Shown here: positions 1 through 64,000 of the stretch, one piece after another
Numbering within the stretch: the stretch's first letter is position 1
How the letters are laid out: every line of letters begins with the position of its first letter
Assembly: GCA_009797885.1 (NCBI GenBank)
Contig: WNKP01000002.1
Span: 248,001 to 312,000 of the forward strand
Length of the DNA stretch: 64,000 nucleotides
Direction: 5' to 3'
From: Flavobacteriaceae bacterium GF1
GTDB taxonomy: Bacteria; Bacteroidota; Bacteroidia; Flavobacteriales; Flavobacteriaceae
Program-made: the position numbers and the translations under genes
The notes under the pieces: model-generated
Told to the model about the DNA's origin: nothing
Databases searched by the model: none
Seen by the model: only the letters and a program-made list of their open reading frames with translations

Positions 1-1302
1 GATTGTAAAAAGGCACTTGACAAGTACAAACACTTGTTTGTTGATCCAGAGCATCTCATAAAAAGGACGGATTACATATTCAAAAAGAAGGAGCTCGTCC
101 TTTCGGACGAACTGGAACTTGTTGATGGCAGGACCTTTGAACGGGATTATATCCCATTGTTCATTGATGACATCTATAAAGGCCATTTGTGGACCTACAA
201 TGATGTTACGCTAAGAAAAAACTATCGCAAGAACCTGGAGATCCAGAAGGAAAAGTACAGCAGTATCATTGCCAATATGAATTTGGGATTGGTGGAGATT
301 GACGGGAACCGAACGATCCTGATGGCCAACCACAGATACTCGGAAATGATCGGTGTGCCCCAAGAGGACCTCTTTGGCCAAAATGTGCTGGAGTTCATGA
401 ACCTGGACAAAGAGAATCTGGATAAGGTAAATGAACAATTTGAAAAACGTAAAAAAGATCAATCGGACTCTTATGAAGTTGAGATTACCCTGAACACCGG
501 GGAAAAGAAACATTGGTTGATCAGTGGCGCCCCCCGATACGATGAAGCTGGTAAAATTGTGGGTTCCATTGGGGTGCATTTGGATATTACCAAACAAAAG
601 GAATTGGAATTGCAGAAGCAAAACCTGGTGAACGAGTTGGAGGAAAGCAATCAAGGATTACAGGAATACGCCCATATTGTGTCCCATGACCTAAAATCCC
701 CATTGCGAAGTGTAACTGCATTGGCAACATGGCTTTATGACGATTACAGCGATGTTTTGGATGAAAATGGCAAGTACAATCTGCAGATGATGATGGAGAA
801 GGTAGAGGGGATGGACAAGTTAATAGATGGCATACTAAAATATTCCACGGTAAACAGTGATACCTTGGATAGCACGGATGTGGACGTGAACCAAGTGGTG
901 AGGGAGATAGGGGAAATTATTTATATACCCGATCACGTTTCCATTAAGGTGGCCAATACACTGCCCGTAATTCAGGCAGACAAGGTGAAGATCCATCAAC
1001 TCTTCCAAAACTTCTTGAGCAATGCCGTGGTCAATATTGAAAAAAAGGTGGGGATTGTGGAGATTGCAAGCAAGGAAACCACTACACATTGGGAGTTCAG
1101 CATAAAGGACAACGGGGTAGGAATCCCAAAGGAATACCACGAAAAAATATTTAAGATTTTCCAATCCATAGGAAATAATGAGCGTTCCACGGGAATTGGA
1201 CTTTCCATAGTCAAAAAGATTGTGGACAGATATCGCGGTAAAGTATGGTTGGAAAGTGAAATAGGGGTGGGTACAACATTCCATTTCACCATAAAAAAAT
1301 AA
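1..1302 (+). CDS. PAS-domain sensor histidine kinase, 5' end outside window
   Basis: The reading frame is open from base 1, so the true start lies upstream; a TTG at 34 is only an internal codon. The visible 433 residues hold the end of one PAS-like domain, a complete PAS domain (about residues 85-200), a short coiled linker, a HisKA-like helix with the phospho-acceptor motif SHDLKSP, and a C-terminal HATPase_c domain with DNGVGIP (G1) and STGIGLSIVKK (G2). No transmembrane segment is visible. The kinase core closely resembles that of the third gene of the operon (same SHDLKSP box, same GILK and TTFHFTIK/TTFYFTIK ends), suggesting a duplication. It is the first visible gene of a dense signalling operon and should autophosphorylate on His and pass the phosphate to the Hpt and receiver proteins downstream. 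Input ligand unknown. Confidence 0.9.
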   Translation, partial: DCKKALDKYKHLFVDPEHLIKRTDYIFKKKELVLSDELELVDGRTFERDYIPLFIDDIYKGHLWTYNDVTLRKNYRKNLEIQKEKYSSIIANMNLGLVEIDGNRTILMANHRYSEMIGVPQEDLFGQNVLEFMNLDKENLDKVNEQFEKRKKDQSDSYEVEITLNTGEKKHWLISGAPRYDEAGKIVGSIGVHLDITKQKELELQKQNLVNELEESNQGLQEYAHIVSHDLKSPLRSVTALATWLYDDYSDVLDENGKYNLQMMMEKVEGMDKLIDGILKYSTVNSDTLDSTDVDVNQVVREIGEIIYIPDHVSIKVANTLPVIQADKVKIHQLFQNFLSNAVVNIEKKVGIVEIASKETTTHWEFSIKDNGVGIPKEYHEKIFKIFQSIGNNERSTGIGLSIVKKIVDRYRGKVWLESEIGVGTTFHFTIKK

Positions 1303-1317
1303 TGCAAAACAAAATTT

Positions 1318-2445
1318 ATGAAGATTAACCAAGCTAAAAGGAATAAAGAAGGGAAATGGGAATTTCTTCAATCCAATACACTGGTCAAACCTTTGGTGCT
1401 CATTTTTGGGGACAGGTTTATCTTGGAGTCGGATTCCCTATATGATGAAGTAAGGGAGATTTATCCGGATGGGGAACTTGTTTTTGGTTCTACCTCGGGA
1501 GAAATTATGGAAACCCATGTATTTGAGGAAACCGTCACATTAACGGCAATTGAATTTGAACGGACAACATTTCAAATTGTAAGGGAAAACGTTTCCAATT
1601 TTGTGGACATTGAGAAAATGGGCACGGCGATCGCCGCCCAGTTCAACAAGACCAATCTACGTCATGTTTTCATTGTTTCCGATGGCAGTTTCGTAAACGG
1701 AAGCGGTCTTATTGAAGGATTGGAATCCGATGAGGAGTTTAAAGCTACCATAACCGGTGGACTGTGCGGTGATGGAGCCAGGTTCGAAAAGACACTTACC
1801 TCATACAACGAATCCCCAAAACAAGGCGAGGTTGTCGCCATTGGCTTCTATGGGGACAGTTTGGAAATATCATATGCCAACTACGGCGGGTGGACGCCCT
1901 TTGGCCCTCAAAGGACCATTACAAAATCCGTTGGCAATGTGCTGTACGAGATTGACCACAAGCCCGCGCTGGACCTGTATAAAACCTATTTGGGAGATAA
2001 AGCCGATCAACTGCCCCAGGCCGCTTTGTTATATCCCCTTACCGTACAGCAAACAGAGGATGCCGAACCCTTGGTCCGTACCATTCTAAATATTGATGAA
2101 GAAGCCAATTCCATGATTTTGGCAGGGGACGTGCCGGTCAACTCCAAAGTTCAGTTAATGATGTGTACGATGGCGGACATTACCGAAGGAGCGTCCAATG
2201 CCGCCGAATTGGCCATGAAGAATAGGAAGTCTACGCCAGAGCTTGCCATTTTGGTAAGTTGTGTGGGCAGAAAACTGGTCTTGGCCGGTAGGACCGAAGA
2301 GGAAATTGAAGAAGTAATGGATGTTGTTGGAGAGCAGGCAAAAATCACAGGATTCTACTCCTACGGGGAAATGGCCCCTTTTGCTGGAAAAAACGAATGC
2401 CTCTTGCACAATCAAACCATGACATTAACCCTAATGAGTGAATAG
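1318..2445 (+). CDS. FIST-domain signal transduction protein
   Basis: A 375-residue cytoplasmic protein with the two-part FIST_N/FIST_C fold: an N-terminal half with the FGSTSGEI and ITGGLCGDGARF blocks and a C-terminal half ending GFYSYGEMAPF, the usual FIST_C signature. FIST domains are predicted small-ligand sensors coupled to signalling proteins. Here the gene lies between two histidine kinases, 15 nt after the first, and its stop codon is directly followed by the ATG of the second. The second kinase has no obvious sensor domain of its own, so the FIST protein may be its input module; that is inference. No signal peptide or membrane segment is seen. Confidence 0.9.
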   Translation: MKINQAKRNKEGKWEFLQSNTLVKPLVLIFGDRFILESDSLYDEVREIYPDGELVFGSTSGEIMETHVFEETVTLTAIEFERTTFQIVRENVSNFVDIEKMGTAIAAQFNKTNLRHVFIVSDGSFVNGSGLIEGLESDEEFKATITGGLCGDGARFEKTLTSYNESPKQGEVVAIGFYGDSLEISYANYGGWTPFGPQRTITKSVGNVLYEIDHKPALDLYKTYLGDKADQLPQAALLYPLTVQQTEDAEPLVRTILNIDEEANSMILAGDVPVNSKVQLMMCTMADITEGASNAAELAMKNRKSTPELAILVSCVGRKLVLAGRTEEEIEEVMDVVGEQAKITGFYSYGEMAPFAGKNECLLHNQTMTLTLMSE

Positions 2446-3495
2446 ATGCATTCATTGCTGAAACGCCAAATAAAGAAATTTTTCCCGGAAGAGCTTCAGA
2501 AATGCCCAAATATGGAACAATTCTTTGAAGCCGTAGATAAGTCATACAGTGATTATGATGACAAACTGTCTATGATTCAGCGGGCAACTTCCCTAAGTTC
2601 CCAGGAGCTTTATGAGGCCAATACACGCCTCAACAGGGAAACGGAGAGTCAGCGAAAAGTATTGGAGACGCTCAGTAAAGCGGTGGCCCTTATGGAGAGC
2701 AAAACCGTTCCCGCGGATGGAGAATGGAGCTTTGATCCGCAAAAGTTGGTGGAAAATATTGAAAACCAAACGTTAAAGATTATTGAGATGACCGCAGAGA
2801 AAGATGTGCTCCTAAAAAGTTTGGAACAACAAAACGATTCATTGAACAACTATGCCCATATGGTTTCACACGATTTAAAATCCCCCATAAGGAATATCCA
2901 TTCCTTGGTGAGCTGGGTCTATGAAGATAGTTGTGATGATTTCAAAAAGGGGTGTAAGAACAATTTTGATCTGATCTTCCAGAACTTAAAGAAGATGGAT
3001 AGTTTAATTGATGGTATCCTAAAACATGCCACTATAGATGCGGTCGAGGAAAAGATAAAGGACGTGGATCTGAACAAACTGGTCAGGGAAATTGAGCGTA
3101 CCATCTACGTTCCGGATAACGTAAAGGTGAAAATTAAAGGGACCTTACCCACATTGTATACCGGAAAGTACCGTATTGAACAGTTGTTCACGAATATCCT
3201 GGACAATGCGGTAACGGCTACGGAGAACAATAAAACGGGATTGGTTACCATTGAGGCCAGGGAACAGGAAGATAAGTGGCTGTTCTGTATTGCGGATAAT
3301 GGAAAGGGCATACCCAAACATCTTCAGACCGGTATTTTTGATATGTTCAAGAAATTGGAAAACGATTCCAATGCAACCGGGATCGGTCTCGCTTTGGTCA
3401 AAAAAATCATCAATTATTATAAAGGGGACATTTGGCTCTCGTCCGAAGAGGGAATGGGCACAACATTTTATTTTACGATAAAAATGACAACATAA
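2446..3495 (+). CDS. cytoplasmic sensor histidine kinase
   Basis: A 349-residue kinase. Residues about 35-130 are a heptad-rich coiled coil without a recognisable sensor domain; the phospho-acceptor is His142 in SHDLKSP; the HATPase_c domain follows with an N box (NILDNAV), DNGKGIP and TGIGLALVKK. The ATG directly abuts the TAG of the FIST gene and its TAA overlaps the ATG of the next gene by one base, so the genes are translationally linked. Its catalytic half is a clear paralogue of the upstream PAS kinase. Likely partner of the FIST protein for input and of the Hpt protein for output. Confidence 0.9.
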   Translation: MHSLLKRQIKKFFPEELQKCPNMEQFFEAVDKSYSDYDDKLSMIQRATSLSSQELYEANTRLNRETESQRKVLETLSKAVALMESKTVPADGEWSFDPQKLVENIENQTLKIIEMTAEKDVLLKSLEQQNDSLNNYAHMVSHDLKSPIRNIHSLVSWVYEDSCDDFKKGCKNNFDLIFQNLKKMDSLIDGILKHATIDAVEEKIKDVDLNKLVREIERTIYVPDNVKVKIKGTLPTLYTGKYRIEQLFTNILDNAVTATENNKTGLVTIEAREQEDKWLFCIADNGKGIPKHLQTGIFDMFKKLENDSNATGIGLALVKKIINYYKGDIWLSSEEGMGTTFYFTIKMTT

Positions 3496-3818
3496 TGGCA
3501 GAAATACCAAACCTAGATTACATTAAGGAGATTTCCGGCGGAAATGAGGAATTCGAAAAGAAGTTCCTGTCCATTATTCAAGTTGAATTTCCAAAGGAGA
3601 AAGAAGATTATTGCAATCTTCTTGAAGGGGGACAACTGGAGGAATCTGCAAAAGTGGTCCATAAGATAAAACACAAATTTGGGATATTGGGTTTGAACAA
3701 CGCGTATAAGATTGCCATAAAATACGAAGAGGACCTTAAGATTGGTAGTACCGCTTTAAAAGAAGATTTTGAAAGCGTGTTGGACACAGTACAAGAGTTT
3801 ATTGTAAAAATGGAATAA
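3495..3818 (+). CDS. Hpt (histidine phosphotransfer) domain protein
   Basis: A 107-residue all-helical protein consisting of a single Hpt domain. The phospho-acceptor is His56 in VVHKIKHKFG, the HxxK signature of Hpt proteins. I chose the ATG at 3495 because it forms the usual TAATG overlap with the kinase stop; an in-frame start 63 nt upstream exists but would overlap the kinase deeply. It should relay phosphate between receiver domains. No hybrid kinase receiver is encoded in this operon, so the donor receiver must be the LytTR regulator, the CheY-like protein at 5926, the receiver-kinase at 22153, or one elsewhere. Confidence 0.85.
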   Translation: MAEIPNLDYIKEISGGNEEFEKKFLSIIQVEFPKEKEDYCNLLEGGQLEESAKVVHKIKHKFGILGLNNAYKIAIKYEEDLKIGSTALKEDFESVLDTVQEFIVKME

Positions 3819-3819
3819 G

Positions 3820-4536
3820 GTGAAATGCATAATTGTAGACGATGAGGCAACGGCAAGGGCCATTATGGAAGAACTTTGTGGAAATCTTCCAGATTTTGAG
3901 GTGGTTGCACAATTCCCGAATGCCCTGGAAGCCCTTAAATATCTGAATCAAAATGAGATAGATGTTATCTTCTTGGATATTCATATGCCTTTATTGACCG
4001 GTATCGATTTTATTCGAACCTTAAAAAATCCGCCTAAAGTGGTATTTACAACCTCGGACAAAGAGTTCGCCATTGAAGCTTTTGAATACGATTTTATTGT
4101 GGATTATCTGATCAAACCCATCACCCACCACCGCTTTCAAAAGACCATCGGTAAGTTAAAAAGTGCCTTTGCCCCAGCTTTGGCCGGTACTGGTGATCGC
4201 GCCCACACCCTGGAAGGGCGAAAAGAGGAGGATTTGTACATCAACATTGATAGAAGGCTGATCAAATTAAAACTTGGTGATATTTTACTTATTGAAGCGA
4301 AAGGGGATTACATCGAAATAAAAACAGTGCAAACTACACATAGGGTACACTCCACCTTAAAGAAAATAAAGGAAAAATTACCGGAATCCCTCTTTATGCA
4401 AATCCATCGTTCCTATATCATCAATTTTACAAAAATCATTGATATACAAGACAACAGTGTTTTAATAGAACGCAATGTAATTCCAATAAGCAGGTCCCAG
4501 AGGCCCAATTTAATGCAACGGCTGAATTTGCTCTAG
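3820..4536 (+). CDS. LytTR-family response regulator
   Basis: 238 residues with an N-terminal receiver (IIVDDE acidic pair, phospho-acceptor Asp53 in FLDIHMP, TTSD switch, Lys in IKPI) and a C-terminal LytTR DNA-binding domain (about 140-238; IEAKGDYIEIKT and IHRSYIIN are typical LytTR blocks). The start is a GTG one base after the Hpt stop. As the only DNA-binding protein of the operon it is the probable output of the two kinases and the Hpt protein. Its targets are not visible; the downstream exopolysaccharide genes are candidates by position only. Confidence 0.92.
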   Translation: MKCIIVDDEATARAIMEELCGNLPDFEVVAQFPNALEALKYLNQNEIDVIFLDIHMPLLTGIDFIRTLKNPPKVVFTTSDKEFAIEAFEYDFIVDYLIKPITHHRFQKTIGKLKSAFAPALAGTGDRAHTLEGRKEEDLYINIDRRLIKLKLGDILLIEAKGDYIEIKTVQTTHRVHSTLKKIKEKLPESLFMQIHRSYIINFTKIIDIQDNSVLIERNVIPISRSQRPNLMQRLNLL

Positions 4537-4572
4537 AACAAAACGAAAGGAAAACCATTAAAACGAAGTGCA

Positions 4573-4875
4573 ATGGCATTGGAAATAAAGGAAAATCGAG
4601 GTTTTTTTGAGATTATTGGGAGGGTCACCTCCCAAAACGTAAATGTACTAAGGGCATATTTTGACTCGGTATTGGAGCAAAATGACAACATTGTAATCAG
4701 TATTGAAAAGGTGGTTGAAATGGATTCAAGCGCCGCACACCTGTTCGAAGCCCTCTATAAGGAAGCACCGTCCAATAAAAAAGTCGTATCCATTATAGGG
4801 AGACAGAATAAGGAAATCTCCAAAATAATGGAAGCTACAAACACAGATTACATCTTAAGTACCGATAGGGTCTAA
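4573..4875 (+). CDS. STAS-domain protein (anti-sigma-factor-antagonist-like)
   Basis: A 100-residue protein made of a single STAS domain: beta strand IVISIEKVVEMDSSAAHLFEAL contains the usual DSS motif in which the second Ser is the phosphorylation site in SpoIIAA-type proteins, followed by KVVSIIG and a final helix with EISKIMEATN. No partner anti-sigma kinase of the RsbW type is present nearby, though the HATPase domains of the two upstream kinases belong to the same superfamily. It is likely a protein-protein switch inside the signalling operon. Separated by 36 nt from the regulator and 14 nt from the glycosyltransferase. Confidence 0.85.
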   Translation: MALEIKENRGFFEIIGRVTSQNVNVLRAYFDSVLEQNDNIVISIEKVVEMDSSAAHLFEALYKEAPSNKKVVSIIGRQNKEISKIMEATNTDYILSTDRV

Positions 4876-4889
4876 TTAATTGGAGCATT

Positions 4890-5732
4890 ATGCATATTAC
4901 CGATTACAAAAAGTATGCTGACAAAACACCGGATCAACTGGCAATCGACGATTTAAGGAAGCTGGTGCTGTACTTTGAACTTTTGTCGCATGTAAAAATG
5001 CCCATTGCCAGTTTGGTCATACCGGTTTTTAGGGCAAAACGGAGTTTGATCGCCCATATTTTTTCATTGGTCCATCTAAAGACCATTATACCGTATGAGG
5101 TCATCTTTGTGGATAACAACGCCGATGCGGAAACCTTGGATATTTTAAGGAAATTGGGGGCCAATGTGGTGAAGGAAGAGCGTCAAGGAATCACGCATGC
5201 CAGGCAAAAAGGGCTGGAAACTGCCAAAGGACAGGTCATCTGTACAATGGACCCAGACTCTATTTACGATCCATACTACATTGATAAAATGGTATTACCA
5301 TTCTTTGAAGATCCCGATTTGGTCATGTGCTATTCCATTTCAAAAAGTTATGGCAGGGACTTCCAACTTACGAGAAAAATGCAGATTCGCAATTGGTTAA
5401 AAGTGAACTATTTCAGTTGGAAATTGTCCCAGGGATTTACGAATAAGATCAAGTATGTAAGGGCAGTGGCCATGGCAATACGCAGGGAAGCAATTTTGCC
5501 AATAGGATACAATACCGACCTTAAAGTGGTTTCCGGTTGTGATGATGGTATACTGGCCATGTATTTGAACAATATGGGCAAATTCAAATATGTTTCCGTT
5601 GATGTTTACACAGCCTTACCGCCCCCAAGGGAACCTGGAAAACCCTTTCCGTTTTGTAATGAACGTTTTCTCATTAAGGATAAGGGAATCGATACTACAA
5701 TAGCCGAACTTGAATTGGAAAAAGCCCCCTAA
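4890..5732 (+). CDS. family 2 glycosyltransferase
   Basis: 280 residues with a GT-A fold: SLVIPVFRAKRSL at the N terminus, EVIFVDNNADAET nucleotide-binding strand, and the metal-binding DxD equivalent in CTMDPDS; the acceptor-side motif is near SGCDDG. No membrane segments are evident, unlike the family 2 enzymes of the exopolysaccharide operon. It is the last gene of the signalling operon, and the terminator hairpin overlaps its stop codon. It may modify a surface glycan under the same control as the sensors. The sugar and acceptor cannot be told from sequence. Confidence 0.85.
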   Translation: MHITDYKKYADKTPDQLAIDDLRKLVLYFELLSHVKMPIASLVIPVFRAKRSLIAHIFSLVHLKTIIPYEVIFVDNNADAETLDILRKLGANVVKEERQGITHARQKGLETAKGQVICTMDPDSIYDPYYIDKMVLPFFEDPDLVMCYSISKSYGRDFQLTRKMQIRNWLKVNYFSWKLSQGFTNKIKYVRAVAMAIRREAILPIGYNTDLKVVSGCDDGILAMYLNNMGKFKYVSVDVYTALPPPREPGKPFPFCNERFLIKDKGIDTTIAELELEKAP

Positions 5733-5744
5733 AGGGCTTTTTTT
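5721..5744 (+). terminator. rho-independent terminator of the signalling operon
   Basis: A hairpin AAAGCCC / GGGCTTT (stem 5721-5727 and 5734-5740, loop of six) is followed by a run of T. The stop codon TAA of the glycosyltransferase lies in the loop. It separates the signalling operon from the exopolysaccharide operon. Confidence 0.85.
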
Positions 5745-5925
5745 ATGGGATGTCCCACTTTTTGGACCTATAAGTCGTACAGGGGTTTAGTGTGTTCTAT
5801 TTCAGTAGGTAACACACAGTTTAAACTTACTTACAACACATTGTTTGGGTTTGACAACAATGAATTTATTATGAGTAATATAAATCCTACTTTTCAACAA
5901 AATTAATACTACAAATCTTACGATT

Positions 5926-6291
5926 ATGAAAATACTGGTAGTTGATGATAAACAATCATTGAGCGAATTGGTAGCCCAATTTTTGGGACAGTCCTACAAT
6001 GTCACAACAGTGGAAAATGGCCTTGCCGCCATTAATTGGTTGCAAGCGGGAAATATGCCCGATCTTATCATAACAGATCTTGAAATGCCAGAAATGGACG
6101 GGTTTGAACTCATAACAAGGGTAAAGCAAACCGGGATGTTTTCAGATATACCCATTATTGTTTTAAGCTGTAGGGATAGTAGTAGTGACCGTATTGAGTG
6201 CCTGAGGTTGGGGGCGGATGATTATATGGTGAAACCTTTTAACCCGGAAGAACTGCTCATACGCGTGGATAAGTTATTAATCCGTCAATAA
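5926..6291 (+). CDS. CheY-like single-domain response regulator
   Basis: 121 residues forming only a receiver domain: ILVVDD acidic pocket, phospho-acceptor Asp51 in LIITDLEMPEMDG, switch residue in VLSCRDSSS, and conserved Lys in YMVKPF. It has no output domain. It is two bases upstream of the sugar transferase whose own N-terminal receiver is degenerate, so this intact receiver could act on that enzyme or on a phosphorelay from the upstream operon (inference). First gene of the exopolysaccharide operon; the 181-bp leader has two TTTG boxes near 5844-5853 but no convincing TAnnTTTG partner. Confidence 0.92.
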   Translation: MKILVVDDKQSLSELVAQFLGQSYNVTTVENGLAAINWLQAGNMPDLIITDLEMPEMDGFELITRVKQTGMFSDIPIIVLSCRDSSSDRIECLRLGADDYMVKPFNPEELLIRVDKLLIRQ

Positions 6292-6293
6292 CA

Positions 6294-7523
6294 ATGGAGG
6301 TACTTACCAGGAAGGAGACTTCGGTACTTTATATAGGGGCCAACAAGAGGTTTGGTGAAGAATTTCATCGCTTTTCCGAAAACGTGGTCATTACTACCGT
6401 TGCCACCACGGAAAATGCCATAAAATGGTTGCACAACCATAGTGAATTCCATGAGGGAAAATGGGTGAACACCCAAAAAGCTGTTGATGCCATATTATGT
6501 GAACAAGAACTCTCCGAAGGAAAACTAAAGGAGTTTCAGGAATATTTGGTTGCAGTATTTGATCCCAGCAGGAAGGTGCCCATGGTTCTTTTATGTGAAA
6601 AGGTTTCAAAAAAGGAAAAGTTAAAGGCCCTGGAGCGTGGTTTTGATGACATTTTCGTTCATCCCATACGCTTTGAGCAGGTCTTTGAGCGTATACGTTT
6701 TTTAAAGGAACTAAAGAACAATCTTGGATCACAGGAAATATCAACCTTACAGCATCAAGTCAAACGCTATAGGACAGGATTTTGGAAAAGGACCTTTGAC
6801 ATCCTTCTTGCCGGTTCCGTCCTATTAGTGGCCTCCCCTTTTTTATTATTGGTCATTCTGGCCATACGGTTGGAGTCCAAGGGGAAGGTATACTACATTT
6901 CCAAAAGGGTAGGTACGGGGTACCGCATCTTTAATTTTCTTAAGCTAAGATCCATGTACCCCGACGCGGACAAACGATTAAAGGAGTTTGAACATCTCAA
7001 CCAATATGTCCATGATACGGATGGGGAAAAAACGGACGAAACAGTCGTGGAAGAAGTAAGGGATGGTGGTACCAAACTCATTGGTGACGATGCCGAGGTA
7101 GATGAAAAAGTCCACAATGAAAAACGTAAGAAAAGTAACGAAAGTGCCTTCGTAAAGTTTGATAACGACCCCAGGATCACCAAAGTAGGAAAGATAATTA
7201 GAAAGTTGAGTATTGATGAACTGCCACAGTTGATCAATGTGCTAAAAGGTGATATGTCCATTGTTGGTAACCGACCGTTGCCCCTTTACGAAGCCGAAAT
7301 GTTGACCACGGATGAATGGACGGAACGTTTTAATGGTCCTGCCGGAATTACGGGGCTATGGCAGGTAGAGGCCCGTGGGCGAAGCTCCAAGATGTCACCG
7401 GAAGAAAGAAAGCAGCTGGATGTGAAATACGTGGAGTATGCCAATGGCAAGTATGCTTTTTTAATCGATATGTGGATAATACTTAGAACGTTTAGGGCTG
7501 TTTTCCAAAAGGAAAATGTATAG
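6294..7523 (+). CDS. polyprenyl-phosphate sugar-1-phosphate transferase with degenerate receiver domain
   Basis: 409 residues. The C-terminal part (about 160-409) is a bacterial sugar transferase that starts glycan assembly on the lipid carrier: membrane helix about 168-193, FLKLRSM, ITKVGKIIRKLSIDELPQ, and KGDMSIVGNRPLP. Residues 1-130 resemble a receiver domain, but the phospho-acceptor position aligns with Glu70 (AILCEQEL) and the conserved Lys with His123 (FVHPI), so it should not be phosphorylated. An acidic, Lys-rich insertion of about 45 residues (240-285) interrupts the catalytic domain. It probably primes the exopolysaccharide made by this operon. Family known; regulatory role of the pseudo-receiver is inference. 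Confidence 0.88.
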   Translation: MEVLTRKETSVLYIGANKRFGEEFHRFSENVVITTVATTENAIKWLHNHSEFHEGKWVNTQKAVDAILCEQELSEGKLKEFQEYLVAVFDPSRKVPMVLLCEKVSKKEKLKALERGFDDIFVHPIRFEQVFERIRFLKELKNNLGSQEISTLQHQVKRYRTGFWKRTFDILLAGSVLLVASPFLLLVILAIRLESKGKVYYISKRVGTGYRIFNFLKLRSMYPDADKRLKEFEHLNQYVHDTDGEKTDETVVEEVRDGGTKLIGDDAEVDEKVHNEKRKKSNESAFVKFDNDPRITKVGKIIRKLSIDELPQLINVLKGDMSIVGNRPLPLYEAEMLTTDEWTERFNGPAGITGLWQVEARGRSSKMSPEERKQLDVKYVEYANGKYAFLIDMWIILRTFRAVFQKENV

Positions 7524-7525
7524 GA

Positions 7526-8266
7526 ATGAAGATTCGGGAAAAATTGATTTTGGCAATTTTATTGATTGCTACGAACTCATTTTCACAATCCATCAATGAA
7601 TTTATAGAAAATGGATTAAAGGAAAATGACATTAGCAAAAAACTGCCCCATTTGGATACGCTCATTGCCATGGCAAAAGAGCATTCCCCATTTATAAAGG
7701 TAACCCTTAACGAACAGCAATACCGGGATGGTGTCGTTTCCTTTGAACAACGTGCCTGGCTGCAATACATTAACCTGGAGGCCGGTTACAACTACGGTAT
7801 TTTCGATAACCTCAGCAACCAGCAAATTGCCGGGGATCCGCAAAGCCAAGTACTTTTTTCGACCGAACAGAGCAGGTATCAGGTAGGGGTGTCCTTACGT
7901 CTTCCATTATCGGCCATCGTCAATAGAAGGGCTCGAATTTTAAGTGCAAAGGGCGAGGCCAAAAAGGCGAGGTTTGAAACGGAGGTTGCCGAAATGGAAT
8001 TGGAACAAAAAGTGGTCACACTCTACAACGATTTGTTGAAAGTACACCGAATGTTCTTTTTGGCCAGTTCCATAGTAGACAATTTTAGGGTACAATCCAT
8101 ACGGGCAGAAAAAGAGTTTTCCAATGGAATTATAAATATAACGGAGTACACCCGCTTGCAACAGATGTTGAACCAAGCATCCATGAACTATGAACTACAA
8201 CGATCGGATTTTGTTGCGGCGGTAATGGCCCTGGAGCATATTACAGGGGCAGATTTTGATATTTGA
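7526..8266 (+). CDS. short TolC-like outer membrane efflux protein
   Basis: A 246-residue exported protein (signal peptide about 1-20, ending FSQ). The rest reads like one repeat of a TolC protein: DTLIAMAKEHSPFIKV, then beta-strand-rich segment (YINLEAGYNYGIFDN...YQVGVSLRLPL), then long helices with RAEKEFSNGIINITEYTRLQQ. TolC family proteins usually have two such repeats and about 420-480 residues, so this is half-length. It sits two bases after the sugar transferase and before the co-polymerase, where a polysaccharide export protein would be expected. Might form the outer-membrane exit or a periplasmic adaptor; not tested. Confidence 0.7.
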   Translation: MKIREKLILAILLIATNSFSQSINEFIENGLKENDISKKLPHLDTLIAMAKEHSPFIKVTLNEQQYRDGVVSFEQRAWLQYINLEAGYNYGIFDNLSNQQIAGDPQSQVLFSTEQSRYQVGVSLRLPLSAIVNRRARILSAKGEAKKARFETEVAEMELEQKVVTLYNDLLKVHRMFFLASSIVDNFRVQSIRAEKEFSNGIINITEYTRLQQMLNQASMNYELQRSDFVAAVMALEHITGADFDI

Positions 8267-8268
8267 AT

Positions 8269-10500
8269 ATGAAGTTTAACCTGCTCTTTTTTGTACGTCT
8301 GTTACTAAGACATATTGGCCTTCTGGTGGTAATGCCCATCATTTTGGCCTCATTGGTCTTTTTTCTTACCAAAAATGAGCCCAAGGTCTATAATTCCAAG
8401 GCAAGGATCTATACCGGAATTGCTTCCGGGTCCACTATTGAGCTGGAAAATACCAAAGTGGATTTTAGAGCCGCCAATACCGCCTACGATAACCTTTTAA
8501 ATCTTATCAAGGCCAGGACAACCATTGAAATGGTAGGCCTTAAACTTTTTGCACAGCATATGGCACAAGATAGTGCCGACTTAAAGATCATTTCAAGGAA
8601 GAAGTTCAATGGGTTGATGGAAACCGTACCCGAAGAGGTAAAATCCGTTGTGGTAAAAGGGGACGTTGAACAGACCTATGAAAATTTCAAAACTCTCAAA
8701 AACTCCGACTATTCCAATTTCATTTACAAGCTTCTAAACTTTGACCATCCAGACTATAGCATAGAAAAGATAACCGGGAAAATTGGACTCAGAAGGATTT
8801 CCAACAGTGATTTTGTTGATATCGCCTATGAGTCCGACGATGCGGCCATTTGCCAGAATACCTTGCTCATTCTTTGTGATGTATTTGTGAAGCTGAATGC
8901 GGATATCAAGGTCAACCAATCCGATGCCGTGGTAAAATATTTTGAAAGGCAACTACAGAATTCAACCCAGGATCTTAGGGGTGCGGAAAACGAATTGTTG
9001 GATTTTAACCGTACCCATAACATCATTAACTACTACGAACAGACCAAACATATTGCTGCAGAAAAGGAGGAGTTCGAGATCAAATATTTTGAAGTTTACC
9101 GAAAGTTCCATGCAGCAAGGGCGGTCCTGGAAAATTTGGAATCCAAGCTGGAAACCCACGATAGGAAAAGAATTGCCAGCTCAAGTATTATGGATTTAAG
9201 GGAGCAGCTTTCCAAGCTCAATTTCAATATTTCAATGGAAACCTTGGGGATTGAAACGGATTCGGCCAAGATTGAGAAAAGCTCCCAGAAGTTATCCAAA
9301 ATGATGAACGAGGTTGCCCAATTGGAACGGAAATTGGCGAACCAAGTAGATGTACTTTACCAAACGGATTATGACAGCAAGAGCATTGCATCCACCAGTG
9401 TACTTTCGGATTGGTTGCAAAATACCATTGATTATGAAGGATTCAAGGCCCAGTTAAAGGTTATGGAACAAAAGCGCCTGGAGTTTGACGAACTCTATCA
9501 AAAGTTCTCCCCACTGGGGGCGACCATGAAGCGCTTGGAAAGAAAGATCGATATTGCGGAAAGGGAGTATCTGAGCCTTTTGCATAGTTTGGGACTGGCA
9601 AAACTACGCCAACAGAATGTGGAATTGAAATCCAATATAAAACTGACCGAGATTCCATATTACCCCATAAACCCAAAGCCCAGTAAGCGCATGATGCTGG
9701 TGGCGGCAGCGGGAGTGGTTGGTTTCCTGCTCGTGGCCATGACCATTCTCATTTTAGAGTTTTTGGATGGCAATATCAAGACTGCTGTCAGGGCAGAGGA
9801 TAAAATAGGGGTACAGGTTTCCTCCATATTTCCGGTTATCAATTTAACGGACAAAAAAATTGATTATAACTACATCCAGAACAAGGCCATCAATGCCATT
9901 TCAAGGAATGTATTGTTAAATCAGTTTAAAAAATCAAATGGAGAAAAGCCCGTGGTGAATATGTTGTTTTCCACACAGCAAAGCGAAGGGAAAACATTTA
10001 TATGTAGACACCTCATTGCCAAGTTGTGTGAACTGGGGTACAAAACCCTGCACGTCACCTATGATAAAACGGATATAGGGGTGACAGGGGAAGACTATCA
10101 AAAAATAACCTACGACATCAGTGACCAACTCTACAAAATAGCTACAGTCGAGGAATTTGCCGAGGATAAGGTAGTGGAAGGCTATAAATCGTTTGACTTT
10201 GTCATCCTGGAAATACCGAGTATCATAAGAAACCCTTTCCCTGTAAAATTGGCATCTACAATGGATTACACGTTTTTGGTCACAAGGGCCAACCGTGCCT
10301 GGGGGGATGCCGATAAAAATGCATTGGCTTTGTTCAACGAGGCGACCACGGGACCGGAACCTACCATAATACTCAACGGTGTAAAAGTATTGGAGATGGA
10401 GACCGTATTGGGCGAACTTCCCAAAAACCGTTCCTTGATCCGAAGATGGGTGAAGAAAATCGTACAGTTTAGATTTTTCAACAAAACCTCCGTTGCATAA
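8269..10500 (+). CDS. Wzc/GumC-like polysaccharide co-polymerase with degenerate kinase domain
   Basis: About 743 residues: membrane helix near residues 10-30, a Wzz-type periplasmic domain with long coiled coils (about 200-460), second membrane helix near 477-500, and a cytoplasmic P-loop domain. Walker A is recognisable as STQQSEGKTF, but the Walker A' motif is poor (LHVTYDKTDIG) and there is no Tyr-rich tail, so it is probably not an active BY-kinase. It should control chain length of the polymer. I prefer the ATG at 8269, three bases after the TolC-like stop, over an overlapping TTG at 8263. Its stop overlaps the flippase ATG by one base. Confidence 0.85.
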   Translation: MKFNLLFFVRLLLRHIGLLVVMPIILASLVFFLTKNEPKVYNSKARIYTGIASGSTIELENTKVDFRAANTAYDNLLNLIKARTTIEMVGLKLFAQHMAQDSADLKIISRKKFNGLMETVPEEVKSVVVKGDVEQTYENFKTLKNSDYSNFIYKLLNFDHPDYSIEKITGKIGLRRISNSDFVDIAYESDDAAICQNTLLILCDVFVKLNADIKVNQSDAVVKYFERQLQNSTQDLRGAENELLDFNRTHNIINYYEQTKHIAAEKEEFEIKYFEVYRKFHAARAVLENLESKLETHDRKRIASSSIMDLREQLSKLNFNISMETLGIETDSAKIEKSSQKLSKMMNEVAQLERKLANQVDVLYQTDYDSKSIASTSVLSDWLQNTIDYEGFKAQLKVMEQKRLEFDELYQKFSPLGATMKRLERKIDIAEREYLSLLHSLGLAKLRQQNVELKSNIKLTEIPYYPINPKPSKRMMLVAAAGVVGFLLVAMTILILEFLDGNIKTAVRAEDKIGVQVSSIFPVINLTDKKIDYNYIQNKAINAISRNVLLNQFKKSNGEKPVVNMLFSTQQSEGKTFICRHLIAKLCELGYKTLHVTYDKTDIGVTGEDYQKITYDISDQLYKIATVEEFAEDKVVEGYKSFDFVILEIPSIIRNPFPVKLASTMDYTFLVTRANRAWGDADKNALALFNEATTGPEPTIILNGVKVLEMETVLGELPKNRSLIRRWVKKIVQFRFFNKTSVA

Positions 10501-11846
10501 TGTGGGCCAGGATCAAGAAAATAGGGAAAGAGAAAAATTTGTCATCGCTGCTGTCCAACGTGAGTGTAGCTTTTGCCGGATTATTGAGCTTTATGTTGCT
10601 CACACGCCAATTGGAGAAAGAACAATTTGGGGATTGGGTCTTGTTTATCACCTTGGCAACCTTTGTTGATCTGCTCAGGTTTGGTCTTACCAGAACAGCA
10701 GCGGTACGTGCGCTTTCCAATGCGGATGAAAACCGGCAAAAAACAATATTGGGTTCCACATTCAGGATCAATCTTGTACTGCTCCTATTGATTTCCATGG
10801 TTTGTTGGGGATTGTGGATACTAAAGGAAAGTTTTGGGACCTCAATTAACAATGGGTATCACCTATTTCTTATATGGTATCCGTTACTGGCATTGTCCAA
10901 CCTAAGCTGGAACAATGCAATGGCCCTTTTCCAGGCGGAACAACAGTTTCATAGAATGATGTGGGTCAGGTTATCCAACGTTGGTCTGTTCTTGTTTTTT
11001 CTATTGGTGAACTATTGGACCGTACAATTTGGGTTGGTTCCCATAATCATTGCAAATCTGGTGGTAAACTTGATTTCCAGTTTTTGGTGTACCCTAAAAA
11101 AATGGGACGGCCTGATTTACTTGACCATGGCAAGGAGAAAGACGGAGAAGGAATTGGTCAACTTTGGAAAGTATTCCATGGGAACCTTGATCAGTTCCAG
11201 CCTGCTAAAAAGTGCAGATACTTTCATCATTGGATTGAGCCCATTTTTGGGTTCGGCAGGAATAGCCATGTATGCCATTCCTTTAAAACTAACGGATTTG
11301 TTGGGTATACCGTTGCATAGTTTCTCCATGACGGCCTATCCACGAATGTCCAGGAAATGTTTGGATGGCGATAAAACGGGAGCACGAAAAATTTTTTATA
11401 CGTATTCCGGAGCGGTTACCTTTTTATTCTTTCCGATAGCGATTTTAGGTTTTGTTTTTGCGGAGTACCTGGTTTTGATTTTAGGGGGAGTGGAATACCT
11501 GGATTCATTGGAACTGTTGACGCTAGTATTCAGGGTATTTACCCTTTATGTCATGCTCTTGCCCATTGACCGTTTCACGGGAGTCTTATTGGATAGCCTC
11601 AATCGTCCAAAATATAATTTATACAAGGTCATTGTAATGACATTGGCCAATATCGTTTTTGATCTAATTGCCGTCTTTGTGTTCAAGAGTTTGGTGGCCG
11701 TAGCGGTTGGAACGGTATTGTTTACCCTAATAGGAATTTTCCTGGGCTTCTTTTTCCTGCGGAAGGAACTGGAGATTCACTTTCGGCATATTTTTTCAGA
11801 AAGCCTTTTGTTTTTTAAAAACCTTAAAACACACTTGGCATCATGA
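10500..11846 (+). CDS. Wzx-like lipid-linked oligosaccharide flippase
   Basis: 448 residues with about 12-14 predicted membrane helices and the polysaccharide biosynthesis (MOP superfamily) pattern: early cytoplasmic loop LLTRQLEKEQFGDWVLF and the middle FGKYSMGTLISSSLLKSADTFIIG block. It should flip the lipid-linked repeat unit to the periplasm. The ATG overlaps the co-polymerase stop (TAATG) and its own stop overlaps the polymerase start by four bases (ATGA), showing tight translational coupling. Confidence 0.88.
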   Translation: MWARIKKIGKEKNLSSLLSNVSVAFAGLLSFMLLTRQLEKEQFGDWVLFITLATFVDLLRFGLTRTAAVRALSNADENRQKTILGSTFRINLVLLLLISMVCWGLWILKESFGTSINNGYHLFLIWYPLLALSNLSWNNAMALFQAEQQFHRMMWVRLSNVGLFLFFLLVNYWTVQFGLVPIIIANLVVNLISSFWCTLKKWDGLIYLTMARRKTEKELVNFGKYSMGTLISSSLLKSADTFIIGLSPFLGSAGIAMYAIPLKLTDLLGIPLHSFSMTAYPRMSRKCLDGDKTGARKIFYTYSGAVTFLFFPIAILGFVFAEYLVLILGGVEYLDSLELLTLVFRVFTLYVMLLPIDRFTGVLLDSLNRPKYNLYKVIVMTLANIVFDLIAVFVFKSLVAVAVGTVLFTLIGIFLGFFFLRKELEIHFRHIFSESLLFFKNLKTHLAS

Positions 11847-13315
11847 ACCCAGTTTTGACGACATCCGGTGCAGAGAAAATGCGTAAGCCCATTCCCATTA
11901 TGCTGTTGTTGTCCGTGGTCATCATTACGGCCCATCTTACCGCAACAAGGGGATTGGTGGCCGGGATTGCCGTAATTGTACTTCCGTTGGTGGCCGTGTA
12001 CGTTGGGGCTTTGTTCGTCAATCCCAGAATAGGGATTATTACGGTTCTCATCTTCAATTTCTTTGTCCTTGGTATTGGTAGGTACATTCCAATGACCTGG
12101 GGCCTCTTAATGGATGGGATGATGGTGCTTATGTATTTGGCACTGTTTTTCAAGGCTTTCAAGGTTAAAGTTCCCTGGAACAGGGCAAGTTCGCAATTAA
12201 CGCTCCTGGTGTCCATATGGTTTGGTTACGCGGTATTGCAGATTGTAAACCCAGAAGCGGTAAGTGTTGCGGCCTGGTTTTATGCCATGCGCGGATTGGC
12301 TTTATATCAGTGGCTTTTTATACCCTTGGTGTTCATCTTGTTCAATAGGCCCAACGATTTAAGGATATTCTTTATCATTTGGGGGATCCTGTCCTTTTTG
12401 GCGACCCTTAAAGGGATGCAACAGCTCATTTTTGGGGTAGACCCCTATGAGCAAGCCTGGTTGGACGCAGGGGGCGATGTAACCCATGTACTTTTTGGTA
12501 AGCTACGGATATTCTCTTTTTATTCCGATGCGGGGCAGTTTGGTGCTTCGCAAGGTCATACGGGTGTTGTTTTTGGGATATTGGCCCTGTTTGCCAAAGA
12601 CAGAAAATTCCAAATCTTCTGTGCAATTGTGGCCCTGGCGGGATTATGGGGAATGATGATTTCCGGAACGCGTGGGGCAATTGCCGTCCCTGCAATGGGA
12701 GGTATCATGTTCATTTTGGTTAGAAAACATATGCCGAGCATTGTATTGGGAATCATTGCGGGCATTAGTGTATTTGTCTTTTTCAAGTACACCACAATAG
12801 GCAATAATAATGACCAAATTCGACGAATGCGAACGGCGTTCGATCCAAACGATGCTTCACTGGAAATGAGAAGGATCAACCAGGCCAAATTAAAAGGATA
12901 CCTGGCTACCCGACCACTTGGAGGTGGAATTGGCTCTACCGGCAACTGGGGAAAACGTTTTTCGCCCAATACATTTTTGGCCAATACGGCAACGGACAGT
13001 TGGTTTGTGGCCGTTTGGGCAGATACGGGGATTGTGGGATTGTACCTGCACCTTTTCATTTTGTTCTTTGTCCTGGTTACGGGGGCTTATAATGTGATGT
13101 ATAAAATTCGGGATGACTGGCTCAAAGGTCAAATTACGGCATTGGTCTGCGGGATGGCGGGCATTATGCTGGCATCTTATGGTAACGGTGTTTTTGGACA
13201 GTTTCCTACATGTATCCTAATGTATACGGGAATGGTATTTATGTTCATCGCACCCAAATTGGACAAGCAGATTTTAAAGGAAAAAGGATTGTTGGAAGAA
13301 ACGGTAATCAAATAG
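11843..13315 (+). CDS. Wzy/O-antigen-ligase-like polysaccharide polymerase
   Basis: 490 residues with about 11-12 membrane helices. A large periplasmic loop (about residues 325-400) contains RPLGGGIGSTGNWGKRFSPNTFLANTATDSWF, the position and type of the Wzy_C/WaaL loop that holds the catalytic Arg and His residues, although the His is not obvious here. It should join repeat units in the periplasm. Overlaps the flippase by four bases and is followed after one base by a glycosyltransferase. Confidence 0.85.
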   Translation: MNPVLTTSGAEKMRKPIPIMLLLSVVIITAHLTATRGLVAGIAVIVLPLVAVYVGALFVNPRIGIITVLIFNFFVLGIGRYIPMTWGLLMDGMMVLMYLALFFKAFKVKVPWNRASSQLTLLVSIWFGYAVLQIVNPEAVSVAAWFYAMRGLALYQWLFIPLVFILFNRPNDLRIFFIIWGILSFLATLKGMQQLIFGVDPYEQAWLDAGGDVTHVLFGKLRIFSFYSDAGQFGASQGHTGVVFGILALFAKDRKFQIFCAIVALAGLWGMMISGTRGAIAVPAMGGIMFILVRKHMPSIVLGIIAGISVFVFFKYTTIGNNNDQIRRMRTAFDPNDASLEMRRINQAKLKGYLATRPLGGGIGSTGNWGKRFSPNTFLANTATDSWFVAVWADTGIVGLYLHLFILFFVLVTGAYNVMYKIRDDWLKGQITALVCGMAGIMLASYGNGVFGQFPTCILMYTGMVFMFIAPKLDKQILKEKGLLEETVIK

Positions 13316-13316
13316 T

Positions 13317-14216
13317 ATGAAAACACAACCATTGGTTTCGATAATTACGATCAATTACAATGAATCCCAGGTAACCTTGGATATGTTGGAGTCGCTCCAG
13401 GATGTCGACTATTCAAACTTGGAGGTCATTGTGGTGGACAATGCATCCCCGAATGATGATCCTGATGTCATCAAGGAAAAATTTCCCCAGGTCAACCTGA
13501 TTAAGAGCAAGGAAAACCTGGGTTTTGCCGGAGGTAATAATCTGGGGGCCCGCGTGGCAAAAGGAGCGTATTTGTTCTTTATAAACAACGATACCATTGT
13601 TCCCAAGGAATGCATAGGGCCTTTGGTGGAGACCCTGGAAAACAATAGTGCCATTGGGATGGTAAGCCCCAAAATAAAATTTCATTGGGATGCCAGTTTA
13701 ATACAGTATGCGGGTTATACGCCCATGAACCATTGGACCATAAGGAACAATAGTATTGGATACCATCAGAAAGACGATGGTAGGTTTGACAAGGAAGGGG
13801 AAACCAATTCCATACACGGGGCTGCAATGATGGTACCAAAGCGGGTTGTGGAAAAAGTTGGAATGATGACGGAAGTGTACTTTCTGTATTACGAAGAACA
13901 CGATTGGGCAGAACAAATGAAGCGGGCAGGCTATAAAGTATACTATCAGCCCAAGTCCTATATCCTTCACAAGGAATCCCTTTCAACTGGAAAGTTCAGT
14001 CCGCTAAAGACCTATTACATTTCAAGGAACAGAATCTTATTTGCGAGAAGGAATTTTAAACCGTTTCAGCTTGCCGTAAGTATGTCCTTTCAGCTATTCA
14101 TCTCCATTCCAAAGAACGTGGTGGGTTTTGCACTAAAAAGGGAATTCAAGCATTTAAAGGCGTTTTGGGAAGCTATTTTCTGGAACCTTAAAAACCATGG
14201 GGCCGTAAGGACGTAA
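13317..14216 (+). CDS. family 2 glycosyltransferase (rhamnosyltransferase-like)
   Basis: 299 residues: N-terminal GT-A domain with SIITINYNESQVT, EVIVVDNASPND, GFAGGNNLGARVA and the metal site FFINNDT; a second motif GAAMMVPKRVVEKVG...YYEEHDWAEQMKRAGYKVYY is typical of WcaA/GT2 rhamnosyltransferases. No clear membrane segments apart from a weakly hydrophobic C-terminal patch. Probably adds a sugar to the repeat unit; L-rhamnose would fit the rfb genes later in the window, but this is inference. Confidence 0.88.
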   Translation: MKTQPLVSIITINYNESQVTLDMLESLQDVDYSNLEVIVVDNASPNDDPDVIKEKFPQVNLIKSKENLGFAGGNNLGARVAKGAYLFFINNDTIVPKECIGPLVETLENNSAIGMVSPKIKFHWDASLIQYAGYTPMNHWTIRNNSIGYHQKDDGRFDKEGETNSIHGAAMMVPKRVVEKVGMMTEVYFLYYEEHDWAEQMKRAGYKVYYQPKSYILHKESLSTGKFSPLKTYYISRNRILFARRNFKPFQLAVSMSFQLFISIPKNVVGFALKREFKHLKAFWEAIFWNLKNHGAVRT

Positions 14217-14280
14217 CCCTTGAGGACACGCCGTTATAAAAAACGCTCAAAGTGAATGCTTAACAACGTTATTGAAGCGA

Positions 14281-14332
14281 TTCACAACATAATTTTCCAA
14301 TCTTAGAATTGTAAGATAATATTTACAAATAA
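14281..14332 (+). promoter_or_regulatory. module shared with the rfbB upstream region (copy 1)
   Basis: TTCACAACATAA (14281-14292), 18 variable bases, then GTAAGATAATATTTAC followed by AAATAA (14311-14332). The same two blocks with the same 18-base gap occur before rfbB at 23439-23490, with one difference. The module ends 19 bases before the ugd start codon. The second block is a partial palindrome (GTAA...TTAC). No TTTG/TAnnTTTG promoter pair fits well here, which suggests a regulator-dependent promoter. Confidence 0.7.
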
Positions 14333-14351
14333 TTAACGAAAAAACCTAAAA

Positions 14352-15704
14352 ATGAATATAGCAGTTGTTGGCACGGGCTATGTAGGTCTGGTTACCGGTA
14401 CTTGTTTTGCGGAAACGGGCGTAAACGTTATCTGTGTGGATATTGATAAAAAGAAGGTAGAGATGCTTCGTAACGGGGAGGTTCCCATTTATGAACCTGG
14501 TTTGGATACCCTTTTGGAGCGAAACCTTGACAAAGGTAGAATCTCCTTTACAACAAGCCTGGAAAAAGGAATCAAAGATGCGGATGCCATATTCATCGCC
14601 GTTGGCACTCCTCCGGACGAGGATGGTAGTGCAGACCTGAAATACGTTTTGGGCGTAGCACGTGAGATAGGACAGCATATGGAGAATTATAAGGTAATTG
14701 TCACCAAAAGTACGGTACCTGTTGGAACTTCCTTTAAAGTAAAGACAGCAGTAGAGGAAGAATTGGTCAAAAGAGGGGTTCGAATCCCTTTTGATGTTGC
14801 TTCCAACCCTGAGTTTTTAAAAGAGGGAAGTGCCGTGGACGATTTTCTTAAACCGGACCGAATTGTGGTCGGTATAGAAAGCAAACGTGCTGAAAAAGTG
14901 ATGAAACGTCTTTACAAGCCGTATTTGATGAATGGACATCCATTGTTGTTTATGGATATTTTTTCATCGGAAATGACCAAATATGCCGCAAACTCCATGT
15001 TGGCTACCAAGATCAGCTTTATGAACGATATTGCCAACCTCTGTGAGTTGGTAGGTGCCAATGTTGATTTGGTGAGAAAAGGTATCGGTTCGGATTCCAG
15101 GATAGGGAATAAATTCATTTACCCTGGAACAGGGTACGGGGGAAGCTGTTTCCCCAAAGATGTTCAGGCGTTGGTAAGGACTGCGGATGAATATGGGCAT
15201 TCGCTGGAAGTACTAAAAGCTGTGGAAGCCGTGAACTATCGTCAAAAAACCACCTTGGTCGAAAAAATCAAAAAGCATTTCGGAGACAATCTCAAAGGCA
15301 AACAATTTGGCCTATGGGGCTTGGCCTTTAAACCAAAAACGGATGATATGCGGGAAGCACCATCGCTGGTCATCATAGAACAATTGATAGCATTGGGTGC
15401 CAGTATTAGGGCCTATGATCCGGTAGCGATGCACGAGGCCGAACGGATTCTTGGAGATAAAATAGCATATGCCAAAGATGAGTATGACGTATGTATTGAT
15501 GCAGATGCCCTAATCTTGGTTACGGAATGGTCGGAGTTTAGGATGCCCAACTTCAGGATTCTTGAAAAGTTGATGAACGAGAAGACCATTTTTGACGGTA
15601 GAAATGTTTATGACCCGGAAGAAATGGCAGAGCAAGGCTTCAACTACTATAGTATTGGTAGGGAAGCCATCCATAGTACCGTTGGGGCATCGGCAAATGC
15701 CTAA
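14352..15704 (+). CDS. ugd: UDP-glucose 6-dehydrogenase
   Basis: 450 residues of the UDP-glucose/GDP-mannose dehydrogenase family, close to the usual length. N-terminal Rossmann motif GTGYVGLVTG, the SNPEFLKEG block, catalytic Cys in GYGGSCFPKD (about residue 260), and C-terminal UDP-binding domain with GLAFKPKTDDMREAPS. It oxidises UDP-glucose to UDP-glucuronate with NAD. The next gene is a UDP-glucuronate decarboxylase, so the pair should make UDP-xylose. It begins a transcription unit preceded by the shared regulatory module. Confidence 0.97.
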   Translation: MNIAVVGTGYVGLVTGTCFAETGVNVICVDIDKKKVEMLRNGEVPIYEPGLDTLLERNLDKGRISFTTSLEKGIKDADAIFIAVGTPPDEDGSADLKYVLGVAREIGQHMENYKVIVTKSTVPVGTSFKVKTAVEEELVKRGVRIPFDVASNPEFLKEGSAVDDFLKPDRIVVGIESKRAEKVMKRLYKPYLMNGHPLLFMDIFSSEMTKYAANSMLATKISFMNDIANLCELVGANVDLVRKGIGSDSRIGNKFIYPGTGYGGSCFPKDVQALVRTADEYGHSLEVLKAVEAVNYRQKTTLVEKIKKHFGDNLKGKQFGLWGLAFKPKTDDMREAPSLVIIEQLIALGASIRAYDPVAMHEAERILGDKIAYAKDEYDVCIDADALILVTEWSEFRMPNFRILEKLMNEKTIFDGRNVYDPEEMAEQGFNYYSIGREAIHSTVGASANA

Positions 15705-15728
15705 TCAAACAATAATCAAAAATAAGGG

Positions 15729-16697
15729 ATGAAAAGAATATTAGTAACCGGAGGTGCAGGATTTGTAGGATCACATTTGTGCGAACGACTTCTAAATGAG
15801 GGGCATGAAGTGGTTTGTATGGACAATTATTTTACGGGGAGAAAGAGTAAAATAGTCCATTTAATGGACAACCCGTATTTTGAGTTGATAAGACATGATG
15901 TAACCCTACCTTACTTCATTGAGGTGGATGAGATTTACAATCTGGCATGTCCTGCCTCACCGGTACATTATCAACACAATCCAATAAAGACCATTAAAAC
16001 TTCGGTACTGGGGGCCATTAACATGTTGGGATTGGCGAAACGGATCAATGCCAAGATTTTGCAGGCATCAACAAGTGAAGTATACGGGGACCCGGAGGTA
16101 CACCCACAACCGGAAGATTATTGGGGCCATGTGAACCCCATCGGTATTCGCTCCTGCTATGACGAGGGAAAGCGATGTGCAGAATCACTGTTTGTGAACT
16201 ACCATCAATCCAATGGGGTCTTGGTGAAAATCATTAGGATTTTCAATACCTACGGTCCCAGAATGGAGCCGGACGATGGTCGCGTGGTTTCCAACTTTAT
16301 CATGCAGGCCCTTCAAGGGAAGAACATTACCGTTTTTGGTGACGGTACACAGACCAGAAGCTTTCAATATGTAAGTGACCTCGTGGATGGAATGATCAAA
16401 ATGATGGGTACGGAAGACGGGTTCATTGGTCCAATTAATATTGGAAATCCAGGGGAATTCACTATGCTTGAGCTGGCCGAAAACATTATTGATCTAACGG
16501 GTTCCAAGTCCAAAATAATCCATTTGCCACTGCCCTCGGATGATCCCATGCAGCGCAAACCGGACATCACCCTGGCCAAGGAAAGGCTCAAGGATTGGAA
16601 GCCAACCGTTGAACTTAGGGATGGGTTAAAGGAAACCATAGCCTATTTTGATGGGATGTTGAAGGACAAGACCATTAAAGAATTGGTAAGTATATAG
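15729..16697 (+). CDS. uxs: UDP-glucuronate decarboxylase (UDP-xylose synthase)
   Basis: 322 residues of the extended short-chain dehydrogenase family: [14 protein letters not shown] nucleotide site, [21 protein letters not shown] (a hallmark of UXS enzymes), Ser-Thr-Ser catalytic strand [21 protein letters not shown], and Tyr-x3-Lys in SCYDEGKR. It converts UDP-glucuronate to UDP-xylose. It follows ugd after 24 bases, giving substrate and product order. Gene symbol uxs follows common use for this family. Confidence 0.94.
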
Positions 16698-16720
16698 TTA
16701 AGTTGTAAATAGGAAAACCG

Positions 16721-17926
16721 ATGGATGCATTGCAAATTTTGGCCAATGTCTTGGAAATAGTGGTATTGGCATACCTTGGCTTTGCATCCATTTATGTTTT
16801 TGTATTCGCTTTTGCGGGCTTGTTCAAGCCCAGGCAAAGGGAAAGCATCATTCAAAAACAACGGAAATTTGCGGTTTTAATACCGGGCTACAAAGAAGAC
16901 AATGTTATTGTTGAAGTGGCCAGGAGGGCCCTGGAACAAAGCTATTCCGAGGAACTTTTTGACGTGGTGGTCATTGCGGATTCCTTTCAGGACTTGACCT
17001 TACAAAAGTTAAGGAAGCTCCCCATAAAACTGGTGGAGGTTTCCTTTGAAAAAAGCACAAAATCCAAAGCCCTAAATAAGGCCATGGAAGTTATTGGGGA
17101 CCACTATCATGTGGCCCTGATCTTGGATGCCGACAATATTATGGAGTTCGATTTTATTGAACGCATCAATGAGGCATTCAATAAGGGGTATAAAGTGGTG
17201 CAAGGGCACCGTATTGCCAAGAATACCAATACGTCGTTTGCGATCCTGGATGCCATTAGCGAAGAAATAAATAACCATATCTTCAGAAAAGGGCATCGTG
17301 TATTGGGACTGTCTTCCGCCCTAATTGGGTCGGGAATGGCTTTTGATTACCACTTTTTCAAGTCTACCATGGCCAAAGTCAATGCGGTCGGTGGTTTTGA
17401 CAAGGAATTGGAATTAAAACTGCTGAGGGACCGAAATCAAATAGAATACCTTCATGATGCTTTGGTCCTTGATGAGAAGGTCCAAAAGACCGAGGTTTTT
17501 GCCAATCAGCGCAAGCGTTGGCTTTCTGCCCAATTTATTTATTTCAAACGCTTTGTTTGGGAGGGAACCAAAGAGCTGGTGACCAAGGGAAACCTGGATT
17601 TTACGGATAAGGTGTATCAAATGATATCCCCTCCCAGGATTCTGTTACTGGGACTTGTTTTTTGTTTTACAACCGCATATACGGCCATGGATGTGTTTTT
17701 CCCCAAGGGCTGGTTGATTGTTCCATCGTACCTGTGGCACCTCACTGCAGCACTTACTATCCTGGCCTTTATAATGGCCATTCCCAAAAAGTTTTACCGT
17801 AGATCGACCTTTACTGCAATTTGGACATTGCCCAAGGCATTTTTGGTCATGTTCCTTTCACTGTTCAAACTTAAAGGGGCCAATAAAAAGTTTATTCATA
17901 CCCAACACGGAACTGTTAATACCTAA
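16721..17926 (+). CDS. membrane family 2 glycosyltransferase
   Basis: 401 residues: one N-terminal membrane helix (about 5-28), a GT2 catalytic domain with VLIPGYKEDNVIVE, ALILDADNIME (DxD) and a QRKRWLSAQ block equivalent to the QxxRW of processive synthases, then about three C-terminal helices (about 300-375). The architecture is that of cellulose-synthase/HAS-like transferases. Part of the exopolysaccharide cluster; the added sugar is unknown. Confidence 0.88.
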   Translation: MDALQILANVLEIVVLAYLGFASIYVFVFAFAGLFKPRQRESIIQKQRKFAVLIPGYKEDNVIVEVARRALEQSYSEELFDVVVIADSFQDLTLQKLRKLPIKLVEVSFEKSTKSKALNKAMEVIGDHYHVALILDADNIMEFDFIERINEAFNKGYKVVQGHRIAKNTNTSFAILDAISEEINNHIFRKGHRVLGLSSALIGSGMAFDYHFFKSTMAKVNAVGGFDKELELKLLRDRNQIEYLHDALVLDEKVQKTEVFANQRKRWLSAQFIYFKRFVWEGTKELVTKGNLDFTDKVYQMISPPRILLLGLVFCFTTAYTAMDVFFPKGWLIVPSYLWHLTAALTILAFIMAIPKKFYRRSTFTAIWTLPKAFLVMFLSLFKLKGANKKFIHTQHGTVNT

Positions 17927-17935
17927 GCTATACGA

Positions 17936-19090
17936 ATGAAGATTGGAATTGAAGGACAACGGCTTTTTAGGAAAAAGAAGCACGGGATGGACATGGTGGC
18001 CCTGGAACTCATCAAGAATCTACAAGCTATTGATGGAAAAAATGAATATGTCATTTTTGTAAGACCGGATGAGGACAATACGTGTATTCCCAAAGCTCCC
18101 AATTTTAGGGTGGTGGAGCTTTCATCAAGATTTGGTTATCCCGGATGGGAGCAAATAGAATTGCCAAGAGCAGCTTTCAGGGAAGGTTGTGATGTGCTTC
18201 ATTGTACCAGTAACACAGGCCCCATCTTTTGTAAAGTCCCATTGGTGACCACCCTTCACGATATTATTTATTTGGAAAGTATAAGCATCTTTAAGAAAGA
18301 GGGCACCTGGTACCAAAAATTGGGGAATATGTACCGTAGATATTTTGTTCCCCCCGTGATTAAAAAGAGCAAAAAGGTCATTACGGTTTCCAACTACGAA
18401 AAGCACCGAATCAATAAGTATTTTGGATTTAAGGATGACCGATTGACGGCCATCCACAATGGTGTGGGGGCGCATTTTAAAAAAGTTACCGATACGGCCT
18501 TGCTATCGTCCGTAAAAAAGAAATACAGTTTACCGGACAATTATTTCTTTTTTCTTGGTAATACGGACCCTAAGAAGAACACCATAGGGGTGTTGAGGGC
18601 ATTTTCCAAATTCAATGAAATATATCCGGACAGAAACCATCTAGTGATGTTGGATTACGATGAAAGTGAGCTAAAACGGATTTTGGCGAGCATTGGAAAT
18701 CCCGGTTTACGCAGTTTGATCCATCTTACGGGCTATGTTCCCAATCAGATCCTGCCGGCCATTATCAGTCAGGCCCGTATTTTTCTATATCCCTCACTTA
18801 GGGAAAGTTTTGGTATCCCAATTTTGGAAGGGATGGCCTGTGGGGTTCCGGTAATTACCTCCAATACATCCTCCATGCCGGAAGTGGCGGGTGAAGGGAC
18901 GGCCTTGATTATCGATCCTTTTAACCCCGATGAAATTGTCAATGCCATGCAACGATTGATAGAGGATCAAATGTTGGCAAAGGTTTTATCCGAAAAGGGT
19001 GTTGAAAGGGCCAAGGACTTTTCCTGGGAATCCATGGCACGTCATGTCCTTGATCTATATGAAAATGTTTATGAGGAAATCAAATCCTAA
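17936..19090 (+). CDS. family 4 glycosyltransferase (group 1)
   Basis: 384 residues with a GT-B fold. N-terminal KIGIEGQRLFRKKKHGMDMVALELI, C-terminal Glycos_transf_1 domain with FFFLGNTDPKKN, VPNQILPAIISQARIFLYPSLRESFGIPILEGMACGVPVIT containing the E-x7-E motif. Similar in layout to mannosyl/glucosyl transferases of exopolysaccharide clusters. Starts nine bases after the preceding gene. Confidence 0.9.
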   Translation: MKIGIEGQRLFRKKKHGMDMVALELIKNLQAIDGKNEYVIFVRPDEDNTCIPKAPNFRVVELSSRFGYPGWEQIELPRAAFREGCDVLHCTSNTGPIFCKVPLVTTLHDIIYLESISIFKKEGTWYQKLGNMYRRYFVPPVIKKSKKVITVSNYEKHRINKYFGFKDDRLTAIHNGVGAHFKKVTDTALLSSVKKKYSLPDNYFFFLGNTDPKKNTIGVLRAFSKFNEIYPDRNHLVMLDYDESELKRILASIGNPGLRSLIHLTGYVPNQILPAIISQARIFLYPSLRESFGIPILEGMACGVPVITSNTSSMPEVAGEGTALIIDPFNPDEIVNAMQRLIEDQMLAKVLSEKGVERAKDFSWESMARHVLDLYENVYEEIKS

Positions 19091-19094
19091 TATT

Positions 19095-20288
19095 ATGATA
19101 CGTAATCAGGACATTGTGGTCATAGGGATCCAGGCATGGGATATTGAAATAGGCAGTAATTGTAAAAACATAGCTGCCGAATTTGCCAAGCATAACCGGG
19201 TATTGTACGTAAACCCTCCTTTGGACAGGGCATCGCTAAAGCGTGAACATGATACTGAAAAAATCCAAAAACGCATACGGATAAAGAATGGGGACTCCCC
19301 AGATTTAGTGAAGCTGGATGATAACCTATGGAATTTGTACCCAAAGACAATGACGGAATCGATTAACTGGATTCCCTTCCATACGTTGTTTAAGTTTTTG
19401 AATAAACGGAACAATAGGATTTTTGCAAAAGATATTCAGTCCGCCATAGATCGGCTTCAATTTAAGGACGTCCTAATCTTTAATGACAGTTCCATGTTTT
19501 TGGGCTTTCACCTTAAAGAACTTCTTAAGGCCAAAGGATATGCCTATTATATGCGGGACTATTTAATACGGGTTCCGTATTGGAAACGTCATGGGGAACG
19601 AATGGAACCCCAATTGATTGAAAAGGCGGATACCGTGGTGAACAATTCCGCTTTGTACGCGGAATACGGCGCTAAGTACAATCCCAAAAGTTTTATGGTC
19701 GGGCAGGGTTGTGATGTTTCCCTTTTCAATGACGAAGATGGAAAAATAGTCGTTCCCAAGGAGTTTACTGACATTCCCAGTCCTGTTTTAGGATATGTGG
19801 GTTATCTCACCAGTATGCGACTGGATATTGCCCTCTTGGAGTACTTGGCGCAAAAAAGAAAGGATTGGAGCATTGTTTTGGTGGGCCCTGAAGATGAGGA
19901 CTTTAGAAACTCCCTGTTGCATGAGATGGACAATGTTTACTTTTTGGGGAGTAAGGATCCCAAAGAACTCCCAGCTTATGTAAAAGGATTTGATATTGCC
20001 ATGAACCCGCAAGTGGTCAATGATTGGACCATTGGTAATTACCCCAGAAAGATCGATGAATATCTGGCTATGGGGAAACCTACCCTGGCCACCAGGACCA
20101 AGGCCATGGAAATGTTCCAGGACCATGTATACCTAGGTTCTTCCAAGGAAGAATACCTGGAATTGGTAGAAAAGGCACTTAGGGAGAATTCCAAAGAACG
20201 GATGGCAGAACGAATTGCTTTTGCAAAAAGTCATACCTGGGAGAACAATGTAAAGGCGATTTACGAAGCCATCAAAAAATCCGCGTAG
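19095..20288 (+). CDS. GT-B glycosyltransferase
   Basis: 397 residues from the ATG at 19095; a longer frame from 18999 would overlap the previous gene by 92 bases and is less likely. N-terminal half (VVIGIQAWDIEIGSNCKNIAAEFAKHNRVLYVNPP) matches the TuaH-like/group 1 glycosyltransferase start; the C-terminal half has VLGYVGYLTSMRLD, ELPAYVKGFDIAMNPQVVN and RKIDEYLAMGKPTLATRT typical of GT-B donors. Starts four bases after the preceding stop and is followed two bases later by the acyltransferase. Confidence 0.85.
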   Translation: MIRNQDIVVIGIQAWDIEIGSNCKNIAAEFAKHNRVLYVNPPLDRASLKREHDTEKIQKRIRIKNGDSPDLVKLDDNLWNLYPKTMTESINWIPFHTLFKFLNKRNNRIFAKDIQSAIDRLQFKDVLIFNDSSMFLGFHLKELLKAKGYAYYMRDYLIRVPYWKRHGERMEPQLIEKADTVVNNSALYAEYGAKYNPKSFMVGQGCDVSLFNDEDGKIVVPKEFTDIPSPVLGYVGYLTSMRLDIALLEYLAQKRKDWSIVLVGPEDEDFRNSLLHEMDNVYFLGSKDPKELPAYVKGFDIAMNPQVVNDWTIGNYPRKIDEYLAMGKPTLATRTKAMEMFQDHVYLGSSKEEYLELVEKALRENSKERMAERIAFAKSHTWENNVKAIYEAIKKSA

Positions 20289-20290
20289 CC

Positions 20291-20929
20291 ATGGGACTAA
20301 AAGAGAGATTGAAAGGTAATGAGGGATTAAAAAGGTTTGTCCATTGGTTATTGGTTCCATCAGGTCAGGCCCGGCCCAGATTATGGGTCCGGTGGTTCGT
20401 AAACCCGTTCTATCACAAAAAGGAAAAAGGGGCAACCATACGGCGAAGGACCCGGATGGATGTTTTGCCCTGGAACAACTTTGAGTTGGGAGCAAATTCT
20501 ACCATTGAAGACTTTTCCACTATTAATAATGGTGTTGGGCCCGTTAAAATAGGTAGGAACACACGTATAGGATTGGGTAATACGCTCATTGGTCCAGTGA
20601 CCATCAAAGATGATGTGCGCCTGGCGCAAAATGTGGTGCTTTCCGGACTAAACCATAATTACGAAGATATTTCACAGCCCATTCATGCACAAGGTGTTTC
20701 CACGGCCCCCATTGTTATTGGGGAAGAAAGCTGGATAGGTGCCAATGTCACCATCGTGGCAGGAGTTACCGTTGGGAAACACTGCATAATTGCCGGGGGC
20801 AGCGTAGTGACCAAGGATGTTCCCCCGTATTCGGTAGCCGTGGGCAATCCTGCCAAAGTATTGAAACAGTTTAACCATCATACCGGAGAATGGGAAAGGG
20901 TTCAAAAGAAACCATCTGTGGTTGTATAA
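20291..20929 (+). CDS. hexapeptide-repeat O-acyltransferase
   Basis: 212 residues, mostly left-handed beta-helix hexapeptide repeats: IGRNTRIGLGNTLIGPVTI and IVIGEESWIGANVTIVAGVTVGKHCIIAGGSVVTKDVPPYSVAVGNPAKVL, the signature end of the WbbJ/LacA/NodL family. It probably acetylates (or otherwise acylates) a sugar of the exopolysaccharide repeat. No membrane segments. Confidence 0.92.
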   Translation: MGLKERLKGNEGLKRFVHWLLVPSGQARPRLWVRWFVNPFYHKKEKGATIRRRTRMDVLPWNNFELGANSTIEDFSTINNGVGPVKIGRNTRIGLGNTLIGPVTIKDDVRLAQNVVLSGLNHNYEDISQPIHAQGVSTAPIVIGEESWIGANVTIVAGVTVGKHCIIAGGSVVTKDVPPYSVAVGNPAKVLKQFNHHTGEWERVQKKPSVVV

Positions 20930-20944
20930 TACAAATTGATTGAA

Positions 20945-22156
20945 ATGGAAGCGTTAAAAGTATTTTTCTGGATGGCCTTGTTCATCATTTTTTATTCCTA
21001 TTTGGGATATGGTATACTATTGTTTGGGCTTATTATGTTGAGAAGGCTATTTGGTTTGGGTAAAAAATATGAAGGTAACGAGGACTACGAACCGGAGGTA
21101 ACCCTTTTTGTGACGGCCTATAATGAAAAGGATTATTTGGAAGAAAAAGTAAACAACTCCAGTAGTTTAAACTATCCCAGGGAAAAACTGACCCAGCTTT
21201 GGGTCACGGACGGATCTAACGATGGTACTCCAGAGCTTCTAAAAAAATACAAAGACGTAAAGGTTTTGCACAAACCCGAAAGAAATGGGAAAATTGCGGC
21301 CATGAACAGGGGGATGAAGCATGTGACTACCCCAATCGTCATTTTTTCGGATGGAAATACCAGTTTGGGAAAAGAGTCTGTACAGGAAATAGTCCGCCTT
21401 TTCCGTAATCCAAAAGTGGGTTGTGTATCTGGGGAAAAACGTATTTATTCCAAAGAAGCGGATAATGCGGCCGGAGCAGGAGAAGGGATGTACTGGAAGT
21501 ATGAATCCCAACTAAAGAAATGGGATGCTGAACTCTATTCTGTTGTTGGTGCTGCTGGAGAGTTGTTTGCCATTAGAACGGAGCTTTGGCAGGAAGTGGA
21601 AAAAGATACCTTATTGGATGATTTTATGATTTCACTTAAAGTGGCCATGCAAGGTAGGACCATTCAATACAATCCTGAAGCCTATGCCATAGAAAACGCC
21701 TCAGCCAATGTAAAAGAGGAACTAAAGCGAAAAATTAGAATTTCTGCCGGAGGGATCCAATCCGTGGTGCGTTTGGCCCCCCTCTTGAACTTTTTTAAAT
21801 ACGGAACCTTGTCCTTTCAATACATTTCCCATCGTGTATTACGATGGACGCTGACCCCCTTGTTATTGCTTTTGATCATCCCGGTAAATTTGGTATTGGC
21901 CCTGGACGAAGGGTTATGGTCCTTTGGACCGTTTAGCCTTCTCTTTTGGGGACAGGTACTGTTCTATGTTGCGGCTTTGGTGGGTTGGTTTCTGGAAAAC
22001 AGGCAGATTCGTTTGAAGTTACTGTTTATCCCCTACTATTTCTTTATGATGAACCTTTCGGTGTTCTTGGGATTCGGAAGGTATGTCAAAGGAAACCAAT
22101 CGGTAAATTGGGAGCGTGCAAAACGCGGGGGAAATACAGCAGAAGCGGTGGCCTAG
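20945..22156 (+). CDS. membrane family 2 glycosyltransferase
   Basis: 403 residues from the ATG at 20945 (a TTG lies three codons earlier). N-terminal helix (about 6-30), GT2 domain with TLFVTAYNEKDYL, LWVTDGSNDGTPELL, VIFSDGNTSLG, DDFMISLKVAMQGRTIQY, and RKIRISAGGIQS in place of QxxRW, then three to four helices at the C terminus. Cellulose-synthase-like architecture. Last gene of the exopolysaccharide block; its end overlaps the convergent kinase gene by four bases. Confidence 0.88.
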   Translation: MEALKVFFWMALFIIFYSYLGYGILLFGLIMLRRLFGLGKKYEGNEDYEPEVTLFVTAYNEKDYLEEKVNNSSSLNYPREKLTQLWVTDGSNDGTPELLKKYKDVKVLHKPERNGKIAAMNRGMKHVTTPIVIFSDGNTSLGKESVQEIVRLFRNPKVGCVSGEKRIYSKEADNAAGAGEGMYWKYESQLKKWDAELYSVVGAAGELFAIRTELWQEVEKDTLLDDFMISLKVAMQGRTIQYNPEAYAIENASANVKEELKRKIRISAGGIQSVVRLAPLLNFFKYGTLSFQYISHRVLRWTLTPLLLLLIIPVNLVLALDEGLWSFGPFSLLFWGQVLFYVAALVGWFLENRQIRLKLLFIPYYFFMMNLSVFLGFGRYVKGNQSVNWERAKRGGNTAEAVA

Positions 22157-23289
22157 ACCGTCACTTTTTCGCCAATGGGCAAATCAAAGTAAAAGGTGCT
22201 GCCCTTTCCTACCGTACTCTTAATTTTGAGGGTACCCCCATTCTTGTTGACAAAGTTTTGACATAAAACAAGCCCCAGACCGGTGCCCGGTTCTTTTTCG
22301 GTTCCCAATTTGCTGAAGTGCTCTTTGGGATTTAGGATTTTGGGAATATCCTCTGGTGGAATCCCTTGCCCGTTATCCTGTACTTCAACAATAGTGCGGT
22401 CTTTTTTGGAAATGGCATTGACCTTTATTTCACCATTGACCGGAGTAAATTTAATGGCGTTGGATAAGAGGTTCCGTAAAACCGTTTTTGTGGTATTAAG
22501 GTCCGCATGAACATAAGTTTCTTGTGGGATGTTATTGATCAATGTTATTTTTTTGTGCTCGCTACCCAGTTTTAGCAACCTAAAGGTTTGTTCAACAATA
22601 TCACCCAAATCCAGATGTTCTGGGATTACTTGAATTTGATTGCTTTCAGATTTGGCCCAACCCAAAAGGTTTTGGAGCAAACTAAGGGCTTCATCCATGG
22701 TCTTGAGCAGTTCAAAAACCGTTTCATCCACAAACTGGTCCGTTTTTGGATCTATAATGCCTCGCATAATAAAGTCCATCTTGAGCTTGGCAGCACTTAA
22801 AGGAGAGCGAAGGTCATGGCCAATTATGGAGAACATCCTATCCTTTAAGGCATTGGACTGCCTTAGATTTTCTGCCTGTTGCTCTATTTGTTTTCTCGCC
22901 CGTCTTAACTCAACGTGCGTTTGTATACGGGCAATCAATTCCTGCTCATTAAAAGGTTTGGTCACGTAGTCCACTCCACCTACCTCAAAACCCCTTACCT
23001 TGTCCCTTACATTGACTTTTCCAGTGAGGAAGATTACAGGAATATCTTTGTATTCCTTATGTTCCTTGATTTTTTCACACAGTTCAAAACCTTCGATTTT
23101 GGGCATGATGACATCCAGAAGAATAAGGTCCGGATGTTGTTCGGCCAAAAGTTCGAAAAAATGATTGTCGTCGCTGGTTCCCTTAAAAATGAAGTCGTTT
23201 CGCTCTAGGATAAACCGTAGGAGTTCCAAATTTAATTGTTCATCATCTATGGCAAGGATGAAGGGTTTTTCAGTAACTTGCTGGCTCAT
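22153..23289 (-). CDS. receiver-histidine kinase (REC first)
   Basis: 378 residues in the order receiver, short coiled coil, HisKA, HATPase_c. Receiver: AIDDE pocket, Asp59 in LILLDVIMP, Lys111 in YVTKPF. Kinase: His158 in SIIGHDLRSP, DNGQGIPPEDI and GTGLGLVLCQNFV. The receiver at the N terminus is unlike hybrid kinases and implies a kinase switched by phosphorylation from another protein. Convergent to the exopolysaccharide genes and divergent from rfbB. It could be the partner of the CheY/Hpt proteins at the other end of the locus (inference). Confidence 0.92.
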   Translation of the reverse strand: MSQQVTEKPFILAIDDEQLNLELLRFILERNDFIFKGTSDDNHFFELLAEQHPDLILLDVIMPKIEGFELCEKIKEHKEYKDIPVIFLTGKVNVRDKVRGFEVGGVDYVTKPFNEQELIARIQTHVELRRARKQIEQQAENLRQSNALKDRMFSIIGHDLRSPLSAAKLKMDFIMRGIIDPKTDQFVDETVFELLKTMDEALSLLQNLLGWAKSESNQIQVIPEHLDLGDIVEQTFRLLKLGSEHKKITLINNIPQETYVHADLNTTKTVLRNLLSNAIKFTPVNGEIKVNAISKKDRTIVEVQDNGQGIPPEDIPKILNPKEHFSKLGTEKEPGTGLGLVLCQNFVNKNGGTLKIKSTVGKGSTFYFDLPIGEKVTV

Positions 23290-23438
23290 TGGTATCTATA
23301 AAAACCAAGACTAAGGTAAGAAAAAGTTTTCGGGATAGGGCCGTATAATCTGATGCAAACCTTAAGGAATTTGTTAATCGTTGCCGCCAATTAATTTAAT
23401 AAGTGTAAATTAAGACGTGTACCACCTAAATGTGGGCT

Positions 23439-23490
23439 TTCACAACATAAATTAAACCAACTATTGAAGTAAGATTATATTTACAAATAA
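23439..23490 (+). promoter_or_regulatory. module shared with the ugd upstream region (copy 2)
   Basis: TTCACAACATAA (23439-23450), 18 bases, then GTAAGATTATATTTAC followed by AAATAA (23469-23490), ending 20 bases before the rfbB start. Differs from the ugd copy by one base in 34 conserved positions. A TATATTTA at 23476-23483 is one off the TAnnTTTG -7 box, but in the ugd copy this is AATATTTA and no good -33 box is present in either. Confidence 0.7.
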
Positions 23491-23510
23491 AGTAATATAA
23501 ATATTTATTA

Positions 23511-24545
23511 ATGAGCTATCTATTGGTTACGGGAGGAGCTGGTTTTATTGGTTCCAACTTTGTTCCCTACTTTTTGGAAAATAATTCGGATATCCATTTG
23601 GTCAATCTGGATGCCCTTACCTATGCTGGTGACCTTGGTAATCTAAAGGAGGTGGAGGGTCACAATAGGTACACCTTTATTAAAGGGGATATTTGTGATA
23701 GGGAATTGATAGAGGAATTATTCGAACGTTTTGATTTTAAGGGTGTTATCCATTTTGCAGCGGAATCCCATGTAGACAATTCCATTGCCAATCCCGATGC
23801 TTTCATGCAAACAAATATCATAGGAACCTTCAACCTAATTGATGTGGCCAAGAAAAGGTGGATGGTAGGACCCGGAATCTATAAGGAAGCGTATGGGAAT
23901 GCCCGCTTTCACCATGTTTCCACTGATGAGGTGTACGGTACCCTGGGCAAGGAAGGATTGTTTATGGAAACAACCCCATATGCTCCCAATAGTCCGTATA
24001 GTGCTTCAAAGGCTTCATCGGATTTTATAGTGCGGAGTTATCACCATACCTACGGTATGAATGTGGTCACGACCAATTGCTCAAACAATTACGGCCCCAA
24101 ACAGCATGATGAAAAACTGATTCCCACCATAATCAGGAAAGCATTGGGCGGAGAGGAAATTCCCATTTATGGGGATGGTTCCAATATTCGCGATTGGCTC
24201 TATGTCCTAGATCATTGCAAAGGGATCGCCCTTGCCTATGATAAGGGCGTTTCTGGAGAAACCTATAATATCGGTGGACGAAATGAGCGCAACAATCTTT
24301 ACATCGCGAATAAGGTTTGCGAATTGTTGGATGCAAAGCATCCAAAAAGCAGCGGCTCATATAAAGATGGAATAACCTTTGTAAAAGATCGTGCCGGTCA
24401 TGATTTTAGGTATGCCATTGATGCTTCCAAAATAGAAAACGAATTGGGATGGAAAGCCGATGAAAACTTTGAGTCCGGTATAGAAAAAACCATCGATTGG
24501 TACCTTAACCGTTATGTGGAAAAGGAGAACTCAAGTGTAGCCTAA
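23511..24545 (+). CDS. rfbB: dTDP-glucose 4,6-dehydratase
   Basis: 344 residues, extended SDR family: GGAGFIGSNFVPYF, LDALTYAGDLGNL, HFAAESHVDNSI, STDEVYG and catalytic Tyr-x3-Lys in YSASKASSD; ends with KDRAGHDFRYAID, a specific dehydratase block. Second step of dTDP-L-rhamnose synthesis. First gene of an rfbBACD operon behind the shared regulatory module. Confidence 0.98.
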   Translation: MSYLLVTGGAGFIGSNFVPYFLENNSDIHLVNLDALTYAGDLGNLKEVEGHNRYTFIKGDICDRELIEELFERFDFKGVIHFAAESHVDNSIANPDAFMQTNIIGTFNLIDVAKKRWMVGPGIYKEAYGNARFHHVSTDEVYGTLGKEGLFMETTPYAPNSPYSASKASSDFIVRSYHHTYGMNVVTTNCSNNYGPKQHDEKLIPTIIRKALGGEEIPIYGDGSNIRDWLYVLDHCKGIALAYDKGVSGETYNIGGRNERNNLYIANKVCELLDAKHPKSSGSYKDGITFVKDRAGHDFRYAIDASKIENELGWKADENFESGIEKTIDWYLNRYVEKENSSVA

Positions 24546-24569
24546 AACCATCCTGCTAAAAATTTACAA

Positions 24570-25430
24570 ATGAAAGGAATTATTCTGGCCGGGGGCTCAG
24601 GAACTAGATTGCATCCACTTACACTGGCTGTAAGTAAACAGTTGATGCCCATATATGATAAACCCATGATTTATTATCCCCTTTCCACCTTGTTGGAATC
24701 CGGAATCTGGGAAATACTTATTATATCCACCCCACACGACCTCCCCTTATTCAAGAAGTTGTTGGGTGATGGAAGGAAGTACGGCTGTCGATTTGAATAT
24801 GCCGTGCAAGAAGAACCCAATGGTTTGGCAGAAGCCTTTTTAATAGGCGAGGAATTTATTGAAGATGACAAGGTAGCCTTAATTCTAGGCGATAATATAT
24901 TTTACGGTTCTGGATTGGACAAACTTTTGCAATCCAATAATGATCCGGACGGGGGCATTATCTATGCATACCATGTTAACGATCCGGAACGTTATGGTGT
25001 TGTGGATTTTGATGAGGATGGCAAGGTGATTTCCATTGAGGAAAAACCAAAAGTACCAAAATCCAATTATGCCGTTCCCGGAATCTATTTTTATGATAAC
25101 GATGTTGTGGATATCGCAAAGAACATCAAACCGAGTGTCCGGGGAGAATTGGAAATAACGGATGTGAACAGGGAATACCTTAAAAGGGGTAAATTAAAAG
25201 TGAGTATTATGGATCGGGGTACGGCTTGGCTGGATACCGGTACTTTTACATCGTTGATGCAAGCAGGGCAGTTTGTTCAGGTCATTGAAGAGCGACAGGG
25301 CCTAAAAATAGGTGCCATAGAATCATCGGCGTATAAAATGGGGTATATCACCAAAAATCAATTTAAGAAATTGACGAAACCCTTTTTAAAGAGTGGTTAT
25401 AGCAAGCGCTTGTTAGAAGTAATTTCGTAA
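24570..25430 (+). CDS. rfbA: glucose-1-phosphate thymidylyltransferase
   Basis: 286 residues: [32 protein letters not shown] nucleotidyl-transfer signature, [29 protein letters not shown] and [10 protein letters not shown]. Makes dTDP-glucose from glucose-1-phosphate and dTTP, the first step of the pathway. Length is typical for RmlA. Two bases separate it from rfbC. Confidence 0.97.
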
Positions 25431-25432
25431 AA

Positions 25433-25981
25433 ATGGAAGTGAAAAAAACGGAAATAGAAGGTTGTTTTGAATTGACCCCAAAGGTCTTTGAGGACGAACG
25501 CGGACACTTTTTTGAAAGCTTTAATCAATCCATCTTTGAGAGGGAAACCGGGGCAAAACCCTTTTTCGTCCAGGACAACCAATCCCTTTCCGAACGAGGT
25601 GTGTTGAGGGGCCTCCATTTTCAGACCGGGATACATGCACAGGCCAAACTGGTCCGGGTTTTGGATGGTGAGGTTTTGGATGTGGCGGTTGATATTAGGC
25701 CCAATTCCAAAAGTTATGGAAAGATAGTCCGTACCATACTCTCATCCGGGAACAGGAAACAGCTGTTTATTCCAAGGGGATGCGCCCATGGTTTTGTGAC
25801 ACTCAGCGAGACGGCCATCTTCTTTTATAAGTGCGATAACTTTTATCATAAGGAATCTGAAGGGGGCATAGTGTACAATGACCCCAAGTTGCATATTGAT
25901 TGGATTTTGGATCGGAATGACCTTGTTATTTCGGAAAAGGACAAAATCCTTCCTACATTAAACGAATTTGTAGCCAGCTAA
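25433..25981 (+). CDS. rfbC: dTDP-4-dehydrorhamnose 3,5-epimerase
   Basis: 182 residues of the RmlC cupin family: GCFELTPKVFEDERGHFFESFN, VQDNQSLSERGVLRGLHFQ with the catalytic His, KLVRVLDGEVLDVAVDIRPNSKSYGK and RGCAHGFVTLSE. Third step of the dTDP-rhamnose pathway. Flanked by rfbA and rfbD with two-base gaps. Confidence 0.97.
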   Translation: MEVKKTEIEGCFELTPKVFEDERGHFFESFNQSIFERETGAKPFFVQDNQSLSERGVLRGLHFQTGIHAQAKLVRVLDGEVLDVAVDIRPNSKSYGKIVRTILSSGNRKQLFIPRGCAHGFVTLSETAIFFYKCDNFYHKESEGGIVYNDPKLHIDWILDRNDLVISEKDKILPTLNEFVAS

Positions 25982-25983
25982 AC

Positions 25984-26853
25984 ATGAAAATACTAGTCAC
26001 AGGAGCTTCCGGTCAATTGGGAAGTACGTTAAAGGAGGTGGTAAAAAACCAAATGGATCTGGACGTTACGTTCAGGGCTTCCACGGATTTGGACATTACC
26101 GAATTTGATGCTGTCAATGAGGAACTGACATCTTCCAATTATGCCTATTGCATCAATTGCGCGGCATTTACAAATGTGGATAAAGCGGAAGCCGAAGCGG
26201 ACACAGCCCGATTGGTGAATGTGACCGGTCCAAGGAATTTGGCTTTGAACTGTAAGGAAAGCGGCACGGTACTTATCCATGTCTCCACGGATTTTGTATT
26301 TGATGGGTATCTCAACGTTCCCTATAAGGAGGAAGATATTGCCAGGCCCATAGGTTTCTATGGGGATACCAAGTATAAAGGGGAGCGGGCCATAATCAAC
26401 AATTTGGAAGAGCACTTTGTCATTCGGACCTCATGGCTCTACTCGGAATATGGAAACAATTTTATGAAGACCATGTTGCGCCTGGGCAATGAAAGGGAAG
26501 CACTTTCCGTAGTTTATGATCAGGTGGGCACACCCACCTATGCCAAGGATCTGGCCTATGTTATTTTGACCATAATCCAAGCGCACTCCATTGACTATGG
26601 GGTCTATAATTATAGCAACGAGGGAGTGGCCAGTTGGTACGATTTTGCCAAGGCAATTTTCAAGGAACAAGGAATCGCCATTCAACTTAACCCTATCCTG
26701 TCGGAGCAATACCCGACCCCTGCAGAACGTCCAAAATATAGTGTTCTGGACAAATCCAAAATTAAGGACACCTTTAATTTAGAAATTCCCCATTGGACGG
26801 AAAGCCTAAAAGTAGCCTTAAAGGCATATGCCAAAATTGGGGTAGCCCAATAA
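25984..26853 (+). CDS. rfbD: dTDP-4-dehydrorhamnose reductase
   Basis: 289 residues of the RmlD family: VTGASGQLGSTL nucleotide site, NCAAFTNVDKAE, STDFVFDG, and Tyr-x3-Lys in YGDTKYKGE; RTSWLYSEYGNNFMKTML follows. Final NADPH-dependent step giving dTDP-L-rhamnose. Last gene of the operon; no clear terminator hairpin is seen in the 60 bases to the next, convergent gene. Confidence 0.96.
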   Translation: MKILVTGASGQLGSTLKEVVKNQMDLDVTFRASTDLDITEFDAVNEELTSSNYAYCINCAAFTNVDKAEAEADTARLVNVTGPRNLALNCKESGTVLIHVSTDFVFDGYLNVPYKEEDIARPIGFYGDTKYKGERAIINNLEEHFVIRTSWLYSEYGNNFMKTMLRLGNEREALSVVYDQVGTPTYAKDLAYVILTIIQAHSIDYGVYNYSNEGVASWYDFAKAIFKEQGIAIQLNPILSEQYPTPAERPKYSVLDKSKIKDTFNLEIPHWTESLKVALKAYAKIGVAQ

Positions 26854-26913
26854 TATGTTTTGGTATGGGCCTCTTTTCCTTGGATGTGGTACAAGATGGA
26901 AATTAAGGAACCC

Positions 26914-28014
26914 TTATAGCCCTTTCACTTGTACGTTGTGAAATGAATCTGCCTGCAAACGAAGCAACTCCTCTGCTTTTTCCTTTTTATACCGGTAGAG
27001 TTCCGCTTCGGATTTGATGTCATTGTAGATTTCCTGGTTCATCGCAGCATCCGTTGACAACAATAGTTTGCGTTGTTCCACTTTTTGGGTGACCCAGGTG
27101 GCCACAACACTTTCCCCCTCTTCAAACTTATAATCGTACTCCCCTTTGGGGGCCAATAATTTTGCAATGATTGGCGCGGTTTCGATGGCCAAGAACAAAA
27201 GGAAAATAAAGAACGATGGGAACCAAGGCAATTTTCCGAGGGCATTGATTCTGGCCATGAGGCCGTCAAACCCATCTATTACCGGTTGTGATGTGCTTAC
27301 GGCGGCCTCATAATCGGCGTTAAGGGCCGTAATTTGCATCTCAATGGCATTTATTTTCTCCCCATTGGCCTTTTTTAATTGTTGTAGTTCGGCCAGGTAG
27401 GCATCGTGCTTTTCCCTTTTTTCCTTATAAACAGGTCCTTTGCCCAATAATCCGGTACCAGCTGTTCCCTCGGCCTCCGAAATGTAAGTGTCATAAAGGG
27501 CATTGGTTTCCGCTTCCTTGGTGACAATCTCGCTTTTTAGGGTGGCAATATCTTGGTTAAGGCGTTCAATTTTGGGCGTATATTGCAATGCAAGCTGTTC
27601 CTTGTTCGCCAAGGTCATCGCATTCTTTTCCTCCAGCAAAACCTGATTGATTTCCTTTTCAAAAATCTTCATTTCCAAAGGTTTGGAGATGACAACGGCA
27701 ATAATGACCGCTAAAACGATACGAGGTGCGGCCTGTAGTAGTTCGCTTTTAAAGGAATCCCGTTTTTTAATCGTGGACACAATATATCGGTCCAGGTTAA
27801 AAATCAACAAGCCCCATATGAACCCAAAGAAAATGGCAGTATATATATTGTCAAAAACGGTGTACAGCGCATAGCCGGAAGCTATGAAGGCCATTACGGC
27901 CGTAAAAAAAACAGTAGCCCCAATCCCGGCATATTTGTTCCTTTCCCCCTGGGAGCAGGTTTCCAAAATAGTACTGTCCGCTCCTGAGCAGAAAATAAAA
28001 AATCGTTGTAACAT
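26914..28014 (-). CDS. DUF4407 membrane protein
   Basis: 366 residues. Residues about 30-105 hold three membrane helices around the block FNLDRYIVSTIKKRDSFKSELLQAAPR; then a long charged coiled coil (about 120-240); then one more helix near 262-285 (WFPSFFIFLLFLAIETAPIIAKLLAPKGEYD) and a cytoplasmic, Lys/Glu-rich tail. This arrangement is the DUF4407 family, whose role is not known. It stands alone between convergent rfbD and the M56 gene upstream on the same strand, with a terminator between. Confidence 0.88.
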   Translation of the reverse strand: MLQRFFIFCSGADSTILETCSQGERNKYAGIGATVFFTAVMAFIASGYALYTVFDNIYTAIFFGFIWGLLIFNLDRYIVSTIKKRDSFKSELLQAAPRIVLAVIIAVVISKPLEMKIFEKEINQVLLEEKNAMTLANKEQLALQYTPKIERLNQDIATLKSEIVTKEAETNALYDTYISEAEGTAGTGLLGKGPVYKEKREKHDAYLAELQQLKKANGEKINAIEMQITALNADYEAAVSTSQPVIDGFDGLMARINALGKLPWFPSFFIFLLFLAIETAPIIAKLLAPKGEYDYKFEEGESVVATWVTQKVEQRKLLLSTDAAMNQEIYNDIKSEAELYRYKKEKAEELLRLQADSFHNVQVKGL

Positions 28015-28160
28015 GATAGTGTTCGTTTTAGGTTTATGATATGATTTTACATCACAAAAGGGGTCAAAACATATCCATGGAAGGTTGGTATTGGACGTTT
28101 TTGACGGTATCAGGACCCAAAAGTGATGCTATTAGAACGTGAATTGTTATAAAATGTTAC

Positions 28161-28187
28161 AAAAAAAGCCCTGGAAACAGGGCTTTT
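28161..28187 (-). terminator. rho-independent terminator after the BlaI/M56 operon
   Basis: Perfect hairpin AAAAGCCCTG / CAGGGCTTTT (28164-28173 and 28178-28187) with a GAAA loop, followed on the minus strand by a run of seven T (28161-28167 are A on the plus strand). It lies 19 bases after the M56 stop codon. Confidence 0.9.
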
Positions 28188-28205
28188 CTGGTTTTTTGTC
28201 AAAAT

Positions 28206-29885
28206 CTACTTTTTGATAACTATGGGTTCTGTTGAAATATGTACTATATAATCACCGTCATTGGTATGGTTGGTCACAAGATTTAGGGCTTCACTACTTT
28301 GAAATAGCGCCATGGCTTTTTCCGAAGGTATCCTTTTCCCCTCATAATAGAAAATGGCGCCTTTTTCCGCAACTTCCTTAATGTGTTCCAATGGGGATTT
28401 TGGTGCAGGTGGTGGTGGAACCTCCCTTACCTCTTTCATATTTGGTGCTTTTACCGGGGGTGGGGGAGGCGGTACTTCCCCAATGCCACTGGTGGGACCT
28501 GGAGGTTGTGGCGGTTCCGGGAAATTTGGAAATGGTTCAGTATCCGCGCGCTGTTTGTCGGACATCAGACTATAGAGGTATTTCATGCGCTCCACCTCCT
28601 TTGTTAAAATGTGCATATTATCCCTGGGCATGGTATTGTATTTTTTGGCCAGGGCCTCGTATTCCTTCATTTGTTCACGGGAAGCGCCTTTTTGAACGAT
28701 GTTATTCGTGGTTTTATCTGGAAAAATTTGCATTCCTTCATTGGCTTTGGAGAAGTGGGTTTTTTGGAATTCAACTTCTACTTTTTCCAAAAATGAATTG
28801 GGCGTATTGTTGAAATGGACACTGGGGACAATGGACGCATAATCGGTTTCTTCCCAATCTTTGGTCAATTCGTTTACTGCCCCGGAGAAAGCATGTAATG
28901 CCAACTCGGTACCATTAAGAACTATTCGACTGTTGTCTATTGCCAAGACGAATGGTTGCTTTCCAAGGGTATGGACGCCCAATGTGTTGGTTTGGGGAAT
29001 CTTGTTTTGGACCATTTTCTTTTCGCTAAATCCGAATAACAAAATGAGTGTTAGAGGGACCACGATTAGTGTTCGCAGTACTGCAGATGTTTTTGAGGTT
29101 TGTTTTCCCATGACTGTAAATCGTTTTTTGATTGATGAATAATTGATGGCATTTGCCATATGGATCGACTGATTGTTCCGTTCACTTTCCCCTGATAGAT
29201 AGGAAAGCAAGGTATTTTGATATTTTTTTGTGCCCACTCTTTCCTTTAATACCGCACTGTCCGCCAAAAACTCATGATTTAGTTTTATGCTTTTTTTGAA
29301 TAAAAAGAGTAGGGGATTGAACCAAAGGACAATATGGAGCAATTCGATAAAAAGGACATCCAAACTGTGCCACTGTCTGGCATGTGTCTCTTCATGAAGT
29401 ATCACTTCCTTGGGAATGGTACCGTTCTCAAACTCTTTTTTGTTCAAGAAAATGTAGTTGAGGAAGGTATGCGGGGGCATTTTTTCATTGAGGAGCACCC
29501 TGGTGCTAAAATTCACTTTGTGTTTTGGGTTTTTTTGAATCCGGCGCACGATTTGAAAAAGGTGCTTTGCAAATCGGAACCCGACTACCAGACAACCCAC
29601 GGAATACAAATTCCATAACAGCATTTCCCAATTGACCATGGCCATATCCGAAATGCCCTGGTTGTGAAAAATAGGGGAATCCGCATCTATGGTTGCATTC
29701 GTGCCCCTAGGAATTGCCTCAACATATTCCGTAAAAACCAGCAAAGGAATCAGTAGGGAGACCACTAAGGAGCCTGTAAGGAAAAAACGTTTGAACACGT
29801 GCATGTTTTCCCGCTCCAAAAAGAGTTTGTAAAACAAAAATAGGATGACCATACAGGCAGCCGATTTCAATAGGTACACTAGCAT
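28206..29885 (-). CDS. M56 family (BlaR1-like) membrane metallopeptidase
   Basis: 559 residues. Four membrane helices in the first 310 residues, with the zinc motif HEETH in VILHEETHARQWHSLDVL and the third ligand region LNHEFLADSAVL; another helix near 270-290 (TLIVVPLTLILLFGF). The C-terminal periplasmic part has no penicillin-binding domain; it has a Pro-rich stretch (PPPPPPVKAP and PPPPAPKSP) and a final IFYYEGKRIPSEKAMALF domain common in Bacteroidota M56 proteins. It probably senses a cell-envelope signal and triggers removal of the BlaI-type repressor encoded two bases upstream. Ligand unknown; a beta-lactam is not implied. Confidence 0.92.
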   Translation of the reverse strand: MLVYLLKSAACMVILFLFYKLFLERENMHVFKRFFLTGSLVVSLLIPLLVFTEYVEAIPRGTNATIDADSPIFHNQGISDMAMVNWEMLLWNLYSVGCLVVGFRFAKHLFQIVRRIQKNPKHKVNFSTRVLLNEKMPPHTFLNYIFLNKKEFENGTIPKEVILHEETHARQWHSLDVLFIELLHIVLWFNPLLFLFKKSIKLNHEFLADSAVLKERVGTKKYQNTLLSYLSGESERNNQSIHMANAINYSSIKKRFTVMGKQTSKTSAVLRTLIVVPLTLILLFGFSEKKMVQNKIPQTNTLGVHTLGKQPFVLAIDNSRIVLNGTELALHAFSGAVNELTKDWEETDYASIVPSVHFNNTPNSFLEKVEVEFQKTHFSKANEGMQIFPDKTTNNIVQKGASREQMKEYEALAKKYNTMPRDNMHILTKEVERMKYLYSLMSDKQRADTEPFPNFPEPPQPPGPTSGIGEVPPPPPPVKAPNMKEVREVPPPPAPKSPLEHIKEVAEKGAIFYYEGKRIPSEKAMALFQSSEALNLVTNHTNDGDYIVHISTEPIVIKK

Positions 29886-29887
29886 TA

Positions 29888-30253
29888 CTACCGATTTTTT
29901 ATTTGTTGATCGATGAGCTTTCTTAACGCTTCCAATTCTTCCTTGCTCAAATTGGTCTCCTCGGCAAAGAAGGAGGCAAACTGACTTGGACTATCGTTAA
30001 AGAAATTTTTAATGAGCCCCTTTACGTGTTTGGAGAAGTAGTCCTTCTTTTTTACTAGGGGATAGTACTCCCGGGAACGGCCATAACTTTTGTAAGATAC
30101 AAACCCTTTATCGGCCATTCTTTTGAGCAGGGTTGCCACCGTGGTCGTGGCGGGCTTAGGCTCTGGATAAGCGTCCAGGAGATCTTTCATAAAAGCCTTT
30201 TTAAGCCTCCATATGATGTTCATTAATTCTTCTTCGGATTTGGAAAGGGACAT
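29888..30253 (-). CDS. BlaI/MecI/CopY family transcriptional repressor
   Basis: 121 residues: winged helix with LSKSEEELMNIIWRLKKAFMKDLLDAYPEPKPATTTVATLLKRMADKGFVSYKSYGRSREYYPLV, followed by a dimerisation tail. It is the first gene of a two-gene operon with the M56 protease and is preceded by two TACA-N2-TGTA-type operators that cover its own promoter, so it is surely autoregulated. The same operators may control the divergent oxidoreductase. Confidence 0.95.
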   Translation of the reverse strand: MSLSKSEEELMNIIWRLKKAFMKDLLDAYPEPKPATTTVATLLKRMADKGFVSYKSYGRSREYYPLVKKKDYFSKHVKGLIKNFFNDSPSQFASFFAEETNLSKEELEALRKLIDQQIKNR

Positions 30254-30272
30254 AGGCGGAAAACTATATTTT

Positions 30273-30318
30273 GTTCTACAAACATAGAATAAAAATTTAA
30301 ATTCTACAAATGTAGAAT
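30273..30318 (-). promoter_or_regulatory. blaI-type promoter covered by two repressor operators
   Basis: Operator A (30301-30318) is a perfect palindrome ATTCTACA-AA-TGTAGAAT; operator B (30273-30290) is a near copy, GTTCTACAAACATAGAAT. Centres are 28 bp apart. On the minus strand operator A contains TTTG (30307-30310, -33 box) and operator B contains TATGTTTG (30279-30286, perfect TAnnTTTG -7 box), 20 bases apart. Two repressor dimers would therefore block both promoter boxes. TACA-N2-TGTA is the known core bound by BlaI/MecI. Confidence 0.88.
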
Positions 30319-30334
30319 TAAATTCTTTAAAATA

Positions 30335-30364
30335 TTTGACTTTGTGTGACTTAGGTTACAGTTT
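30335..30364 (+). promoter_or_regulatory. possible promoter of the flavin oxidoreductase
   Basis: TTTG (30335-30338), 18 bases, then TACAGTTT (30357-30364), a partial match to the TAnnTTTG box. It begins 17 bases after operator A of the divergent repressor gene, so the repressor could also affect it. Confidence 0.35.
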
Positions 30365-30410
30365 TTGGCTGGGAAATAAAGTAACTTTTCTTCATAAAAT
30401 CAATACAGCC

Positions 30411-31613
30411 ATGAAAACCACAGTAGTAATTGGCGGGAATTTCGCGGGAATGACCGCCGCATTGGAGATAAAGCGAAAGGGAAAGGAAGACCATAAGGTT
30501 GTGGTCATTGACAGATCGCCATTGTTTCTTTTTATTCCCTCTTTGATATGGGTGCCTTTTGGGCGCAGGGAAGTAAAGGACATTTCCTTTAGAAAGGACA
30601 AAATCTTTAAGAAAAAGGGGGTGGAATTCATACAGACCGAGGCATTGCGTGTCGATCCGGAACATAACTTGGTGAAAACGAAAGCGGGGGACTTTACCTA
30701 TGATCATTTGGTCATTGCCACTGGTCCCAAGGTCGATTTTGACATAGCTCCGGGCGTTAAGGAGTTTGCCCATTACATAGGTACGCCAAATGGGGCAATG
30801 AAAACCAAAAAAGCGTTGGAAGAATTCAAAAAAAGCCCCGGTCCTGTAGTCATTGGAGCTACACAAAATGCCGGTTGTATGGGTGCGGCCTATGAGTTCC
30901 TCTTTAATATTGAGAAATGGTTACGTGAACAGAAAATAAGAAAAAAGGTCGATTTGTACTGGATCACCCCAGAAACCTATTTGGGACATTTCGGTATCGA
31001 TGGAATGCCAGGAGGCGAAACCATGTTGAAATCCTTTATGAAGATGTTCAATATCCATTATAGAACGGAGGTTGGGGTAACCAAGGTTAACGCGAACAGC
31101 GTTGAATTGAGCTCTGGGGAGGTGCTGCCCAGTGCGTTTACCATGTTGATGCCGCCCTTTTATGGGGTTGATTTTGTAACCAATTCCCCGGCATTGAACC
31201 CAACATCCAATGGGTATTTACCCGTGGGTGAAGATTACCGCCATAAGGATTGGCCCAATGTCTGGGCGGCCGGGATTGCCGTGCAGGTCGATTTGCCCTT
31301 TACCCCTGGCAAAGTCCCTTTTTCAGGTCCAAAAACAGGATATCCCTCCGATGAAACCGGGAAAATCGTTGCAGAGAATATTGTAAGGGTGGAGAAAGGG
31401 AAAAAGAAACTTAAGAAAAAGGCTTGGGGCAAAATACCAGGCATCTGTGTCATGGATGCCGGTAAAAAAGAAGTGATCATTTTAAGCGATCATTTATTTA
31501 AACCCCGAAAGTTTGCCATTATGATTCCCAATGTGTTCTATGATTTTTCCAAAGTATTGTTCGAAAAATACTTTTTGTGGAAAACCAGGAATGGCTATTC
31601 CCAATTGCCTTGA
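30411..31613 (+). CDS. FAD-dependent oxidoreductase, sulfide:quinone-oxidoreductase-like
   Basis: 400 residues from the ATG at 30411; an in-frame start at 30336 would place the coding start in the promoter. Rossmann motif VVIGGNFAGMTAALEI, the HLVIATGP block, a redox-type Cys in GATQNAGCMGAAYEF, and a C-terminal FAD-binding block WPNVWAAGIAVQ. The layout is that of flavocytochrome c/sulfide:quinone oxidoreductases; a second Cys is near the C terminus (PGICVMDAG), but the usual three-Cys set cannot be confirmed. Divergent from the BlaI/M56 operon. Substrate uncertain. Confidence 0.8.
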   Translation: MKTTVVIGGNFAGMTAALEIKRKGKEDHKVVVIDRSPLFLFIPSLIWVPFGRREVKDISFRKDKIFKKKGVEFIQTEALRVDPEHNLVKTKAGDFTYDHLVIATGPKVDFDIAPGVKEFAHYIGTPNGAMKTKKALEEFKKSPGPVVIGATQNAGCMGAAYEFLFNIEKWLREQKIRKKVDLYWITPETYLGHFGIDGMPGGETMLKSFMKMFNIHYRTEVGVTKVNANSVELSSGEVLPSAFTMLMPPFYGVDFVTNSPALNPTSNGYLPVGEDYRHKDWPNVWAAGIAVQVDLPFTPGKVPFSGPKTGYPSDETGKIVAENIVRVEKGKKKLKKKAWGKIPGICVMDAGKKEVIILSDHLFKPRKFAIMIPNVFYDFSKVLFEKYFLWKTRNGYSQLP

Positions 31614-31631
31614 TTTGTAGTTGATTGTGCC

Positions 31632-31772
31632 AAAAAGAGGCTGTCTAAAAAATAGCAATAACACAAAAATGTCACATTGAGCGCAGTCGAAATGCATTGA
31701 TATTCCGAGGTTTAATTTTCTCGACTGCGCTCGAAATGACAATAATACAGACTTTTTAGACAGCCTCTTTTT
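31632..31772. repeat. palindromic MITE-like element between convergent genes
   Basis: A 20-bp perfect terminal inverted repeat (31632-31651 and 31753-31772; core GAGGCTGTCTAAAAA) encloses a second inverted repeat built on GCGCAGTCGA (31681-31690) and TCGACTGCGC (31721-31730). The whole 141 bp could fold into one long hairpin. It fills the gap between two convergent genes, so it may also end transcription in both directions. No transposase is encoded. GAGCGCAGTCGA-type palindromes are, from general knowledge, frequent in flavobacterial intergenic DNA. Confidence 0.75.
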
Positions 31773-31777
31773 ATGTT

Positions 31778-33175
31778 TTACCCTTTTGAAAGCTCTGTAT
31801 AGTACTTGTAGAAATAGGGTATGGTTTCTATCCCTTTTAGATAATTCCAAATACCAAAATGCTCATTGGGGGAATGGATGGCATCACTGTCCAACCCAAA
31901 GCCCATTAAAATGGTTTTACTGCCCAACACCTGTTCAAAAAGGGCGACAATGGGGATACTTCCCCCAGTGCGTTCGGGAATCGGCGTTTGCCCAAAAGTG
32001 GTCTCATAAGCCTTTGCAGCTGCCTTGTAGCCTGTACTGTCTATATTGGTCACATAGGGCAGTCCCCCATGATGGGGCGCTACTTTTACCTTGACCCCCT
32101 TAGGGGCAATGGATTCAAAATGTTTGGCAAACAAGTCCGTAATTTCATCAGGATCTTGATGGGGGACCAGTCGCATGGAAATTTTGGCATAGGCCTTACT
32201 GGCTATGACCGTTTTGGCGCCTTCGCCCGTATAGCCACCCCAAATGCCGTTTACATCCAATGTGGGTCGAATGCTGTAACGCTCGGGAGTGGTATAGCCC
32301 TTTTCTCCATAAACATCATTGATATCCAGGGCCTTTTTGTATTCCTCTATGCTAAAAGGCGCTTTGGCCATTTCGGCACGTTCTTCGTCTGAGACTTTTT
32401 CAACCTTGTCATAAAAACCAGGAATGGTGATATGGTTGTTTTCATCATGCAATGAGGCAATCATTTTGGACAGCACGTTAATAGGATTTGGTACGGCCCC
32501 ACCGTAAATACCGGAATGCAGATCCCTATTGGGTCCCGTTACTTCCACCTCTACATAGCTCAAACCCCGTAGTCCCGTGGTGATGGATGGTACGTCATTG
32601 GCCATCATCCCCGTATCGGAAATGAGGATGATGTCATTTTTCAATTTGTCCTTATGTCCTTCCAGAAAGTCGGCCAAACTATCGCTGCCCACTTCCTCTT
32701 CCCCTTCGATCATAAATTTTACATTGCACGGCAGTTGGTCGTTGGCCACCATAAACTCCAATGCCTTTACGTGCATGTACATTTGACCTTTGTCATCACA
32801 GGCACCACGGGCAAATATGGCCCCATCCGGGTGCTGGGACGTTTCCTTGATGACCGGCTCAAAAGGTGGAGATTCCCAGAGTTCCATGGGATCTGGGGGT
32901 TGTACATCATAATGTCCATACACCAGCACCGTGGGTAGGTTTGGATCAATTAGTTTCTCACCATACACCACTGGATAACCTTTGGTCTCACAGATTTCGG
33001 TATGGTCGCAGCCTGCTTGTTTCAACGCCTGCTCCACGGCTTTGGCGGTTTCAATAACGTCCTGGGAAAATGCGCTGTCCGCACTAATGGAGGGGAGTTT
33101 TAACAGGTCAATAAGTTCGTTTACAAATCGGTCTTTGTGTTGTTGAATGTAGTTGTTGATTTCTTCCATGTACAT
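31778..33175 (-). CDS. M20 family dipeptidase
   Basis: 465 residues with the M20 metal-binding motifs: VYGHYDVQPPDP, GACDDKGQMYMHVKALE, EGEEEVGSDSL, and the dimerisation domain followed by PERTGGSIPIVALFEQ and HSPNEHFGIWNY. Cytoplasmic; closest in layout to the CNDP/carnosinase-like dipeptidases. Two start codons are possible (33175 and 33169). Stand-alone gene ending beside the palindromic repeat. Confidence 0.94.
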   Translation of the reverse strand: MYMEEINNYIQQHKDRFVNELIDLLKLPSISADSAFSQDVIETAKAVEQALKQAGCDHTEICETKGYPVVYGEKLIDPNLPTVLVYGHYDVQPPDPMELWESPPFEPVIKETSQHPDGAIFARGACDDKGQMYMHVKALEFMVANDQLPCNVKFMIEGEEEVGSDSLADFLEGHKDKLKNDIILISDTGMMANDVPSITTGLRGLSYVEVEVTGPNRDLHSGIYGGAVPNPINVLSKMIASLHDENNHITIPGFYDKVEKVSDEERAEMAKAPFSIEEYKKALDINDVYGEKGYTTPERYSIRPTLDVNGIWGGYTGEGAKTVIASKAYAKISMRLVPHQDPDEITDLFAKHFESIAPKGVKVKVAPHHGGLPYVTNIDSTGYKAAAKAYETTFGQTPIPERTGGSIPIVALFEQVLGSKTILMGFGLDSDAIHSPNEHFGIWNYLKGIETIPYFYKYYTELSKG

Positions 33176-33247
33176 AATGTCTCGAATACTAAAAGTACTA
33201 AAAAGAAGTTTTTAAAACGACCAACCGTATCAATTGAAAAATTGAAT

Positions 33248-33255
33248 TATATTTG
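33248..33255 (+). promoter_or_regulatory. -7 box of the tRNA-Leu promoter
   Basis: TATATTTG, a perfect match to the Bacteroidota TAnnTTTG box, 24 bases before the mature tRNA. No good TTTG is seen at the usual distance upstream. Confidence 0.55.
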
Positions 33256-33279
33256 CAGCCCCGATTCATTTTGGGCCAT

Positions 33280-33361
33280 GCGGCTGTGATGGAATTGGTA
33301 GACATGCTTGACTTAGGATCAAGTGCCGAGAGGCGTGGGGGTTCGACTCCCTTCAGCCGCA
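33280..33361 (+). tRNA. tRNA-Leu (anticodon TAG)
   Basis: 82 bases forming a full class II cloverleaf: acceptor arms GCGGCTG and CAGCCGC, D arm GATGGAATTGGTAGAC, anticodon stem-loop CTTGA-CTTAGGA-TCAAG with TAG at the anticodon, long variable arm TGCCGAGAGGCG, and T arm GGGGGTTCGACTCCC. The 3' CCA is not encoded. It reads leucine CUN codons. Confidence 0.96.
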
Positions 33362-33386
33362 CAGAAACACTTCTTAATGGAACAGT

Positions 33387-33418
33387 AAAAAGCCACTTGA
33401 AAAGAGTGGCTTTTTTTG
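33387..33418 (+). terminator. rho-independent terminator of tRNA-Leu
   Basis: Hairpin AAAAAGCCACT / AGTGGCTTTTT (33387-33397 and 33405-33415) followed by further T residues, 25 bases after the tRNA. Confidence 0.85.
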
Positions 33419-33497
33419 TTTGGATACGACATTATTATCTTTTTTCATAACACTATCAATCCAGCACAATTGCTTTTGTTTGAACTTTAGAATTATA

Positions 33498-33553
33498 GAT
33501 AGGTTCAAAAATCGGTTTTAAGGAGTCTCGAAAAACCTTGGTTTTATAAAACT
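33498..33553. repeat. dispersed 55-bp repeat, copy 1
   Basis: This segment and 51571-51624 share most bases over about 55 positions, including GGTTTTA, GAGTC/AAGTC, AAAAACCTT and GTTTTAT. Both copies lie just beyond the 3' end of a minus-strand gene. Function unknown. The rest of the 276-bp gap after the tRNA shows only the terminator. Confidence 0.5.
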
Positions 33554-33637
33554 TTGCCGGAAAATTCAAAAAAGAGAGGCCAGTCTTATATTTTTAACAC
33601 CAACTCAAAACAAACCAAACCAAACCCAATCTTTTGA

Positions 33638-34801
33638 TCAAGAAGGTGACAAGGCCTTTTCCTTGGATTTTCTACTTGCTGTAGTACCCTTTTTCCTCCC
33701 CCGCCATATAAAAAACCCCGTAATCGGTAGGCTTGCCCCGAACAAACCGACCATAAACGCAAGAACCTGGGTGGGCCACCCGCCAACGGTACCCATATGA
33801 ATGTCCAGGTTGGCCTCAAGGATATCCTGGTTTTTTTCAAATGCTTCCACCAAAGGTTTGTCCAATTGTTTCCCCGTATATCGGTCTACAATCTGGTTGT
33901 CCCCATAGAGATGCAAAAAACGGTCATCCCGATCCAAAAGAATGAACTGGTTGTTTTCCATGCCCGGTCGAATGGCCATCAGGGTCAATTTATAGCCTTT
34001 TGGATAGGTCTTTTCAAACTGCTCAAAAACAAATTGTTGACTTTTGAACTCTTGGCCTTCCTTTACATCTGCCATTGGGGGATTTTGCCCAACCAATTCA
34101 GGACTGCCTCCAAATAGGGCTACCACAGGCTTTTCGACCCAATCAAAGGACATGACCAGTCCGGTGGTGACACTGATCAACAGGAGCCAACAGGCATAGA
34201 ACCCATAGACACGGTGAAAATCGTGGTTCATCCGTTTTTTTGACGCGGGATATTTGGGTCTAAAGGCCGACCTGGACTCATTCTTGCTTCGTGGCCACCA
34301 CAGGATCAATCCGAATAGCAATTCTGCCAAAAATATCAAGGACGCAACACGAATTATCCAGAGGCCTGCATTGCCCAAAAGCAATTGTGAATGAAAATGT
34401 GCCACGATAAAAGCCGCATTGGCAGAAAATTTATCCTCGCCAATGATATGACCGGTATAGGGGTCCAGGAAGGTAATCTTTAATTTGATGTCCTCTGGAC
34501 CATCGCCGGAAGGTATTCCACTGACGACATCAAACGAGCGGGTCTTGTCATTATAGGTGTTGATCCAAAAATATACTTCCTCAGGAAATGCTTTCTTGTA
34601 ATTGGACACCAGGGAATCGATGGGCATTCTTTCGCCTTCAACACTTGATGCATGAAGTTTGTCCTTGTTGTAGGCATGCATAAATTCTTCGGCAAAGACG
34701 AAGGCCGCACCTGAAATACAAAGTAAGCAGACCACCAGGCCCGAGCTCAGGCCTAGCCAAAGATGTATGTTACGAACAACTTTTTTTGTCTTCATCGCCA
34801 T
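33638..34801 (-). CDS. PepSY-associated membrane protein
   Basis: 387 residues with the four-helix PepSY_TM layout: helix near 14-36 (LWLGLSSGLVVCLLCISGAAFVF), PepSY-like periplasmic part, helices near 145-165 and 200-225 (HDFHRVYGFYACWLLLISVTTGLVMSFDW), and a last helix near 340-365 followed by a basic tail. These proteins occur with siderophore receptors and may reduce ferric siderophores at the inner membrane. Third gene of the operon with the TonB receptor and DUF4374 lipoprotein. Confidence 0.9.
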   Translation of the reverse strand: MAMKTKKVVRNIHLWLGLSSGLVVCLLCISGAAFVFAEEFMHAYNKDKLHASSVEGERMPIDSLVSNYKKAFPEEVYFWINTYNDKTRSFDVVSGIPSGDGPEDIKLKITFLDPYTGHIIGEDKFSANAAFIVAHFHSQLLLGNAGLWIIRVASLIFLAELLFGLILWWPRSKNESRSAFRPKYPASKKRMNHDFHRVYGFYACWLLLISVTTGLVMSFDWVEKPVVALFGGSPELVGQNPPMADVKEGQEFKSQQFVFEQFEKTYPKGYKLTLMAIRPGMENNQFILLDRDDRFLHLYGDNQIVDRYTGKQLDKPLVEAFEKNQDILEANLDIHMGTVGGWPTQVLAFMVGLFGASLPITGFFIWRGRKKGTTASRKSKEKALSPS

Positions 34802-34834
34802 TCAATTTAAATTGGACAATCTTAGCATTGGATA

Positions 34835-36085
34835 TTAAAACTCAACAATGTTCTGGGGTTGCCCCCCTATAATGGTTATTTCCAATTGGGAAGTCCCCGA
34901 CTCCACATCGTAGGAATAATAATAGGCCCTACCAACATCGTCATTCTCCACAACGAAATAGGGTTTCCCCCCATATAGCTCCGGACCGTGGATACTTCTC
35001 CAATAGCCCACGGGAATATCATCGATCTTGGTAGCATTTCTGGTGTCCAGATCGATGACGTAGGCATAATATTCCTTTTCACTCAATGCCGCAAAGGACG
35101 CATCAACAGGAATTGCCATCATCTTTACATACATTTTTCCATTTAGTACAGCACCCCCAAGGGCAAAGGTTTCCCCATTGGGAAAGTCGCCCCGTTGTCC
35201 ATTGAGGTCCCAGGTCCTGTCAAAATCCGTTTGTCCTTTTCTTATACGGAGCACCCTAAAGTTGGGCCCTTCCGGGTCTATGAAATTACCAATGAAGGTG
35301 CCCAGGTAGAGATCGCCCTGTTCATCGATGTTTACATAATTGGTATTTAAAAAGGAAAAGTATCCGATTTTTAAGTGATCGTCCCAAATGGCAATATTCT
35401 CAACGGTATCGGTTGCTACATCAATAACTATTACGTAGGTCTTATCGTCCACCTGAAAATTATTTTCATCATTAAAAAACAGTTCGGTAAAGAACTTACC
35501 ATCGCGTTCCACCATAAAACCACCAATACTGGTAGATTCAATCCTATCTGCATTTTCAATGTTTTCCCGAATCGCGTTTATCGCCTGGGAACAATCCACT
35601 TCTCCCAGCCTTTCCATGGTTTTGGGATTGAAAATCTGTACGGCGGTTTGACTCAGACTATGGTCCGTATAATATCCCTTGGTCGATGTTGCAAAGCCGA
35701 AAATTTGTCCACCGCCCAAGGATAAATTTCCTATACCAATAAAGCCATCTTCAACAAAGCGTCCGTCCGCATCCAACAATAGTCTTTGGACACCTGGAGC
35801 ACCCAAAGGATTGGTGGGGTGATAGACAGCGCCATCAAAACCCGTTCCTGCCTGACGGGTATTGTTTAACAATATGCCGTTATCAAAATTTTGGGAGACA
35901 TCAATTTCCCCGGAGGGCAAGCCATCAAAAGGTACTAAAAACCCGCTGCCATCCTGTCTGTTTGTCGTAACATAAATGGCAAAAGTGGAGGTATCCCTTT
36001 CCACGCCCACGCCACTGGATTCAAAAGTGGTTTCACAGGAGAAAGTGAATAGCAAGAGCATTGAAAATATTCCTATTCTTTTCAT
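34835..36085 (-). CDS. DUF4374 lipoprotein
   Basis: 416 residues with a lipoprotein signal peptide (Cys near residue 17 in FTFSCETT). The remainder is beta-rich with repeated short strands (YVTTNRQDGSGFLVPFDGLPSGEIDVS..., GYWRSIHGPELYGGKPYFVVEND), consistent with the propeller-like DUF4374 family that accompanies TonB receptors and PepSY proteins in Bacteroidota. Likely binds or senses a ferric siderophore at the cell surface or in the periplasm. Ten bases after the receptor gene. Confidence 0.9.
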   Translation of the reverse strand: MKRIGIFSMLLLFTFSCETTFESSGVGVERDTSTFAIYVTTNRQDGSGFLVPFDGLPSGEIDVSQNFDNGILLNNTRQAGTGFDGAVYHPTNPLGAPGVQRLLLDADGRFVEDGFIGIGNLSLGGGQIFGFATSTKGYYTDHSLSQTAVQIFNPKTMERLGEVDCSQAINAIRENIENADRIESTSIGGFMVERDGKFFTELFFNDENNFQVDDKTYVIVIDVATDTVENIAIWDDHLKIGYFSFLNTNYVNIDEQGDLYLGTFIGNFIDPEGPNFRVLRIRKGQTDFDRTWDLNGQRGDFPNGETFALGGAVLNGKMYVKMMAIPVDASFAALSEKEYYAYVIDLDTRNATKIDDIPVGYWRSIHGPELYGGKPYFVVENDDVGRAYYYSYDVESGTSQLEITIIGGQPQNIVEF

Positions 36086-36095
36086 AACAACGTTT

Positions 36096-38468
36096 TTACA
36101 ATCTATAGGTCATTTTAAACCGATAATTTCTTAGCGGTTTGGGTATTCTAAAGTCATCGAAGAGGACATTGTCCAGTACATTGATCGCCTCAAAATTGAG
36201 ACTCACGGGCCAATCGTTAAAAGTGCAGGTAAGGCCCATGTTCACCTGATGCTGGGAGGGGATTACAAAATCCCTAATGTTATTTGGAACACTGCCAAAC
36301 AAATCGGGTTCCAACTCCCTATTTACCGGTCTTACCAAATACTGCTCGGTGTACAGATAATTGCCATAAAGATTGAGTTTGGCATTTTCCCATCCAAAAG
36401 GGGCCATAAATTCCTTATTGGCCGATAAATTGGTGAAGTAATACGGAATATTGGGCGTTCGTGCATCAATCAGATTTGGATTTAAAACCGACTCCCTTGT
36501 TCTCAAATCTTGAAAGGTAACAGCGCCACGTATCGAAGAATTTTCACCAATGTTTATCCGTAGATTACCCTCAACACCTATGACCTCCTGCCTGTCCGTA
36601 TTTTGGTATTCACTGGTGATCAGGTTCAAGGGAACAAGTTGGATAAAATCCTTGTTGTTTCTGTAGAATACATTTACCTCTGTAAACAATGTTTTTGTTG
36701 CATTGAGATTGGAAGCAAAACCAACGTTCAAATTTTCACTGCGTTCTGGCAACAACTCCAGATTGGGTTGTACAAAGAGGTTATCCCCAACGTATTCCTC
36801 AGCATCGGGAATCCTTATGGCGTCCTCAAATGAAATCCGAACATAGGTATCATCGTCAAAAGCATACTTAAAGGACTGCCCCCAACCAAAATCCCTAAAG
36901 AACAAGTCCTGGGTCAAATTATCACTGAAGTTCAAGCTTGCGGCCTCGGCTTCCAGATAGTAGTTTTTGACAAATGATTCACTTTGGAGCTTACCCTCAA
37001 AAAATGATAGCCCTACACCCAGTCCCGATACAATCTTGGTATAGGTAGAGGGAATGGTAATCGGTTGGATACCTGTTACTACATTGGGTATCTGAAAGGG
37101 GTCGGAGCCCACACGATCAAAGCTGTTGTAGGTGGAGCTCAAGTTAATTCGTATGGCATCGTTCACATCATATCGGGTAAACACACGGGCGACTTTGGAC
37201 TCCTCTTCTATTCTTTGGTCACGCCGTACGAACTCTCCGCCCGGGGTAATGATGGGGTTACCATTGAAATCGCGTTGTACGTCCCCATCCCACTCGTACC
37301 GATTGGTGGCCAAATCCTGTTCTTTGCTATCCACTTTGCTCAGTGCTCCAAAAATGTCCAGGTTCCAATTGGGCAGTATGTTTTTCTTATAGCTTACACT
37401 GAAGATTCTATTGATTTCCTCTTCCGTGACCTCTCCAAGCGGCTGGTCAATGCTAATACCGTTCTGTACCTCATTATCCAGGGTGAAATAACCAAAACTG
37501 AAATCCAGCACATCTGCAAACTTGGTTTGGTGTACACCGGCATTCACTTCGAAAAAAGTAGCCGCGATGCCATCGTGGAAGCGGTTTACAGTAAAAACAT
37601 CGGTAACCCCATTAATAGCAGTTTCCAATTCAAATTCATAGTCGTTGTCCGAACCGGTATAGTAGCTATTGACCCCCACGTGAATTTTAGTGTTTGGTAT
37701 GATAACATTGGCTCCTAAATTGATAATGTGTGTATTAAAAGATCCTGCCTCATACGAAAGGTCCAAATACTCCTTGTCCTTGCGCCTTGATACCAGGTTT
37801 ATTGCTCCCCCGAGAGCGTCCGCACCCAACTCCACGGGAAGCACCCCCTTGTAAATCTCAAGGTTTTGAATACTCCCGGTAGGTACCAATCCAATGTTGA
37901 ATGCACGCCCCAGATAATCAATGGGAACACCGTCCCTGAAAAAACGAACCGCATTGCCTTGAAGGCCGTTGATGTTGATGGTGGTATTACTGCCGATTCC
38001 AGAAGATTGCCGCACCTTCACCCCAGAGGTTTGGTTGATCATTTCCGGCACACTTGTGGCTTGTTCCAATATTTTAGATACACCGATGACCTCTATTTTT
38101 ATGGGTTCTTCGCGTTTTCGCTGCGCATTGGATTTGCCCTTCACGACAACTTCATTCAATTCTTGACTGCTTTCGGTCAATTTTATTTCCAGGGATAGGG
38201 ATTGATTTCTGGAGATGTCCAATGGCACCGACCGCGTTTGATAGCCCAATGAAGAGACGATAAGCTCGTAGTTTCCGGATTTAAGGTTGTTGAGTTCAAA
38301 AAAACCATTTTCATCGGCGATTACCCCAATCTGTGTACCTCGCAACTGTATTGTTGCTCCTAGTAGCGGTGTCCCCCCAGTGTCTAAAACCGTTCCTGAT
38401 ACCTTGGTTTGACCCGCCGCAAAATTGGTCAGTATTATCAAAAAAAATACCGTAAGTGCGTTTTTCAT
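36096..38468 (-). CDS. TonB-dependent siderophore-type receptor
   Basis: 790 residues: signal peptide (1-19), CarboxypepD_reg-like domain (TKVSGTVLDTGGTPLLGATIQLRG, about 21-105), plug domain (GVKVRQSSGIGSNTTININGLQG, GVLPVELGADALGGAINLVSRR), and a 22-strand barrel ending RNYRFKMTYRL with the typical terminal aromatic-type residue pattern. Imports a ligand, most likely a ferric siderophore given its DUF4374 and PepSY partners. First gene of a three-gene operon with a clear promoter and an iron-repressor-like palindrome. Confidence 0.94.
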   Translation of the reverse strand: MKNALTVFFLIILTNFAAGQTKVSGTVLDTGGTPLLGATIQLRGTQIGVIADENGFFELNNLKSGNYELIVSSLGYQTRSVPLDISRNQSLSLEIKLTESSQELNEVVVKGKSNAQRKREEPIKIEVIGVSKILEQATSVPEMINQTSGVKVRQSSGIGSNTTININGLQGNAVRFFRDGVPIDYLGRAFNIGLVPTGSIQNLEIYKGVLPVELGADALGGAINLVSRRKDKEYLDLSYEAGSFNTHIINLGANVIIPNTKIHVGVNSYYTGSDNDYEFELETAINGVTDVFTVNRFHDGIAATFFEVNAGVHQTKFADVLDFSFGYFTLDNEVQNGISIDQPLGEVTEEEINRIFSVSYKKNILPNWNLDIFGALSKVDSKEQDLATNRYEWDGDVQRDFNGNPIITPGGEFVRRDQRIEEESKVARVFTRYDVNDAIRINLSSTYNSFDRVGSDPFQIPNVVTGIQPITIPSTYTKIVSGLGVGLSFFEGKLQSESFVKNYYLEAEAASLNFSDNLTQDLFFRDFGWGQSFKYAFDDDTYVRISFEDAIRIPDAEEYVGDNLFVQPNLELLPERSENLNVGFASNLNATKTLFTEVNVFYRNNKDFIQLVPLNLITSEYQNTDRQEVIGVEGNLRINIGENSSIRGAVTFQDLRTRESVLNPNLIDARTPNIPYYFTNLSANKEFMAPFGWENAKLNLYGNYLYTEQYLVRPVNRELEPDLFGSVPNNIRDFVIPSQHQVNMGLTCTFNDWPVSLNFEAINVLDNVLFDDFRIPKPLRNYRFKMTYRL

Positions 38469-38482
38469 GCCGCCTATTATTA

Positions 38483-38537
38483 TTTAGACTAATTCTAAAA
38501 TAAAGACAAACTTAGATGCTGGACAGTAATTGTCCAA
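38483..38537 (-). promoter_or_regulatory. promoter and operator of the iron-uptake operon
   Basis: On the minus strand TTGG (38534-38537) is 19 bases from TAAGTTTG (38507-38514), a perfect TAnnTTTG box. Just downstream of the predicted start lies TTTAGA-CTAAT-TCTAAA (38483-38499, inverted repeat), similar to Fur/DtxR-type iron boxes. A second inverted repeat, GGACA-N5-TGTCC (38521-38535), lies between the two promoter boxes. The remaining 38538-38778 shows nothing else I can support. Confidence 0.7.
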
Positions 38538-38778
38538 GTAAAATTTTAGGAAATTTTAAGATTTAACGTTTAGCCAAACCAGGACATCAAACGTGCTGCA
38601 CAAAAAATGAAATTGGTTTTATCGTTTCGCCAGGGGATACGGGTTTGGAGGGGGATTGACAGGTGTTGCCAAGAATGATAAATGATGGGATTTTAGTATT
38701 TTAAAATGTTGGTATTAGGGATTTCCTTAGCTATGTGCTGAAAAATGATGATGGTATCGTTCAGTAATGGTTTTTACG

Positions 38779-39408
38779 TTACCCAAAGTACTTGGGAAAT
38801 AGTTCCCTGTACTGGTTTTTGCCCAAGTCCGTTAAATAGGGATATAACATTCCCAATAGATTATCGGCCTGGGATTCAATATAGTCTTTGTTAATTTCCA
38901 AATCATAGATAAAAGAATTGTAAAGCCATGTATCACAAAAACCTATCATCCTTTCGATTAGGAAATCACATTCATTCTTAAACTGAAAATCTTGCATGAT
39001 TCCTTTGTTAATGAGATGCTTAAACAAAAAGTCATAGCCCTTGTAACGTTCATCATGAACTTTTTGAAAATGGGATTTTATCTTTTGACTCAACCTGAGT
39101 AGGTTATACAAATCGGTCCAAAAAAAACGATACGCAATCATTCGTTTTAAACTTGATACTACATCTTTTTTTACAGTTTCCAGTTCAATTTCCTTGGTAC
39201 CCAATTGCTGCAATCTAGTGTCAAAAACTTGGACCATCTCAAAATACAGTGCTTCCAAAATATCTTCCCTTTTTTTGAAATGATAATTCAGGTTTCCAGA
39301 ACTCATATGCAGTTCCAAGGCAATCATTCTAATGGTGACATGACTAAACCCTTTTTCATTAAACAAGACCCTTGAAGCCGATAGTATTTTCCTTTTTGTT
39401 TCATTCAT
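38779..39408 (-). CDS. TetR/AcrR family transcriptional regulator
   Basis: 209 residues. N-terminal helix-turn-helix TIRMIALELHMSSGNLNYHFKKREDILEALYFEM is typical of TetR proteins; the rest is a helical ligand domain without recognisable specificity (TetR_C-like, resembles the group that controls fatty-acid or hydrolase genes). Divergent from an alpha/beta hydrolase with 57 bases between them that hold two identical 15-bp direct repeats. Confidence 0.92.
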   Translation of the reverse strand: MNETKRKILSASRVLFNEKGFSHVTIRMIALELHMSSGNLNYHFKKREDILEALYFEMVQVFDTRLQQLGTKEIELETVKKDVVSSLKRMIAYRFFWTDLYNLLRLSQKIKSHFQKVHDERYKGYDFLFKHLINKGIMQDFQFKNECDFLIERMIGFCDTWLYNSFIYDLEINKDYIESQADNLLGMLYPYLTDLGKNQYRELFPKYFG

Positions 39409-39410
39409 TG

Positions 39411-39454
39411 GTAAACTTGTCCTAACTCCTATTTTTTTAGTAAACTTGTCCTAA
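39411..39454 (+). promoter_or_regulatory. tandem operator repeats between tetR-type gene and hydrolase
   Basis: GTAAACTTGTCCTAA occurs twice (39411-39425 and 39440-39454), 29 bp apart. Each copy contains TAAACTTG, one base off the TAnnTTTG box; the second copy is placed to serve the hydrolase. In its wider form (TTTAG...CTAAA) the second copy is partly palindromic. Likely sites for the TetR regulator. Confidence 0.6.
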
Positions 39455-39465
39455 ACATACGAAAA

Positions 39466-40320
39466 ATGAATTCTTTGTATAAAACCGAACAGGGAAAAAG
39501 TGAAATTCTTGCCCTTTATGATGAAAAGCTGGAGGAACTTGGCATTGCATATGCGTACAAAACCATACATACAAGTTTTGGAAAAACGAATATCATCGTA
39601 AGCGGAAAATCTACGGACCCACCTATTATGATTTTCCACGGTTCCAATGGTTGCGCCCCAGTAGCCCTGGAAACATATCCCAATCTAAACAGGAAATTTA
39701 GGGTTTATGCCGTGGATATTCTTGCCCAACCCAATAAAAGTGAAGGGACAAGGTTGCGTATGACAGACGATTCCTATGGCAAATGGGTAAACGAAATCAT
39801 CATTGGTTTGAATATTGACAATGTTACCATTGCTGGATTTTCATTTGGGGGTTTGGTTATCTTAAAGGCATTGGAATTTGATGAAACCAAAATAAAAGAA
39901 GTCTTTTTGTCCTCGCCAGCCTACATTGTAAATGGGAACCCTTTAAAAGCACTATTTAAGATCTTTATTCCAATGAAAAGATTTAAAGCCACCAAAAACC
40001 CAAAGTATATTGAAAAGTTTTTATCGGAAGTTTTTACGGAACGGGACGAATTTGCACTAAAGTACCTCTCAAAAGTATTTCTGTTTTTTGATATGGACTT
40101 CACACCGCTACCTGTTATTGATGCCAAGAAGGCAAAGGACATTAAAACACCAATCACCATATTTGCTGCAAAAAGAGATATTCTTTTTCCCGGAGGGAAA
40201 ATGATCGGAAGGGCATCAAAAATATTTCCTTCGTTAAAAAACAGTATGCTGTTTGATAATGCCAAACACGTTCAAAGCAGATCACAACTGGAAAGCATTG
40301 AAAAAAAGATAATGGAATAA
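39466..40320 (+). CDS. alpha/beta hydrolase
   Basis: 284 residues with the alpha/beta hydrolase fold: oxyanion-hole block MIFHGSNGCAPVAL (HGSNG), nucleophile elbow GFSFGG with Ser, and late Asp (FAAKRDILFPG) and His (DNAKHVQSR) that complete a catalytic triad. No signal peptide. Divergent from the TetR regulator that presumably controls it. Substrate unknown. Confidence 0.9.
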   Translation: MNSLYKTEQGKSEILALYDEKLEELGIAYAYKTIHTSFGKTNIIVSGKSTDPPIMIFHGSNGCAPVALETYPNLNRKFRVYAVDILAQPNKSEGTRLRMTDDSYGKWVNEIIIGLNIDNVTIAGFSFGGLVILKALEFDETKIKEVFLSSPAYIVNGNPLKALFKIFIPMKRFKATKNPKYIEKFLSEVFTERDEFALKYLSKVFLFFDMDFTPLPVIDAKKAKDIKTPITIFAAKRDILFPGGKMIGRASKIFPSLKNSMLFDNAKHVQSRSQLESIEKKIME

Positions 40321-40416
40321 AAAAGCTAACCCAAACTGCCATTCAGTGAATAGCTGAACAATCCATGTCCAAAAATGTCCCTTGAACCGGTCTACCTTTT
40401 CCGTCGAGTTGAATTC

Positions 40417-40827
40417 ATGGCTTTATGGCCTATTTTTGTATTGAACATCCCGATAGTGCAAAAAATCAGTGCCTTAGTATTACTCATCACGCTGCACGCC
40501 CAGCCAATGGCAAATGGCCTGGTGCTTTTTGATTTTTTGGGCAACCAAGAATACATCAAGGAGTTTTTGTGCAGCAATAGGGAGGAGCCCAAACGTGCTT
40601 GTAATGGAAAGTGCTATTTAATGCAACAGCTAAAGGAAACCCAAAGCGGGAAAGAACAGGAGCTTCCAGTGGTAATGCATTCTAAATTGGAGTTTCTACT
40701 GACCTCTTTTCAAGAAGAACAATGTGATGACATCTCCGTTATAAGGGCAAAGGGATTGTTTGTTCGGCATGAAAACCCCTACGTCTTCCTTTTTGAAAAG
40801 GATATCTTCCATCCACCTCTGGTTTAA
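40417..40827 (+). CDS. small membrane protein with conserved Cys motifs, unknown function
   Basis: 136 residues from the ATG at 40417 (ATG at 40375 would add 14 residues). One N-terminal hydrophobic helix (ALWPIFVLNIPIVQKISALVLLITLHA), then EFLCSNREEPKRACNGKCYLMQQL, a Cys-x10-Cys-x3-Cys arrangement, and a further Cys near QCDD. The N-terminal helix plus LC...CNGKC pattern recurs in small flavobacterial proteins that I cannot assign; metal binding is a guess. It precedes the GlxA-type regulator. Confidence 0.6.
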   Translation: MALWPIFVLNIPIVQKISALVLLITLHAQPMANGLVLFDFLGNQEYIKEFLCSNREEPKRACNGKCYLMQQLKETQSGKEQELPVVMHSKLEFLLTSFQEEQCDDISVIRAKGLFVRHENPYVFLFEKDIFHPPLV

Positions 40828-40881
40828 CCTTTGTCCAATACTATTTCAGCACGTCTTAAGTAAGGCGTGCCGTACTGCGTT

Positions 40882-40916
40882 GTACCGAAATCCAGTAGCA
40901 GGTGTTTTTTCGGTAC
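40882..40916 (+). other. inverted repeat upstream of the GlxA-type regulator
   Basis: GTACCGAAA (40882-40890) and TTTCGGTAC (40908-40916), nine perfect pairs with a 17-base loop, 39 bases before the next start codon. Could be an operator or a weak terminator of the preceding gene; there is no trailing T run. Confidence 0.45.
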
Positions 40917-40954
40917 GATAAACTGACAGATTATTTCATTCAGCATAGACAATT

Positions 40955-41926
40955 ATGAAACAAAATATCATTTGTATAACCCCTCCAAAAGTGCATCTTT
41001 TGGACATCAATGGACCGGCCCATATATTCTACGAAGCGAAAGAGTATGGAGCGGAAATTGAACTGCATTTTGTAAGCCTATCGGAAAGTTGTGAAGTGAC
41101 AAGTAGTGCAGGCCTTAAATTTTATGAACTGCAATACTTTAAGGATTTCAATCTTACCGATCAAGATTTTATCCTGGTTCCGGGAATAACGTTTTCACTA
41201 CTGGAAGATCAAAAATTTTTGGAAAATTGCACCCCTTTTTTTCAATGGTTAAGGACCCAACATGAAGTTGGGGTGACCATTTGTTCTATTTGCACAGGAA
41301 CTTTTTTACTGGCAGCTTCGGGCATTCTTGAGGATAGAAGTTGCACTACACACTGGAAAAGAATTCCAGCCTTCAAAAAAGCTTATCCCAGAATAGACAT
41401 CAAGGAAAAAAGACTCTTTGTGGTGGACGATAATATCCTTACCAGTGCTGGCATATCCTCAGGAATCGATATGGCATTGTACATTTTGGAGCATAGGTTT
41501 AGTACCAGACTTGCCATTGATGTAGCCAAAGAGGCCGTTGTTTATTTCAGGCGTGGTGAATCCGATCCACAGCTCAGCATTTTTCTTGAATACAGAAATC
41601 ATCTTGATGAAAGAATACATCGGGCACAGGAATTCATCCTAAAAAATTTGGGAAAACACTTCAATCAGACAGACGTGGCCGATAATGTACATATGAGCGT
41701 AAGGAACCTGACCCGTTTGTTCAAGCGAACAACAGGTATAACCATTCATCAGTATACCGAAAAATTAAGGATTGAACGTGCCTTAAATCTTGTTTCCGAA
41801 AAAAACAAATTGGAACTGGTGGCCTCCGAATGTGGTTTTAAAAGTACTAGCCATCTTTCAAAGGTCTTGGATCGATACAAGGAAAAACAGCATGACTTGA
41901 CCCTGTCCCAAAAACCAAACGATTAG
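40955..41926 (+). CDS. GlxA family transcriptional regulator (DJ-1 domain plus AraC HTH)
   Basis: 323 residues. N-terminal DJ-1/PfpI domain (1-190; Cys in ICSICTGTFLLAA at the nucleophile elbow, THWKR and GISSGIDMAL blocks), C-terminal AraC HTH pair (about 225-318; NQTDVADNVHMSVRNLTRLFKRTTG and LVASECGFKSTSHLSKVL). The DJ-1 half is the same subtype as the three exported DJ-1 proteins downstream, so they may be related in function. Cytoplasmic. Confidence 0.94.
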   Translation: MKQNIICITPPKVHLLDINGPAHIFYEAKEYGAEIELHFVSLSESCEVTSSAGLKFYELQYFKDFNLTDQDFILVPGITFSLLEDQKFLENCTPFFQWLRTQHEVGVTICSICTGTFLLAASGILEDRSCTTHWKRIPAFKKAYPRIDIKEKRLFVVDDNILTSAGISSGIDMALYILEHRFSTRLAIDVAKEAVVYFRRGESDPQLSIFLEYRNHLDERIHRAQEFILKNLGKHFNQTDVADNVHMSVRNLTRLFKRTTGITIHQYTEKLRIERALNLVSEKNKLELVASECGFKSTSHLSKVLDRYKEKQHDLTLSQKPND

Positions 41927-42054
41927 TCCTAGGCCAAGGGTCGTCGGTTTACTATTTTTGAGGAATTAATAGGGAACTAAAAATCGTTTTGTGGTTTTGG
42001 ATGCTAGGTATTGGGGAACCATAACTTATGGCCTTATCTAAATCCGCGATCATT

Positions 42055-43008
42055 ATGGAAACAATGTATAGATCAATCCGAATACTATCGGTCATACTTT
42101 TGGTTATTCTGCAAGCCTGTAAATCCAATATGCATTCTACATACCATTTGAATGATGCCGTCCCAGGTGCGGTACCAGAACTTTTTGCCCCGTCCTTGGT
42201 GAATACGGATGCCGTAGAAATCAATGCCGTATTCAACTCCTCCTATACGGAGTTGTTCTTTACAAGGATTATTGATGGGAGTTTCATTATCCATCATTCT
42301 GAATTCAAGGAGGGTAATTGGTCACAACCTAAACCTATTCCAATGTATAGCGATCAAAATTCGGAGTCCGTCGCCATTGACCCATCCCTAACGGAAGATG
42401 GAAATACAATGTATTTTCTGGGAATAAGCCCGGAGGATCGTTCCAAAAATTCCAAACCGGATATTTATAGCAGTCAAAAAGTAAATGGAAAATGGCAAAG
42501 GGCAACAAAGGTCGGCTACCCGGTTTCTACGGACGATTATGCGGAATCATATCCTGTTGTGGTTGCTGACGGGAGTATCTATTTCACGTCCGATCGACCA
42601 GGCGGATTGGGCAAACGCGATATTTATAGGGCCCAATATTTGGGAGAGGGAAAATTTGACACACCGGTAAATATTGGTTCGGAGGTGAATTCGGAAAAAA
42701 GTGAACGCAGCACCTATGTCTCACCTGATGAGCGTGTCTTGATTACAGGGAACACCTATACGGACCAAGGAGGATTTGCAGTGTCATTCAAAAAAAATGG
42801 TAAATGGCAAAAACCCTCCCATTTTGATTTGGGTGAAACACTGTCCAAAGATTGGATATACTTCTGCCCTTATATGTCCCCGGATGGGAAGTATTTCTTT
42901 TTTTCAAAAAGATATAGCAATCCTCCTGATAGCGGTTGGAAAGGAGCGGTCAAAGGCGAAGTATATTGGATGGATGCCCAAACCATAATGGAAACCAAGA
43001 AAAAATAA
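42055..43008 (+). CDS. TolB/PD40-type beta-propeller lipoprotein
   Basis: 317 residues from the ATG at 42055, chosen because it gives a good lipoprotein signal peptide (VILLVILQACKSN). The body carries PD40-like repeats: PSLTEDGNTMYFLG, YPVVVADGSIYFTSDRPGGLGKRDIYRAQ, TYVSPDERVLITG and PYMSPDGKYFFFSKR. Such WD40-like periplasmic proteins often bind proteins or glycans. Stand-alone gene. Confidence 0.88.
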   Translation: METMYRSIRILSVILLVILQACKSNMHSTYHLNDAVPGAVPELFAPSLVNTDAVEINAVFNSSYTELFFTRIIDGSFIIHHSEFKEGNWSQPKPIPMYSDQNSESVAIDPSLTEDGNTMYFLGISPEDRSKNSKPDIYSSQKVNGKWQRATKVGYPVSTDDYAESYPVVVADGSIYFTSDRPGGLGKRDIYRAQYLGEGKFDTPVNIGSEVNSEKSERSTYVSPDERVLITGNTYTDQGGFAVSFKKNGKWQKPSHFDLGETLSKDWIYFCPYMSPDGKYFFFSKRYSNPPDSGWKGAVKGEVYWMDAQTIMETKKK

Positions 43009-43120
43009 AGGGGTATTGGTACGCTGACACTACCCATGGGGACATGAAATTGTCAAACTTGTATTCCTTTTTATAGCGACAGGGGAACATTTTGATTATG
43101 GGAGTTCTTGTGTTTTCTCT

Positions 43121-43147
43121 TCTAGGGTTTTGGGACAAAGCCCTAGA
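43121..43147 (+). other. stem-loop ahead of the deformylase-like gene
   Basis: Twelve pairs with one G-T wobble: TCTAGGGTTTTG, loop GGA, CAAAGCCCTAGA, followed 8 bases later by GTCC and a run of seven T. A related stem with the same following GTTCyGTCCTTTT lies at 44848. Could be a terminator of the lipoprotein gene. Confidence 0.5.
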
Positions 43148-43203
43148 GTTCCGTCCTTTTTTTATATTCATGGCAGCTATTCTTTTAACTACAATTAGGC
43201 GGT

Positions 43204-43698
43204 ATGGGAAACAGGAAAGGAATGAAGGATATAATACAACTGGGGAATCCTTTATTATATGAAAAATGCGAGCCCGTGGTTAAGGCGGAATTGCCCTTGC
43301 TCAATGAATGGGTAGAAGACCTGGCCAATGCCATGGCCGAAATTAAAGCCAAATACCACTTTGGCAGGGGAATTGCCGCCCCGCAATTGGGCATTATGAA
43401 ACGCCTGATATATATAAATATGGGTGCGCCCAGAATCATTGTAAATCCGGAAATTACGTTCAAGAGTGATGAAATGTTTGAGCTTTGGGATGATTGCATG
43501 AGTTTTCCAAATTTATTGGTCAGGGTTAAGCGTCATAGACAGGTGACGTTGAGCTACAGGGATGAAAATTGGAACATTAGGGAATGGAACGTATCCAATG
43601 ATGAGTCGGAATTGGTGCAGCACGAATGCGATCATTTGGACGGGATTTTATGTACAATGCATGCGATAGACGACAAATCCTTTAAATGGAGGGAGTAA
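43204..43698 (+). CDS. peptide-deformylase-like protein
   Basis: 164 residues with the three deformylase motifs: GRGIAAPQLG (motif I, Gln61), DDCMSF in place of the usual EGCLS (Cys98), and QHECDH (His140, Glu141, His144). The metal ligands and catalytic Glu are all present, so activity is possible, but motif II is altered. A housekeeping deformylase would be expected elsewhere in the genome. One-base overlap with the following ammonia-lyase-like gene suggests a joint role, perhaps on modified peptides or amino acids. Confidence 0.88.
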   Translation: MGNRKGMKDIIQLGNPLLYEKCEPVVKAELPLLNEWVEDLANAMAEIKAKYHFGRGIAAPQLGIMKRLIYINMGAPRIIVNPEITFKSDEMFELWDDCMSFPNLLVRVKRHRQVTLSYRDENWNIREWNVSNDESELVQHECDHLDGILCTMHAIDDKSFKWRE

Positions 43699-44813
43699 TG
43701 TTGGATTATTTTTTAAACCAACCAACGAACATCATCCCCAAGGGTTTGACTACTTCCATTTTGGAAAATGAGGATGCATTCCCTTTCCATAAATCATTGT
43801 CAAATTATAAACCTACACCACTATACAGGCTAACCGACTTAGCGAATAGCTATGGTGTGGGCTCAATTTTTATAAAAGACGAATCCCATAGATTGGGTTT
43901 AAATGCCTTTAAAGGATTGGGAGCTTCATTTGCCGTTCATAAGGTATTGGGGAAAAACCCAAATGTTACCACTTTTTGCACCGCTACAGATGGAAATCAT
44001 GGAAGGGCTTTGGCATGGGCGGCTTCAACAAAGGGTAAAAATGCCGTTGTATATGTTCCCAAAAACACGGCAAAAGAAAGAATTGATAGCATAGCCAGTG
44101 AGGGTGCAACAGTAGTGGATACTGGTGAAAATTATGATGATACCTGCGAAATTGCCAAGATATCGGCCATTAAAAACAATTGGACACTGGTCCAGGACTG
44201 TGCTTGGGAAGGATATGAGGAAATACCGGCCTATGTAATGGCCGGGTACCTTACCAAATTCGAAGAGATTGAAATGCAATGGAAGGAATTTGATTATCCA
44301 AAAATCAACCTTGTACTATTTCAGGCTGGGGTTGGTAGTTGGGCAGCCTCGGGAATATGGCATTTTGTAAACCAGCACAGAAGGGACAGACCCAAATTTG
44401 TAATTGTTGAACCTTATAATGCCCATGGTATCCTATCATCATTCCATGAAGGAAAAAGGGTCCGACCCGAATGCAATTTTGATACCATAATGGCGGGACT
44501 GAACTGTGGATTACCTTCAATGACGGCTTGGGAGATAATCAGGAATTTTACGGATGTCTGCATTCGAATAAAGGATGAATATGCAAAAGAAGTAATGCGC
44601 GAGCTTTACCATCCTTCCAATGATGACCCGCGGATAATCTCGGGAGAGTCAGGGGTTGGAGGTCTGGCAGGATTAAAGTACTTGATGACCAATCCCCAAG
44701 CCGAGCCGCTAAAACAGCATTTGGGAATTACAGCTAACACAAACGTATTGGTTGTTAGCACTGAAGGGGCCACTGACAAGGAAATGTTCCAGAAAATAGT
44801 GCGAAAAATATAG
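43698..44813 (+). CDS. diaminopropionate ammonia-lyase-like PLP enzyme
   Basis: 371 residues of the tryptophan-synthase-beta PLP fold. FHKSLSNYKPTPLYRLTDLANSYGV, SIFIKDESHRLGLNAFKGLGASFAV (Schiff-base Lys in AFKGLG), TATDGNHGRALAWAAS and the phosphate loop SGESGVGGLAGL match diaminopropionate ammonia-lyases (about 400 residues). ATG at 43698 overlaps the deformylase stop by one base. Exact substrate is not proven; threonine-deaminase-like enzymes are an alternative. Confidence 0.87.
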   Translation: MLDYFLNQPTNIIPKGLTTSILENEDAFPFHKSLSNYKPTPLYRLTDLANSYGVGSIFIKDESHRLGLNAFKGLGASFAVHKVLGKNPNVTTFCTATDGNHGRALAWAASTKGKNAVVYVPKNTAKERIDSIASEGATVVDTGENYDDTCEIAKISAIKNNWTLVQDCAWEGYEEIPAYVMAGYLTKFEEIEMQWKEFDYPKINLVLFQAGVGSWAASGIWHFVNQHRRDRPKFVIVEPYNAHGILSSFHEGKRVRPECNFDTIMAGLNCGLPSMTAWEIIRNFTDVCIRIKDEYAKEVMRELYHPSNDDPRIISGESGVGGLAGLKYLMTNPQAEPLKQHLGITANTNVLVVSTEGATDKEMFQKIVRKI

Positions 44814-44847
44814 CGGAAGCCGTATCATAGCCGTACTTCCTCATCTT

Positions 44848-44864
44848 GGTTTTGTCCCAAAACC
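44848..44864 (+). other. stem-loop ahead of the first exported DJ-1 gene
   Basis: GGTTTTG, loop TCC, CAAAACC, followed by TAGTGTTCTGTCCTTTT. The flank resembles that of the stem-loop at 43121. Probably a weak terminator of the ammonia-lyase-like gene. Confidence 0.45.
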
Positions 44865-44929
44865 ATAGTGTTCTGTCCTTTTGCAACATCGGTTTCAAAA
44901 CTAATTTAGCCCGGAACAAATCAAGGTGA

Positions 44930-46003
44930 ATGAAACATCTTTCCGCCGGACTTATGTGCGTGTTGCTGTATTGCTGTTCGGTTACGCTATCGGCGCAAAA
45001 TAGTAGCAACATGGGGCAGGATATTTATGTATGCCCACCGTGCAACAGAAAGTGTGATGATCTAACGTTCAACGAACCCGGGGTTTGTAAACATTGCAAT
45101 ATGAAGCTTATCAAGAGATCCGAACTGGAAATGTTTCCTGAGGTTGAAAGGACCAAAGTAGGGCTCTATCTACAATCTGGTGTTGAAATCCTTGATTTGG
45201 CGGGACCACTAGAAGTTTTTGCCTATGCAGGTTATGAAGTGGTTACCATTTCCAAAACCAAAGAACCCATTTATGCCCAGGGCATCCTTACCGTTATTCC
45301 AGATTATGATTTATCCGATGCCCCAGCGGTAGACATCTTGGTATTTTTTGGCGGTAATGCCGTGTTATCCTCAAAGGATGAAGCGCTCATAGATTGGATA
45401 AAATCCCAAAAAGAAACCAAATACCATTTTTCTGTGTGTAGTGGGGCCTTAATCCTGGCAGAGACCGGTATTCTGGATAACAAACAGGCCACCACCTTTA
45501 GATACAATTTGGATGTTTTGGAACAGAACTATCCCAAAATTGAAGTTCTGCGCGGTGCCAGATATGTGGATAATGGCACGGTTGTGACTACTGCAGGGGT
45601 TTCAGCGGGAATTGACGGTGCCCTCCATATGGTCGCCAAATTGGAAGGATTGGAGACCGCAGCGCAAACGGCACTTTATATGGAATATGACTGGACACCC
45701 AACAATGGAGTGGCCTTTGTAGGGGACAATCCCTATAGCCATATGAAGGACGCCACTACTTTAAAGGAATATGAAGGAATATATAGCTCAAGTTCCCTTA
45801 GAACATTCGTCTTGAAATTTGATGATGAAAATGAGGAGTTGCTTTTAAAAAAGGAGAACAGGCATTATCCTGTTTTCTACATCGGTACGGATAAATTCCT
45901 TACCTCACACGCGTCCCACCTTATCACATTTAAAAGAAATAAAAACAACCAAATCATCGGTTTTGAAACCACCGAATACAACGAAATTTTTAATAAAAAA
46001 TGA
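44930..46003 (+). CDS. exported DJ-1/PfpI protein with N-terminal metal-binding motif
   Basis: 357 residues: signal peptide (1-22), then a Cys-rich heavy-metal-binding-type motif with Cys35, Cys38, Cys42, Cys53 and Cys56 (YVCPPCNRKC, VCKHCNMK), then a DJ-1/PfpI domain (about 72-255; EILDLAGPLEVFAYAG, FSVCSGALILAETGIL with the nucleophile Cys, TTAGVSAGIDGALHM), then a beta-rich tail of about 95 residues. The DJ-1 part is the isonitrile-hydratase-like subtype. An exported version fused to a metal-binding motif is unusual. Confidence 0.88.
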   Translation: MKHLSAGLMCVLLYCCSVTLSAQNSSNMGQDIYVCPPCNRKCDDLTFNEPGVCKHCNMKLIKRSELEMFPEVERTKVGLYLQSGVEILDLAGPLEVFAYAGYEVVTISKTKEPIYAQGILTVIPDYDLSDAPAVDILVFFGGNAVLSSKDEALIDWIKSQKETKYHFSVCSGALILAETGILDNKQATTFRYNLDVLEQNYPKIEVLRGARYVDNGTVVTTAGVSAGIDGALHMVAKLEGLETAAQTALYMEYDWTPNNGVAFVGDNPYSHMKDATTLKEYEGIYSSSSLRTFVLKFDDENEELLLKKENRHYPVFYIGTDKFLTSHASHLITFKRNKNNQIIGFETTEYNEIFNKK

Positions 46004-46198
46004 ACGTCTGAAACGTATGAAGACTTTTTAAATGTATTGTACATGATATCCGGGAAGCCTGGGAAATATACGAAGGGCCAAAAAAGAATACCCTAAAAGA
46101 CACAACGGTACGAGGATACAATTTGCAGCACTAAAAAAGCTTTAAGGGTATGGGGGTTGCGTCAACAGGAACAAACCATGAATTCAAAATAATCAACT

Positions 46199-47446
46199 AT
46201 GAAAAAAGTATGGGTTTCACTTTTTGTGCTACTGTTGGCCACGGCAACAAACGCCCAAAAAATGGACATAAAGAACATTGCCATTTACTTACAGGATAAT
46301 GTGGAAATATTGGATTTTGCAGGGCCCATGGAAGTATTTATAATCGCTGGCTACAATGTATATACGGTTGCAAAAACCACCAAGCCCATGAAGGCCATGC
46401 ATTACCTGACCGTTGTGCCCGATTATTCCATCGCCAATGCCCCCATACCGGATGTTGTGGTGTTTGTGGGAGGCGGGGATATCGCTGCTGCCAAAGACGA
46501 AAAGGTGAAAAATTGGGTAAAGAAAGTGACACCAAAGTCCCAATTAAGTTTAACGGTTTGCACGGGGGCTTTCTTTTTGGCCGAAGCCGGTTTCCTGGAC
46601 AGTAAGATTGCGACCACCTATCATAAGTCAATAGACTACCTACAAAGTGAATACCCTAAAATAGATGTTCGTAGGGATGTGAGATTTGTGGACAACGGCG
46701 AAGTAATCACTACAGCGGGAATTTCCGCAGGAATTGATGGAGCGCTACACCTGGTTTCAAAACTAAAGGGGGAAAAATTTGCCTTGGAAGTAGCCAAAAA
46801 CATGGAATATGATAAGTGGATTCCGGGAGAAGGGTTGATAGTACAAGATGAAAAACTTAACAAAAATGAAGGGAAAGATATAGGAAGGTTTTTGGATGCC
46901 AATCTGGACAACCTCTATCCGGGTGAGCTATTGAACCTATCGTCAAAGTTAAATGCAATGGGAATGTACGGAGAGGCTGAAAAAGCCATAAAATATGTGA
47001 TAGCAACCATGTCGAATCCAGATATTGGTACGTATGGGTTTTTAAGGGAAAATTACGTTCAGCAGCATAAGGAAGTCCCTATGACCAGTCAACAATTCAT
47101 GGATATCATCAAGAACAAAGGCGTGAAACTAGCAGAAAAGGCCTTTGTGGAGCAAAATAAAAAGTTCAAGGATTGGGTGTTCGTAAACCCTGACGATATG
47201 ATCATGTATGGTTATACCGACCATTATTTAAAGGGGAAAATACAAAGTGCCTTTGAAATCCAAAAGTTGGCTAAAAAGATGTTTCCAAACAATGCTTATG
47301 TAACTTATGTGTTGGGGGTTTACCATGAAAAAGAAAACAAAATTGGCGACGCTGTCAACTATTACAAAGAAGCACTTCAATATGACCCCAACTTTGCCAT
47401 GGCTAAGGAGAAATTGGAGGCTTTGATGGCACGGGAAAAGACTTGA
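46199..47446 (+). CDS. exported DJ-1/PfpI protein with C-terminal TPR-like region
   Basis: 415 residues: signal peptide (1-19, TATNAQ), DJ-1/PfpI domain (about 24-210; EILDFAGPMEVFIIAG, LTVCTGAFFLAEAGFLDS with Cys, TTAGISAGIDGALHLV), and a helical C-terminal region with a TPR-like pair (LGVYHEKENKIGDAVNYYKEALQYDPNFAMAKEKLEALM). A close paralogue of the preceding gene in the DJ-1 part but without its metal-binding motif. The 195 bases between the two genes show nothing I can support. Confidence 0.88.
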   Translation: MKKVWVSLFVLLLATATNAQKMDIKNIAIYLQDNVEILDFAGPMEVFIIAGYNVYTVAKTTKPMKAMHYLTVVPDYSIANAPIPDVVVFVGGGDIAAAKDEKVKNWVKKVTPKSQLSLTVCTGAFFLAEAGFLDSKIATTYHKSIDYLQSEYPKIDVRRDVRFVDNGEVITTAGISAGIDGALHLVSKLKGEKFALEVAKNMEYDKWIPGEGLIVQDEKLNKNEGKDIGRFLDANLDNLYPGELLNLSSKLNAMGMYGEAEKAIKYVIATMSNPDIGTYGFLRENYVQQHKEVPMTSQQFMDIIKNKGVKLAEKAFVEQNKKFKDWVFVNPDDMIMYGYTDHYLKGKIQSAFEIQKLAKKMFPNNAYVTYVLGVYHEKENKIGDAVNYYKEALQYDPNFAMAKEKLEALMAREKT

Positions 47447-47550
47447 TACCCATGTTTTTTTAAACCTACGGTTAAGGATTGTACAATAACCTCAACCGTG
47501 CGGGACAAATTGCGACGATTGACCTTTACAACATAACTCAGATTATACAC

Positions 47551-48036
47551 ATGAATCTACAAAATGGTATGAAGCGGATAGTACGTGTTGCTATTTCCGG
47601 ACTTGTAGGTGGTGGAGCCTGGATCGTTGGGATGATTATTTTCTTTGGCCCGGCGCAATCCATATTGGCCGACCCCAACTTTCAAAGTGCAAAATTTAAA
47701 GCTGTCATGGAGGAGATGGAACCCCTTCCTAGAATGGCCAATAACATCTGGATAATTCTAGTGGGACTATTGGGGATAGGGATCATATATAGTATGGTAT
47801 TCTCCTTTATTGGGCCAAAGTTGTCCGGAACGAATTTTCAGAAAGGGATACAGTTTGGTTTGGTCGGTTGGAGCTTAATGGTTCCCTGGTTTGAATTTTA
47901 TCTTCCTTGGAACGTGATGCATGAACCAACATTACTTGTACTGTTGGAAGCTTTTTGTTGGATTTTGGTCATGCTTCTTGTAGGGATAGCAATAGCGTTG
48001 ACCAACGGATTTTTGGACACCAAAATTAGGATGTAA
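47551..48036 (+). CDS. four-helix membrane protein, unknown function
   Basis: 161 residues from the ATG at 47551; an upstream TTG would add 24 residues. Four hydrophobic helices (about 12-33, 66-88, 100-120, 128-152) and a short conserved-looking loop FYLPWNVMHEP. I do not recognise the family. It lies between the DJ-1 genes and the Crp/Fnr regulator. Confidence 0.65.
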   Translation: MNLQNGMKRIVRVAISGLVGGGAWIVGMIIFFGPAQSILADPNFQSAKFKAVMEEMEPLPRMANNIWIILVGLLGIGIIYSMVFSFIGPKLSGTNFQKGIQFGLVGWSLMVPWFEFYLPWNVMHEPTLLVLLEAFCWILVMLLVGIAIALTNGFLDTKIRM

Positions 48037-48126
48037 TACCAACGATATTCAGCCTTTGGAAACACACTCGTTATTTCACGGAAAGTTTTTCCAAAGCGAC
48101 CCCTTTCCCATCTGAGATTGTTCGTT

Positions 48127-48171
48127 CTTAAACCAGTTTAAGCGTTTTGATTCGATTCACAGCTATTTTTC
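48127..48171 (+). promoter_or_regulatory. Crp/Fnr-type site plus -7 box, copy 1 (before the regulator gene)
   Basis: Perfect palindrome CTTAAAC-CA-GTTTAAG at 48127-48142, then 21 bases, then TATTTTTC (48164-48171), one off TAnnTTTG. Two more copies with the same 21-base gap lie at 48882 and 50535. The regulator start codon is 139 bases further on; nothing else is recognised in the 274-bp gap. Confidence 0.72.
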
Positions 48172-48310
48172 GCTGGAAATGGAACACAGCTTTTACTTTG
48201 ACGGTCCTATTTATGGGGTTCATGGTACGGCGGGCTTTTTATCCGTGCCTGGAAAATATAAGTTTTAAGCGATGGCTTTTATCTTTGTATAGTGGGTTGA
48301 AACACTGAAA

Positions 48311-48886
48311 ATGTTGTTGCAGTTTTTAGAACATATCAGAAATTTTACCGAATTCAAGAAGGAGGATTTTGAAAGAATCCAGGAATATTTTGACATTGGG
48401 ATGTATGGCAAAAAAGATATCATTCTTTCAGCCGGCTCAAAATGTACCTACAATTATTTTGTGTTACAAGGCTGTTTACATATGTTCTTTACCGGGGAAA
48501 ACGGCATTCAGCGAACAGTTCAGTTTGCCATTGAAGATTGGTGGATGACGGATAATTTGGCTTACCAAAAAGGAAAAAACACCGATTTTACCATCCAGGC
48601 CGTAGAGAACACCACGCTTTTGAAAATCAGCCGTGAAAATCAGGAAGAACTGCTTAAAGAGTTTCCGGCTTTGGAAACCTATTTTAGAAAAATCTACGAG
48701 ATTTCATATGGGGCCTCTTTGATGCGAATGAAGTATGCATTCGATTTCACCAAGGAAGAGATGTACTGTCATTTCACGGATAGCTTTCCTGAATTTGCCC
48801 AACGTGTACCTCAATATTTAATCGCTTCATTCTTGGGCCTTACCCCTGAATACGTAAGTGAAATAAGAGCTAAACGGCGTTCTTAA
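48311..48886 (+). CDS. Crp/Fnr family transcriptional regulator
   Basis: 191 residues. N-terminal cyclic-nucleotide-binding-type barrel (GKKDIILSAGSKCTYNYFVLQGCLHMFF, about 15-120) and a C-terminal HTH-containing part with RVPQYLIASFLGLTPEYVSEIRAKRR. Typical of short Bacteroidota Crp/Fnr proteins that lack the cAMP-contact residues of Escherichia coli CRP. Palindromic sites lie before this gene, across its own stop codon, and before a DJ-1 gene, so it probably controls this neighbourhood. Confidence 0.93.
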   Translation: MLLQFLEHIRNFTEFKKEDFERIQEYFDIGMYGKKDIILSAGSKCTYNYFVLQGCLHMFFTGENGIQRTVQFAIEDWWMTDNLAYQKGKNTDFTIQAVENTTLLKISRENQEELLKEFPALETYFRKIYEISYGASLMRMKYAFDFTKEEMYCHFTDSFPEFAQRVPQYLIASFLGLTPEYVSEIRAKRRS

Positions 48887-48926
48887 ACCAGTTTAAGTTT
48901 TTTGCCTTGACCATGAAATAGTTTTG
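48882..48926 (+). promoter_or_regulatory. Crp/Fnr-type site plus -7 box, copy 2 (before the AhpD-like gene)
   Basis: CTTAAAC-CA-GTTTAAG at 48882-48897 spans the TAA stop of the regulator gene; 21 bases later is TAGTTTTG (48919-48926), a perfect TAnnTTTG. The next start codon follows after 21 bases. The site centre would be about 41 bases before the transcription start, as in class II CRP activation. Confidence 0.8.
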
Positions 48927-48947
48927 CCTCAAACAAAATTATGATCA

Positions 48948-49382
48948 ATGGAAAGAATACAGATTGATGCTGTTCAACCAACAGCCTATGAAGCAATGTT
49001 CGCATTGGAAGGCTACCTGGCCAAATCAAAATTAAGTGCCACCCATAAAAATCTGATCAAGATAAGGGCCTCTCAAATCAATGGGTGTGCATTTTGTATT
49101 GATATGCATAGTTCAGAAGCGGTAAGGGAAGGCGAAAGTCCAAGACGCATTTATGTTTTGGATGGTTGGAGAAAGACAGAATTGTTCTCCAAAGAAGAGA
49201 GGGTCATTTTAAAAATGACGGAAGAATTGACGGTTTTGGATAAAAATGGACTAAGCGAGGCTACCTATTTGGAGGCAATTGCACATTTTGATGAGGAAAC
49301 TTTTTCACAAATCGTGATGACCATTGTGACCATAAATGCATGGAATAGAATTGCTATTGCGACGCATAAACCATTGCCATAA
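48948..49382 (+). CDS. carboxymuconolactone decarboxylase / AhpD-like protein
   Basis: 144 residues with the AhpD signature GCAFCIDMHSSEA (Cys-x2-Cys-x3-His), flanked by KLSATHKNLIKIRASQIN and a C-terminal AWNRIAIATH. These proteins are thiol-dependent peroxidase partners or decarboxylases; the family name alone does not decide. Directly downstream of the Crp/Fnr regulator and its palindrome. Confidence 0.92.
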   Translation: MERIQIDAVQPTAYEAMFALEGYLAKSKLSATHKNLIKIRASQINGCAFCIDMHSSEAVREGESPRRIYVLDGWRKTELFSKEERVILKMTEELTVLDKNGLSEATYLEAIAHFDEETFSQIVMTIVTINAWNRIAIATHKPLP

Positions 49383-49478
49383 GGATAAATTGGGAACAGT
49401 GGTTGGTCAATCGGTGTTCTTTAGGAAGGAAAAGTCCCAGTGCCCCAAAAGCAAAGATCAATCCCAAACGGAAATACC

Positions 49479-49904
49479 ATGCTTACAGACAGCAAAGTGA
49501 ATGTAAAAGGTAAACTGGCCGCCCATTGGGCATGTCTTATGTTTTTGTACCTATACGCAGATTATTTTGAGCTGAAAACCCCTGGTAAAATAGAACAGCT
49601 AATGAACCTGAAAACCCCAGTTGGTGATACGACACCCGAACTACTGGTGATTTTCTCCCTTATCTTGATCGTACCTTCATTGATGGTTCTTTTTTCCGTT
49701 CTGTTAAAGCCAAAAATCAATAAATGGTTCAATTTAATTGTAGCTTTGATATGGTCCTCCATGTCCGTTATACTAATCGTGGGGGAGCTAAATGATTTAG
49801 GAGGATGGTATACCTTCTATCTGTTATACCAATTTGTGGAAGTATTGGTATTTGGTTCAATTATCTGGCATGCCTGGAATTGGCCCAAGGATGAACGAAG
49901 TTGA
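49479..49904 (+). CDS. four-helix membrane protein, DUF6326-like
   Basis: 141 residues from the ATG at 49479 (an upstream GTG would add 13 residues of poor quality). Four hydrophobic helices with KLAAHWACLMFLYLYADYFELKTPG at the start, a pattern I associate with DUF6326 proteins. Function unknown. Likely in one transcription unit with the AhpD-like and DoxX-like genes. Confidence 0.7.
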   Translation: MLTDSKVNVKGKLAAHWACLMFLYLYADYFELKTPGKIEQLMNLKTPVGDTTPELLVIFSLILIVPSLMVLFSVLLKPKINKWFNLIVALIWSSMSVILIVGELNDLGGWYTFYLLYQFVEVLVFGSIIWHAWNWPKDERS

Positions 49905-49939
49905 CATCAATGGAAATACAAATCTTATAGTTCTTTTTT

Positions 49940-50422
49940 ATGAAACCCTTACTTGTTTTAGTCATTTCTTTTGTTCTAACGGCATTGGTGTACAGGCTTT
50001 TTAGAAAAGAAAACAACTTTCCTTTGGCGGGAAGAATTGCAATGGCAGTCATGTTGGTCTTTACCGCAATGGGACATTTTATGTATATGGAGGGAATGCA
50101 GGCCATGATTCCCGAATGGATTCCATTCGGAAAGGAGTTGGTGCTATTGACGGGGATTATGGAGGTGCTATTTGCCATCGGTTTATTACTTCCCAAATAT
50201 CGAGTAAGGGTAGGTTGGGTATTGATCGTTTTCTTTGTGATGGTTTTGCCCGCCAATATCTATGCTGCCCTGGAAAATGTGAATTATCAAACGGGAGGGA
50301 ACGATGGTAATGGTTTAAACTACCTATGGTTTAGAATACCACTTCAAGCATTGTTCATTGTTTGGGTTTATTTATCGGCCATACGCAAATCAAAATCAAT
50401 TCATTTCAAAGCTGAAAATTGA
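49940..50422 (+). CDS. DoxX-like membrane protein
   Basis: 160 residues, four membrane helices, with the FTAMGHFMYMEGMQAMIPEWIPFGKELVLLTGIMEVLFAIGLLLP block and VLPANIYAALE, both typical of DoxX-like proteins. DoxX proteins are linked to redox or detoxification in other bacteria, which fits the AhpD-like neighbour. Confidence 0.85.
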   Translation: MKPLLVLVISFVLTALVYRLFRKENNFPLAGRIAMAVMLVFTAMGHFMYMEGMQAMIPEWIPFGKELVLLTGIMEVLFAIGLLLPKYRVRVGWVLIVFFVMVLPANIYAALENVNYQTGGNDGNGLNYLWFRIPLQALFIVWVYLSAIRKSKSIHFKAEN

Positions 50423-50534
50423 TGTTGATTTGGTGATGTATGGGTTTCCATTTCTTTTAAAAATAAATATTGTGAATCGGTGCCATGGGTAGTGTCGTTT
50501 CCTGCTTTTTGAACGGGAATAAATTGCCCTCTTT

Positions 50535-50579
50535 CTTAAACCAGCTTAATTTTTTCAAGTTTTCCCAGCAATAATTTTG
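50535..50579 (+). promoter_or_regulatory. Crp/Fnr-type site plus -7 box, copy 3 (before the DJ-1 lipoprotein gene)
   Basis: CTTAAAC-CA-GCTTAAT at 50535-50550 (two changes from the palindrome), 21 bases, then TAATTTTG (50572-50579), a perfect TAnnTTTG. The DJ-1 lipoprotein start codon is 92 bases further on. Confidence 0.72.
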
Positions 50580-50671
50580 TGTCACTGTTTTAGCGCTTAG
50601 AACGGATATCACTAATGTTATTAATGATGGGGCTCCTTTTGATGGAACCCCCAACAAAACTTTAAATCAAA

Positions 50672-51478
50672 ATGAAAATAGTAGCTCTAAAAATGACCAT
50701 CTTAAGCATTCTTACGCTTGGTATTGCCTTTATGGCGGTTAGTTGTAATACAACAAATGAAGGTGGAAAAGACGAAAACGAAGTAGAAGGGGAAAAAGTG
50801 GCAAAGGTTGGTTCCGATACCTTGACCAAGCATTTAAAACCCTTTAGGAAGGATTTACCTACGATTGGCCTCCTGATTTATGACGGCGTACTTACAACGG
50901 AGGTCACGGCCACGGCCGATGTCTTTTCCAAGCCTACAAAAGAGGGTCTTCAACTGTTCAATGTCATCACCATTGCTGAAAGGGAGAACGTAATTATTGC
51001 CGAAGAAGGTCTTAAACTAATGCCGGATTATACTTTTGAGAATTGCCCAAAATTAGAGGCACTTTTCATTCCCAGCGCTTACGATATGTACGCCCAGATA
51101 CATAATGAGGATATCGTAAGGTTTATTCAGGAGAAGAACAAGGAAACCAAATACACGGTGAGCAATTGTGCAGGTGCCCAGTTGGTTGGTAAATCCGGGA
51201 TAGCGGATGGAAAAAACATTGTGACCTATATTGGAGGGGGTAAACAGCTTCAAATGGACTATCCCAATTTAAAGGTCAATGATGATGCCAAGGTCACTTA
51301 TGTAGCGGATGGTAAGTTCAGTTCTTCGAACGGAAATTTGGCAAGTTATATATCTGCCTTGATTTTGGTTGAAAAAATAACAAGTCCCGAACATCGCGAA
51401 TTTGTGGAATCCTATTTGTATCTGGACCGGCTTCAAAACTGGACCGGGGAAACGGGAGCTGTTCTTATGGCGAAGTAG
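50672..51478 (+). CDS. DJ-1/PfpI family lipoprotein
   Basis: 268 residues with a lipoprotein signal peptide (Cys about residue 25 in FMAVSCNTT), a charged linker, and a DJ-1/PfpI domain (TIGLLIYDGVLTTEVTATADVF, YTVSNCAGAQLVGKSGIADG with Cys at the elbow, SSSNGNLASYISALIL). The acidic residue of the LD-x-x-GP motif in the other two is not conserved here (TTEVTATAD), so it is a more distant member. Third exported DJ-1 protein of the region. Confidence 0.88.
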   Translation: MKIVALKMTILSILTLGIAFMAVSCNTTNEGGKDENEVEGEKVAKVGSDTLTKHLKPFRKDLPTIGLLIYDGVLTTEVTATADVFSKPTKEGLQLFNVITIAERENVIIAEEGLKLMPDYTFENCPKLEALFIPSAYDMYAQIHNEDIVRFIQEKNKETKYTVSNCAGAQLVGKSGIADGKNIVTYIGGGKQLQMDYPNLKVNDDAKVTYVADGKFSSSNGNLASYISALILVEKITSPEHREFVESYLYLDRLQNWTGETGAVLMAK

Positions 51479-51570
51479 GGTTTTCAAATTAAAAACCACC
51501 GCATATGCAATGGGCCGACATCACCGTTCAAACATGTTTTTTATGAACAAATTTGAACGTAAGAATCGTG

Positions 51571-51624
51571 GATAGGGCCAAACAGGTTTTAGGAAGTCCC
51601 AAAAAACCTTCGTTTTATGAGACT
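51571..51624. repeat. dispersed 55-bp repeat, copy 2
   Basis: Matches 33498-33553 over most of its length (GGTTTTA, AAAAACCTT, GTTTTAT blocks in the same order). Lies nine bases beyond the 3' end of the following minus-strand gene. Confidence 0.5.
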
Positions 51625-51632
51625 GATTAACT

Positions 51633-52781
51633 TTAAGATTTGTTGCACAACTCATAGAAAATTTGATTCGTCAACATTCCTATCCACCTTCCACCACTCG
51701 ATGTAAGAAATACAACTCCTATTTCTTTTTCAGGAGAGAAATAATACTCACACCCAAAGCCATCAGCATCCCCGCCATGATTATAATTTGTCCAGTTTTC
51801 TTCACTTTTCATAATTAAACCATAGCCATAATATAAATCATTACGTCCCATTTCAGCTACTTGTTCGGTCAAAACAAGAGGGCTATATAAATTTTCTGCT
51901 TTATTTTTTCTATAAGCCTTTATCTGTTCAACAATTAATTTTGACAAATCCGACGTGTTAGAGTATATAGCACTTGCTGGTGTTGCTTTTCCCATCAAGG
52001 AAGCTTGTGTTTTTACTTCCCTATCGTCTTTTCTGTAAGGGGTAACCAAAAGGGATTTCTGATAGCTATCCAAGGTAATACTTGTATTATCGAGATTGTA
52101 TACCTCGGTAACATATTTCTTCAACAAGGCGTCATAATCCATACCGCTAACCTTTTCGCAGATATAACCAACTATTGCGTAACCAGAATTTGAATATTTC
52201 CATTGTGTATCCGGTTCGTATACCAATTCCATCTCATTGAGATCCTTTATTAATTCCTTTTCCGAATAACCCTCCAACCACGCTTCGCCATCAATTCTCC
52301 TTTTGTAGTTCGAACAGGCATCATTGGCGATTCCTGCGGTATGTTGAAGCAAAGATTTTAACTTCACTACCTTTAGTCTTTCTGTAGATTCCCAATTTAG
52401 AACATCCGATAGATATTTGGTTATGGGGTCGTCTAGTTTAAGCTTTCCTTCTTTGATAAGGTTATTCACTATGATGCCGGTAAACATTTTGGATTGAGAC
52501 GCTATTTGATAAATTGAATTTTTATCAACAGAAGTGCTGCCATTTCTTTCCATGGTTCCAAACCCTTTGAACAAGGTAACTTTCCCACCTTCAATTATTG
52601 CTATTGAAAGCGCCGGAATATTGTTTTCAGTTAACGTGCTATCTATTTTTAATTTTATCCAATCGTAAGAATGGTCATTCTCATTTTTTATGATATCATC
52701 ATACCCTGAAGCATTTTTATGATTTTGCTTACAGGCACAAAAAATTAATGATCCTAGAAACAATATGGCTATTCTTTTCAT
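51633..52781 (-). CDS. serine hydrolase lipoprotein (beta-lactamase/PBP-like)
   Basis: 382 residues from the ATG at 52781, which gives a lipoprotein signal peptide (FLGSLIFCACKQN); an ATG at 52808 adds nine residues. Class C beta-lactamase fold: Ser-x-x-Lys in QIASQSKMFTG, Tyr-x-Asn in KYSNSGYAIVGY, and an HGGDADG block near the C terminus. The family covers esterases, D-aminopeptidases and PBP4b-like enzymes; the exact reaction is not known. Low-GC codon use begins here compared with the upstream region. Confidence 0.88.
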   Translation of the reverse strand: MKRIAILFLGSLIFCACKQNHKNASGYDDIIKNENDHSYDWIKLKIDSTLTENNIPALSIAIIEGGKVTLFKGFGTMERNGSTSVDKNSIYQIASQSKMFTGIIVNNLIKEGKLKLDDPITKYLSDVLNWESTERLKVVKLKSLLQHTAGIANDACSNYKRRIDGEAWLEGYSEKELIKDLNEMELVYEPDTQWKYSNSGYAIVGYICEKVSGMDYDALLKKYVTEVYNLDNTSITLDSYQKSLLVTPYRKDDREVKTQASLMGKATPASAIYSNTSDLSKLIVEQIKAYRKNKAENLYSPLVLTEQVAEMGRNDLYYGYGLIMKSEENWTNYNHGGDADGFGCEYYFSPEKEIGVVFLTSSGGRWIGMLTNQIFYELCNKS

Positions 52782-53103
52782 CCAGTTTCTATTTATATGG
52801 TAATCCATTGATTTCTATCTAGAGACCCAAAAAAAAGGAATAGGTTACAAATGCATGAGTTATTATCGATATAATTTTTGGCATGGAATACTATTACCAT
52901 GAATCGTGAGTTAATGGGATTTAATGGATTAAGAGGAAGGGTTCCTTAAAATTGTTGGTTTTAAGGCACCAATAAATATTTGATGCCGTCTAGATAAACA
53001 CAGTGGGCATATCCTGTCCAATTTGTTTTAAAGTTACTGTTTCGCACTGGATATTGCTTCTAGCTCCTTTTGTTCATTGAGTTTATCGCCTGTTAGCAAT
53101 TTG

Positions 53104-53469
53104 TTACTCCATTCTTGTACGTATGTCTGCTATAGGAATAAATACAGAACTTTCCGATTGCTCATTGCAGGGTGACAGGTAACCTTTTCCGTAGCATTCG
53201 AAATTGAAAGGTAATGAAAGGCTATATGCGGAATTTGGAAGAAACTCCTGATAAATATATCGATAGGTATAGCGCGCATTTCTCGATAAGCCTTGGTGAA
53301 CGAACTTCAGGTAATTGCCTTTTGGGATAATTTTCACCACAAACTGAGGGTGGATGTCTTTAAGGTTTTGTACTGTTGCCCCGATAAAGAAGAACATGCC
53401 CTCAATATCCTGGCCTTCCGACCAATATTGGATTTGAACGTAATTTTCCGTTTTTTTATCATTGCACAT
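53104..53469 (-). CDS. GyrI-like effector-binding domain, N-terminally short
   Basis: 121 residues that match the second two-thirds of a GyrI-like/AraC effector-binding domain: MFFFIGATVQNLKD, VKIIPKGNYLKFVHQG, YRYIYQEFLPNSAYSL, NFECYG and a final SVFIPIAD. Such domains are normally about 155 residues and often follow an AraC HTH; the first beta-alpha unit is missing. The start codon ATG TGC AAT lies in the edge of a palindromic element, so the front of the gene may have been replaced or lost. Confidence 0.6.
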   Translation of the reverse strand: MCNDKKTENYVQIQYWSEGQDIEGMFFFIGATVQNLKDIHPQFVVKIIPKGNYLKFVHQGLSRNARYTYRYIYQEFLPNSAYSLSLPFNFECYGKGYLSPCNEQSESSVFIPIADIRTRME

Positions 53470-53478
53470 AACGGTCTA

Positions 53479-53508
53479 GTATAACAGGCGTTTCAATGCC
53501 TGTTATAC
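53479..53508. repeat. palindromic element 1 of the orphan-gene stretch
   Basis: GTATAACAGGC (53479-53489) and GCCTGTTATAC (53498-53508), eleven perfect pairs with an eight-base loop. On the minus strand it is entered by GCTTACAACAATG and left by GACCGTTATGTGCAATG, where the last part is the start of the next reading frame. AACAGGC recurs at the other side of that frame (GCTAACAGGCGATAA, near 53080-53095). The 295 bases from 52809 to 53103 otherwise show nothing I can support. Confidence 0.65.
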
Positions 53509-53569
53509 ATTGTTGTAAGCAGTTTTATTTTGATATTCTCTTGCACAAGTAGTAGATCCTTTCTCGAAA

Positions 53570-54952
53570 CTAATAAAAATTACTAGCCTCATTGATCCAA
53601 TTAAAACGTCTTTGCATTAACCTGAATTCGTTTAAGTCCAGAGGTCTTCGTCGGGCGGTTATAAAAACAGAATCATTTCCGATTATTCCCTTAAGCTGTA
53701 ATGTGTTTGTATCAGGATTTTCAAGAGAAAACCTACTTATTTTTTTTCGTGCAACCAATATAGAATCCATCCCATAGTAGATCTCATCACCAATGCCTAG
53801 CTCATTATAAATCTCTTGCCTTTTTTGTGATAAGTCCGTAAGATCCCCATATAGTAAAAGCTCTCTTTTGTCGGGTCGAATATTTACAAATGCAACACTA
53901 TCTTCTTTAAAGCGCACTGCTTCCATTATTCCATCGCCAATTATGAATTCTCGCCAACGTAAAGGATTCTCTAGCGATAATGTATCTTCATTAAGAGCGA
54001 ATGATTCAATATCGTAGAACCCCGAATATTCAGATTTAGCTTGTAAAAGTTCCTCTATACTATTCTTATAACTCATAGTACTCTTTATGGAGGCAATAAG
54101 GAAATAACCTATCACCACAACTTTCAGCATCGATTTAGAAATACGCACCCAACTCTTTTTATAAACTGGTTCTTTAATAATGGGAAGAGAAATTGATTGG
54201 TCACTGAAGAAAAATCCGAATATACTTTTAGCATCTCTAAGAAATAGAATAAGAGCCATTATGAACAAAGCAGTAGGATACATTTTCGCATGAACATCAT
54301 AACTGTAATTTACTGCTATTACATTGGCAAGAGCTGCCATGATGAGGATTGCTCCCAGTGCAGTTGTTCTGCGAAAAAAAAGTAGCAATGCTGCTCCTTC
54401 TGCTACCCCCATAAAGACATTATATTCATAGGAGTGACCATAAAAAGCCCACGCTAGATGCATGGGTGACATGTCTCCCACACGTTCTGTCAATGTATAG
54501 AATCCAAGATCAGGGAATTGGACTTTAAAAAATTTATAGAGTGCAAATAGAAACATAGTAAACGCCAAGTAGTATCGAATGATGGCCGTGAACCAATAAT
54601 AAAGTACTCGGTAGTTTTGGCGTTTTCTATCAAGTAAACTCCATATGATCGTTCCCAAAACAGCAACGACAGTAATCGAAAAATAAAGCAAGTAGACGTA
54701 TGTTCTATCGTTGTGCTCCCCATCATACGGGGAAATGATAATTGATTGGATATTGAATAGATCTTTCCCAATCCAGAAAATCACAGTATCTAGGAAAGTA
54801 GAGAGGGGACCGTAATAATAAAGATGAGATAAAATAGGGTTTACAGACCAATCAAGAAAAATAATGAACAGAATAAAAAATATAAGAGCAAAACGAAATC
54901 CTATTTTATGGTAGCCCTTCCAGGGTAGCGGTGTCGTTGGATTTTCGTCCAT
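53570..54952 (-). CDS. multi-helix membrane protein, DoxX-like, with soluble tail
   Basis: 460 residues: about seven to eight membrane helices in residues 15-290 and a C-terminal soluble tail of about 170 residues ending DLNEFRLMQRRFNWINEASNFY. The helical part (AIIRYYLAFTMFLFALYKFFKVQFP, MGVAEGAALLLFFRRTTALGAILIMAALANVIAVNYSYDVHAK) resembles DoxX-like/HTTM-type proteins in flavobacteria. Function unknown. AT-rich relative to the exopolysaccharide genes and flanked by palindromic elements on both sides. Confidence 0.78.
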   Translation of the reverse strand: MDENPTTPLPWKGYHKIGFRFALIFFILFIIFLDWSVNPILSHLYYYGPLSTFLDTVIFWIGKDLFNIQSIIISPYDGEHNDRTYVYLLYFSITVVAVLGTIIWSLLDRKRQNYRVLYYWFTAIIRYYLAFTMFLFALYKFFKVQFPDLGFYTLTERVGDMSPMHLAWAFYGHSYEYNVFMGVAEGAALLLFFRRTTALGAILIMAALANVIAVNYSYDVHAKMYPTALFIMALILFLRDAKSIFGFFFSDQSISLPIIKEPVYKKSWVRISKSMLKVVVIGYFLIASIKSTMSYKNSIEELLQAKSEYSGFYDIESFALNEDTLSLENPLRWREFIIGDGIMEAVRFKEDSVAFVNIRPDKRELLLYGDLTDLSQKRQEIYNELGIGDEIYYGMDSILVARKKISRFSLENPDTNTLQLKGIIGNDSVFITARRRPLDLNEFRLMQRRFNWINEASNFY

Positions 54953-55035
54953 GTCATTTTTATTTCTACAAACTACTTATACTTAAAACTTGCTGATCTC
55001 CATTGGCAATTATCCGCTACATGACCAAACAAATT

Positions 55036-55172
55036 GCTTACAACGGTCTCGGCTATGATTTCTTTGTGGACGTTTTCCAGCGGAAAATGTCCGCCTGTAC
55101 CGAAGATAGTTAATTGCTAGGATTTCCATTTTTGGGAATTCCGACCGCAATTAATTATACACCTTGTTGTAG
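55036..55172. repeat. palindromic element 2, composite of two hairpins
   Basis: Begins TTGCTTACAACGGTCTCGGC and ends CTTGTTGTAGCC, so the ends are inverted (ACAAC / GTTGT). Inside are two hairpins: GGACGTTTTCC-AGC-GGAAAATGTCC (55068-55092) and TTAATTGC...GCAATTAA (55110-55117 and 55147-55154) with GGATTTCC/GGAATTCC nested inside. The stop codon and last residues (GYNKVYN) of the neighbouring minus-strand frame are encoded within it. Confidence 0.7.
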
Positions 55173-55903
55173 CCAGTATTTTTTACCTTATCGATTATTA
55201 ATTCTGTATTTATTGGTTTTTGCATATGAATTTTAAAATCTTGGTCATGTAATTTGATTAATTTCAATGCTTCTTTAGAATTTATTTCTTGATTAGGTTG
55301 GTATACATCAGTACTATAATAGCTTATATGCTCTTTTTTAAGCACATCTTTCCATTTTATTCGTATTACATGAAATTTTTTTAAAGCCCAATGATAGGAT
55401 ACTTTATAGGTATGTAATTCGTCTCGAAATTTAAAGAAGTCTTTGCAATTCCATGTTCCACTTAAAGTCTCAAGGACATCTCTTTCATTTCTATTTATTG
55501 TCCCAATACGATAATATAGTTTCACTGGGAAAATAGTCTTAACATTTTCTCCGTTATCTATTTCAAAGAAGCTGTAGATTTCAATTTCTCTGGCATCAAT
55601 TGGATAACCTTCATTTTGTATTTGAATTCCTTCAGTTATACAATGATGGAGGCTGTCTTTTTGCTCATAATACTCAACAATTTGAAATTTGGGTCTGTGT
55701 TCATAGTCAAAAATTAAAATCTGCTTATCCAGTATTTGTTGTTGTCTTTCTTGAATTCTAAGTTGTCTAATAGAAATGTCAGTTTGTTTATAGTTGAAAT
55801 AAGTTATTAGTCCAAAAACTAGGATTAATTCTAAAGTCAATCTAATGAGACCAATTGAATCATTTTTCCAATATTTAAAAATGGCTTTCTTAATTTTTTT
55901 CAT
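55151..55903 (-). CDS. single-helix membrane protein, unknown function
   Basis: 250 residues. Basic N terminus, one membrane helix (about 19-37, IRLTLELILVFGLITYFNY), a short coiled coil (KQTDISIRQLRIQERQQQILDKQ) and a soluble domain I do not recognise. The last seven residues, GYNKVYN, come from the palindromic element, and TTGTAGCC, also found at the element's end, sits just before the ATG. GC content is clearly lower than in the flanking genes, a sign of acquisition. Confidence 0.7.
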   Translation of the reverse strand: MKKIKKAIFKYWKNDSIGLIRLTLELILVFGLITYFNYKQTDISIRQLRIQERQQQILDKQILIFDYEHRPKFQIVEYYEQKDSLHHCITEGIQIQNEGYPIDAREIEIYSFFEIDNGENVKTIFPVKLYYRIGTINRNERDVLETLSGTWNCKDFFKFRDELHTYKVSYHWALKKFHVIRIKWKDVLKKEHISYYSTDVYQPNQEINSKEALKLIKLHDQDFKIHMQKPINTELIIDKVKNTGYNKVYN

Positions 55904-56146
55904 ATTGGCTACAACTATTGGATATAAGATGAATTCCTTATAACCACCCTAATTCGGTTAAAATTAATACTCTTTACTAAAAATCGATATATTCGTTTTT
56001 CGGGATTTTAACATGAATTCAATGTACAGAAAGGGATATGCCCATTTGGTTTTTCCCTGCCATTCCCAATCGTACCATGAATCATAAGTATTCACTGTAA
56101 ACGTTTTGGAGTCATCGTGATGCACGTATTGGTTTTGGGCTTAAGG

Positions 56147-57097
56147 TTATGCCCAAATATCCTTCAATTGGTACGGCCCGTTCTCAAAGACCCAAAACTC
56201 ACCGGAGAGGTAACGCCGACCTTTTTCCAAGTTTGAGATCATCTCCATTTCTTCGGAATTCAATTGGATATTCCGAGCTTCAAAGTTCTCCCTGATCCTT
56301 TGGTCATTGGTGGACTTGGGAATTACGGAAACCCCGCGATGTAATGACCACGAAATCAAGATCTGGGCAGGAGCAGCATTCTTAGATTCCGCAATGGAAC
56401 GAATTACCTTGTCTTCAAGCAGGTTCGGTTCATTATCGGCCTTGAGTGCGCTGGGCCTATCCGATGATCCAAGGGGAGAATAGGCTGTCAGGGGTATCCC
56501 ATTTTCCCCACAAAAATCCAAAAGGTCATTTTGTTGAAAATAGGGGTGGGTCTCTACCTGGTTCATTTCCGGTTTTATTGTCGAAGTACCCATCAGTTTG
56601 GAAAGGTTGGCCTTTCCAAAGTTTGATACCCCAATGTGCTTTGCGAGACCGTTGTGCACGACTTCTTCCATGCCTCGCCAAGTATCCTCCAATGGAATCT
56701 CAGCCAGCGATAGAAAATCAGCAGCGGATGTAGCCAGATATACCCCTTTCTTTAGTGCCACGGGCCAATGGATCAAAAAGAGATCTACATAATCCAGTGA
56801 CAAATCCTTTAGGGTATTTTTCACGGCCGGAACCACATCCTCCTTTCTATGGGAATCGTTCCAAAGTTTTGAGGTAATCCAAAGGTCTTCCCTACGGACA
56901 ACGCCCTCTTCAATACATGCTTTAATGGCCTCTCCGATTTCCTGTTCGTTGCCATATATGGGAGCACAGTCCACATGTCTGTACCCAATCTTGATTGCGG
57001 TTTTCACCGCTTCAAAAACCTTTCCTTTTTCAGATTTCCAGGTTCCAAGACCTAACATGGGCATTTTATCTCCGTTCGCAAACGTTATGTGTGTCAT
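56147..57097 (-). CDS. aldo/keto reductase
   Basis: 316 residues from the ATG at 57097, where the family match begins; the ATG at 57139 adds 14 residues. TIM-barrel AKR motifs: LGLGTWKSEKG, GYRHVDCAPIYGNEQEIGEAI (catalytic Asp and Tyr), ITSKLWND (Lys), LFLIHWPV (His), and the cofactor block VSVIPKSTNDQRIRENFEA that favours NADPH. Stand-alone. The 243 bases on its 3' side (55904-56146) show nothing I can support. Confidence 0.93.
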   Translation of the reverse strand: MTHITFANGDKMPMLGLGTWKSEKGKVFEAVKTAIKIGYRHVDCAPIYGNEQEIGEAIKACIEEGVVRREDLWITSKLWNDSHRKEDVVPAVKNTLKDLSLDYVDLFLIHWPVALKKGVYLATSAADFLSLAEIPLEDTWRGMEEVVHNGLAKHIGVSNFGKANLSKLMGTSTIKPEMNQVETHPYFQQNDLLDFCGENGIPLTAYSPLGSSDRPSALKADNEPNLLEDKVIRSIAESKNAAPAQILISWSLHRGVSVIPKSTNDQRIRENFEARNIQLNSEEMEMISNLEKGRRYLSGEFWVFENGPYQLKDIWA

Positions 57098-57321
57098 ATC
57101 TTTTTTTGTTTTGGGTTCGTATGCTATGATTACGCTCAAAAAACAAAGTTATAGATCACTTTTGATGGTTTAGTACATTTTTTCAGTATACCTGGCGGAA
57201 GTTATGGGAAGGAAATTGTCTGAAATCGTTTCACTTTACGAATGCGTGTGGCGTAGAGGGATTCCCAGGCCCAAGTGCCTACTTTGGAAGAAATAAGGAA
57301 ACAGGAATAGCGGTTCCAATG

Positions 57322-57615
57322 TCATTTTAGTTTTCGAGGAACGTATTGTTTTTCATTATCGTACCAGGCCGTGGCTATTTCCACAGCTTCAATAAAGGCC
57401 TTTTCCTTCGAAAATCCATGTACGTCAATCATCCCATTGGCCAACAGAAATGCTTTTTCACCGATTTTGGTCCTATTCTTTTCCTTTAGCCTACCAAAAA
57501 ACTCTTCCCGCGTAAATTTTTTCCCCATCCGGTCAATCCATGGTTTAACCGAGTTAAAATACTGATTTTTCCCAAGTAAGGTAAATATGACATTAAACGG
57601 TTGTCTGGCTTTCAT
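57322..57615 (-). CDS. small hypothetical protein
   Basis: 97 residues from ATG at 57615 (57630 also possible). Basic and helical, with KFTREEFFGRLKEKNRTKIGEKAFLLANGMIDVHGFSKEKAFIEAVEIATAWYDNEKQYVPRK. I do not recognise the family. It is on the same strand as, and 94 bases beyond, the metallophosphoesterase, so it may be the end of that operon. Confidence 0.55.
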   Translation of the reverse strand: MKARQPFNVIFTLLGKNQYFNSVKPWIDRMGKKFTREEFFGRLKEKNRTKIGEKAFLLANGMIDVHGFSKEKAFIEAVEIATAWYDNEKQYVPRKLK

Positions 57616-57709
57616 TGACCGGGAATCCAAAAAGACCTCCTTGGACCGGACAAGGTGGTCACGGCCTGGGATTTTCCCCTTTTCATTTCACGGGGTTCTC
57701 TTGGGCGCC

Positions 57710-58483
57710 CTACTTGGCGTCCCTCAAAGCCTCGGCGTAGGCGTTGGGCAGTATACTGCCCTCAACTGCTTTGGCCGCTTTTTCCACGTCATATTCAAAA
57801 CGGATAAAATCCACGGAAATACCATCCTTTTTTCCCTTTGCAAAGTTCCCATCAATGGTTAAAAGCACATAGCATCCCCTTTTATCCCCATCCTTGGGCT
57901 TACCAATGGAACCAATATTAATGGCGTGACGATGAAGTGCTGGTTCATTTTCAGCATCGGGCAAAGCTTTGTGATAGGGCTTATGGGTGTGCCCAAAACA
58001 CATCACATCGGCATTGGCATCCTTCATAATTCGCAATAGGCTTTTATCTGCCCTGTCCTCAAAAAGGTATTCATTAATGCGTCGGGGACTCCCATGTACC
58101 AATAAAATGGCTGCCTTTTCCCCGTTTAGTTGAAACTCCAAATTAATATGTGCGGGTAATGTTCTTAGATAGGCTCGCTCCTCATCGTTCACGATTTGAT
58201 TGGTAAAGGAAATGGAAACGGCCCCATTGGCTTTTTCCTCATCACTTTTATAGGCGCATCCACAGTCGTCACTCCGCCTGCCTATGCCAAAGTCATAATT
58301 GCCCGCGATGGTAGGGATTTGACGTTTACGGATTTCATTGATGACCTCATTGGGCCAAATATTGTAGCCCACCAAATCCCCAAGACAATAGGTGGCATCC
58401 GGGCGGTGTTTTTCCAAATCTTCAAAAAAAGCGTCCAATGCAGGAAGATTGGCGTGAATATCGGAGAAAAGTGCAATTTTCAT
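57710..58483 (-). CDS. YfcE/MJ0936-type metallophosphoesterase
   Basis: 257 residues with the calcineurin-like metal motifs ALFSDIHANL (DxH), YCLGDLVGYN (GD), IAGNYDFGIG (GNxD), and CFGHTHKPYH (GHTH). Substrate unknown; family members cleave phosphodiesters. Its start follows the aquaporin stop by one base, so the two are co-expressed in the arsR-headed group. Confidence 0.92.
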   Translation of the reverse strand: MKIALFSDIHANLPALDAFFEDLEKHRPDATYCLGDLVGYNIWPNEVINEIRKRQIPTIAGNYDFGIGRRSDDCGCAYKSDEEKANGAVSISFTNQIVNDEERAYLRTLPAHINLEFQLNGEKAAILLVHGSPRRINEYLFEDRADKSLLRIMKDANADVMCFGHTHKPYHKALPDAENEPALHRHAINIGSIGKPKDGDKRGCYVLLTIDGNFAKGKKDGISVDFIRFEYDVEKAAKAVEGSILPNAYAEALRDAK

Positions 58484-58484
58484 G

Positions 58485-59150
58485 TCAGCGGTTTTTAATT
58501 GTAATAATTTTCCATACGTAAATACTTGAAATGGCCCCCAAAAGGGGCACTATGATATACATCCACAAATGAGTGTGATTTCCCCCGATCAGGGCCGGTC
58601 CGATGGAACGGGCGGGATTCATGGAAGCGCCGGATACCGGACCTCCCATCAATGCGCAGATCAAAACGGTAAAGCCAATGGAAAGTCCCGCCATCAACCC
58701 CTGTTCCTTGGATCCGGTGGCTACATTGATAATTACGAACATTAGGGTAAACGTTAAAATGAATTCCATAAGGGTAGCCGGTAAGAGGCCGTTGGAGGGC
58801 AAAGTTTCCCCCATTGTGATGGTTTCAGGAAACATTGCTCTTAGTATTGCGCTTGCAGCAATGGCCGCGAGGATTTGGGCAAGGGTGTACCAGACCGCCT
58901 TTGGTGCTTCAATTCTTTTTGCCACGAAAAATGCCCAGGTGACCGCTGGATTGAGATGTGCCCCGGATATTTCACCTATGGCATAGATGACCACCAGTAC
59001 CACCAGGCCAAAAACAATAGCTACACCCAGATGGGTCACCATTCCGTCATAAAGTCCATCAACAATGATGGCCCCCGTACCAAAGAAAACCAACAAAAAT
59101 GTGCCGATGAATTCGGCCACCAGGGAAGGCCAGATGTTTTTATCCATCAA
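58485..59150 (-). CDS. aquaporin/MIP family channel
   Basis: 221 residues, six membrane helices, and both NPA boxes: GAHLNPAVTWAF and GASMNPARSIGPALIGG. Conducts water or small neutral solutes; in operons headed by an ArsR repressor such channels can carry arsenite (as AqpS), which is a suggestion here, not a finding. The 195-bp gap to the next gene contains ATTGCAAT (59264-59271), half of the ArsR-like palindrome at 60378. Confidence 0.95.
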   Translation of the reverse strand: MMDKNIWPSLVAEFIGTFLLVFFGTGAIIVDGLYDGMVTHLGVAIVFGLVVLVVIYAIGEISGAHLNPAVTWAFFVAKRIEAPKAVWYTLAQILAAIAASAILRAMFPETITMGETLPSNGLLPATLMEFILTFTLMFVIINVATGSKEQGLMAGLSIGFTVLICALMGGPVSGASMNPARSIGPALIGGNHTHLWMYIIVPLLGAISSIYVWKIITIKNR

Positions 59151-59345
59151 ACGGTAATGGATTTTTGGTGTTCGCCAAGATTGATCAACGTATTTGATCG
59201 GTTGGGATTTTCACTTTCAAGTTTGCCAAGGAAACCTTTTTTTATTGGCTTTTTGCTTACCAAATTGCAATTATCGTTCAAATCTTAGGGTTTAGAGGGT
59301 TGAGAATGGTTTTCTGATATCGGTTGATTTCATAGTTGCGCTGCC

Positions 59346-59981
59346 TTATTGGTATTGTTCATTTAAATATTTTATTCTGGAGGATACATAAAGCAATTCC
59401 ATGGCAATGCGCTCTGGGGAAAACAATGAAATCTCTATTTGTTTGGGACCGTCTTCCGGGGCAATTCCTTCTTCCACGTAAATCCGTAGCGCACTATCAT
59501 CCGTTAAGTTCAATGCTTCAAGGGTTGTGTAGGTAACCGGCCAAGTTTCGGAACCGGATTTTACGGTGTAGGCATAGCTTGGCTTCTTACTGGCATTGCC
59601 CACCCTAAAACCATATTCTTCCAGGGAGGCAAGAGCAGGAAAAGGTTCCTGGATTGGTTCAGTACCGGCGGAGAGCACATTATAATTGTTCAATCCATAA
59701 TACTGTAAACCAGTTCTGAGCCAGATAGCGGCAAGTTGACTCTTCTCTTTGTTGCGTTTGTCGACAAAAATTATAGTGAGGTCTTCATCATTCTTGCTTC
59801 CTTTGGTAATTCTGGAAGCCAATTGATCGAGCAATACTTTTCGGTCTTCTTGAATTGAAGAATAAGAGCTTTCGAATTGTACAATGGATTTTACAATTTT
59901 GTTTCTAAGCTTTTGTGCCTGAACCCCATTCTGAAATAGGATCAGTACCGTAAAAACGGCAATAGTTACTAGTGTTTTCAT
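59346..59981 (-). CDS. exported LMW-PTP/arsenate-reductase-like protein lacking catalytic residues
   Basis: 211 residues with a signal peptide (1-22). The body matches the flavobacterial LMW tyrosine phosphatase/arsenate-reductase relatives: LTIIFVDKRNKEKSQLAAIWLRTGLQYYGLNNYNVLSAGTEPIQEPFPALASLEEYGFRV. Where active enzymes have a C-x5-R P-loop, this protein has Asp74 and Lys80, while Asn77 and Ser81 are kept. It should therefore be inactive as a phosphatase or reductase and may bind an oxyanion outside the cytoplasm. It lies 51 bases after arsR. Confidence 0.82.
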   Translation of the reverse strand: MKTLVTIAVFTVLILFQNGVQAQKLRNKIVKSIVQFESSYSSIQEDRKVLLDQLASRITKGSKNDEDLTIIFVDKRNKEKSQLAAIWLRTGLQYYGLNNYNVLSAGTEPIQEPFPALASLEEYGFRVGNASKKPSYAYTVKSGSETWPVTYTTLEALNLTDDSALRIYVEEGIAPEDGPKQIEISLFSPERIAMELLYVSSRIKYLNEQYQ

Positions 59982-60032
59982 GGGACATTTATTTGTTTAT
60001 CGCAATAAAACGATTAATTGATTAAAATTTTT

Positions 60033-60374
60033 TTAGCAACAATCTTCATTTTCAGGAAGGTCCTGGTCAAGAAAATCCCCCATGACTTCCTTCATGGCCG
60101 CCCAGTTCTCCTTATCAATACAATAACATACACTTGTTCCCTCCACCTGACCTTTAATAAGACCCAGGTTTCGCAGTTCCTTCAGATGTTGCGATATCGT
60201 AGGCTGTGCCAGACCAATTTGATCCACCAGATTGCCACAATAACAGTTATCCATTTTAAACAGTTGTTGCAAAATTGCCACACGGGCAGGATGTCCGAAC
60301 GCCTTGGCAAAAATGGCTATCTGATTTTGATGGGCAGTAAATATTTCTGTCTTGGCCAATCCCATATTCATCAT
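60033..60374 (-). CDS. arsR: ArsR family transcriptional repressor
   Basis: 113 residues (three in-frame ATGs within the first four codons). Winged helix with CGNLVDQIGLAQPTISQHLKELRNLGLIKGQVEGTSVCYCID, an upstream Cys pair (NCYCGNL) of the type used for metalloid sensing, and a C-terminal EDCC. It heads the group arsR, inactive arsenate-reductase-like gene, aquaporin and metallophosphoesterase. A palindrome four bases upstream is the likely autoregulatory site. The inducer (arsenite or another metal) is inferred only from the Cys residues and the neighbours. Confidence 0.92.
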   Translation of the reverse strand: MMNMGLAKTEIFTAHQNQIAIFAKAFGHPARVAILQQLFKMDNCYCGNLVDQIGLAQPTISQHLKELRNLGLIKGQVEGTSVCYCIDKENWAAMKEVMGDFLDQDLPENEDCC

Positions 60375-60377
60375 TTA

Positions 60378-60393
60378 ATTGCAATATTACAAT
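60378..60393 (-). promoter_or_regulatory. ArsR-type operator
   Basis: ATTGCAATATTACAAT, a 16-bp palindrome with one mismatched pair; on the minus strand it includes TAATATTG, one off TAnnTTTG. It begins four bases before the first possible arsR start codon. Confidence 0.65.
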
Positions 60394-60477
60394 AAACGAC
60401 TTGTTCCGGCAATAAAACTTAGTTAAAATAGCCGTCTTAGGACCTGAAAAGCAGGCCCATTTTCGACATCAAAGCCA

Positions 60478-61500
60478 TTAAGATTGGCTATTCGTATCAT
60501 CGTCGGGTTCTTTTTTCGTTAGGATTTCATGCAATTGGTCACCAACGCCCCCAACATCAGGATTTCGATTGGTAAGGACAACCACGGTGTATCCATTATC
60601 AATGATGAAAAAATAGGCGGCGATTCCAAGCTTTTCGCCATTCCACCACCCCCCATTATGACCAAAGGATTTTGTTCCGTTTCGGGTATTGATCATAAAT
60701 CCATAACCATAAGCAACGTCCGACTGTTTTTGAACCATGGTTTCAAACGTGCTATTGGCCAAAAGTTTTCCTTCTTTAAGGGCCTGCGCAAACTTCCATA
60801 GGTCTGCGGCGGTACTTTGACCTCCACCTGCTGGTGCCCCGATTTCCGTATCGGTCATTTCACATTTTTCAACAATGTTTTTTAGCACATAATCGTTGTA
60901 GGTCAGTCCGGTTACTTCCTCGATTATTTTCCCGAGGAGGATATATCCAGAATTGCTATAACCAAAGGTTTTCCCCACCGGTTTTACCAACGTATCGTCC
61001 TTAACCAATGAATAGATATACTCCAAATCCGCCGTTTTGTTCCTGTCACCGGCACGTAGTTCGGCCCAATAGTTTCCCATACCACTTGTATGGGAAAGCA
61101 AATGCCTGATTCTTACGCTATCACGTATACTTTTGTTTTCAATGGCATCCAAATACTTGCTGGCCAAGTCGTTCAAACCAATTATTCTATCAGATTGCAG
61201 CTGCATGATGGAAATGGCCGTAAACATTTTTCCGAGTGAGGCCAGACCGATTTTGCTTTCCAATGTATGTTTTTGTGTTGAATCCAGATCAACATATCCA
61301 AATGCTTTGTGCAACAGTACATTATCGTTTTTTCCAAGTAGGACTACGCCGTGCAGACTGTCCTTTGCGGCACGTTCGGCCAAGTAGGTCTTTATTTCCT
61401 CGATTTTATGGTCTTCCTTAATAGCAACGCTTTTCTTATCCTCGTTTTTACAGCATGGCAATACAACAAGGAACAGTAAGAGTAGAGTGTGGTACTTCAT
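60478..61500 (-). CDS. serine hydrolase lipoprotein (beta-lactamase/PBP-like)
   Basis: 340 residues with a lipoprotein signal peptide (LVVLPCCKN). Ser-x-x-Lys in GLASLGKMFTA, Tyr-x-Asn in GYSNSGYILLG, and SFGHNGGWWNGEK for the third box. Class C beta-lactamase fold; related in family to the hydrolase at 51633 but not a close copy. Three bases after the MarR regulator gene, so under its control. Confidence 0.9.
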   Translation of the reverse strand: MKYHTLLLLFLVVLPCCKNEDKKSVAIKEDHKIEEIKTYLAERAAKDSLHGVVLLGKNDNVLLHKAFGYVDLDSTQKHTLESKIGLASLGKMFTAISIMQLQSDRIIGLNDLASKYLDAIENKSIRDSVRIRHLLSHTSGMGNYWAELRAGDRNKTADLEYIYSLVKDDTLVKPVGKTFGYSNSGYILLGKIIEEVTGLTYNDYVLKNIVEKCEMTDTEIGAPAGGGQSTAADLWKFAQALKEGKLLANSTFETMVQKQSDVAYGYGFMINTRNGTKSFGHNGGWWNGEKLGIAAYFFIIDNGYTVVVLTNRNPDVGGVGDQLHEILTKKEPDDDTNSQS

Positions 61501-61503
61501 TTT

Positions 61504-61944
61504 TTAACTACAATTCTTTATTATTTTTTTTAAGATGGAATCCAATTGCGCGATTTCAGGGTCACTAAGCCCGCGCAGGGCGGTATTTCTATTCGCCTCA
61601 ATTATAGGAAACAGTTTTTGCAGTATTTCCTTTCCCTTTTCGGATATGATCAATTCCTTTCGTCGTCTATCTTCTTGGTTTTCATTTCTGGTCAAATAAT
61701 CATTTTTGACCATGATTTCAATCATTCTTGTAATTGACGCGTAATCTTTGAACAAAATTTCAGCCATTTCCACCTGCGTCAAGTTTGGTCTGTTCTGCAA
61801 AAGAATAAGTAAAAGTGCTTGGTCAATGGTGATGTTGCTTTCAACCTTGCGAATGTTTTTTTGGGCAAACTTCCGATACGATTTAATGGCTTTTTCTATG
61901 GAATAGATAACGACATCAGTGGGTGCTTTGAGATTCATGCGCAA
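61504..61944 (-). CDS. MarR family transcriptional regulator
   Basis: 146 residues with a winged helix (LTQVEMAEILFKDYASITRMIEIMVKNDYLTRNENQEDRRRKELIISEKG) and MarR-type dimerisation helices at both ends. First gene of a two-gene operon with the serine hydrolase. A 24-bp perfect palindrome 13 bases upstream is its probable operator. Confidence 0.94.
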   Translation of the reverse strand: MRMNLKAPTDVVIYSIEKAIKSYRKFAQKNIRKVESNITIDQALLLILLQNRPNLTQVEMAEILFKDYASITRMIEIMVKNDYLTRNENQEDRRRKELIISEKGKEILQKLFPIIEANRNTALRGLSDPEIAQLDSILKKIIKNCS

Positions 61945-61957
61945 TTATTTGATATAA

Positions 61958-61981
61958 ATATATTTGATATATCAAATATAT
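61958..61981 (-). promoter_or_regulatory. MarR-type operator, 24-bp perfect palindrome
   Basis: The core TATTTGATATATCAAATA (61961-61978) extends three more bases on each side. On the minus strand it includes TATATTTG (61973-61980), a perfect TAnnTTTG box for marR, so binding would block the promoter. A half copy (TTTGATATAAA) lies at 61948-61958. Confidence 0.8.
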
Positions 61982-62148
61982 AAAAATTCCCTATGACTTA
62001 TGATTTTTGGGTTTATAAATTGATGGGATCTCTGAACGGTTCTTCCAAAAGCACTTCGTTTAAGGGATACTTCAAAATAGGGACAATGAACCGAATCTAA
62101 GGTAGGGGAGGAACCGGGCCTAGCGCCATCCAATAGTGGTTTCCCGAT

Positions 62149-63153
62149 CTATTTCCGTTGCTTTCTTAACCACCAATCAAGTCTTGTATCAGGTTTGTAG
62201 TTGGTAATTTTCGGTTTGGTTTCTGCCCGTTCAATTTTCAATTCCTTCAAACTTGCCACAACTGACCAAATTGTCCCGAATTTCTCTTTTTTTAAATCCA
62301 GGCATATACATTTGTCCGACAAGATTTCCTTGGCCTTTTGCAAACTCATTTGGTCAACGGCGGACAAACTGCTTTTTAGGCTGCTGTACCTTTCCCCACT
62401 TTTGCTCCATTCAACACCTCCCCGGTCAAAGACTTTCATCCCATCAGTGATAAACTGATTGGTGATATAGATAAAGTTTTGGGTTTCCTCCGGACGCCTA
62501 ACCACACTTTTCTGGGGGGTGGATTCAACCACCGCAATGTCACCCGTCCTGTCGGCAATCAGAAAGTTATTGGCAGATGACACTTTTGTTGATTGAATAA
62601 GTTGAATGGCCTCATTGGTGGTTTGGCAATTTTCCAGCACCTTTCTAACCACAAAATGAAAGCTGATTCCCGGTTCGGGTTCCCTACCATTCACAAAAGA
62701 CATGGCAATCGACAACCCCTTCTCGTTGACACCATCGGAACGTCCAATAAAAACATCGGACTGTCCAATATAAGCGAACTTGTTTTTTGGAGCGATCAGG
62801 CTACTCTCCGTAAACTTTTTAAAGGCAAACAACATATCATAATTTCTTCCTACGATGACATTGTCATTGTTCCTGTAGGCAAAAACACTGCACTGCCCCG
62901 TTGTGTTGAACATACCGAGACTCAAAAGGAAAGCGGCAAGTTGTTCCGGAGCTGCTTTGATTCCGTCGGCAAAGCCTGTGATCTCTTCCACTACCTCCGG
63001 ATAATAGCCTTTTAGTACTTCATAGGAAGACAGTCCGAACTCCATTTTCCGTTTGCTTATAACAGGAAGTGAAAAGTTGGCCTTGTCATGGAGCAATTTG
63101 CCGTATTTATGCCCCATATCATAAAAATCGCCGTATAATCTTGGGTGATACAT
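62149..63153 (-). CDS. C45-type peptidase / acyl-CoA:6-APA acyltransferase-like NTN hydrolase
   Basis: 334 residues. The NTN nucleophile is the Cys in FNTTGQCSVFAYRN; GRNYDMLF, GRSDGVNEKGLSIAMSFVNG and SSANNFLIADRTGDIAVVE are typical of C45/AAT-like proteins, which mature by self-cleavage before the Cys. The residues before the Cys would be a propeptide of about 100. Substrate unknown. On the minus strand it is followed by 204 bases with the MarR operator and nothing else I can support. Confidence 0.9.
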   Translation of the reverse strand: MYHPRLYGDFYDMGHKYGKLLHDKANFSLPVISKRKMEFGLSSYEVLKGYYPEVVEEITGFADGIKAAPEQLAAFLLSLGMFNTTGQCSVFAYRNNDNVIVGRNYDMLFAFKKFTESSLIAPKNKFAYIGQSDVFIGRSDGVNEKGLSIAMSFVNGREPEPGISFHFVVRKVLENCQTTNEAIQLIQSTKVSSANNFLIADRTGDIAVVESTPQKSVVRRPEETQNFIYITNQFITDGMKVFDRGGVEWSKSGERYSSLKSSLSAVDQMSLQKAKEILSDKCICLDLKKEKFGTIWSVVASLKELKIERAETKPKITNYKPDTRLDWWLRKQRK

Positions 63154-63162
63154 TTTCTTTGA

Positions 63163-64000
63163 TTAAAAATTTATGCCTAAAACCAGTTCCACGCCCAAAT
63201 CGAACGTATAGACCTTGGAGGTTTCCAATTGTTGAAAAAAATCCACTCCAAAAACCAATCCGTTTTTTTGCCAGGGAATTATCCGTAATCCTTGACTGGC
63301 GCCAATGCCTATAACAAAATTGAAGGAGTTGTCACCGTTCAAATCTTCCACAATTTCATAACCTATGGGAACATTGCCACTCGCAGAAGCATAAACTCCC
63401 TTAAATAGCTTTTTATAAAGAAAGTACAGCTCGGGACGAAACACAAATGAATTGACATCTGAATAACCGTTTTCCTCGGCTATCCCAGGTCTGGCCCACG
63501 TCACTTCAAAGGAGGTTTCGTAGGGTCGAATGAGTCCTTTTTTACTGTCCACAAAACCTGTATAGCTTATACCATAACCTTCAAAATACCTACTTCGCAT
63601 CCCTTTTAGGGTGATGAGGTTAAACCATTGCCCAAGTCTTTGTTCAATAGCTTCGTTTTCTTTGATGGGCTTGAAATTGGCCTTTGGAACCAGGGGTTTG
63701 GCTTGCCGGTAAGCCTTCGAAAATGCATGCATGCAGTATTCCAGGGCGGCCCTTATCCTTTTTTCATGGGTAGCATATACTCCTGCTTTATCGTATAGGC
63801 CAAAGACATCATCCTCATTGTGCTTTATGCTAAAAATCCCTTTTAACAGCCCATCGCGTTTTTCACAAAAGATCATTTCCACATGTACCCGTGCAACTCT
63901 GGCGATGCCTTTGTTCATTCTTCGTTTGGACTCCTGCACATTTAGTTCCTTTAGCTTAATGTAAATGGGCGTGCTCCGACCATCTTTTTTAAAGGACAGT
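63163..64000 (-). CDS. hypothetical protein, probable outer-membrane or periplasmic barrel, 5' end outside window
   Basis: The frame is open to the window end, so the start lies beyond 64000; the GTG at 63939 is probably internal. About 278 residues are visible. The C-terminal half has alternating aromatic strands (YFEGYGISYTGFVD, SSASGNVPIGYEIVEDL, VYTFDLGVELVLGINF) ending in Phe, as in beta-barrels. Nine bases separate it from the C45-type gene, so the two are co-expressed. I do not recognise the family. Confidence 0.6.
   Translation of the reverse strand, partial: LSFKKDGRSTPIYIKLKELNVQESKRRMNKGIARVARVHVEMIFCEKRDGLLKGIFSIKHNEDDVFGLYDKAGVYATHEKRIRAALEYCMHAFSKAYRQAKPLVPKANFKPIKENEAIEQRLGQWFNLITLKGMRSRYFEGYGISYTGFVDSKKGLIRPYETSFEVTWARPGIAEENGYSDVNSFVFRPELYFLYKKLFKGVYASASGNVPIGYEIVEDLNGDNSFNFVIGIGASQGLRIIPWQKNGLVFGVDFFQQLETSKVYTFDLGVELVLGINF

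Follow-up and report, generated by a model that had tools for sequence, protein, structure and literature searches.

The window analysed here, a stretch of 64,000 nucleotides from Flavobacteriaceae bacterium GF1, carries the gene of a small Crp/Fnr-family regulator together with three copies of one palindrome. The locus raises the question of whether these palindromes are operators of that regulator, which genes they would control, and how far the arrangement extends beyond this genome.

Palindromes and their spacing

The palindrome consensus is the 16-mer CTTAAACCAGTTTAAG, with the half-site CTTAAAC. The window scan located copies without mismatches at positions 48127–48142 and 48882–48897, and the variant CTTAAACCAGCTTAAT, with two mismatches to CTTAAACCAGTTTAAG, at 50535–50550, all on the forward strand. 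Each is separated by 21 bases from a box on the same strand: TATTTTTC (48164–48171), TAGTTTTG (48919–48926) and TAATTTTG (50572–50579), respectively. A first-pass annotation of this DNA had proposed the three palindromes with their fixed gap of 21 bases, and all were recovered when coordinates and spacing were recomputed. With up to three mismatches, the window holds seven matches against 1.14 expected, a number reached in none of 100 shuffles; two of the seven come from reading the exact sites on the opposite strand, and two others are unrelated matches with three mismatches.

The genome to which the window belongs comprises 5.28 Mb in 62 contigs, and its only exact copies of CTTAAACCAGTTTAAG are those at 48127 and 48882. 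When up to two mismatches were allowed in this genome, the pattern gave nine rows and the reversed control 15; loose matches are therefore meaningless by themselves, and weight was given only to exact or well-placed copies. The genome-wide search for the palindrome plus the 21-base spacing, also suggested by the first-pass annotation, returned two places for the strict pattern (palindrome, 21 nt and NAnnTTTG), at 48882 and 50535. The copy at 48127 misses the strict pattern because its box ends in C.

The regulator

The regulator gene (48311–48886, forward strand) encodes a protein of 191 amino acids; the stop codon of the gene, TAA, is part of the palindrome at 48882–48897, referred to below as the putative main operator. 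A cNMP-binding-type beta-barrel domain is present (PF00027, E 2.5e-9), and by this domain we assign the protein to the Crp/Fnr superfamily; the Pfam search of the regulator gave no match to an HTH domain. Among proteins of solved structure, the best relative is 3dn7 (E 3.5e-57 over residues 5–188), and the AlphaFold model, of moderate quality (pLDDT 67), has C-terminal helices at residues 168–175 and 179–190. In the alignment, the recognition helix reads TPEYVSEIR.

The phosphate-binding residues of the CRP cAMP pocket are GE...RS, and in a weak alignment with 4ev0 (E 0.62) the regulator shows TD in place of GE and NT in place of RS. The 4Fe-4S oxygen sensor FNR has an N-terminal cysteine cluster; such a cluster was sought in the aligned regulator, and no Cys occurs before residue 45. 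Judged from its sequence, the protein differs from both and is neither a CRP, the phosphate-binding residues not being kept in this weak alignment, nor an FNR, the N-terminal cysteines being absent. A cysteine-based redox sensor was considered and is not claimed, since C45 is found in 81 of 87 AhpD-clade proteins and C55 in 63 of 87, and 53 of 103 paralogs have C45 as well.

Promoter geometry and proposed mechanism

The operator of E. coli CRP is a 16-bp palindrome of the 5-N6-5 form, TGTGA-N6-TCACA. The F. psychrophilum start-site map (PMC9723704) puts the −7 box TAnnTTTG at −12 to −5; with the boxes TAGTTTTG and TAATTTTG placed so, transcription of ahpD is predicted to start at 48931 and that of the DJ-1 gene at 50584, and the palindrome would span −49 to −34, with its centre at −41.5. 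CRP at class II promoters is likewise centred at −41.5 (PMC5957442), so that the operator predicted here resembles that of E. coli class II promoters both in its centre and in its 16-bp 5-N6-5 form. The class II spacing that had been claimed for the locus thus agrees with the position of the box, from which it is derived. Among 107 aligned sites, only 42% have T as the first letter of the box, and the −33 region is T-rich, with positions 17–22 at 64–79% T; these two features suggest that the promoters fit activator dependence.

In the mechanism that we propose, the protein encoded at 48311–48886 would be a dimeric activator of the Crp/Fnr type that binds CTTAAACCAGTTTAAG. A dimer on the main operator, centred at −41.5 of the ahpD promoter, would replace the −33 element and recruit RNA polymerase, by class II activation, to a Bacteroidota promoter with the −7 box NAnnTTTG, and the second operator would drive the DJ-1 lipoprotein gene. 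The signal may be linked to peroxide, thiol or carbonyl stress, to judge by the target families only. Binding of the palindrome by the regulator, with class II activation of ahpD and of the DJ-1 gene, is very probable; we infer the dimer, the binding and the activation, as opposed to repression. Palindromes near −35 can also repress, and the regulator might instead block RNA polymerase at both promoters, that of ahpD and that of the DJ-1 gene, until a signal releases it. That reading is unlikely, given that the centre at −41.5 is the position of a class II activator and that the T-run of the −33 region and the infrequent first T of the box are as in promoters needing help.

Conservation of the site at the regulator stop codon

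At least 556 related stretches were confirmed, and the best 80 of them from named genomes served as the ortholog sample. The first-pass annotation had made its proposal depend on the palindrome being present and spaced in orthologous loci, and for the ahpD site the comparison bore it out: 72 of the best 80 named loci have the site at or just after the regulator stop. On either strand of the consensus, 49 of these 72 sites are exact, 17 have one mismatch, four have two and two have four. In 69 loci, as in the window, the site begins two bases ahead of the stop codon; in three it begins 8–13 bases past it. The box NAnnTTTG follows 21 nt on in 55 of the 72, is one letter off in 13, stands at 22 nt in two and is absent in two. 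The sampled organisms include Flavobacterium, Chryseobacterium, Allomuricauda, Pedobacter, Sphingobacterium, Algoriphagus, Adhaeribacter, Niabella and Sunxiuqinia, genera which we take to belong to several different classes or orders of Bacteroidota. We regard the module of regulator, site and target as old in this phylum. Conservation of the site is not explained by protein coding, since the site lies mostly outside the coding sequence; 75 of the 79 sites that begin two bases ahead of the stop have a Ser codon TCT followed by the stop TAA.

The T-rich positions 17–22 that follow the stop-codon palindrome, and the folding of the stretch with the site at 48882 at −6.5 kcal/mol, would suit a weak transcription terminator or RNA hairpin instead of a protein site. 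However, the z-score of this fold is only −1.5, no stem is predicted from the palindrome at 48127 or 50535, and the changes at paired positions over the 72 sites are broken in 16 cases, wobble in three and compensatory in one. Neither the fixed gap of 21 nt to the −7 box nor the trans copies before ahpD, described below, are features of a terminator. On the fold z-score and the 16 stem-breaking changes against one compensatory, the terminator or hairpin was rejected, and it is very unlikely; a protein-binding site is the reading retained.

Copies elsewhere in the genomes

In the eight loci of the best 80 that lack the site, no ahpD-type frame was found in the locus beside the regulator. If the site is tied to the target and not to the end of the regulator gene, a copy is expected before ahpD elsewhere in those genomes, and all eight have one before an AhpD-like gene, exact in seven and with one mismatch in the other. 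These trans copies start 65–68 nt before ahpD and 21 nt before the box [CG]AACTTTG (L144–L148, L157, L159 and L165). The same eight genomes also contain six exact 16-mers, in Sphingobacterium, with neither a −7 box nor an evident target (L149–L153 and L156), one of which is the sole exact copy of genome G452, and with up to one mismatch they gave 25 rows vs nine for the reversed control; a bare 16-mer is therefore not enough to prove function.

The exact 16-mer is present in 53 of 395 genomes of the order, the reversed control in one. The pattern with its box at 21 nt is present in 17 of 395 genomes of the phylum, in 21 places, and the control in none. Sixteen of these places overlap the stop codon of a regulator of this kind; the remaining five are the DJ-1 site of the window (L266), two DoxX genes (L247 and L267), an AhpD-like gene (L263) and L248, a strict site at a distance of 224 nt from an unrelated-looking gene.

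Many genomes have several paralogs of the regulator, with up to 10 Crp/Fnr paralogs above threshold in one genome, which could favour a DNA-binding protein other than the adjacent regulator as the one that binds the site. In the 48 genomes common to the regulator and 16-mer listings, though, the site occurs in five, the same five in which a close regulator is present (E ≤ 1e-50); the remaining 43 have neither. This coincidence (5/5 vs 0/43) and the several paralog subfamilies that have their own letters at their own gene ends make another binder highly improbable, and argue for the adjacent regulator.

The upstream copy and autoregulation

The exact copy at 48127–48142 stands upstream of the regulator gene, also in the congener G002, and autoregulation from it had been claimed by the first-pass annotation. 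The box behind it, TATTTTTC, is a poor −7-box candidate and reads TATTTTCA in G002. A perfect TAnnTTTG, TATCTTTG, is found in the sequence at 48279–48286 on the forward strand, shortly before the regulator ATG, and would be the likelier regulator promoter compared with the box behind 48127. When the 400 nt ahead of the regulator gene were scanned in the best 80 named loci, the best match had three mismatches, in one locus, and the rest had at least four. With a poor −7 box and no counterpart upstream in these loci, autoregulation as it was stated is unsupported. The contig of the congener G007 ends before the position of this site.

The block common to the window genome (G000) and G002 extends from 48121 to 51487, with different flanks; its left edge is 6 nt before the site at 48127 and its right edge 9 nt past the DJ-1 gene. 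There is about an even chance, which is a matter apart from the alternatives weighed above, that the site at 48127 is a remnant, either of a 3′ end that was copied or of a junction formed by recombination, and not an autoregulatory operator. Its place at the left edge of the block, with different flanks, points to a remnant, as do the want of a proper −7 box behind it and of any counterpart with up to two mismatches upstream of the regulator in the best 80 named loci. The 16-mer is intact in both species, which speaks the other way but says little, since the whole leader behind 48127 is 94% alike between G000 and G002 (181 of 193 columns).

Target genes

The gene behind the main operator (48948–49382, forward strand) encodes an AhpD-like protein of the carboxymuconolactone decarboxylase (CMD) family with a CAFC motif (PF02627, E 3.1e-15). 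Two presumed operon members follow on the same strand: a DUF6326 protein (49482–49904; PF19851, E 4.2e-13), with no operator match of its own, and a DoxX-like membrane protein (49940–50422; PF13564, E 0.00085, below the Pfam cut-off). The second operator, CTTAAACCAGCTTAAT, precedes a DJ-1/PfpI-family lipoprotein gene (50672–51478, forward strand; PF01965, E 4.5e-9), the predicted second target. The local regulon that had been claimed is upheld in part, by the predicted promoters of ahpD and of the DJ-1 gene; the DUF6326 and DoxX-like genes are only presumed followers in the ahpD operon.

In the 71 named loci with a readable gene close behind the site, the first gene is CMD/AhpD in 63, DoxX in six and NDH2-like in two, and in each of the six DoxX-first loci AhpD comes next; the usual neighbour is thus an AhpD-type peroxidase gene. 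The DoxX-like protein of the window showed no BLASTP similarity to the DoxX of one Chryseobacterium locus. The predicted main target of the regulator is ahpD, and the DJ-1 lipoprotein gene is predicted to have been added as a target in the genus of the window. The orthologous-locus comparison for the DJ-1 site held in G002 and G007, the two congeners with the block, where the letters of the variant site, its spacing and its box are identical to those of the window genome.

A search for relatives of the DJ-1 gene gave 11 of 99 genomes, G000, G002 and G007 among them. The relatives in G005 (64% identity) and G027 (48%) each stand directly behind a paralogous regulator with the helix SPEF[VI]SK and are preceded by the CTTAAT-type operators CTTAATCTTAATTAAG and CTTAATTAAGATTAAG, respectively, 21 nt before the box; with the same kind of target, the operator letters thus follow the neighbouring regulator, and the geometry is constant. 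In G029, the relative is the second gene behind a SPEF[VI]SK-type regulator and has no site of its own. In G048, G059, G055, G037 and G025, no site was found in the 600 nt upstream of the DJ-1 relative, and no regulator of this type was found on the same strand in its flank.

Paralogous regulators

The geometry was also examined irrespective of letters, by counting spacings of 5–40 nt between a 16-bp quasi-palindrome near the stop and a following NAnnTTTG. The count gave a single spike, at 21 nt, in 30 of 110 loci of the regulator search, seven of which are the AhpD orthologs L001–L007 (next value, 3; maximum of 50 shuffles, 2), and in 53 of the best 80 named loci (next value, 2; maximum of 50 shuffles, 1). 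Upstream of the start codon, the same test gave 21 nt in two of the 110 and in none of the best 80 loci. When the limits were relaxed, a site of this geometry was present in 34 of 103 paralogs, and the other 69 have no 21-nt site near the stop. In the TKEFLSK subfamily the palindromes are in tandem: all 11 loci in which the pattern found both have a palindrome that precedes the box by 59 nt. The strong site is about 23 bp further upstream, and the copy at the class II position, present in some loci, is weaker.

The operator letters change with the recognition helix. The helix TPEY[LV]SEIR is paired with CTTAAAC, SPEF[VI]SK with CTTAAT, HEFLSK with GTTGAAC, S[AP]ESLSR with ATTGAT, and several [TS]PEYLS-x-[LV]R helices with CTTAAGA. 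The paralog helix TPEYLSEIR is itself paired with CTTAAGA in L016 and L207, and helix alone therefore does not fix operator positions 6 and 7. Within the AhpD clade, a change of E to K in the helix accompanies a change of TTAA to TTGA in one half-site (L068 and L083) or in both (L080). A wider search for such K-type orthologs in 295 genomes of the class gave seven matches, all with the site at the stop; none was of the K type, all having E in the helix (six SEIR and one SELR). Among the 107 regulators with a site, all 17 operators in which position 4 is G or position 13 is C go with K or R at the helix place that we take as equivalent to R185 of CRP and R213 of FNR; no such operator occurs with the 80 regulators without K or R there, and 10 regulators with K or R also lack it. 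On the tree, the helix and operator changes form from two (starred) to five independent pairs, none opposed. This number is too small for significance, which would need at least six concordant independent changes, and the covariation is suggestive.

It is somewhat more likely than not that the small Crp/Fnr regulators of Bacteroidota include a large self-addressed family, each member having its own site at the end of its gene, or within a few dozen bases after it, and 21 nt before the next −7 box. The paralogs would vary helix and letters within a fixed geometry, as a portable switch set before AhpD, DoxX, NDH2 and DJ-1 genes, with a specificity code that could be read from genomes.

Comparison with known systems

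Unlike CRP, the regulator has a predicted operator of the form CTTAA-N6-TTAAG, with the Bacteroidota −7 box NAnnTTTG, located inside its own stop codon. The protein is like FNR in its presumed Crp/Fnr fold, and its paralogs have the helix pattern E-x-x-S-(R/K), often with TTGA half-sites where K or R is present, a comparison behind which stands the FNR helix-to-DNA code. Unlike FNR, the AhpD clade mostly has E at the R213-equivalent place (84 of 87), together with TTAA. The protein of structure 3dn7 ('Cyclic nucleotide binding regulatory protein'), presumably from Cytophaga hutchinsonii, is of the same family and has the helix TPEYLSEIR; its listing, as that of a structure, gives no operator or target. 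A Crp-like Riemerella protein is treated in PMC13277301, with no operator named in the part of that text available. A weak literature search, covering open-access papers and unable to use the usual spelling 'Crp/Fnr', found no description of the regulator or of its operator. The parts are of known kinds; for an operator in the regulator's own stop codon, conserved across much of the phylum and with other letters in the paralogs, this search found no description.

Bacteroidota have many Crp/Fnr paralogs without known specificity. The stop-codon layout allows the switch, its probable site and its target to be read together from sequence, and the predicted binding site would be constrained at once as the end of a coding sequence. 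It would also bring the class II geometry of E. coli to the divergent promoter of Bacteroidota. If operators do sit at a fixed place at the ends of the regulators' own genes, the targets and the helix-to-DNA code may become predictable for many regulators of this phylum.

Variant layouts and related palindromes

In the loci whose regulator carries the TKEFLSK-type sequence, including near variants, the TTAA[AT]C... palindrome lay 59 nt upstream of the -7 box wherever the pattern matched both elements (11 of 11 loci; the tandem-layout set L010, L013, L014, L017, L022, L025, L026, L028, L168, L176 and L181). The layout of the TKEFLSK-type loci is tandem, and some of them present a weaker second copy of the palindrome at the class II position.

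Other palindromes follow other Crp/Fnr-type genes. Paralogs with the recognition helix SRETLSRL (L237 and L238) are followed by TGTGA-N6-TCAC[AG] palindromes, which resemble the site of E. coli CRP, of the TGTGA-N6-TCACA type. At L161 and L163, the perfect palindrome CTTAAACTAGTTTAAG comes after another Crp/Fnr-type gene and is not accompanied by the box at 21 nt; it is possibly a terminator or another sort of site. Five Sphingobacterium genomes (L149, L151, L152, L153 and L156) present the exact 16-mer without the -7 box, located approximately 500–630 bases past a frame ending in KKEVNLKEM.

In the genome G294, the regulator copy at L133 appears to be interrupted by an early stop within the recognition helix; the operator, the box and ahpD are still present behind it, and the genome has a second exact operator site. 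The genome G691 has a strict match to operator and box at L248; the next frame, 224 nt downstream, encodes 344 residues, is of a different kind and may be a further target.

Genomic context in GF1

Two more DJ-1/PfpI-domain proteins are encoded just upstream of the operator region, at 44930–46003 and 46199–47446; one contains TPR repeats and the other a weak heavy-metal-binding domain. The pattern scan of the window revealed no operator match before these genes. Positions 48121–51487 comprise a five-gene block also found in the congener G002, and the operator copy at 48127 represents the left edge of this shared block. Since the flanks differ between the two genomes, the block looks as if it had been moved as a cassette.
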